From Spirogloea muscicola (taxonomy: Eukaryota; Streptophyta; Zygnematophyceae; Spirogloeales; Spirogloeaceae): a DNA stretch of 42,752 bases. The notes beneath the pieces are model-generated. The model did no database searches. It was not told where the DNA came from and was given only the letters and a program-made list of their open reading frames with translations. Where the stretch lies: positions 111,515 to 154,266 of the forward strand of contig WELB01000096.1 of NCBI GenBank assembly GCA_009602725.1, written 5' to 3'. The position numbers and the translations under genes are program-made. Every line of letters begins with the position of its first letter. The stretch's first letter is position 1. Below are positions 1-42,752 of this stretch, piece after piece.

Positions 1-18
1 CGGGCAAGGCTGGCCGCC

Positions 19-93
19 ATGGCGGCGGCGCCGAGCTCCAGCCACGCCTGTCCCCGGCGGCCGCAGGCCGCTCGACTGCCGCTGCCGCCCTGA
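19..93 (+). other. upstream ORF in the lipase 5' leader
   Basis: A 24-codon ORF starts at ATG 19, lies in the same frame as the lipase start at 163 and stops with TGA at 91-93. If the transcript begins upstream of 19, a ribosome would meet this uORF first, which could lower translation of the lipase. No transcript start is visible, so this is inference from position only. Confidence 0.35.
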
Positions 94-162
94 CGGCGGC
101 CGCTTCCTTCAGCCGGCCACTACTGCCGTGGGGGGCCGTCGCTCGTCGCGCCGGTTGCGACG

Positions 163-3100
163 ATGCTGCTTCTCCTTCGGGAGCTCGTCTGGAACTTCCT
201 CTGCATCGGCGAGCTGCTGCTCTCCACGGTCATCCACCTCACGTACGCGGCGACGATCGTCGGCGCCGTCCTCCTCAGCGATTTCTCGCTCTTTGTGCGC
301 GGCTGGACATCAGCTCGGAGGAGACGCCGGAGGGACGCGGAGCCGGACGATCAGAAGAGCAAGCCCACCCTCTCCAGGCCACCGAGCCTCAATGCAGGGA
401 CAGCGGCGGCCGCACGGATGGTGAGCGGCACCACCATTGAGGAGCCTCTGGAGAGACGGAAGAACGGCCAGGAGCCTGTACAAAAGCCAAGGAATGGCGC
501 AACGCCGATGAAGCACCGTCATGGAAGAAACGGGAGCGGGGCCTTTCATCTCACGCCGATTGTGCTCATCCATGGCATCTTCGGATTTGGTCATGGGGTA
601 CACATGAGCTTCACATCTCCTCCCAAACCAACACCTTTATCTACTAGCGTGACGGCGGCATTGAGCCCAGTCTTGAGCAGTTTTGATGAGCACAGCCAAT
701 GTTTGAGATGTGGGCCTGCAGGGTGATGGAGATGCAGGGGCATAGTGAGGGCATTGCTCGATCGTTCCGTCTCATGCCTGATTGTAACTGGAGCTGTATC
801 ATGATCTGGAGGTTTCTAAGGCCACAGGAAGCTCCCAGAATGCAGTTGTACTTTGAGGTGGGGCTGCTTCTGGCAGCTGCAGGTGGTTAGGGTTATCGTG
901 CCTGAGAGCCCTTTCCTTACTCGCTCGTCAAAATGTGTGACATGCAGAAGCTGGGCAACCTCTCCTACTTTGGTGGTGCGGAGTTGCAGGAGGAGAGGGT
1001 GCTGGTGCCTGATCTTGGTTCTTTGACCAGCATACACGATAGGTCAGACTCTCTCCTCAAGACTGGTACATTAAACCCCCCAAAACCCCGGTGCTAGGTC
1101 TTCAGCGACACAGATTACTAAGAGCCTGGAAGTCATGAAGTGTAACCACTTCAACATGGTCCTCGTAATGATCCAGATTGTAAAGTATCGGCCTTGTCAG
1201 GGGCTTGCGTGCTTGGCAAATTGCTTTATGGCCCCTATGCCTCAAGCTTTCCTGCTCTAGCATGCCTTGCTTTAAAGTAAGGAGAGGAGACTGAGGCCAA
1301 TCAATGCTTCTCTTACAGCTCGTCAGATATTAAGGTTGTGCAACTTTTCTCCAGAGCTTGCGAGCTATTCTCTTACCTGAAGGGCGGGGCGGTAGATTAT
1401 GGAGAGGAGCATAGCCGGCAAGCTGGTCACGATCGGTACGGCAGGACATATCTCAAGGGTAAACTTTTCTCTCCACACCAACAGGTTAAGTACATCATTG
1501 CTTTCCAGTAGCTTCTACATCTGATGAGGGCAGTCACACCATGATTGCATTGTAAGACAAGCAGGTTCGCAAACATCTGTATGGACTTTAGCAGCCTCGT
1601 CCAATATACTAAAGCTTCGTCCAAGTTGGTAAGCTTCGTTGGTAAGCTTCGTTGGTAAGCTTCTTTGGTAAGTAAGTTGGCAGGCTGTCTATCAAAGTCT
1701 TGCCATGCTACGCTGGACTTTATGAGTAGCAGGTGGAGTAGGCATCACACGTGATATGTCCCAGCAAGACAAGTAGCTTGGTCCAAAAGCCCAGCATTAG
1801 ATTGTTGATCATGGTGGTGGTGCTGCACCATCCTGATGCAGGCGATTGTTGTGCCCTCTCGACTCTGACTCTTGATACGAGATCAGTGGCATCAATGACA
1901 GGTCACACAAGTTTGAGGTCATAAATATTCCTCCAGCTGTTTCTCAAGCTCAGTATAGTCAGCACCTCTATAATGTTTCTGTGTTGTTTCATTTTGAATC
2001 AGGACATTACGAGGAATGGAGCGATGAGCATCCTGTGCACTTTGTGGGTCATTCATCTGGGGTCCAGGTGGCACGCCTCCTACAGACAATGCTTGCAGAG
2101 AAGGTATGCTACTCAAGAGTAGGTGGCAAATTAGACACCTTGTGTTGTACAAAAGTTTTTGGTGCTCGAAGATAGTGTCAACGTAGTGGACATGCCTGGG
2201 TGGACAGTCAAGTACCACCTTTGATTGTTACCCGTGTGTACAACCAAGCAGGCTTTTGCTGGCAATCACACAACGAGCGACCGCTGGGTAGCAAGCATCA
2301 CATCTCTCTCTGGTGCAATGAATGGAACAACACGGGTCTTCATTGATGGAATAAGGTGAATCTTGCGAGTTCCTTAATTCCAGGCCACAATTGAGGACTA
2401 CACCTGCAAGTGCCTGACTGCTGGAGCTGCGAGCTCTCTGATGTTGCCACACCTGAAAACGTCATGCTTTGCTGTCTTTGGCAGTCCCACAGATGGCAAG
2501 TCCATGCATCCCATAGCCCTTGTTCAGGTCCTCCGTGTGGGCATCATCATCTACGAGTTTCTGGACCTGCCAAGTCTGAAAAATTTGTACAGTTTCGGAT
2601 TTGAGCACTTTCGGATGGCTTGGCACCAGATGGGCATATGGGGCTTGCTTTGCCACCTGGCCAGCATCCAGGGACCCTTTTTGTCGGGCGACTGGGTGCT
2701 CCCAGATCTGAGTATACAGTACACCATTGAGCTTAACAAGAAGCTGAAGACTTATCCAAATACTTATTACTTCAGGTACATCTATGGTTGAAGATTGTAG
2801 AGTGGAACGTGCTTGTGGTAGGAGTGACGAAGTCCTGGCAGTTCCAACCACTGCACGTTCCCCTTTTGGAGTCAACTTTTGAACCTTCCACCAAAGCCTT
2901 CAGTCTAGCTAGAGTTCTATAAGGAGCCCTTGAGCCTGTGATCCGTTGACTCCTGATGAGCAAGGGCTTATGTAAAAGTCACCAATGGCATCTTCATAGT
3001 GAATTCATTTCCTGGCTGCGAATCAGAAGTATGAATGCTGGCTTGTGGTTGGTTGACACAGGCTCTGCCTGCAGTTATGCAACTGTGCAGACGCGAAAGT

Positions 3101-4012
3101 TTTTTGGACGCACTATTCCTGCCAGTCCAAATATACATCCCCTCTTCATTCTTAGAACACTGCAGATGGGGCAGTGGCGGCACCCCACATACTACCCACG
3201 CCCCTATGATGGTTACAGGTACTACCTTGATGTGCTCTGCAATTACCAACATGTGCCAGATGTCACTGTGTTGGTGTGATGGTGCTGGGGCTGAGGTTCA
3301 AGACTTCTTCTACGTGTTTGTCTAACTGGCACCGTAGGTTGCACTTACCACTCTGAAATTGTTGGCCCAAATACGCACCAGTGTTGTTTGAGAAAGGAGA
3401 TTGGACTGAATCTTTCTCCTGATGATTGTCAACCGGCAACAGGGATGAAGATTGGCATGACAATGATGGTGCTCTCAACACAATCTCTATGTTGTATCCA
3501 AGGTTGCCAGAAGAGCATCCCAATCTCCCCTTGGATGCCAATTCCAAATCATTCAAGCCAGGCATCTGGTGAGCTTTTTCATACTAGATGATTGTCATGA
3601 GCACATGGTTCTCTCCCTGAGATTAATATATGCAAAAAATATATGCAACGGAACTTAGCTTGAGGGTTTTTGGCCTGGACTCAGCAACATAAGTTGAGCA
3701 CAACGAGTTGCTGTCGCCAGCTACTTCAGCAGAGGACTACATCGAGGAGGTTGCGTGACTGATACCTTTGTTGGGCATCGTGTTCTAACTGTGCAAAGCT
3801 TTGTTGACTGTTGATGCTGTTGACGTTGATGCAGGTACTACTCAGTGGTGAATGCGGACCACATATATTTTATTATGAATAAGAAAAGAGCTGGGCCACT
3901 GTTCGACTCTTTTTACAATTCCGTGTTTAGGAGGTGCAGGGACCACCTTACGCCATCTCCCGCGCTAGCCACTCTCTGTGCTTGCGCAGATGAGTGCACT
4001 TGTAAACCTTGA
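163..4012 (+). CDS. plant class-3-like triacylglycerol lipase / alpha-beta hydrolase (At1g10740-type), 9 exons
   Basis: Predicted serine lipase or esterase of 525 aa. Exons: 163-597, 948-1042, 1355-1458, 2003-2103, 2252-2355, 2485-2775, 3075-3218, 3443-3568 and 3835-4012. All junctions are GT-AG and the phases agree throughout. An N-terminal hydrophobic segment (about residues 1-45) suggests membrane association. The oxyanion-region motif HGIFGFG is at about 137-143, the nucleophile elbow GHSSG at 227-231 (Ser229), and the catalytic-His region NADHIYF has His476. Blocks such as KLGNLSYFGGAE, LVPDLGSLTSIHDR, SLSGAMNGTTR, FLSGDWVLPDL and DEDWHDNDGALNTISM are as I remember them in the Arabidopsis At1g10740/At1g23330 family, which is of similar length. 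The elbow reads HSSG where I recall HSAG in relatives. Start 163 is chosen because an in-frame stop at 91-93 follows the only earlier in-frame ATG. Substrate is not known from sequence. Confidence 0.9.
1613..1670 (+). repeat. short tandem repeat in lipase intron 3
   Basis: A 13-base unit close to ttggtaagcttcg is repeated about four times with small changes. It lies in the intron between lipase exons 3 and 4. Each unit carries a GGTAAG donor-like word, so the array holds several decoy 5' splice sites. Confidence 0.7.
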
Positions 4013-4595
4013 CCAACTCACCCATAAGGAGCACGTGGTAACTTGGGTTGCGCTTCCATTTATGTAATTCTATCATTTCAACATTTAATTTTTGCGAAAC
4101 CTTTAAGTAGACCCCCATTATGAAAGTTGACCTTGGCGGTTTTGTGTGGCTTTTATTCGTTAAAGAAGCACATGCACATCTTCACTCATGGAAATTTCAA
4201 TTTCCAGCTGACTGTGCTTGTTTGATCTCCATCTTATCGTAGTTTTGGTCCCAATGTGATCCTTCCATCCACATGGTCATATTTTGCAATGCTTGTCCTT
4301 GTCACAAGACAGTACATCCATATACAATGCATTGTTTCAAGTATTGATCTACTGAACTACTGAATTAGCAACTTGGGTCGGTGAACTCTTCTGTCAAATG
4401 CTTTAATAGATCGCACGGCAGCAGATGGGTTGCGTAACCATACGACTCAGCTGTGCACCATGGGAGCGTTCCTTGTGAAAAGGGGTGCCCCGGTATTTTA
4501 GGGCTAAATTCTCCACTTTCGAGGCGACCTCGATGCTTGGTTGCGGCCTAGCTATGGCTGCCACCCATTAAAGGTGCGGCTCTTGGTGGAACCAA

Positions 4596-4679
4596 GCGGA
4601 GCCTGTGCCAGTCCGGCCTCAGTGGGCGGCCAGGCGGAGGAGCCTGTGCTAGTCCGACCTCTGTGTGCGGCCAGGCAGA
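4596..4679 (+). repeat. two-copy direct repeat, about 41 bp
   Basis: Two adjacent copies of a unit beginning ggagcctgtgccagtccg and ending ggcggccaggc differ at only a few positions. The repeat sits in intergenic DNA downstream of the lipase gene. Confidence 0.7.
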
Positions 4680-4850
4680 ACTTTGGTGCTACTCTGGACT
4701 GTGTGCTACCAGAGCAAACAGGTTTCACCTCGAGCGGATCTGCAAATTTACCACCGAAACGAAGGTGCTGCTGGACCCTTGGAGGAGGGCAAACGCCCAA
4801 AGTAGGACTTTGAGTGGAGAGGAGGAGCTGAGACGGTTGATCTCAACAGA

Positions 4851-4889
4851 CAGGAGCAGGAGCAGGAGCAGGAGCAGCAGCAGCAGCAA
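4851..4889 (+). repeat. (AGGAGC)n / (AGC)n microsatellite
   Basis: A run of aggagc units passes into agc units. This explains the Leu-rich minus-strand frame and the Ser/Arg-rich plus-strand frame across the site, neither of which is taken as a gene. Confidence 0.85.
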
Positions 4890-6001
4890 GTTTAAGAACA
4901 CTCTCATGCATAACGTCCACACAGACAACTCCAACCGTAGAGTCAGCGATAACCTTGCTGTGCAGTCAAGTCAACTACCACAATTCATGCCGATCGAAAG
5001 ACAGATATTGCAGGTCAACCTATGCAACTTGTCAGTTAGAGTCTGATGTGTACCTGTTAGTGGTCAGCGTCGATCCATGACGAGAACACGACAGCTAATA
5101 AATTATGGAACACTTCTGGTGTATGTTGAGTATCCACTGCATTCCAACCGGTGCAATAGGCTGTAGCCGGCGAAGTCAGGTATTCATCACCATGACTTAG
5201 CAGATAATATAGATGACAAAGGTTGAGGCTGTCATGAGACAAGTCAAATATGCAAAACCATCATTCCCAATACTTATTGTGGACCACAGCAACAAAGCGC
5301 ATTCTCATGTGAGATTGTTTTGAGGTGCTTTTCAGACAGGTGCCCAGAAGAGGTCGTCACAAGTTGCCATTTCATATAACGTCCACCCAACGAGTCCACT
5401 GATTGGACATGCACTCAATAAGTCGTGCTTAAGTCGGCCACTTTACTGTTGGACACTGCAGGAAAGGAGGCACCTGGCCAGACCCTGCGCTTGACTGCTG
5501 CGCTAGAGCATGCTCAGCATGCCCAGCATGCTATGCAACTACCAGGCACTACCAGGGAATGCAGCCCAGGTCAGGAAGATGGGCTGGGCTGCAAGCTACT
5601 ACACAGAGGCAATGACTATATCTGGCAAGCCCGGTATATTATATCTGCGGTGACCTACAAGCCCTGTGGACATTTGCCGCTGCCTTGACTTCGGCTAGGA
5701 ATTCCCGCCTGTGCCCCAAAAAACCAGCAGATTAAGGTAGCAAGTCGGCTGCCTGCATTCTCCACAGCCGCCATGAATGCTCCTGCCTTTGCTACTGGCG
5801 GTATGCGCCAGGTGGTCAACGGAGTAGTCTGCATTATCCTGGAGCTCGCAAATGTAGCCGCATATGAGCAGAGTATTGGCAGCTTCAATCGCCAATATGT
5901 TGTCAGTACAGACGCCCTCCTTGACTTACTACAGGATGCCAATCATTCTGGTCATGCATGTGCTGGGTAGCGGTGGAGGCTGTCTGCTCTGCAGCCAACT
6001 C

Positions 6002-7458
6002 TCAAGGATGGCAGGACGACACGAGCATTCGAATAACCTGCAGCCCAAGCTGGCGGCACTGGCTAAGAGGAGTATGGCTTGCTGGAGGGTCTCCACGGAG
6101 GAAAGAGTCCGCTTGGGCTGGGAGAAATTTTGCCCGCAGGAGCGCCTCCACCGAGTGCTTCAGGTACGCCATTACCTCAGCGTCAACGCCTGTTTAGGTA
6201 TTCTACGCACCAGGGGGCGAGGGCAAGAGCGAGCGGAGGGGGTACTGGGTGCAGCAATGCAGCTGGGCGAGCATTGCCAGCGCGAGCTGAATGTTGTCCA
6301 ACTTGGTCGGAGCTTGGCTGAGCCTGAGAAGCTCCTGCAAGCTGGCCTGTAGCTGCACCTCACCAGGCTCTAGCGTGCCCACCGGATGTTGAGGATGGTG
6401 AGACTGCCCTGGAAACCCTGCCAACCCAAGTACAGGGCCAAAGCAGCGAACAGCTCCTGTTGGTCCTGGCAGGCCGCACACTAGACTGCTCGGATGTTGT
6501 ATCTCAGTCACAAGCCAGCTCCTGCTAGAGTACTGATGAAGGCTGTGCAGATAGCACCAGGGGCAGGGTCATTCAGCAAGAGATGGATGAAGATAACGGC
6601 AGCAAGACTTCCACATGTGCAGTGGCAGTGGCGAGCGAGGTGTAGGGATGGGCCATCGCCAGGAGAACAATCCCGCTGGGTTAGCTGTAGACCAGGACGA
6701 CTACATTGCGGATCACTGTATGGAGCTCCTCAGAGGCAGGGCCAGCATTCCACGCTGTTGAAGGAACTCTTGTCCTTTGACTGCAAGATCCATCCACTCG
6801 AACCAGATTTCCACTACTCTCCTGATGCCGCGGACAATGGCCTCGCAGACGCCTCACCTATGTAGTGATGAGTGCATACTGGCTGCCTATCCTTTGCTGC
6901 TACCATGGGGTCCTGTCCAGGCGGCAATGACGTCCTTCTCTAATAGAGATGCAGCAGTCCCTGTTGACTGCCTTGCTAAGAGCAACAAAACTTGCTGGAG
7001 CAGAGTGCCAGGAGTGACGGGCAGGGGGCCATTGGTGACCCACGGCCATGCAACATGCTGGTGAAGTAGCTGCAGTGCCAAGAAGTTGGCTCTTCCCGTC
7101 CAGAAGCAGCTCAGCGCAACGAGGATGTCAGGAGGGATCGCTTGCCGGTCGCATGCTTGCTCACCTAGACCGGGTATGGAGTGAGGCAGCACTGGCACCA
7201 CCTCTGCGTCAAGCCCAACATCAGCCAGCAGGGGGGAGTTCCGCTGGCTTAGTGCAGGCCCTCCAGCGTCTGCTTGGTGCCTTGCGACGCCATGATGAGC
7301 ACCAAGGCCTTCAGCGCCTGTGAGAGCGTGGCACGAGAGGGCAGGACGGAGCCGTCAGCCGATCTGAGGGGGACTGCCGCAGCATCTGGTGAAGGCAAGG
7401 ACCGTGGAGGAGCCGCGAGAGCCCAGTGGGCGAGCTGACGGGCCTGGGGAGGACCCAT
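6002..7458 (-). CDS. unrecognised Leu-rich helical (ARM/HEAT-like?) protein, C-terminal exons
   Basis: The last exon, 6189-6002, ends in stop TGA at 6004-6002 and joins in phase to an exon whose donor (G|GTGCGT) follows base 6211. The second joins GEVQLQASLQELLRLS and QLALAMLAQLHCCTQYPL to VDAEVMAYLKHSVEALLRAKF and GLQVIRMLVSSCHP-stop. Further coding stretches upstream are 6780-6717 (KGQEFLQQRGMLALPL), about 6620-6500 (LAAVIFIHLLLNDPAPGAI), about 6480-6390 (DQQELFAALALYLGWQGFQG) and about 7280-6904 (PPDILVALSCFW, then LLQQVLLLLARQSTGTAASL). A probable earlier exon around 7400-7250 contains TLSQALKALVLIMASQGT. Amphipathic Leu/Ala-rich helices suggest an alpha-solenoid, but I cannot name the family. 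The middle junctions and the start are unresolved, and a frameshift near 7250 is possible. Confidence 0.5.
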
Positions 7459-7691
7459 CAGGCGCCTGGGCCAGGGGGAGTGCCGTGGGGCGGACGTTCC
7501 AGCTGCAGGGCCGCCGCCATGCGGGGCGGCGTGCTGCGAGCCGGCCGGGAGGAAGGGGGTGTATCGAGCAATAGAATGCCTGGGTCGCCCAAGGCAAGCA
7601 CGTTGGCAGACGTACGTCGCCTGCTCCTGGTCCGGGGTTGGGGGGGGGCGGGGGTTGAAGGGGTTCGGGGTTTAAGGAGCGCCTGCTAGAG

Positions 7692-7724
7692 TTAGGGTTT
7701 TGAGACCAGGTTCAGGGTTTAGGG
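7692..7724. promoter_or_regulatory. telobox-like motifs
   Basis: TTAGGGTTT at 7692-7700 and GGGTTTAGGG at 7715-7724 are telomere-repeat-like words (telobox AAACCCTAA on the minus strand). In plants teloboxes occur in promoters of growth and ribosomal genes. Here they lie between two divergent genes, the minus-strand solenoid gene and the cupredoxin gene. A role is inferred from position only. Confidence 0.4.
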
Positions 7725-7808
7725 CTTGGGGGGGTTGGGGAGGTTCCCTTGGCGGGGAAGCGGCGGCCGGCAGAGGAAGATTCCCTTTGCGCCGCGTGCC
7801 ATTCGCCC

Positions 7809-7832
7809 ACGTCGCCACGTCGGACGTGACGT
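7809..7832. promoter_or_regulatory. cluster of four ACGT cores (bZIP-type sites)
   Basis: Four ACGT cores occur within 24 bases, at 7809, 7817, 7824 and 7829. They include TGACGTGG, a C-box/G-box hybrid of the type bound by plant bZIP factors. The cluster is about 200 bases before the cupredoxin signal-peptide exon and about 350 bases from the start region of the divergent minus-strand gene. It could serve either gene. Confidence 0.45.
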
Positions 7833-8008
7833 GGCCGCCCCATTTGACCCCCAGCCCCCGCTGACCGCGGGGGCCGCGGCCCGGGGAGCCCCGCCGCCCC
7901 GCGCTGACGGGCCCCGTCAAGCCCGGGCGGGGCGGGCCCCGTCCGGCCCACTACCGGGCGCTCCCTCTGACGGCGCGCCGTCNTCCCGCGCCGGCGCCGC
8001 CATCACCT

Positions 8009-9652
8009 TGCCGCCGCCGCTGCCGCTGGGCCTCCCTCCTGCCGCTCGCCCTCGCGCTGCTCGCCGCCGCCTCGCCCGCCGGTACGCCGTCGCGGCCCCT
8101 CCCGAGCCACAGAGCTGGCCCTGGCAGAGCACCGTATCGTTAGCCGCATTGCGCAAGCTCGCCACAGTGCAGGCCAGTCCGGCAGCCGATCGCCACCGCA
8201 GGAGCATCGGTGCTGCGGCTCTGCGACGCTGGCGCCTAGCCGCCCTGACTGGTCCGACAGGTCCTGTCGTCTCAGTCCGGAGACTCGGACGACGCGCTGG
8301 CCTCGACCTGCAGCAATGTGGCTTAGTAGGCAGCCAGCGTGGCTTCTCGCGTGGTGGTCCTACTTTCTTCTCAGCTACGGGTTTGAGCTCTTTGGTTGCC
8401 ATGGCTGTAGCTATCCGGTGGGCTTGCTAATAATGCCCGTCCCATTGGTGCGCAGACGCCCAGAAGGCCCCGCCGGGCATTGTCAAGCTCTTTGCTGGTT
8501 ACAAGCCTGGAAAGGTCGTCAAGGACTGCCAGCTACCGTGGCACTTCCCCATCAAGAATGGCGTGACGACCATCGAGGTCGGCACTACGTGCACATGGAC
8601 GTGGGGCGACGACAAGGGCCACTGCGTCGACGGTGAGGCCGCTTGCATGGAGGAGCCGTCCTGGCTCTGAGGAGAGCGCTGCATGCCAGCAATTATCACA
8701 GTGGGCCTTGAAGCATGTCGTGAGGGGGCGTTCCGCTTCTCTGGGGGCCTTTCTCACCAGCCTATCACTCGTCCTTTACCGGCTTATGAATAACTTGTAT
8801 GTAGCTCCACACTTCTGATGTAGTCATTTCTGCTGGATGCTGCCTGCGTGCTCGCAGGTTTCGGTGTACAGGCTGGCACACCATATGGTGATCATGCGCC
8901 CGATGGCTTTGGGTCCGTTGCCATTTATGGCAAGGGGTCCACATATGGCTATACCTTCAGTAAGGCAGGATTTTACCCGTACGACTGCTGCCTCCACCTG
9001 AAGCAAATGACGGGTGCTATTCTGGTCATTCCCAAGGGCAGCAAGAGCACAGGTTTGAGCCTTCTCACTGAAGTTGGCCTGGTCAGCACCGCTGCGATTG
9101 TGTCTGTAGGGGCAGCTGTTACCCGTTTGTGAGAGGAGCTGGTCCAGGATGTGCCATCTTATTGTGGACAGAATGTCCTCTAGTGTGGCACGTTGCCAGA
9201 CTTTCTGTTGAGAAGGGCCTTGTGTGTCCTTCTTATGTGTGATTTAATTGCAACGGTGGTCTTCTATCTCCAAAATTATCAAGTACTGGATCCTCAAAGT
9301 CCTCTCCATATAGCTGCTGAGGTGTATATTTAAGTGCAGTAGTCTCAGCAAATTTGTGTTGTCCTGTGTTTGTGAGCCAGCTCCACCTGCCATGTCACCA
9401 ACAAAGGGTACAGCAAAGCACCCGCCCCCAAAGGCCACAGCAAAGCACCCGCGCCCTGGGAAATCCAAGTGCGTCCCAGCTTGCAATGGCCGATGCTATG
9501 GTAGCAACCACTGCGGTGGCACCTGCCCCTTCCCTAAGAGCCCCGCCAACACCAAGGTGGCCTGCACCACCTGCTGCAACAAGTACCAGACCAATACTAA
9601 GTTGGCAACTGCCTGCTACAACTCCTGCCGTGGAATCAAAGTCAAAAATTGA
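8009..9652 (+). CDS. secreted cupredoxin (plastocyanin-like) with C-terminal 10-cysteine domain
   Basis: Exons: about 8009-8081 (5' end unresolved), 8456-8632, 8858-9052 and 9381-9652. All junctions are GT-AG at phase 1. Exon 1 encodes a signal-peptide core (WASLLPLALALLAAASPAG). Exons 2-3 encode a type-1 copper domain: VGTTCTWTWGDDKGHCVDG supplies the first His, and YPYDCCLHLKQMTGAILV supplies the Cys, His and Met ligands in normal cupredoxin order. A Pro/Lys/Thr linker (TAKHPPPKATAKHPRPGK) leads to a domain with ten Cys spaced C-x3-C-x3-C-x5-C-x3-C-x12-C-x2-CC-x12-C-x3-C, and stop TGA at 9650-9652. The spacing is not GASA/snakin. A secreted or wall-associated redox or copper role is inferred. 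No in-frame ATG is visible before the signal peptide, and an ambiguous base at 7983 may hide a frame error. Confidence 0.75.
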
Positions 9653-9869
9653 TAGGGCTTTGCATTGCCACTTCAGCAATCGCTTTCCTGCCTGGTTCCT
9701 CGAGTTGGCATGCAGCTTCCACTTGCTTGTGTTGAGTACTGGCAGCAAGAGCCTGTTATGCCAGAAGTTGCAGACATTGGAGAAGCAGCTGACAGAAGAA
9801 GATGGCTGCTTGTTCATATTCTAGCCTGGGACTGGCAAGTGCGTGCAAGGGGGTTTGTTTGTCCAGCTG

Positions 9870-9955
9870 TTAGCTGGTAGCACAGTTGGTTTAGTTCTGC
9901 AGTGGGGGGCATGATTCTCAGTCTCGTTTGGGTTCAATGTCCAACCGCTTTGCGG
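9870..9955 (+). ncRNA. tRNA-like element (pol III A and B boxes; SINE head or tRNA pseudogene)
   Basis: TAGCACAGTTGG at 9878-9889 fits the pol III A box, and GGTTCAATGTC at 9931-9941 fits the B box with one mismatch. Their spacing and orientation are normal for a tRNA. The text atgattctca just upstream of the B box recalls tRNA-Pro. I cannot fold a good cloverleaf with paired acceptor stem, so a tRNA-derived SINE or pseudogene is more likely than an active tRNA. Confidence 0.4.
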
Positions 9956-10489
9956 CTGTGTCACCCAATCTGGTGGCACAACTTACTTGCACCTTGACGT
10001 CAATTTGACGAAAAGGTCTGAATGACCAGGCCTTTGGAAGTCACATACATACAATTACATTGTTACACACGCCATCCTGATGTTTGCAAACAACACATTG
10101 CAATCCAAGTTTGGCGTAAGCTGTTTACCTTAGTCTTTGTTATAAGCAAGCAGCCCGTTATGACTGCATGCATTTTACCCAGATGAGGGTTACATCTGTC
10201 ATTAGCATGCCTTTGCATAGGCAGTTGTCAATGGAGCCATTGCTGATCACCATGTTTCATGTGGTCCAACCTGCTCTTAAGGGGTCACAAGTCCATCTTC
10301 TCGCTGTCGCTACGGTATGCTCGATGGGAAGCCCCTTTCACTTGCCACCCCAAAGCAGGGTTACTGACGCTTTCCAGCGAGAGAGTGATGCTGACCATTG
10401 AAAGAGGTGGCAGCACATGTAGTCTGCCATGCAACGCTGCTTGGGACGTGCGAGTCAATGGTGGGAAACAATTGTTGTCCTTTTGAGAG

Positions 10490-11270
10490 TAAAGGTGAGG
10501 CCAATTCGAGCCAATACATTGTCTGGGCATAGTGAAGGAACTGTGAAGGAATTATGATTGGGAGAGATGAGCCAAAAGAAAAGGTGTGCGATGCACATTG
10601 GAAGCCAAAAGGGAGGCCAAGCCAAACCAGTACAACATTGGTAAGAGCAAGGCAAAAGCTGAAAGGAAGACTCTTTCCAGTAGAGGACGATGGCTGCAAT
10701 GGGCCAGCCCAGAGACTAGAATGAACAAAGAAGAGGGGAGAATGAACAAACGAGAGGGCAGAACAAAATGCGCAACCGAAGGGGGCTCTAGTACCCACGC
10801 TGAGCACGGGCCAGGAAGGGTTGCCAAGTGTCCAACAATGTTGGTGAGAGACGGTCCAGACGGTCATCCCGACGTCGGCGCCACGTGTTGGAGTACGCTT
10901 CCTGCTGGCAAGGACTATTTGACCGGCCGAGACGTCAGCGGCACCGCGGCGCGCCGTCGGCCGCTCCGCCGCCTTTGGAACCCCGATCACATTGATGTCA
11001 TGGGGGGGTCCCACCGAGATCCTGTTGACTCACAACTCGCAGCATCAGCATCTTCCGTCAGGGGGTCCGGCGGCGTCCCTCCACCACATGCTGACCTGCC
11101 GCCGCCATGTCGCTCACCCAGGTTTTCCCATGCGGCTGTCCATCTCCTACCAACGCTCCCTGGCTCACGCAGTGCACTTGCGGGCAGGCCGCGCTATGAC
11201 TGCTGCTTCTGGGTCTCCTCGGGCTGCCTCTTTTCCAGCTGCAAAGCACTCCAACTTGCTGCTGCTAACT
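10490..11270. repeat. mosaic of the dispersed repeat family
   Basis: Pieces of the window-wide repeat occur here: ggccaattcgagccaatacattgt near 10500, ggccagcccagagactagaatgaac near 10705, acccacgctgagcacgg near 10794 and, in the opposite orientation, the segment 11120-11282. The same words recur near 20700, 21000, 33360, 37300, 37770, 39430 and 40140. No terminal repeats or intact ORF are seen, so the element class is unknown. Confidence 0.55.
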
Positions 11271-11278
11271 TGGGGTTA

Positions 11279-11393
11279 CTAAGCACCCATCTGCAGTAGG
11301 CTCGTGCATAGCTGTGTGATTCTTCTCCTGAGGGCCGACAGGCGCCAAACCTACACAGCTATGCACGAGCCTCCTGCAGATGGGAGCTTAGAA
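11279..11393. repeat. imperfect inverted repeat, about 39-bp arms
   Basis: The left arm, about 11279-11318, contains catctgcagtaggctcgtgc and atagctgtgt. The right arm, about 11353-11393, contains its complement with about three mismatches, separated by a loop of about 35 bases. Both arms match the dispersed repeat (compare 20772-20815), so this is probably the head-to-head junction of two copies. Confidence 0.75.
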
Positions 11394-12058
11394 CAGCGAG
11401 TCGGTAGAGCGACAGGCGGGCGGCCTGCATTGGTGGATGCGCTCGCCTCGGAACTTAGCCGCTCTGGCCCTCCACCACTCAAACCCGCGTTTCAACACGC
11501 TTCAACATCCTTCAACGCGCTTTACCCCCATGCCCACGGCCCGTGGCCTGGCGGCACTTCATTCTTTTTCTGGGCTGGCCAATCACAGCCATCGCCCTAT
11601 ACCGGAGACAACCCATTCTTATTAGGGAGTGCGGCGGCGCGCCTGATGTGCCGCAACTATGCCCGCCATGAGCAAGCTCCCTCGTGCGATCTCCATAGGG
11701 AAACGGCTGCTGTACAGCGCAGCTGTGGTAGCCAGCCAAGTGCATACAGAGGAAGTTCAACAACGCAAATACAATAGGGTATTCACGGGCAACAGGGCCC
11801 TCTGCAATACCCTCTGTCAAGAGGATGCAATAGGACGTAAATGAGCTGAGGAGGTGAAGAGCGCTTCCGCTGTGCAAGTCAAACGGTGCTGCAAGGCCAC
11901 ACAATTGCTTGCTTTGCTGTGCAAAAGCAAGCAATTGAGACCGCTAGAGGGACATGGAGAAACACATAAACGTTGGCACAGCAATACACAAGCGCTCTTC
12001 GTCGGGGGGCCAGTATCTGAGAGAGGCAGCCCAGAAAGAACAGAAGAAATTGAGCTCG

Positions 12059-12375
12059 CGTTGTTGCTGCTAGGTGTACTGCGTTGTTCTCGTCTGGTGG
12101 CGCCTTTTCTACCCCAAGCCTACTTGATCCCCTTCTTTGTGGACTGTGTGTGGCAATTCCCGGCAAGCGTTGTTGCTGCTAGGTGTACTGCGTTGTTCTC
12201 ATCTGGTGGCGCCTTTTCTACCCCAAGCCTACTTAGTACACTTCTTTGTGGACTTAAAATCCCCGGCAAGCGTTGTTGATGCTAGGTGTACTGCGTTGTT
12301 CTCGTCTGCTGGCGCCTTTTCTAACCCAGGCCTACTCTATACACTTCTTTGTGGACTGGCAAATTCCGGAAATTG
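12059..12375 (+). repeat. three-copy tandem repeat, about 103-109 bp units
   Basis: Copies start at 12059, 12168 and 12271, each with cgttgttg(c/a)tgctaggtg, followed by tggcgccttttcta and cttctttgtggact. They differ by a few substitutions and short indels. The frames across them repeat the same peptides and have no start or domain, so coding is unlikely. Confidence 0.85.
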
Positions 12376-13434
12376 CCCCTCTGGTGGAGCGCTTTACCTT
12401 TTCCTCTTCCCCCTTGCTTGCCATGGCATCTATCGATCCTGATTGTGTTCAACCCCTTGCCAGCGAGCGGATATTCCCAATAAGCAATTAAAAAGTAGAT
12501 CAGAGGAGAAAGACCCGAATGTTGACAAGACTGCGTTTGATTGTCCTGAGCACCAAAGCACAAACTTGTGTAGTCTTTTCAAGTAGGGTGAACTGTCCAG
12601 CCTGTACTGAGTTATGACTTTGGATGTCAAACCAGTCACTGAGGCCAACACAGTGTTCCTCACATTACCGTCAAAGAGTGTCTTGCAAAAGAGACTAGGT
12701 GTAGAAATGGCCGTACTTATGAGACGCACGACAGCTGGAAATGCACTTTGTTCACGGAATGCCATGTGTTTGCAAGGCAAGTATATGATGCTCCTAGCTG
12801 AATAGTCTCTGCAGAAGAACAGCCCCACATGGGGCTGGCCAAGATGAGGATGGGTAGAGAGGGACTGCATGGATGCCCATGCATGCCACCTTGCTCGTTC
12901 TTTCATTCAGACCAGGGGTGAGTCATCCAACAGCAATACTTTCGTGTTACTGTTTGAAGTTACTGGGTCCAGCATGTACACAAAGGCGAGGCATCTTGCA
13001 CATCACTTAGGCCAGCATGCGTATAAGCAAACGTCTTTTCGGCCTTTCTGCCAGATTAATCTATTCAGATCTGTGTAGAGTTGTAACGAGTTCAAAAACG
13101 ACGATAGACAGCTACCACCAAACACCATCTGGAGACCACTAGAAGCCTCGAGCTTTTCCGCCACATTTCTTTTTCCTAAGACCCAGGTGATTGTAGTGAC
13201 GGCTTTTGTACTGCAGTGCATGCTGGAATTGGCTGGGGTAGAAGCAAGCCAAAGCAGCATGCAATGTGAAGTGCAAGTGAGCTTTCATTAGACAGGACTG
13301 TAGGGAGCAGGGAGCATGCCCATCATCATCCTCATCTAGCTCTCCTTGTGATGTGATCCTAGCAAATATGCACAACAGGCATGTCATTGCCTCCGTCACT
13401 CATTAATTTTAAAGTTATTGTTCTGCTCACTCAC

Positions 13435-15287
13435 TTGTTGCCGCCATGTGCCTATTTCATGCCTAGCTCCTTGCTCATCCTCCACGGCACCCTGCAGATC
13501 AGCTCCAGCAGCTTGACCAGCACTTGACGCATGCTGCCGAGTTTGATGCGTGTTTTTGGCCTTGTGGACTTTGCTGTCGGCCCTCCTCAGCAGCTCTTCT
13601 CTACCTGGAAACTGCAGCTTTGGATTGCTTCCTCTTGATGAAAACCAGTCCTTAGCCCGCGAAAGAGTGCTCTCAGCCCTCTCCCTCCTCATCTGCCGCC
13701 TCCTCATTAGCTCCTCCTTCAGGCTCCCTGAGAGAGCACTTGGAGAATCTCAGCTTATGTAGCTGATGACTGACCATCGTGATGAGGAGCACTGATGCCA
13801 TGTTTAAGATCTGAGGTATGTCGAACGCGCTTCTTCAGAATTAGCCAGCTGCTCAATACCATGCTTGCACGTTGATGAGGACGCTGCTATGTACCTGACG
13901 GGGATGATGATGACGAGCTTGATGAGACCAGCTGCGACTTCCGTCTGTCCCTCGGATGATCAACTTCCTCCACTATTATCTTCCTGGGTATCCTGCCACC
14001 ATGGCTGGTGCCGAGCAATGCTGGCTTCACCTTACTCCAAGCCGGGTCGCCAATGTCCCAATTAAGTGCCTACTCAATAACGAATTGAATAATCCCAGGT
14101 AAGGCACAGCCCATGCTGCAGTACTTGAAGACAAGTGGAACAAAGAATCCTTGAAGATCCCCAAAACATGTCCCACAGACACCAGCATAATCAGGATGGT
14201 CGTGAAATATTGATGAGCACCTATCCATCCACTAGCAAGGGGTGGGAACCACCACAGAAGCAGCCACGTGGAGCACAGTGGCTATCTATTAGCTGCTGTA
14301 CCAAGAAATCTGAAAGCTCAGATGTATGGTTCACAATCCAAGCTCTAGAGGACTCCAGAAGAGTGACCAGAGTCATATGGTCGCCACTCCCTTCATAATA
14401 CGTAGGACGCCCAGGCGGTCTCAAGGTCTACAGGCAACTACTTGTTCAAGTGCATTGCGGACATGGTCTCTACTGCTGACCTCCATGGCCTTGACGTCTC
14501 CACCCAGCTTCTCAAACCTCTCATACTCGAGGCGCTCCGCGTACACGGGGTCCTAGCGCGGCACAGCTTCAACTCCAGTGGGAACGACTGGGAAAGGAGA
14601 GCTTGGCGCTTCCGCTTCAGCCACTCCTCATGAGGTCAAGTGGCTGAGGTTTTGCGGCAGGAGCCCTGGCAAGGCCGACATACTGCGCACCTGCAGCACG
14701 TCTCGGGCGGCGGCGGCCCAGTCGATGGGCGACAGCTCCGAGTTCCACATGGCCGCCCGGTTCTGCGGAGCGCCCAGCGTCTTCGCCATCCACTGCAGCA
14801 GCACAAATGGGCCAGCCGCCTTCAGCAGCCATTGCCACACTTCTGACCCACGTGCTTTGGCCGGCCCGCCTTCTGCATTACTTCTGCGTGGCTTTGCTCC
14901 TGGCATACAATCGTACACACAGAGCAAATGCGTGATGACACTGTGGCGCAACGACGCCCATCAAAACCCACGTCGAGCTCGCCTCGGCTCCCCTCGCCTC
15001 ACCTGGCCACACGCTCGACCATGACAGCACAGAAATTGGCATTAAGCCTCTGATTCCTGACGAGTCCGAGCTCTCTGTGCCCACGCAGCAGTAGGACATC
15101 GCTCTTGTATGGCGCAGACACGGGTTCAAATCCCGGAGGCCGCACCTTGAGGTAGCTGGACGGCAGCGCGCCCAGCATTTCGCCGCGGAACTTGCCAAAG
15201 TCGACCCGCCGGTCCCGCAGCGGCACGATGCCCCCACGGCCGCCGCCGCCGCCGCCGCCGACTGCTTGGCCGCGCGCCGCGGCGGCG
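13435..15287 (-). CDS. DUF3820 (PF12843-like) domain protein, partial at the 5' end
   Basis: Minus-strand exons: 15287 (assembly gap) to 15146, containing VDFGKFRGEMLGALPSSYLK; 14792-14691, beginning WMAKTLGAP and ending DWAAAARDVLQ; 14552-14481, DPVYAERLEYERFEKLG; and about 13727-13435, an Arg/Glu-rich helix such as SLKEELMRRRQMRRERAES ending at donor GTGAGT. The first three join in phase 0. The FGKFRG...LPSSYLKW signature matches the DUF3820 fold of bacterial proteins, and I recall plant proteins continuing DPVYRDRxEWE as here. Function is unknown. The junction to the fourth exon needs an alternative donor after 14474. The start codon lies in or before the run of N, and the 3' end is not located. 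It is head-to-head with the CwfJ gene. Confidence 0.6.
15061..15140 (+). ncRNA. tRNA-like sequence (degenerate) in intron 1 of the DUF3820-like gene
   Basis: A perfect T-arm, acgggttcaaatcccgg at 15120-15136, contains a consensus B box. Upstream, cgctcttgtatggcg can form an anticodon arm with a TGT (Thr) loop. The acceptor and D stems do not pair well, so it is probably a pseudogene or SINE head. It is antisense to the host intron, directly after the exon-1 donor. Confidence 0.35.
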
Positions 15288-15529
15288 NNNNNNNNNNNNN
15301 NNNNNNNNNNNNNNNNNNNNNNNNNNNNNNNNNNNNNNNNNNNNNNNNNNNNNNNNNNNNNNNNNNNNNNNNNNNNNNNNNNNNNNNNNNNNNNNNNNNN
15401 NNNNNNNNNNNNNNNNNNNNNNNNNNNNNNNNNNNNNNNNNNNNNNNNNNNNNNNNNNNNNNNNNNNNNNNNNNNNNNNNNNNNNNNNNNNNNNNNNNNN
15501 NNNNNNNNNNNNNNNNNNNNNNNNNNNNN
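15288..15529. other. assembly gap (242 N)
   Basis: Unresolved bases are flanked by GC-rich (CCG)n sequence. The gap hides the start of the minus-strand DUF3820-like gene and most of the promoter shared with the CwfJ gene on the plus strand. Confidence 0.99.
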
Positions 15530-15536
15530 GCCGTCG

Positions 15537-18500
15537 ATGGCGGCGCCGGCGACGCCGCCGCAGCCGCGCGTGCTGCTGTGTGGCGACGCGCTCGGGCGCC
15601 TGCACCAGCTCTTTCGCCGCGTCGCCTCAGTGCGGCCGCCCCTCCATTGCCACCGCCCCCGCCGCCGCCGCCGCGTCGGAGTTTGCATGCCCACGTCCAA
15701 GCTCTTTGCTCAGGCAGCGCTGCGGCGACGGCGGCACGCCAGAGCCAGGATCGAAACCTTCACTGTCGTCACTACGGCATCTCGGTGCTCAGCGCCGCCT
15801 CCTGCCGTGCCCACTGAGCAGCAGCGCTGCGTTGCCCACCGAGGCCTGACCGCCCACGTTGCGGCGCGGAATCGAGCAGGTGAACAAGAGCAGCGGGCCC
15901 TTCGACTGCCTGCTCTGCGTCGGCCAGTTCTTCGCCGCCGACGGGGACGGCGATGGCGGCGAGGAGGTGCTGGAGTACGTGGAGGGGCGAAGGGAGGTGC
16001 CGGTGCCCACGTACTTCATTGGCGGCCACGGCCGCGGCGCCCGCGAGCTGCTGGCCCGGCTCGCCGGCGCCGGCGGCGGCGGCGGCGACGGAGACGCCGC
16101 TGAGAGCCTGGATGTCTGCGCCAACCTCCATTGGCTGTCGGGGGCCGGCTTCCTCGACGCCCACGGTAAGCCGCGGCACCCAGAACGCCCAGAGTGGCCA
16201 TGGCGGACCATTGGATGTGAGGCCATGAGGCAGCTTCCGGCGTCGCGCCAGGTCTGCGAGCTGCGTACCTGGCGAGCGCGCTTCCCACGGCGGAGGCGAG
16301 CGATAGCGGCGCCGGCGCTCCGGGGCCCGACGGGGATGAGGAGGCCAGGAGTGCTGAGCGGCTCCTCTCCAGTGCAGCGGCGAGCACAGCGACGCCCGTC
16401 GACTTTCTGCTCACATATCCTGCTCCGCTGCCGCCCTGCCGTTGTCTGCAATGGCAAGCCTCCCCTCTGCGCCTCCCGCAAGCCTCTTCTGCCTGACCAC
16501 CTGACTTCTGAGCCTAGACCTTCAGGTCAGTGGGGGTTGCAATTGCCTTCACCTTGATGAAGTATAACGAAATGACCACTCCAGACAGCCAAAATTCCTC
16601 AGGTCCTAAGTTGGCATGAGGTAGCTTCTGCAACATCTAGTGGTCACTCTTGACCCTTTACCCTTTCACTCTGCTCTTTGAGCCTCGACCCCTGAGCCCG
16701 CGGCTCTTGGCCCGCAAGCCTAGGTCCACAACAACATAAATGTCGTGACCGAGCGGTCGTTTGTTGCTCCGGACTTTCATCGTGTGTGCAAGCTGATCAC
16801 GCACCTGCTGTCGGGAGTCCTTGACTGCCATGCACGAACGACTGGCCCCGCGGCGTGCTGAGCGGCACGAGTGTCGACGACGACCCACCTGGTCTTGATC
16901 GGGAGGCCTGCGGGAGAATGGTCCCAGCAATGCTCGCGCAGGCCCTGCGGCCAAGGTCCGCGCATTTCTGACCTTCTCTGCCATGCCCTCTTCATGCGGC
17001 AGCCAGCCGGACCCAGCTGTCCTCGACAGAGCGTGGACGCTGGCGCAGCAGATGATAACAAGCGGAGACCACCGCTTGGCAACGCAGGTACCACATTGCG
17101 GGCTCCCAGGGCGTGTTCCTCTCCCGACTGCCGTACATAAATCCGGGGCCAGGTGCGGCGGTAACACGCTTTGTGGGGCTGGCGGCGGTCGGCAACCAGG
17201 CCAAGCACAAGTTCCTGCACGCGCTCTCTCTCTCCACCTCCTCATCCCTTCCTGCTCCATCTGCCACCCCCTCTCCCTACGAGCCAGATCTCCAGCCCTC
17301 TGCTAACGGGCTTGGCAGAGGCTCGTCTGGCGTTCATTCCATCTCGGCAACCGGCCTGAATGGCAGTGGACCAAGCAGGGACCAGCAGCTTCCAGCATTT
17401 GTGAAGAAAGTGATGGATGAGCAGATCGAAGGGCAGCAGTCCTGGAGGTACTCGGCAGCACCCACGAACAAGCGGCCAAGGAGGGAGGGCGGCAGCGGCG
17501 CACAAGGAGAACAGCCCCTCTGCTTCGCCTTTGCCAGGGACGGGACATGTCCTCGGGGGACTGATTGTCGGTATCGGCATGAGGAGGGCAAGGCGCCGCT
17601 CCCGCGCAATGTGTGCTACAACTTTCTCAAGGGGGCTTGTGACAAAGGCGACAACTGCAGGTGAAAGCACTACATTCATCCTTCCAGACGCTTTCCTGCT
17701 GTGACAGTGCAGACTTCGATAGCGAACGTTTATACTTGCCTGAAGGTTCCTTGGGGCCTTGCACTGGTGCTTCCATCTTTGTGAGTGTAGCTAATCGTTC
17801 ACCTGCAATGTTAGCCAATCCCGTTTTGTCTCTGCACTCATCAGAATTTTAATTCTTTCTTCAATATCTGCACCATGTTGATGCCCAACTTTTGCGCAGA
17901 TTCAAGCACTCACTGGAGGGAGGCGAGGAGGAACAGTCCACGGGCACGAGGCCTCGGCCGCAGACCACACCCCTTGCAGCCTGCTGGTTTTGCTTGTCCA
18001 GCCCTGACGTGGAGACGCACCTTGTTGCCAGCGTTGGGGACCACTGCTACGTTGCGCTTCCCAAGGGCCAGATGCTTGAAGGCCACGTGCTGCTGCTCCC
18101 CATTGAGCACTATGCAAATATGTTGTCACTGCCGCTGGAAGCTGCGGTAAGTAGCAGGCGTACATCAGGCTGCTGCAGGATCCATCCAGAGCAGCTGCCT
18201 CCACGCCGTCTTCTTATTAGTAGTCAGACTCATTGTGCTCAGTGCCGAATTGATAGTCATGATGGCACTACAGCTCTTGAATTTGTGGCTTCCTGCTTGA
18301 GCCTCAGCTCTCTTGGTTTAGGCGATAGGGTGCAGGGTTGTCGAGCATACTCCGCAGCTTGCACACATGTGCACGTACATGCAATGGCAGTTGGTGTATG
18401 CTGCTTAATATAAAATGAATCAGCTCAGTGTGCCTGACAAATGTGGCAGGATGAGCTGGAGAAGTGCAAGGCAGCTCTGCGCATGTGCTACGAGCAAGAG

Positions 18501-19597
18501 GCCAAAGCTGCCATTTTCTTTGAGAGATTCTGGCCCCTCCAGGCAGGCTATTCCCACGCCCACCTCCAAGTAAGACTTCCGGCTCTCTCAAAATGGTTGC
18601 TGCTGTCAGGATTTCAACCTTGGCCGGACTACGAGTCACTGGCGCGTACCTAGGTTCCAGAGTCAGGACAGTGCGCGTGTTTCTTAAAGCTGGTGAATTG
18701 AGTGTCTGTGCACATACATTATCCATGTTCTGTCCTTGCTCGCCTTTGCAATCAGGTGCTACCAATTCCAGAAGCACAAATAGGCAAATGCCAGGCTGCA
18801 TTCCTGGATGCGGCGGGGAGCAGTGGCTTAGAGTTCGAAGTCTTACGCGAGGGCAAGCTCCCTTACCTCATGGACTTGTGTATTCTGCATTGCTATTATG
18901 AATGGTCAATGTGGTGCAGGCTCAACAGCAATTGCATGGCAACAAGAACGTAGAGTTGGGGTCAACAGCCTATATGGTGTACTGAAGGTCCTCAAATCGC
19001 AAAACGCTGAGGTTGTTGAGCACCCAGTGCACCAGGCTCAGGCACGCCTGTGGGCAGGACTGGTTAGCTTGAGGAAGAGCACCAGAGCTGAACTGCAATG
19101 CGCGCTTGTGCCAGACGAAGCGAAGCCGAGCGAGCTGAGGAGGAGGTTACGAGGAGGGCACTACTTTGTCGTCGAGCTGCACGACGGTGTTGTGCTCGTG
19201 CACCACATGCAGCCCAAGTCGAAGCTGTCCATCCAATTTGGTAGAGAGGTCAGCCTTGCAGTCCACCTGGGCAATGCCATTGAGTTGCTCGAGCATATAT
19301 TAAAGTCGGAGCAGTTGAGGTCATGTCGGAATCAGCTCCGCCTGGTAGAATCTTGAATAATGACGAGCAGCACAGAGCTCCACCAACACTCTGCACTGTA
19401 CATTTCTAAACTTTCTTGAGTGTTACACATACTGCAGCTTCTGAACACTGTGATTGCACTTGTCACAGGTTGTTGCCAGTCTGCTAGGTATGCCGGAAAG
19501 GGCGGACTGGAAGGCCTGCCGGGTGCCCAAAGAAGAGGAGGCGAGGTTGGCTGAGCAATTCAAGCAGCAATTTGGGCCATTCGATCCCGTGAACTGA
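15537..19597 (+). CDS. CWF19L1/Drn1-type CwfJ protein with two CCCH zinc fingers, 10 exons
   Basis: Predicted nuclear protein of 653 aa. Exons: 15537-15629, 15880-16165, 16252-16414, 16836-16955, 17088-17660, 17900-18146, 18450-18569, 18756-18852, 19115-19248 and 19469-19597; all phases agree. The N-terminus (RVLLCGDALGRLHQLFRRV, then GPFDCLLCVGQFF, PVPTYFIGG) is the metallophosphatase-like region of the family. Two fingers follow, C-x8-C-x5-C-x3-H at about 366-385 and C-x7-C-x5-C-x3-H at about 397-415. The CwfJ C-terminal domains include CWFCLSSPDVETHL, a HIT-like GHVLLLPIEH and FGREVVASLLGMPERADW. Relatives act in the spliceosome and lariat debranching; yeast Drn1 assists Dbr1. Plant orthologues are annotated as CCCH-type proteins of about 600 aa. 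Intron 3 is a U12 AT-AC intron and intron 8 appears to be GC-AG (donor 18853). The start is the first ATG after the gap. Confidence 0.9.
16415..16835 (+). other. U12-type AT-AC intron (intron 3 of the CwfJ gene)
   Basis: The intron starts ATATCCT (consensus ATATCCTT) and ends AC at 16834-16835. The branch-point word TCCTTGAC is at 16818-16825, with its adenosine 11 bases before the end, which is the normal U12 distance. Removal joins ..VDFLLT to NDWPRGV, restoring a block like the conserved FLTNEWPSGV of plant orthologues. No GT-AG pair gives this join. Confidence 0.85.
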
Positions 19598-22453
19598 GGT
19601 TGCCTTGGACCCAATTCTCTTGCGAGGCCGTTCGTTCCAGCTAGAGACTGTGGTCATGCTGAGGAGCAGCTTCACAATGTCAACTTTGGTTTGTCCAAGC
19701 TCCTCCGAGTCGGATCTTGAGGTGGGCGTTACTGTCCTACAACGGGGCTGGTGTAATAGCGGTTGCAGGCATTGCGATGGGCAGTTAACTCATGATTTAA
19801 GACAGTGGCTTCCATCAGAGAGCAGAGGCTGTGACAGGCCAGCCCAGAAGACATTTCAAGGGATATCGTCAGAGCACGATTGCCGGCGGCGCAGCTGGCT
19901 GGCCCAGGCAGTCTCATACACCGCCGCTTGGGCCTCCTCTTCGATGTTGTCCACGACATTTGGGCTGGCCTTCCGCACGGTGCTGGCTCTCTGCAGCGGC
20001 AACTTGGTTTGCTGACGAGTCTGTCCTATTTTGTGCTTTAAGCGCCTTTCGATCCTCTGGACCTTGCCCATATATTCTGGCTAGCATTTCACAGCCCTCG
20101 CCCCCTTCGGAATATTCTTTCTTTCTTTGGAATATCCCAATTCTTCATCTTCACAGGCCTGGCCCCCGTTGAAGAGCTGCTTGTTCTCTTGTGGGGGCTT
20201 TGCCACACATCTAGTCGATTCTGCTGAGCTAGCCTTTCGCAATCACTACCTCTGTGGAGAAGCTTTCGTTGCTTGGCCGGTTGGCTGCGCGGAGACGCTG
20301 CCCATGCAAGTCTGCAAGAAGAAGTGAGCTCTTCCAAGAAGAGAATATCGTGTATTTGAAACAGTCGAAGGCCAATACGGCCAAGTGCGAAGGCAAGCAC
20401 ATCTAATGACAAGAGGGGCGGGGGGCCGTGAAAATCCAACCTATTAAGAAAGAATGGACAAGGTCCAAAGGGCCGAAAGGCGCCAAATCCACAAAGCTAT
20501 TCAAGGAATTACAGCAACTGGGTGCGGTGTGCGTGTGGAATGAAAGGGTGGTGTATTCAAGCCAATAAATCTCTTAGGCAAGAACTAGTGCAACTGGACT
20601 GGGAGCTTCGTTAAACCGAATCAATAGCCGCAAGTCGGAGTAACCACTAGCTGGTAACGAGGCACCCAAACAAAACTCAGAGAAGAGTGCTAGCTCACAG
20701 GAGGTAGGGGCTGGGAAAGCCAGCCCAAAAAGGATGGACAAGGTCCAAGGAGCCAGAAGGTGCCTAAAACCACACAGCTAGACACGAGACTACCGCAGGT
20801 GGATGCTTGGTGACCACGAGTGAGCAGTAGCAAGTCGGAGTAACTCGCGGGCTGGGAAAGAGAGAAGGCGCGCGGGGTGCATGAAATGAAATGGAGGCCA
20901 TTTCAAGCCGATACATTGTTCAGGCAGAGTCTAGGGCAAACTAAGCAGGGCTACATAATATGGAGACCTGAAGTAAGGTGCCTAAGGTGACATCAGTAAC
21001 CACGGGTGAGCACAAACAAATCCGACAAGCTAACTTGGGGAGCTGGAGCGCCGCCACGAAAGCCGGAGGCCTGACTCAGAGCGCGCCCTGCACGTTGATG
21101 AAGAGCCAATGCTTGCGAACGCTGCAAACTAAGTGAGAGCCGCATTCTATGATATGCAACTAAGGCCTGCGGAATGCTGGAGTGCCTGGGGAAAGGAAAG
21201 TGCTCGCCCATTGAGGATAGGGGCTTGAGAAGAAAGCGCGGCCAGATTGACTGGTGGCTGGGAAAGGCCAGCCCAAAGGAATGGACAATGTCTGAGGGAG
21301 CCCGAGTGCGAACGACTAGGACTAAGACATCAGCCAGGGAACGCTCAGTAACCTCTAGTGAGCCAGCCCAAATAAGTATGAACATGGTACGAGAAGGGGG
21401 CCAGGGGAAGCGCTAAGAAAAACAAGCACACAAAGGAAGAAAGCAGCTACGAATCACTCAGTCACCCCTGCTAAGCAACCGCAGATCAGAGATGCTAGGC
21501 TCCTGGAAGTGGGTCCCCTGGCCAGAGCCAGAGGCAGCAGCGAGGGCTCTGCCGGCAGGAAGGTGCAGCGCGCGAGACGGCCAGGCGCTTACGGAACACT
21601 TGCGCCAGCGACCCGGCTGCAGGAAAGTCTACCGGCTCCCCATGGAAGCGACGGGCGATGGTGTGGCGGGCGAGCTGGGAGAGGCACTCAGCCTACACCC
21701 AGATGCAGCAGCTGAGGCGCGGCCTGCCAGTGCACTGCGTTGCGTGAGCCTGGGAACAAGAAGTTGCCTCGGGCCGGCGGGCCGGTTGACCGGGAAGGAC
21801 CCGCTAATCATCGGGCGCCCGACGGGCTGGCGGGCGGCGGGCGCGTTGACCAGCTGTCCTCTGCAGGCCTGCGGGCTGGGCTGCAGCGGGGCGCCTTGCG
21901 GATGCCCCTTCCGGGCCGTCTTGCGGAAGCGCGAGGCGGCCCAACATCGTCGGGGCCGGCCCGCGGGGCCCGCAGAGGATGCCCGGCACGTGCTCGGGCG
22001 GCGGCTATGGCGGCCGGGAGCCCCCGGCTATGGCGCCGGGGCGGCTATGGAGGGCCCGGCTCGGTGGCTGTCCCTTCCACCACGCCCGGAGGTCCTGCAG
22101 GCCAGCGCCGCCGCCAGCTCCGGAGCCGCCGCCGCCGCCGCCGCCGCCGCCGTCGCCGGCCTTCCGCCGGCTGCCAGTCTCGGCTTTGGCTCCGGCGCCG
22201 GCATCAAATCGAGCCTGCCACGGCGAGCCGGCTGCCAAGGGAGCGCCGGCGCCCCTCGCCGCCCTATGAGGGCGCGCCGCGGGCCGATCGAGGCAGCGAA
22301 GGCGGCGCTCCCGCGGCGGCCGCGCGCCGGAGAGCTCTAGCGAGCGCGATGCGGGCGGCCGCCTAGCGCCGGCGAGGCTCGGACGATGATGGCTCTATCG
22401 CTAGCCCGAGCTCGGCATCTGCAGGGCCGGCGCGTCTGGCCTGCCGTCGCATA
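19598..22453. other. repeat-rich intergenic region and receptor-kinase 5' region
   Basis: From 19600 to 21430 there are several copies of the dispersed repeat in both orientations. Frames such as 20439-20089 (-) and 20071-19856 (-) are built from repeat words (aaggtccagaggatcgaaaggcgc), so I do not call them genes. From about 21490 to 22450 the DNA becomes very GC-rich with CCG runs, as expected of the promoter and 5' UTR of the receptor-kinase gene. The long frames there are compositional. Confidence 0.5.
20455..21180. repeat. dispersed repeat copies (20455, 20718, 20890, 20999)
   Basis: Recurring words include aatggacaaggtccaaaggg, ccgaaaggcgccaaa, cacacagctagacacgagac, gtgaccacgagtgagca and caagctaacttggggagc. 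They appear in the same order at about 20455-20530 and 20718-20850, then continue at 20999-21180. On the minus strand this part reads as a frame ending SLSDLFVLTRGY, a peptide tail that recurs in other copies. Confidence 0.65.
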
Positions 22454-25400
22454 ATGCGGGCCTGGCGGCTCGCGTCTTCCCTTGCTCTTGGCGCTCTCGT
22501 CGTGCTCCTTGCGAGCAGCCCCGTCGCGCCTGGCCATGGTGAGCCTGTGCGGCCGATCCTTGGCAGTGGACTCTGCACGCGCACGCTGGACGCCCTCGCC
22601 TTCCCTAACGAATTCACCACTTGCTCCTGGGCTCCGGCTAGCTTCAGCGATTTCAGCCGGCGATAGGTAGCCTAGATTAGCAACGAGCAGGCTGGGGGTT
22701 TGCTCAGTACGAGGAGCGCTGACCAGCTGGCAATGTGAAGGACCTTGCTGACCCTCACTCTCACTCACGCAATTGAGGATGGTGGCTGCTGAGCGGCGGC
22801 AGGGCTGAGCTGGTGTGTCGTTGGCGTGGATGGAATAAAGGAGTGCCTGGAGACACTTCAGCACTTGAAGGGGACTGCGGCAGGGGCTACCTGGAGCTGG
22901 TGATGTCATTCACACTCTGCTGGACGTCCTGCTAACTGAGAAGCTGGCCAACTGTCTTGCTATGACACCAATGACTATCATTTGAAGGAGAATGTAGCAG
23001 TACAAGGTCGCATGCAGAGCTTGAGGAGCCTACTACTCACTTCCTTGCACAGTTACCAGTGGTGCACTTGAGGTCTTGCTCTAGTCTGAAGAGCTTGTCA
23101 AAATTCACTGCTCGTAGCCTTCATTTACTCAATATTGTGCTACTGCTTGATGCTGACGACCTTCAACGTTCTTGCAACCAGCACCACGAAGGCAACATTT
23201 GGTGACTGTGAGGTTGCGCTCAAGAATGGAGACGCTCACCTGGCCATGCTGGAAGGCCGCACGACTTCAGGAAGTTCTCTAGAGAGGGATCCATTGATGG
23301 GTTGGCTACTGGATGGTGTTGTGCACGCCCGGCCTATCTCAGATACAGGTCTTGTCCGGGGGCTCTTTCTCGACTTTCTGCGTAGCAGCGCCTCATCGAC
23401 CTCCCATGGGGTCCTGCACAAGGAGGAGCAGCAGCTTGTCATGGGCGTTGTAGTACCAAACTGCGAGTTCCTTCAGCAAGTCAGACGAGAGGATCTTGTG
23501 GGCCTGCGGCTTCACGAATGCGCACAACTTCAGTGCCTGGAAAGCGACGTGATTAATGTGACTGCAATCAGGCTCACTCGGGCAAGTCTGCAGGAGGCTG
23601 TGGGACAGCACAGCCTCACCAGATTGCCAGCTCATTTCAGGCACATCCTGTCCCCTTCATGTCTTGGCTCTGTGAGGCACTTGTGCACGAGGTGCTTAGC
23701 TGGGGTGTTGTGTGACGAAGTCTGATTCTTGTGGACCACAAACTGCTCAAGGGCGGTCAAGGGCGGTCAATGGCGGCAGAAATCACCAGTAGTCAGGTCC
23801 ATATCATAAGTCATTGTGCACGTCTCACGCATTATTAACACCTCCATGCACTTTTGCTGCACATGTGCAGCCTGTTGTGCAGCGACAAGAGCTGCACTGA
23901 GCTGAGTCCATCGTCACCGTGCTGGTATGCATCCATCAGCCTACTAGAAAGAATAAGCTGCATCCTGGTTGTACTCGTCAGGTCTGCTTGCCCAGGTCGG
24001 GTTGTGACTTCACTGAAGAGCAATACTAATGAGCCCGTACTCTCTGCAATCTGCTGCAGGTACTTTTCTGGGACTACAAGAGCTGCTTTGGTGCACAAGG
24101 ATGTTGAGCCAGCAGATCTTATTGCTGTCATTAGAGCTCTGCAATTCCTCATAGAGAACAGGTCCTCACAACCAGGTCCAACAGTGACGTCACCATCTTA
24201 TAAGATTTCAAGACCACAGGCACGGCTGGAGAATAGGGCTGTACAGTTTCAAAGGAGGATCTTTGGAGCATCGGCAGCTGATGCAGGGGTGTCGGGGCTA
24301 GCATTGTCAGGATCTGTCATCAGCGAGGAAGCTGCTGAGGAGAACCACCGTCTTTTAGTAGACGTCGTAGTACCAGCAAGCATGCCCACTGCCCTCCAGG
24401 TCCTCAGCATCCCAGGCCCCTCGGGGCTGCAGAGTCCGGGCCTCACTGGACCCTCCGTACCTGCGCCACCAGTCATGCCACCTCTCCTCCCTCCTTCCAC
24501 TCCTATCCCAGCACCTGATGGAGCCCCTCCGACACCTGTGGCCTCCCCTCCACCTCCATCCCCGCCTCCGGCCTTTCCACCCCCTTCACCACCTCCACTG
24601 CCACCCCCACCCCAACCTCCACCACCGCCTCCATTATCTCCTCCTCCCATGCCTCCATCGTTTCCTCCTCCCTTGCCTCCCCAGCTCAGTCCTCCCCCTT
24701 CCCCTCCTCCGCCACAGGGGTCTCCTCCACCTCCTCCAATCCACAGCCCAACTGTGCTGCAGTCAACCCCTATCCCTCCCCATGTCCCTCCTCACACTTT
24801 TAGCCCCCCACCCCTGCTCCTGCGCCGCCCACCCCCACTCTCAAATCCCCCTCCTCGGAGGCTGCTCTTTGCCCCTCCCCCTCCTCCTGACCCACCCGTC
24901 CCTTCGCCGTTGCCGGATTCAAGTCCACCTCCTCCGTTGGCCGCTTCGCCCCCAGATGATCAGTCCCCAGTGCCTTCACCTCCCTCTCCCCCATTATCGC
25001 CCCCTTCCACTCCAGCACCTCCCCCCATACTATCACCAACCAACTCATCTGGTCAACCACCACCGCCTGCCATTTCCCCACCTCCAGTAGCCACTTCTTC
25101 TCCTCCTCCGCCGCCGGTGGCTCTTGCTCCTCCTCTCAACATTGTTCCGCCACCGCCGCCCCTTCCTCTGCCTCCACCTCCCAGGACCATCTCTCAACCA
25201 CCTTATCCTCCGATCTCGAAGCTGCAGGTCCCCCCTCCGCCTCCACCTCCCGGCTTCATGCCTCAAGGTCCACCTCCTCCGTTGCCATTCAGTCCCCTCG
25301 TTACTCCTGCACCCAGCACAAAGCCGAGCCCACCAAGTCCTCCATCAGCAAAAAGGGCACCACCTGCCGGGACGCCTCACATTCCACCTCCAAAGATCCC

Positions 25401-28400
25401 CTCTCGTCTACCACCACCTGCTACTTCCGGGTCACCTCCTCCACCTGACGGTCTATTGCCGCCACCACCTGACATCGCTTTTCCACCCGTCCAATCTCCA
25501 AGCCCTCCTCCCCCTGACGCCAGCCCTCCTCCCCTGGGTGTCAGCCCTCCCCTCCCTGGTGCTGGCTCTCCAGCCCCTGATATCAGCCCTCCTGCCCCTG
25601 ATGCCAGTCCTCCTCCCCCTGATGCCAGCCCTCCTCTTCCTGATGCCAGCCCTCCTTTTGCCGATGCCAGCCCTCCCCCCCCTGGTCCTCCTCCCCCTCG
25701 TGCCAGCTCTCCTGCCCCTGCTACCAGCCCTCCTGCCCCTGATGCCAGCCCTCCTCCTCCTGATGCCAGCCCTCCTGTTGCCACTCCTTCGCCTGATGCT
25801 AGCTTTCCTCCCCCTCCCCCACCTCCATCCTTTGACAGCCCCCCTTCACGTCCTCCCCCTGTTAACCTCAGCGCTCCAATGCCGCCAATGGTGGTGCCTC
25901 CACCACCTGCACCCGCCCCCTTGATGGCACCAACCAATAGCAGCAATATTCCTTCCTCCTCCTTGCCACCTCCCTCCTTGCCACTGCCACCTCCCACCAA
26001 AGCCCCCCCTCCAGCAAGTGGCCCTGTTCTACCACCTCCTCTGGAAAGGCCACCTCCTGGTTTTCGTTCTCCAAGACCTCCTCCGCTGCCACCCTCTCCT
26101 GTGCTTGCTGTAACGCCTGCAAGTACCCCGGTCCAGCAGCCCTCAGGCATGTATACACACCATCTGCTATCGCTGTGCTTGTAAGCATAGCAGTTCTCCT
26201 CCTGTTACCTTCCAAGAAGCATGAAGTGTTCTTCTGTATGTGGTTGTGAGTGGCATTCGCTTGTGTTACATGGTGTCTGCTGCTAGCAGTGAGAGATGTG
26301 ATGCTGTTGCACCCTTTAATCATAAGGGAGCGCCTCCATTGAAGTAATTTGTCGCCATGATTTGGACGCAATATGTTGTCATGATATTCAGCTGCACCTG
26401 TGATACCGTCGGCCTCTCCCCCCATTCAGCTCGCGAGCCCACCACCCCACAGAAGGCCAGGTGGAGCAACCATGTCCTCATAACACTTGCTGACTGCTGT
26501 TTGACTTCCTCTTTGCAAAGAACATGTATGCCTGGACTTAGTGGAGCCCTTCAAGTGACGATTTCTCCGTGACCTCAGTGCCTCGTACTTTCTTTCTACT
26601 GCCTTTGAGTGCATGTGAATGGCTCCAGCTGATTCGAACTTGCCAGCATCTGGGTTGCCGCTGAACTGCACCTTCTTAGCTCTGAGATACTTGATGAGAG
26701 GGTGCTGTGAAATCTGGATAATAGTGCCTGGTGCCTTGGTTGATGGTCATGCCCTTGCCTTTGCACATCTGCAGGGGTAGGAGTGCCACGGCCTCCCTCA
26801 CCTCCCCATGCCAATGTTGGGGCACCAACACCACAACCAGCTGTAGCACGACCGCCGCCAACGCTGCCACCGGTACCCTTCATGATACGCCCTCCCTCGA
26901 GAAAGGCGCCCCCCCCGCCACGCCCTCCTGGTGCTGCAAGCCCTGCTGAGAGCCCCATGTCTCCTGTTCTACCAAGCAGCCCCCCAGGAGTGCTCGCTCC
27001 ACCCCCTCCTCCAAGTGGGATGCATGCCAGGATCCCGCCGCCAGCTGAGCAGGCACCTGCACCAATGGTACAAGCACCTCCTCCGCATCGGGGCAGAGCT
27101 CCAGCACCGCCGCTGTCATCTGTCCCTCCCACCGTTTCTCCTTTGCCTCCTTCTATGACGGCACCAACTGGCGCTCCAGTGATACAGTCAAGCTCACCTC
27201 CTCCACCAGTCACTGCACTAAACCCCACGGCTCCACCACCTGCTGCATCACCATTTCCATCACCACCTGTGCTACCCCCTCCACCTCCTCACCAACCCCA
27301 ACCACCTCAGCAACCACCCTTGCCTCCATCAACACCAATACTTGTAGCCAGCCCTCCTCCACATGTTCTCCCACCTCCAGCCAACGTGCCTCCGCCTGTT
27401 CCAGTAGCCAGCCCCCAATCACCTGTGACCTCTCCACCACCTCCCATTCTGTTACTAGTGCCTCCACCAACAACGCCAGCCCTATCACCTCCGCCCATCA
27501 CATCGATTGCAGTGCCCCCACCTCCTGTGGTGGTATTGCCGCCACCTCCACCAAATGCTAGAAGTATGGACCAACCTCTACCAAACTTAACTCTTATGAT
27601 GACTGTTGGTGATCCTGTATCATGGCTATCTCATGCACGAAAAATTCAATGAAGCAGTATGCCACTTGTGAGATTGTCGCAGGACATCAACAATCTCTCA
27701 AACACTCTCATCCAACTTCTTTTGCAAACTGCAATAGCAGCTGGGGTCAACTCTTGTACACCAACTAGTTCCTGCAAGAGCGAAACTTTATGAAGTATGT
27801 CTTTGGTTATTAGACAAATACTTGGTGCCCAGCTAAAATCATGGCATAAGCCTGTACTTGACCTCCTTCTCATGTGCAACTCTTCTGTGCAGATTGTGCA
27901 TGCCCTGTGGGGAGTATTGTAGCTCCAAGCAACTCCTTGTCCGACCCTTGTGTTTGTGCTTTACCAATGCAAGTTTTCGTCAAGCAGGCCTTTCTATCAT
28001 CAAGCAGATCGGACTTGATCTCCTATGTGACAAACTTCACCACAGAGCTGGCAAAGGGTCTCTTCCTCCGCATGGACCAAGTTGTGGTGAGCCTACCTAA
28101 GATTACCCTGTCTGATTGTTGAAGTTGTGAAACTGTTTGATATTGAAATTTTATTGATCCGAGATTTCTGGAGCTGTGCAGACCCAGCAGCTTTTTGTAG
28201 ATACAGGATCCAACGACAGTATCAACGGTGTGGCAGTGACAACATATGATATCAATGCCTGGTTGCTACCTGTGGAGCGCACTGAGCTGAATTCGAGCGA
28301 GGTTGCACGAATAAGGATGCAGATAGAAGGGCACCTTGTTAAGTTTGACCCGACTATGTTTCCTGGAGCGTATGAGATCATCTACATCCTGGACCCTGGC

Positions 28401-31400
28401 AAGCACATCACAGCCAACTGCACCCGTTCTTACACATGTGGACTGTAGCACATCCCCTTGCACATTCTACAGTTACTTACGTTTGTAATGAGACATTATG
28501 CTTAACAATGTGCAAGCTCTGCCCTGTAAGAGATGTGAAGCTATGACAACAGGCAGAAGCTGTCTGTAGTGATGATTGGTGCAGCTCGAGTCAATGCTAA
28601 AATATGTACTTTCTGGCCGTCAGGACAAAAGCCCCCATTGTCGCCTCCACCTATCCTTGCCATAAGCACCCCCGGAAGCACCAACCCTCCTAGTAAGGAT
28701 CCTGTGGCTGGGAAGGGCCAGGGAGGTGGCTTCTCCGCAGCGCTTATCGCACTGGTGGTCATCCTTCCCCTGGGCTTCTTGTGTCTAGCTGGGGCTTTGG
28801 TATGGTGGTTGTACAACAAGCGCAGGAAGAAGCAACAGCAAGTTGCGGCAAGCCGTGCTACTGAAGCCTCTCCATCATCCAAGCATACAGGTGTGCTTGT
28901 GGACATTGTGGGATGGTTTGAGTGCATGTGCAACACCTGATGAGAGCAGTGCAGCTTCACACTTCCTGTATGCCTGTGGTCTTACCTCTTCAGACATGTT
29001 TGTGAGGAGTATACAGTGCAAGTGTAGGCCATTGTCGTTGGCTTTCATCATCTGCCATCAGCTGTCTGCCACAATAGACCTACCATGGCCACCTTGGGTG
29101 TTAGCAGGCACCTACTTGAGCACAGCTACAGATACACTAACATGGCCTCCTACCTGACTGTACAGGTCCTCCAGAAGAAAGCCCCTTTGCAGCAAATGGC
29201 TCCGCCACAAATTCTGCAACGCTGTCGCTGGCCACTTTGCAGTCCTTCTCGGGAAATGCTAGAGTTTTCTCTGCAGCTGAGCTTGAGAAGGCCACAGACA
29301 GTTTCCATCCTGACAACATTCTTGGACAGGGTGGTTTTGGCAAAGTGTACTGTGGAGTCCTTGACGATAGGACTGAGATAGCGGTCAAGGTAAGCAATGC
29401 TAGCATTGAGGATGGAGTAGGATTGTCTTGCAGCTGATTGGATTATTGGACTTCGACTTTGTGCACTTCGTAACTGTCTTGCCAGCTGCTTCTTGATTCA
29501 CAGGTGTTCATCAAAATTTTAAAGACAAGATTTTAGTTTGGATGAGCTCACTTGCATCCCAACCATGCAAATGTCTTGATTTTGCCGACGGGTTTTCTTG
29601 GCCGCAATCACGGTGCAGGTGCTCTTAAGAGGCGACAATCATGGTGCCAAGGAGTTTGTTGCCGAGGTCGAGATGCTGTCTTGCCTCCACCATCGGAATC
29701 TGGTGGCTCTATTAGGCATTTGCATTGAGGCATCATACAGATGCCTTGTGTACGAGCTCGTTCCTAACGGGTCAGTGGAGTCCCACCTGCACGGTAAGGG
29801 CTTGCTCCCTCAGATACCATTACTAATATCTTATCTGGACCACTCTTGGTGTGAGTGTGACCTGATTTGCACTCTCCATGGCCGCACTTGAAGTGCATTA
29901 TTGATAGTGGACAGACTGCTTTGTGCTTGTACTTCTCTGTAGCGCAAGGAAGCAGCAGCTTTGAGGTGCTTGTACTTGTTTTGGTGGCACTGTCAGGTGT
30001 GGACAAGGGAAGGTGGCCATTGACTTGGGCCAATCGTCTGAAGATTGCCTTGGGAGCTGCTCGGGGCTTGGCATATCTTCACGAGGACTCAAATCCTAGA
30101 GTCATCCACCGTGATTTCAAGGCATCAAATATATTGTTAGAGCATGACTGCACACCAAAGGTGTCAGATTTTGGGTTGGCGAAAGCGGCTGTTGATGGAG
30201 AGCAGAATGTGCATGTCACAACAAGAGTCATGGGTACATTTGGGTATGCAGAGCGCCTCCTGTCGCTGTGTTCCTTAGATAGTGGCATTTCTTTGTCATT
30301 GGCCAAAATGCATGTTGATTGAATAGTGTTGTATAGTATCATGAGTCATATGCACACAGAGCTCTGCTGAGTGTGCACAAGATAAGATACTCTTGATAGT
30401 CGCCTCTTTCGCTGAAGGCTGTGAGACAGCCAGGTATCTTGCGCAGGTCTCAATCTGTGCCGTGAACGTAATTGTGTTGGTTTTGTTTTGGGCACAGGTA
30501 TGTGGCTCCAGAATATGCCATGACAGGGCATTTGCTAGTGAAGTCGGACGTGTACAGTTATGGGGTTGTTCTTCTGGAGCTTTTGACTGGGCGCAGGCCT
30601 GTGGACATGAGTCAACCGGAGGGTCAGCAAAATCTTGTGGCCTGGGCCAGGCCACTCCTCACCAGGTCCCTTCTCCTCTTTGCCACAAGTGCTTGCCTCT
30701 CATTCACTCGTCTTGTGTTACTGTAAACTTCATTCACTTTAATGCACATGATTGGACATGGTGAGGCTGGTGGTTGCTTGACAAATGTTATGGGGTACGA
30801 TGCTCCTTATGGAGTCTCGCTCACATCTCAATCTGCTGTGAATGTCAAGCAAACTCATTCATCTCACTGACTGTTGTTGCATGAGATTGCCTTTGGCAGC
30901 TCTGAGGCTTTGGAGAGCCTGGTTGATCCTACCCTGAGTGGGACCTATGCCCACGATGACATGGCTCGGGTGGCAGCCATTGCTGCAATGTGTGTAAACC
31001 CCGAGGTCACACACAGACCTTTTATGGGGGAAGTTGTACAGGCACTAAAGCTCGTCTGTACTGATAGCGAAGAGGATGATGTTACCTACAGCCAGCCATT
31101 CAGGTCGGTGTTATGATATCACTATGTGTTAGTCTTCTTGTTCAAAGATTGGCCCTTCCATCTTAGCAGTGAGGCAGCTCAATTATCATGTCATGCTCAC
31201 CTATGACCATGCTGTGCTCATGAAGAGAATGCATTTTCTAAGGAAGACCCAGCAGCTACACATCATAGCGCCGAAACCATCAGGTGGCAATGTCCACTGC
31301 CTTTCTTTAACCTATGAACATGCACCATTGCTATTGCTCTTGCAGCCCTTCAAATAGGAGGTACCAGGATCTGCAGGATCTCACGGCCATGTATAGGAGA

Positions 31401-32280
31401 GATGGTGGTGCTAGCCAGCTTACGTCTGAGGAACTCGCTGGCGTACCGCGCTTGCTGCGGATGAGGCCTGATGATATGGACTACAGGTATGGCCCTCATG
31501 TACAATATGATAAGGTCAGATTTATCTCATGTTAGGGGCCTACACCAATCCTCGTGAACATTGGTCATTGCAGCAGTCATTTGTGTCCTGGTAGTTGTCG
31601 ATTTACACTGCCATAGTAATGCATTTGTAATCGAAATGCAGATTCTGACAGACGAGTCACATGGTGATTGCAGTGGGCGGTTTTCGAACCCTTCATATGG
31701 GTACAGTGGTTCTCAGGCCGTAAATTTCGGAGATAGCGGAGCTTATGAGGTACTTTGGTAGACCCTGTGGAGCTTGTGCGTAGGCTGGAGTTCATAATAA
31801 GGTGCTCCATGCTGCCTTGGCTGCTGTTCAAAAATCCTTCAGATCCACAAACCTTGTCTTCTTGATGTCAGCAGGGTGGGAGCGTGTCAAGAGGTTGGAA
31901 TAATGAGATGGATTACAGGGATGGGCTGATGGCCAGGTATATGCTTGTCCACCTTGATAGTTGGTCACAGCAGCTGTGAATCATTCAAGTGGAGATCTGT
32001 GAAATTTACGCATTTGCTATTTGGGAGTAGGTTCAGCGTACCACTTATGTGGTATAGACTGTGACGTAATCCTGTTGAATCTATGCTCTCCAGGGGGGCT
32101 CTTTCAGGACCAGCAGGTGTAGGAACTCAGGCATCTGCAAGCTCCACAATTTCAGCATCAGCAGTTGCTTCGGCAGAGCTAGCTCAGCAGCAGCTTCTGC
32201 AGAGTAGGCAGTATGCTTGGGCCAGGAGGAGTCGAGGGCACTCACAGCCTCAGCCTGATACTTTCTCTCAGGACATCTAG
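22454..32280 (+). CDS. ALE2-like receptor kinase with giant proline-rich ectodomain, 16 exons
   Basis: Plasma-membrane Ser/Thr receptor kinase of about 1,890 aa. Exons: 22454-22538 (signal peptide), about 23182-23691, 24060-26146, 26775-27563, 27893-28086, 28182-28398, 28624-28890, 29166-29389, 29619-29793, 29997-30243, 30498-30665, 30900-31103, 31358-31514, 31642-31749, 31875-31936, 32094-32280. Exons 3-4 encode about 840 residues of SPPPP-type sequence. Exons 5-6 ([11 protein letters not shown], then [14 protein letters not shown]) match the ALE2 ectodomain. Exon 7 has a transmembrane helix followed by NKRRKK. The kinase has [21 protein letters not shown] and [12 protein letters not shown], so it keeps the catalytic residues. 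[15 protein letters not shown] and [12 protein letters not shown] are also ALE2-like. ALE2 works in Arabidopsis epidermis and cuticle specification. Exons 1 and 2 are one base out of phase with the acceptors I can see. Introns after 26146 and 28398 look GC-AG. Confidence 0.88.
23750..23776 (+). repeat. 10-bp tandem repeat (gggcggtcaa)n
   Basis: About three copies of gggcggtcaa lie in receptor-kinase intron 2, the last with a substitution. Confidence 0.7.
25507..25803 (+). repeat. in-frame repeat encoding (P-D-A-S-P-P)n
   Basis: Imperfect units of about 21-24 bases around cctgatgccagccctcct occur more than ten times in exon 3 of the receptor kinase. They encode runs of PDASPPP and variants, extensin-like motifs likely to be hydroxylated and O-glycosylated. 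They probably grew by slippage. Confidence 0.85.
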
Positions 32281-34001
32281 GCAGGCCTCAATGAGTAGCG
32301 CTATGTCAACTACGCTGCTCCTCCTTCAAGAGTGAGTCAAACAGTAGGCAATGCCAAGTAGCACATGATATGGGGTAGGACTTGCAAGTCCTGATGGCAC
32401 ACATATTCTTATCATCACACTTTTCATTCTTTCTGACTGGTATCGATTTGATACTGATACTAGTTCTCTTATTGAGATTCAATTCAAAGCGAGATCAATT
32501 GGACTGTCTTATTCGTAGTGGTTCAGAGAAGAACACAGTACGAATCCCAGACCATAGCAATGCGTGACGCAGCATCGGAACTCATCAATACGTCAGACGC
32601 TGCGGAGTAAGTGTTACTAGGACAGACGGGATGGAGAGAAAGTTCCACCGCTTAAAGCGCTGAGGGCCTGTTCTATGCAAAGCCTGTGGCCACTGTTCAG
32701 AGGAGATTGCGTCTCTGCAACTCATGTTGGTCCTTTTCACAAGCTTAGAAAGCAAGTCGCTATCGAGGTAGATAACATGACAGGGCTGCTTAGGTCGTCG
32801 CTGTCACACCTCCTGGCCAGCCTAGGCGTGCACGTTGTAAGCATGTTATCTGTCAGCCGGAAGGGACTTGCAGTCATCATCTCTCTTGTTTTGGATAGTC
32901 TTGTGTCAGCATGACTGCAGCACGACCAGGCCATACTCGCCAGACTGCTGCGCGAGCACTAACCGGTGAAAGGACGGCTTGGAACCCACCATCCAATAGC
33001 CGGCCTTCAATAGCGGCTTCTTGTGCTGAGCCGCGTTTATCCAGCAGGTCGCAACCATAGCGGGCCACCTACATGTATATCACTTGTGTTGTATTCGGTC
33101 GATCTGTCCCTCTGTCGCCTATCACATATTTCTTTGGCCGAACACAAGCTTTGTGCGGATCACAAGCTTTCTGTACCACCTTTTGCTGGTGCTGCTCTCC
33201 TAATCTCTTCCAAAGCTTTCTGTGCACCTTCTGCTAGTGCTGCTCTCCTAATCTCCTCCACTGCTTTGAGCATGTAGATTTCTGCAGAGATTAGATGCCT
33301 TTGCCTTCACACCTCAAAGCTGGTTTCCAAAAACGCAACCGAAGGGGAACTCTAGATACCCACAAGTGAGCACAGGTATATCTGACAGACTACTCTGGGG
33401 GCCCGGAGCACCTCCACGTAAGCCAGTGGCCTGGAAATGTCGAATAAGCGATTTGAAAGCTGCAAGTCGTGAGTGAAACTTCTGCCGCAGCAGTGGGCTA
33501 CATAAGAGATTCGCCATCTTGCTCGCTTGCTTGCTCGCGTACTACCCCTTCCCCCTGTCCTCCCTGTTGATTTGCAATTTCCTGGCCTTGGCTTTCCATG
33601 GTGATCGCGGGTAAACTTTGCGACAAGGTGACAGGGAAGATGCGCTTCGGCGCTCAGCAGAGGCTGCAGTGGCGGCGGCGCGACGCAGTGGCAGGATAGC
33701 ATGAAACCTCGGGTCGGGAATCTAACCAGTCTTTACAAGATATCGCGGTACTCCAAGCTAGGCCAGTGTGACCGCTGGGCCAGATGCGACCATGCAAGAT
33801 TCTCACGTATTGGCTTGTCCTTCAACACTCCCATCTGCCAAATCTCAGCATTCTGTGTGCTGTCATTACTCCAATGCAGTGCTGGTTTTGTGACTGCTAG
33901 ATCATGCAAGCGCATCTGACTACACATGCAAATCAGCGAGAGAGGCACGGCCTCGAGAGGAGGATTGTTATCCTCCATCCCAGGCACTGCACGTACTATA
34001 T
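32281..34001. other. intergenic region with repeats, no supported gene
   Basis: The region runs from the receptor-kinase 3' UTR to the end of the copia element. It contains a two-copy tandem repeat at about 33166-33265 and a dispersed-repeat copy at about 33350-33480 (minus orientation, frame ending SLSDIPVLTCGY). A short palindrome, ggaggattgttatcctcc, lies at 33959-33976 near the likely 3' end of the copia element. No coding exon is recognised. Confidence 0.45.
33166..33265 (+). repeat. two-copy tandem repeat, about 50 bp
   Basis: Two adjacent units share ctttctgt, then gctgctctcctaatctc(t/c)tcc with few changes. No coding meaning is evident. Confidence 0.7.
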
Positions 34002-35760
34002 TCATTTCTTCTGGATATTTTGAGGTCCATGTCCAAGGGGTGTTCGATTCTTGATCACTAGCTCCATTCCTATAACACAGAGCATTCGTTTGTCACGCGG
34101 CACTGCCTTGGTTGAGCAGTCTGCTAATATATCCTGTGTGACGCAGTATTCGAACTGCACCTCTCCATCATCCACTAGCTCGTGCACCTTGTGACGTTTT
34201 ATATCAGGTTTTTTAGTGCGGGCGTGGTTGACTGGATTACGGATGAGAGCCAGCCTGCTAGTGCTGTCAGAGTCAATTGTTGTCGACCTGCGTCTGTTGA
34301 AGCTGTGCTAGCAGTCTTCTCACCCACACTGCCTCACATGCTACGCTGAACGCGGCAGTGTACTCCGCCTCGCATTTAGATGTCGCAACTGCAGGTCGCA
34401 ATAAGACATCCACGATATAGCCCTTCCAAAGGAACACATACCCCAATGTCGATCGGCACTTCTCTCCTCCTGCAAAGTCGGCACAAACACCTGTAGGTGC
34501 TCCTAATCTGCTTTGTATATTTGCTACCCTCTAGGGACGCAACAGAGAGTGAACCAGAGAATTAAGACCTGCGCAGGCCCTATCAAGACTTGCGTGAGAC
34601 TATGACACGGGGCCCTGGTTGTTGGCGGCCGCGTATGGAGGGAAGGTAATGACGGCCTCCTGCGCCGAGTACGCCAAGCACCAGAGATTCGTGAGTGCTG
34701 GACATAGTGCAGAAGTCGTCTTACTGCTGCCCAGTGCCTCGGGCCAGGTTCCTGCTGAAACTGAGCTAGCTTGTGATCTGCCAGCACCATATTAGGCCTG
34801 GTTCCCATGGCTGCATACATATCGCTCCCTCTGGCTTCCTCTTCCCATTCGAACCTTCTTCATTCGTTTTTGGCTGGCCGTTCCTCTACAGGCGAGCACT
34901 GTTTCTAAAGGGGATTGTCCCTTTCATCAATTGGCTCTCCTCCTGAGTCTGAGGGCTCTGTTCTGTCCTGGGCTGGACTCGATCTCTATCGGCGTATTGA
35001 CTGGCTTGCAGTCCTCAATATTGAATCTTCTCAGCACCTGCTTCACAAATTGTTGCTGGCCAAGCCGCAGCCTGCGACGTGCTTCACCTGCTGCATGCAC
35101 GTGTTCCAGAGAGACCTGCTCAACAAAATGAGTCATCCCATTAACTGACTAGTGACTTTAGCCCCTTCTCGCCAGGCAAGACAGACAAGCTTGTGTCCTC
35201 GTTGCTTATGACAGTTTTCTTTCCACAGTGCTGCATCGAGCTTTGCATTCCATGCTCTGGATGCCTGCTTCAAGCCGTATAGACTCCATCCCATTGGGGA
35301 CACTTCACTGGAATACTCTGTGGAATACTCTGAGCCCTATGGTTGCTCCATATACACCTCCTCGACAAGTTTTTCCATTTAGATATGCTGTTCTTACTTC
35401 CTTTCGCTGAATGTGGTAGTCACCTACTGCGCCCATGGCTAAGGCAGTCTTCATTGTAGTGAATCTTGCAACGAGCAAAGGTCTCATCATAATCAAGACC
35501 CTCCACCTCAGGGTAGCCACCAGCCACCAGTCTTGCCTTATGCTTTTCAATGTTCCCTTCTGCATTGCGCCTCAACTTCAAGACCCACTTGCAGCACGCC
35601 ACCTTTCTAACCTTTGGCAATTGGACACCCCCACGTCTCATTCTTCTAAAAAATATTGCATTTCCATCCTTGGCTGCCTGCTCCCATTGTGCTGCTTCAG
35701 GACTAGCCATTGCCTCTGCAAGCGTGCAGGGCTCCTTAGGCTCATTCATCTAGACACACA
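34002..35760 (-). mobile_element. degenerate Ty1/copia retrotransposon fragment (RT-RNase H)
   Basis: On the minus strand, in normal copia order, are: EPCTLAEAMASPEAAQWEQA and CCKWVLKLRRNAEGNIEKH (RT start, about 35749-35560), then GLDYDETFA, VARFTTMKTALAMGA (about 35480), LRLGQQQFVKQVLRRF and NTPIE (about 35080), YAAMGTRPNM and HWAAVRRLLHYV (about 34820-34700), SKCEAEYTAAFSVACEAVW (RNase H, about 34380) and a C-terminal ILADCSTKAVPRDK (about 34140). These motifs lie in different frames with stops between them, so the copy is dead. Integrase and gag are not recognised, and no LTR pair was found. Confidence 0.85.
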
Positions 35761-36053
35761 GACTGTGGATGTCAGCAGCTTGGCCACCCAGTCTGGCTGA
35801 CCTCTGTTGTGCTGCTGTCTCGGGCAGCAATTCCGTTGCTGGTAATCATCTGCCACAGTTGTGCTTCGTCCACCATCTGGGCCACTTACTCCCACCCTTT
35901 CGTGCGGCTGGGCCAAACGTGTCCTCTTGCACAGGCGATGAAGGCTCTGTTCTGCCATAGGCCAGCACCACGCTATCTTGCCACGACTCTGATTGCGCCG
36001 TTCTCAGCTCGAGGAAGAAAACAATCTCCCCGGTCGTCCGGTGACATGGTGAA

Positions 36054-36152
36054 GTGTCCCGTCTCCAGGCATCCGTCAAGCCTTACTGCCTGACACTGAC
36101 AGTCCGATTGTTGTCGGCCTGATGTGTCAAGTCTCCAGGCATCTGTCAAGCC
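36054..36152 (+). repeat. direct repeat, about 29 bp, two copies
   Basis: gtctccaggcatc(c/t)gtcaagcc appears at about 36060 and again at about 36130, with similar flanks (gtgtc before each). It lies just upstream of the microsatellite. Confidence 0.7.
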
Positions 36153-36193
36153 ATTACTGCTGCATTGACATTCAGCAATGTGGCTATAATTTC

Positions 36194-36195
36194 TG

Positions 36196-36248
<53 letters not shown>

Positions 36249-36345
36249 NGTGTGTGTGCGTGTGCGTGCGTGCGTGCGTGCGTGCGTGCGAGCGAGCGCG
36301 CGCGCGCGCGCTTGTGCATATGCATGTGCATGTGCATGTGCGCGC
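36194..36345 (+). repeat. compound microsatellite (CT)n-N-(GT)n-(GCGT)n-(GC)n-(TGTGCA)n
   Basis: A long (CT)n run, an ambiguous base at 36249, then alternating purine-pyrimidine runs (tg, gcgt, gcgc) and tgtgca units. The N probably marks a collapsed or unread repeat length. The alternating part could adopt Z-DNA. Confidence 0.95.
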
Positions 36346-38083
36346 ATTGAGCCCTTCAAGCCTCCGTGCCTGCTGTGCTCCTGGAAGGAGCACGGCACGC
36401 AGGCGAGCCCGTGAATTGCATATTTCCTTACATACATTTCTGGAATGTCCGGCAAAGCTCGCTGGCCTATCCCTTGCTTGGCAGGCTGATAGCGCATGGG
36501 CCTTCAAGCACCTGCCAGTGAGTCCAACTCTGGCTCTTTCTACTGTGTGGGGTTATCGAGCTTCCCAAATTGTTCAGTGTGCCAATTGCTCGCTTTATTT
36601 GTGGCATCAGGATCCCTCAGCTGGAGTTGACCAGCCTCAAGTACTTCGTAGATGACCGTCGGGCTGGCCCGGTCACAGCCCTTGCGTCTGTTGGAGAAGC
36701 CTCCTCGAGTCCTCCTCCTCGGCTTATACCATCCCAACCCCTCTTTCTCTTCTAGTTTGCTGATTCTCCCACCGGCACCTTGTCGTTCGCCATCATCGTC
36801 TCCGCATCCCTCCCTTTGTTTGGCTGGCATTTGCCAGTGCGAACGTGGCCACAAAGCTGCACCAGAGGGGAGTTGAGGGTAGTGGGCGCATTGCCTCTCA
36901 AAATCTAAACAGATGCTATACATGGCATTGTGCGTGAGGCAGAGTATCATCCGGCAATGGAGGTGGGGATCATGCTCGTCTCCGACAAATGCGGCAAGCC
37001 ATAAGTGCGGCATCTGGACGTGGTCGCTCAACCCCCACCTTTGACGCTTTTAGAGCACCCATGTCGACGGTGCTTGGCTGGGCGACGACCAGCGCGGAGC
37101 ACAAAAAGGAGAGGCAACACAGGACCACCCCCGAGGAGACTTCTTCTGTCCGTGCGCTGTGGAAGTGCACCGTGGCTATGTCAAGAGATGGTCCTCCCTC
37201 CTCCAGCATCTGGCCCAGCTGGTTGACGTGCGATGTCGCAGTCGAGGGGGCAGCTTGGGACACACTAGCATTCCGCAAGTATCGTTTGCATGTTACAGAA
37301 TGCGGCTTTCGCTAAGTCGGCAGCGCTCGCAAGCTCTGGCTATTCATCAGTGTGCTGGGCACGCACCAAGTTAGGCCACTTGCTTCTGTCGTAGTGCTCC
37401 GGCTCACCAAGTCAGCTTGTCGGCATTTGCATGTGCTTAATCGTGGGTACTGACGTTCCCCTTCAGCCTGCACTCACACTGTCAGCTTAAGCCCCCTTAA
37501 ATAGGACTTCCCTTTATGTAGCCCCGCTTCTTGCACCAGCTTTTGCCTGAAAATTGTGATGGCTTGGTTTGGCCCCCACCTCCCATACTATGCTCACCGT
37601 GCGCCTTTTCTCTAAGCCCCTGTGGTGTGCCGCCCACGCCCGACCAGTGGGAGATACCATCTCCTTGGAAATGCGTGTGTTTCAAGAGATGGAGGGCCAT
37701 GTGTGGCCAAGTACAAAGGCAAGCACATTGACAAATGTACGTCACCTGCTGCTAAGCTGACCCGCTCAGTAACCACGAGTCAGCACATAGAGGTCGCTAA
37801 TTGATGCCCGAATAACGGACGGCAGTCGACAAGCTTTTGAGCTACCAGCTAAGGCTCGACCAGCTTTCTGATGCAACGCATGAGCCTGAGCTCGCTGCAG
37901 ATAAGCTGACACTCGACGACGCAAGAATGACAAATATGCTGCCGGCATGCTCATTTGAGCTGGAAGCATATCCTCACATCGGGCATATCCCAAGCTTGCA
38001 ATATTCTGCAGTAAGGTGTGGAAGCGAGGGCCCATGCAGCCAAAAGTGTCGATTTCAGCCGGTAGGAGGTGATCGCTGCGGGG

Positions 38084-38780
38084 TTAGTCAGAGTAGAGTC
38101 GGAGCTTTCTCTGCTCAGCACCTCCCACTGAGTGGCCAGCAGTATGCGTCGAAGCGGAACTCTTGTATGCCTCCGTCACCACCACATCCACCAAGGCGCG
38201 TGGGCCACCGCCAGGTTGTTCACCCACAATGTCCAGGGTGCGACGGTGGTGGCGTCCTTCGGAATTGGTGGTGATGGGCATTACATTGCTTACTTCCACA
38301 ATGGCGCGGTAGACGGCGTCGCGCATCAGGCCCGCCAGGGTGTCCCGTAGGAGGTTATGGACGCCCACCACCGCCGGGCCTGTGGGACACCGCAGTATGT
38401 GGGTGGCAAGGTCTCCGCCCTCCGCACGGAAGCAGCACTCATACTGATTTACTCCAATCAGGCAGGTCGGGGGTAGGCCGAGGAACAGCTGGAGAAGCGT
38501 CCGGAATGCCTCGGGGCTGATTCTGAAAGCGTTGTGGATGGCGTGCGTTGTGAGCCAGTCCATTGCTCCAGTTGTTGCGAGCGATGTGAGACGTGCCAGA
38601 CTCCTTGAATTGGTCCTGATATCTGGCATCGTCCTCAGCGACTTGCGACGCTCGTCCTCAACTGCAGCAACGAGTCTGGCCTGTGCCGTCTTGTCCGGTG
38701 CTTGGGCCAGCGCTGAGAAGGGGGTGAGGAGAGGTTGCAGGGAGGGGAAGCAGCAGATTGCTGACTCCCGGATGCTCCTC
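38084..38780 (-). mobile_element. non-LTR retroelement C-terminal fragment (zinc motif plus endonuclease-like end)
   Basis: A minus-strand frame includes ARLTSLATTGAMDWLT, a Cys/His motif (ECCFRAEGGDLATHILRC), LLRDTLAGLMRDAV and RRTLDIV followed by ALVDVVVT. The order of a CCHC-like motif then R..LD-x(n)-DVVVT resembles the C-terminal zinc knuckle and restriction-like endonuclease of some non-LTR elements. This is pattern recognition, not a database match. No reverse transcriptase is present, and the frame upstream of 38780 runs into dispersed repeat. Confidence 0.5.
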
Positions 38781-41700
38781 AATTGCATTTGGAAGGCGAA
38801 GAGCCCTGAGAGGGCGATGGCTGTGACAAGCCAGCCCAGAAAAAAGAATGGACAAAGACCGAAGGGACCAGAAAAGCATTTGAAGCACACTGCGACTCAA
38901 GTGGCCACTGGGTGCTCAATATGCCAGCGGTGGGAGCTCCTGGCGGGTCCAGGGCCTCGCCTTGTAAACGCCAAAAGCACGGCCGATGATTGCAACCCCC
39001 GCCGCTTCTCCAGGAGCTCCCAACGCTGTCAGCGCCCCGAACCGCTGGTGGAGGGCGCACTCGCGGTACACGAGAGAGCGCGCCGCGCCACTGTCGCGGC
39101 GGCTGTCAGAAGATGCTCCCTCACAGGGCAAGTCGGGCGTGCGGCAGCGCCAGCCAGCCGAGCCGCCATAAATAGTGGTCCTCGACCCGGGATGCCCCGA
39201 CCGGCGGCGCGGAGAGTGACAGCTGTGTGCTCAGCAGTGGTACTAGGGGCGCTGCGCCCTCCTCGACGGCTTGCCGTGGAGAACAAACAGCACGCCTACA
39301 TAAGGCAGTGGCTTTGCAAGGCCAGCCCAAAACGAACAATGTCCCCGAGTGCCGAAGGCGCCAAAAGCACTACAGCTGTGCCAGACTGCAGCCATTGTCT
39401 TGTCAGAGGAAGAAGAAGGCGTGCGGAGCGCATGAAACGAAAGGGAGGCCAATTCAAGCCAATACATTATTCAGACAGTCTAGTGCGAAATGAAAAAGGC
39501 AGAGGACTTCGTGTCATGCTTTACAGCCCGGGGAGCCGTCGCCAGGCAGCCGCGTGGGCGGCGCCTGCTGCACCATCTCCTGCGTCGCGGACTGGAGGAG
39601 GAAGGGCGGCCGCGGGCGGCGCCCGACTGATGGGCTTCATATTGCATTCGCTTAGGCCCATATTTAGCAACATAAAATCTACGTTTGTTGTCTCGTATTT
39701 TGTTATTAGGCATAAGCTCTTTCTTTCTGTAAAAACCCAGTCCATAACAATTTATTTTCTTCTGAGTTAGAGCTGAATCTACAACTGTCAAAATGCCTTT
39801 CATAATAAAGAGAAAGTTCAAAAGAATTTTATCTTCGGAAACAATTGCAGTATATCTCGAGAAAGAGAAATGAAATCTAGGGGGATGCGCCTCCGCCAGG
39901 GCGCCGCAGTAAGTGCTCTTCTCAGAAGGGGGCGGGGGTTGTCAAAGAAGAAAGTGCTCGCCCATTGAAAGCCAGCCCAGAAAGAATGAACAAGGTCCAG
40001 AGGCCGAGAGGCGCCAAACCACACAGCAAAGCAAGAGAGAAGGCGCGCGGTGCGCATGAAACTGGAAGGGAGGCCAATGCGAGCCTTACATTAGATCCTG
40101 GTAACGGAGCAACGAGCTGGCTAAAAGGGACACTACATGGTCATGAGTGAGCACATACATATCTGACAAGCTAAACTAAGGAGCCAGACCACCGCCACGG
40201 AAGCCATTAGCCTGGCCTAATGCACGCCCAGCACGCTAATGTATTGCAAGTGCCTGGGAGCGCCCTAAGCAACCCTAAGCAAGAGACTACAGCAGACGGG
40301 CACTTAATGTAGCGAATTGGGCTAACTTCTGCCCGTTATACTTTTTACAATTCTTAAAATTCTTGCCAATCGAGTCAGCAGCCGCAAGTCGGAGTGACTT
40401 GCAGCTGATAAAGAAGTGAGCTCTTCCAAAGGGGGTTGGGGTCTATATACAGCCAGCCCAGGATGGACAGGGTCCAAAAGGGCCGAAAGGCGCCAGTTAT
40501 CACACAGCTATATTAAAGACTATAGCGGATAGGAGCTTAGTAACCCCGAGACAGCAGCCGCAACTCGAAGTAACCTGCAGCAGGAAAGAGGCACCCGAGG
40601 GAACTCAAAAATTGCAGCCAAAGCGCGGCCTTCCCACAAGTGCACTGCGTGAGCCTGAGAGAGCGAGAGAGAGAGAAGGCGCGCGGTGCACATTGAAAGA
40701 GAATCAGAGAAAGAAAGTGCTCGCCCATTGAGAACAGGGGCTGGAAAAGCCAGCCCAAAAGGGAGGCCAATTCTAGCCTTACAAAAGCCCTGTTACGGGG
40801 TAATGAGCTAGCTAAGGGGACATCAAATATCCCCGAGTAAGCAGTGCGGAGAGAAACCTCTGTGGCAAAAAATGGATAATCGCCGGCAAATTGGATTACC
40901 TGGGCAAGCGACCCAGCGCCATTGAAGCCGGGCTCTCCTGGTCGGCGACCGATGGCCCGCCGTGCAAGCCGCTGCAGGATGTCCAGCAAGCAAGGCAGGC
41001 GCGCCGTCGTGCGGGACGCCGCGGCTGCTCGGCCTGCCCGACGACGTCCGAGGACGAGGGGGGTCCCCGCCTGGGGGGAGCCAACCTCGGAGGCGCGTGC
41101 GGCGTGCGGAGGCGCTTGCTGTGGAGCTTGCTGTCGAAGCGGGGCCCAGCAGGCCACTCCGGTGACGTCCGCGGCCGTCAGGTGATGGGAGCCCCTTCCA
41201 TTCGTGGGAAGGGGCTGTTGGTGGCGGGTGGCGGAGGCCCCGGGGGAGGGGAGGCCCTCCCGCCGTTAGGTACCGTCTCGCTGGAAACGCGGGCCCAACG
41301 CCACGGGGCCGCAGTAGCTGCCGCCGAAACCCCCCCGTCGCCCCGTAACAGGGGCCGGCAGCGGGGCCCCTGCAGCCGCCTTGCTCTGTTGGGAGCGCCC
41401 GTCTGTGCGGAAGGTGCCAAGCGGGGCTGGAAAACCGTATGATGAGCCGCAGTACCGCCGTCTGATGATGGCCTCTAGCCGCCAAGCTAAGCCCGGTTCC
41501 CCGTCTAGGCGCCGTCAGCGGGGCCCACCGCCCCGGCAGAGGACAAAAGTGCCGGCGTCCGATTAACGTCCCTCCCGTCAGTCCGCCCGGCAAGCCTGGG
41601 CCCACTCCGGCCACGTGCACCCCGCCGACGCCACCGATCGGCTACGAACGGCGCGATCGGCGCCACGGCTGCCCATCGGACGGCCCGTCAGGCCCCGGTC

Positions 41701-41952
41701 GCCGGGGAGAAGGCGGCGGCGGGGCACACGTGCTGGGGCCGGCATCTTCGCAGGTGCCGGCGCAACAGAGAGGGCCCCACGACCCACTCCGCCCCTCCCC
41801 GAGCTCCCCCACCTCCTGGGAGCTCCCGCCTTCCTGCCCAGCTCGCGACCATGGCGGCCCCCCTCCATGGCTGCAGCTGCAGGCAACTCCACTGTAAATC
41901 CCACCCGCCCGCGCCCGCCCGCTTGATCCACCGCGCCTCCCCCGCAGTAGCC
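38781..41952. other. repeat mosaic, then GC-rich 5' region of the last gene
   Basis: Dispersed-repeat copies begin at about 38829, 39317, 39430, 39970, 40140, 40451, 40560 and 40743. A low-GC stretch at about 39640-39870 sits among them. From about 40870 to 41950 the DNA is very GC-rich. Frames there (41620-40823 minus, 40891-41442 plus) have no recognisable motif and are probably compositional. The 3' end should contain the promoter and 5' UTR of the gene at 41953. Confidence 0.45.
38829..40870. repeat. cluster of dispersed repeat copies
   Basis: At least six partial copies carry, in order, (a)gccagcccaaaa/agcccagaaa, (a)atggacaaggtcc, ccgaaaggcgccaa, cacacagcta, gagtgagcacatacatatct and gacaagctaa. 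Their order and spacing are conserved but lengths differ, as in old truncated insertions. Minus-strand frames through them repeatedly give a tail like LTRGY or LLSRGY. Confidence 0.65.
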
Positions 41953-42752
41953 ATGCGGCAGGCCATCGCCATGGCCAAGCCCAGCTCCGGACCCCGAGGC
42001 TCGGGCGCCACAACGCCCGGCGCGGCCGCTGTCCGCCCCCGCTCGCTCGCCGTGCTTCTCGTGCTGCAGGCCCTGGCCGTCGCCACACTCCTGCCTGGTA
42101 AGTGGCCCTCTGCCCCTCCGGCCTGGTGGTCGAGCAGGGTGGTCGAGCAGGGTCGTGAGCGGTTTGCAGAACCTCTGAGACACCTCGCACCTTTGCCCGA
42201 TCAGCGTGGGATGGGGGCGACTGCTCAGCTTGAGTCGTAGCGGCAGGTGATCGTAAGCACACCAAGACTGTCTGGTTGGCGACGAGGGGAAGTTGGCAGC
42301 AGCATCTGCATGAAGATGCTCTTGTATGGTCGGAGTCTCACGCGAGTGCATAGAGCTGCTTGACTGGCCTGCCGCTGTGAGAGCACGAGTGGCGAATGAT
42401 GAGCACAGCTACCGTCATCCCACTCTGCCTTAAAACGACAGCATCTCTGCTCTGCTCAATGTGACTTTTTGCCACCATGCTTGTTGCTGGCAGCCACTGC
42501 GGCGGCGCTCCCGACTATGGCCCTGCGCAAACTTGTGCCACTTCGTCGCCACGTGTCTCCACCTCTCCCTCCCTCATTGTCTCCTCCCCCTCCCTCTCCT
42601 CCCCCGCCCTCACCTCCGCCTCCGAACCCCCCTCCATCTCCTTCCTCACCCACTCCACCCTCTCCTCCCCCTCCCTCCCCTCCCCCTCCCTCACCTTCGC
42701 CTCCGAACCCCCCTCCGTCTCCCGCCTCACCCACTCCACCTTCTCCTCCCCC
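41953..42752 (+). CDS. secreted proline-rich (SPPP, extensin-like) protein, 5' part, cut by window end
   Basis: Exon 1, 41953-42097, encodes a short basic N-terminus and a hydrophobic signal (SLAVLLVLQALAVATLLPG) and ends at donor G|GTAAGT. Exon 2 starts at 42494 after ctggcag in the same phase and runs off the window. It encodes ATAAALPTMALRKLVPLRRH and then SPPPPSP-type sequence. An in-frame ATG at 41851 would add 34 residues, and ATG 41971 is a third option. I chose 41953 because it puts the signal nearer the N-terminus. The prolines suggest a cell-wall glycoprotein or the ectodomain of another receptor. A similar layout (signal exon, then SPPP exon) is seen in the kinase at 22454. The identity is open. 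Confidence 0.6.
42610..42752 (+). repeat. 81-bp in-frame tandem repeat in the SPPP exon
   Basis: tcacctccgcctccgaac at 42610 recurs as tcaccttcgcctccgaac at 42691, exactly 27 codons later, and the following text is nearly the same (tcacccactccacc). The second unit is cut by the window end. Confidence 0.85.

Follow-up and report, generated by a model that had tools for sequence, protein, structure and literature searches.

Earlier work recorded no minor introns in green algae (PMC2846911). Larue and Roy counted 166 minor introns in Chara braunii and 110 in Klebsormidium nitens, both of them green algae earlier thought to be without such introns; the main text of that survey contains no word starting with chlorophyt or chlamydomonas (PMC10639083). 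Therefore, a minor splicing system is to be expected in a streptophyte alga. Among land plants, intron 4 of CBP20 is a described U12-type AT-AC intron (PMC5932401). The intron of Spirogloea muscicola considered here is similar to it in its AT-AC ends, its U12 sites and its RNA-related host, but lies in a different gene, CWF19L1. The earlier note had called AT-AC introns a small minority even of U12-type introns, a statement that holds to a degree depending on the source: their share is 4.8% in Arabidopsis as cited in PMC5932401, and 26% in Arabidopsis, 23% in soybean, 22% in rice and 13% in maize according to Table 2 of PMC7367187. The literature searched, consisting mostly of abstracts and passages, held nothing on CWF19L1 as a host of a U12-type intron and nothing on a changed 5' splice site-pairing stretch in U6atac.

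The host gene lies on the forward strand of the window, the whole stretch of DNA analysed (42,752 nucleotides; contig C96, 111515-154266). Exon 1 as modelled (15537-15629) has its ATG just 3' of a 242-base run of N (window 15288-15529), into which the first exon may extend and in which the true start may lie. It is followed by exon 2 (15880-16165), exon 3 (16252-16414, ending in ..VDFLL-AC), exon 4 (16836-16955, starting with G-NDWPRGV..), exon 5 (17088-17660, holding the CCCH finger region), exon 6 (17900-18146, with part of CwfJ_C_1), exon 7 (18450-18569) and a last coding region (18756-19598) that contains CwfJ_C_2, taken here with its inner introns included and with an approximate end. Pfam detects CwfJ_C_1 (2e-31), CwfJ_C_2 (1.4e-13) and CCCH fingers in the encoded protein. 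The best PDB matches are CWF19-like protein 1 (2.3e-76 and 4.4e-69), further ones being CWF19-like protein 2 and CCCH-finger proteins that belong to the 3'-end processing machinery; residues 5-228 of the N-terminal region match the lariat debranching enzyme 4peh (E 2.3e-5). The protein thus shares with CWF19L1/Drn1 (PDB 8ro2, 8ro1) the pair CwfJ_C_1 and CwfJ_C_2 and an N-terminal half related to the lariat debranching enzyme, but differs in the inserted CCCH finger region. On these domain matches, it is classed as a CWF19L1/Drn1-type factor with CCCH fingers, as the earlier note had proposed in naming the CwfJ/Drn1 family; such a factor presumably acts at the lariat stage. A CCCH insertion in CWF19L1 is an architecture known from plant homologues. 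Elsewhere in the window, at 23839-27649 and 29580-30319, open frames rich in proline were observed with kinase fragments after them, possibly representing one or two PERK-like genes; the best PDB matches of the kinase fragment at 29580-29888 are, by name, plant receptor kinases, as would fit a streptophyte-type green lineage.

The intron between exons 3 and 4 (16415-16835, forward strand) is 421 nt long, is in phase 2 and reads ATATCCTGCT from its first base at 16415. Its 5' splice site ATATCCTG (16415-16422) matches RTATCCTT at 7 of 8 positions, and its branch site GTCCTTGAC (16817-16825) matches TTCCTTRAC at 8 of 9. By direct reading, the branch adenosine at 16824 stands 11 nt before the last intron base, inside the range of 10-15 nt given for U12-type introns (PMC2426677), and the intron closes with CATGCAC, the 3' splice site AC occupying 16834-16835. 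With termini fixed by the reading frame as AT and AC, the U12 type and the position of the branch adenosine are both as the earlier note had described them. When ATATCCT was combined with TCCTTRAC-N6-9-AC within 1.5 kb, a search of both strands of the window found a single pair, which coincides exactly with a conserved exon junction; among 300 windows simulated with a first-order Markov model, 6 contained any such pair (mean 0.02). The other six delimited introns of the gene are GT-AG, matching RTATCCTT at 2-4 of 8 positions and TTCCTTRAC at 5-6 of 9 at best, so that the AT-AC intron is the only non-GT-AG intron among the seven delimited (those of the last coding region being outside this count). 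Removal of this intron by the major spliceosome, the route taken by some AT-AC introns, is very improbable. In favour of that route, an intron is not made U12-type by its AT-AC termini alone (PMC3584512), and the local U6atac pairs poorly with this site at the canonical register; but both the 5' splice site and the branch site, at its right distance, are U12-like, and inspection by eye finds no polypyrimidine tract in the last bases, GTCGGGAGTCCTTGACTGCCATGCAC.

The exon junction provides the second line of evidence. Joining exons 3 and 4 gives ..STATPVDFLLT/NDWPRGVLSG.., with a threonine codon split as AC|G in phase 2, precisely the join of FLLT to NDWPRGV that had been claimed earlier. The cut restores a VDxLLTxxWP motif that matches two solved CWF19L1 proteins, VDILLTSPWP in PDB 8ro2 and TDILLTSVWP in PDB 8ro1, and the phmmer alignment is ungapped at the join (VDILLTSPWPKCV in the CWF19-like protein 1 of 8ro2, TDILLTSVWPADI in 8ro1). 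We take 8ro2 to be the human and 8ro1 the worm CWF19L1. An identical mRNA would also arise from CA-CA, AC-GC or CA-TG splits, and never from GT-AG or GC-AG; to our knowledge, no functional CA-CA, AC-GC or CA-TG splice pair has been described. With donors from 16330-16499 and acceptors from 16700-16899, no GT-AG or GC-AG pair keeps both sides of the motif. An accident of annotation, whether by retention of the segment or by use of a GT-AG or GC-AG pair with loss of the protein motif, is likewise very improbable: 22 alternative combinations are open and in frame, all of them GC-AG, but DWPRG is deleted in every one, retention leads to a stop codon within 30 codons, both solved proteins conserve the motif, and all ten genome matches to the host protein fall on contig C96 with no second copy seen. 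The observation of the AT-AC intron is confirmed, and we give a probability of roughly 0.93 to the reading that 16415-16835 is a genuine U12-type AT-AC intron removed from CWF19L1 pre-mRNA by the minor spliceosome. Motifs, frame, protein family and snRNA genes are direct observations, from which we infer the splicing itself.

The genome (153.1 Mb, 471 contigs) contains genes for three of the minor-spliceosome snRNAs sought. Matches above the Rfam cut-offs were obtained for U12 (three, 80-81 bits), U6atac (three, 83.2-85.5 bits) and U11 (four, 46-60 bits), bearing out the proposal that this organism keeps the minor spliceosome. The U12 genes retain the branch-site reader AAUGAGUAAGGAAAA, the U6atac genes end in a T run, and U11 starts with AUAAAGGG in three of four copies (L007-L009) and with AUAGAGGG in the fourth (L010). 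Nine of the ten snRNA loci have plant-like promoter boxes, one with TCCCA at -66 to -75 and one resembling TATA at -29 to -33; the latter was sought by a loose pattern that was widened after inspection of the sequences, and it is irregular in the U6atac copies. U11, U12 and U6atac thus each have three copies with promoter boxes, as might be expected of a triplicated zygnematophyte genome, but CWF19L1 was found once. The two boxes are 42-43 nt apart in U11 and U12 genes versus 35-37 nt in U6atac genes. In plants, the corresponding elements are the USE, RTCCCACATCG, at -70 and a TATA box at -28 to -30, and the distance between them is one helical turn shorter in U6 and U3 genes (PMC9845283). The closer boxes of U6atac relative to U11 and U12 are thus similar to the spacing by which Pol III and Pol II snRNA genes differ in plants (PMC9845283). 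The remaining locus, U11 copy L010 (L010:1501-1639), has neither box, is followed by an A-rich stretch and looks, from these features, like a retro-pseudogene.

The proposed genome search for minor snRNAs was successful for U11, U12 and U6atac, and U4atac was not found. No Rfam match to U4atac was obtained genome-wide at E 0.001, a result that does not show absence. A first U4atac pattern gave three matches versus four in the backward control, none of them U4-like; a second gave 16 versus three, with none scoring as U4 or U4atac among the 15 of 16 loci covered.

Splicing of the intron can be outlined from these elements. U11 would bind UCCU in the 5' splice site by pairing through its AAAGGG, and U12 would pair its GUAAGGAA with the branch site, bulging the adenosine at 16824. 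U4atac/U6atac.U5 would then join and U6atac would replace U11, after which two transesterifications would join AC to G and restore the LLTNDWP codons. The six other delimited introns of the gene, being GT-AG, would be left to the major spliceosome.

A second U12-type intron, with GT-AG termini, is common to two delta-COP paralogues (C88 and C124). It starts with GTATCCTTC or GTATCCATA (GTATCC..), ends with TTCCTTAACCAGCAGCAG and lies in phase 0 between ..RLLSKL and VPEYC.. The spliced product, 105 residues long, aligns to coatomer subunit delta with no gap (5a1u, E 4.2e-45); Pfam gave no match. Three instances of U12-type introns in two genes were therefore identified by motif, to be set beside a published survey criterion that includes at least three called minor introns (PMC10639083) with the reservation that ours were judged by motif and not by the program of that survey.

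Neither of two branch-site scans across the genome pointed to a large set of canonical U12 introns. TTCCTTAACY-N5-9-YAS gave 44 matches versus 145 in the backward control. Among the 44, 16 belong to one repeat family and one place is listed twice, and flanks were inspected for the 27 distinct non-repeat places and one example of the repeat. RTATCC occurs 11 times in sense and four times in antisense in these 28 flanks; of ten candidates whose translations were assessed by eye, the two delta-COP loci alone join clearly coding exons, the other eight being undecided in coding status or non-coding-looking. TTCCTTGACY-N5-8-YAS gave 212 matches versus 97 in the backward control, and the 95 flanks examined (from the first 100 of the 212 matches, minus five repeated places) show no enrichment, RTATCC standing in 12 of them in sense versus 11 in antisense, so the excess of TTCCTTGACY is unexplained by U12 introns. 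Because perfect-match patterns catch only part of such introns, the scans bound the canonical U12 introns and not all; the branch site of the window intron itself fits neither pattern. Compared with Chara and Klebsormidium (PMC10639083), S. muscicola shows few U12 introns by pattern, and its U6atac is changed, relative to the Rfam consensus, in the 5' splice site-pairing stretch.

The scans also brought up other material. The repeat among the TTCCTTAACY matches, TTCCTTAACTACGGTCAG, is present in 13 exact and three near copies on different contigs, e.g., C62:458289-458306. Two loci with TATCCTGCTC in common with the window intron, L062 and L073, appear by eye to be antisense to a coding stretch and were dropped as candidates. 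Diverged related pairs of regions on different contigs were observed (L045/L049 and L062/L073 by alignment, L034/L053 by motifs), which suggests a past genome duplication or divergent haplotypes.

In U6atac, nucleotides 11-16 (AAAGGA) form base pairs with UCCUUU, positions +4 to +9 of the 5' splice site, and human cells need this pairing. The title of a 1998 paper by Incorvaia and Padgett, listed among the references of PMC3584512, states this need. All three U6atac copies of S. muscicola (L004, L005 and L006) carry AGCCGA in place of the AAAGGA of the Rfam consensus, starting with GUGUUCGUUGAGCCGAGAGAAGGUUAGCA rather than GUGUUGUAUGAAAGGAGAGAAGGUUAGCA. They otherwise resemble Rfam RF00619 in the core GAGAGAAGGUUAGCA and the T-run end, and the best copy scores 85.5 bits over the full length (1-126) versus a gathering score of 33. 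No canonical U6atac copy with the core GAGAAGGTTAGCA was found in the assembly, although gaps or stretches outside the search could hide one; the pattern, anchored on GAGAAGGTTAGCA with G 16 bases upstream, gave four matches, namely the three known copies and one unrelated place, versus one in the backward control.

At the canonical register, AGCCGA forms two of six pairs with the window site and three of six with each of the delta-COP sites, versus four, five and four, respectively, for the Rfam consensus; with a canonical RTATCCTTT site, it would keep four of six. U11 is canonical, and its pairing with the 5' splice sites is kept, as is the CC that it reads in the introns. A shifted helix, GAGC/GCUC (+8 to +11), works for the window intron (-6.3 versus -6.1 kcal/mol) and fails as a general rescue, the best local pairings at the delta-COP sites reaching -3.3 and +0.2 versus -5.9 and -3.4 kcal/mol. 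A re-matched 5' splice site, RTATCGG, was likewise rejected, with 0 sense versus 0 antisense occurrences in the 28 flanks and 2 versus 1 in the 95 flanks.

We tentatively suggest, at appreciably less than even odds, that in S. muscicola U6atac contacts the U12 5' splice site through a reduced or rewired helix. For catalysis, the 5' splice site would then have to be positioned by +4/+5, by a shifted register or by proteins, more as in the major spliceosome, where the contact made by U6 is weak. In functional terms, U11 may select the site, with U6atac then holding it by few pairs. A duller reading is that proteins, modifications or an unassembled U6atac gene may compensate.

What does the locus add to the biology of minor splicing? 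Judged from its sequence, the intron of CWF19L1 is an ordinary, well-supported U12-type AT-AC intron, accompanied by a U6atac oddity elsewhere in the genome. The locus contributes an AT-AC U12 intron that is anchored by the reading frame and lies in a splicing-related gene, and the genome that holds it also supplies the matching snRNAs. There are changes in U6atac that disable splicing in human cells, and it is by mutation in such cells that the need for this pairing has so far been probed. If true, the rewired U6atac of S. muscicola would be a natural version of changes that disable splicing in human cells; if the change is functional, it would serve as a natural experiment on the extent to which minor splicing depends on pairing between U6atac and the 5' splice site.
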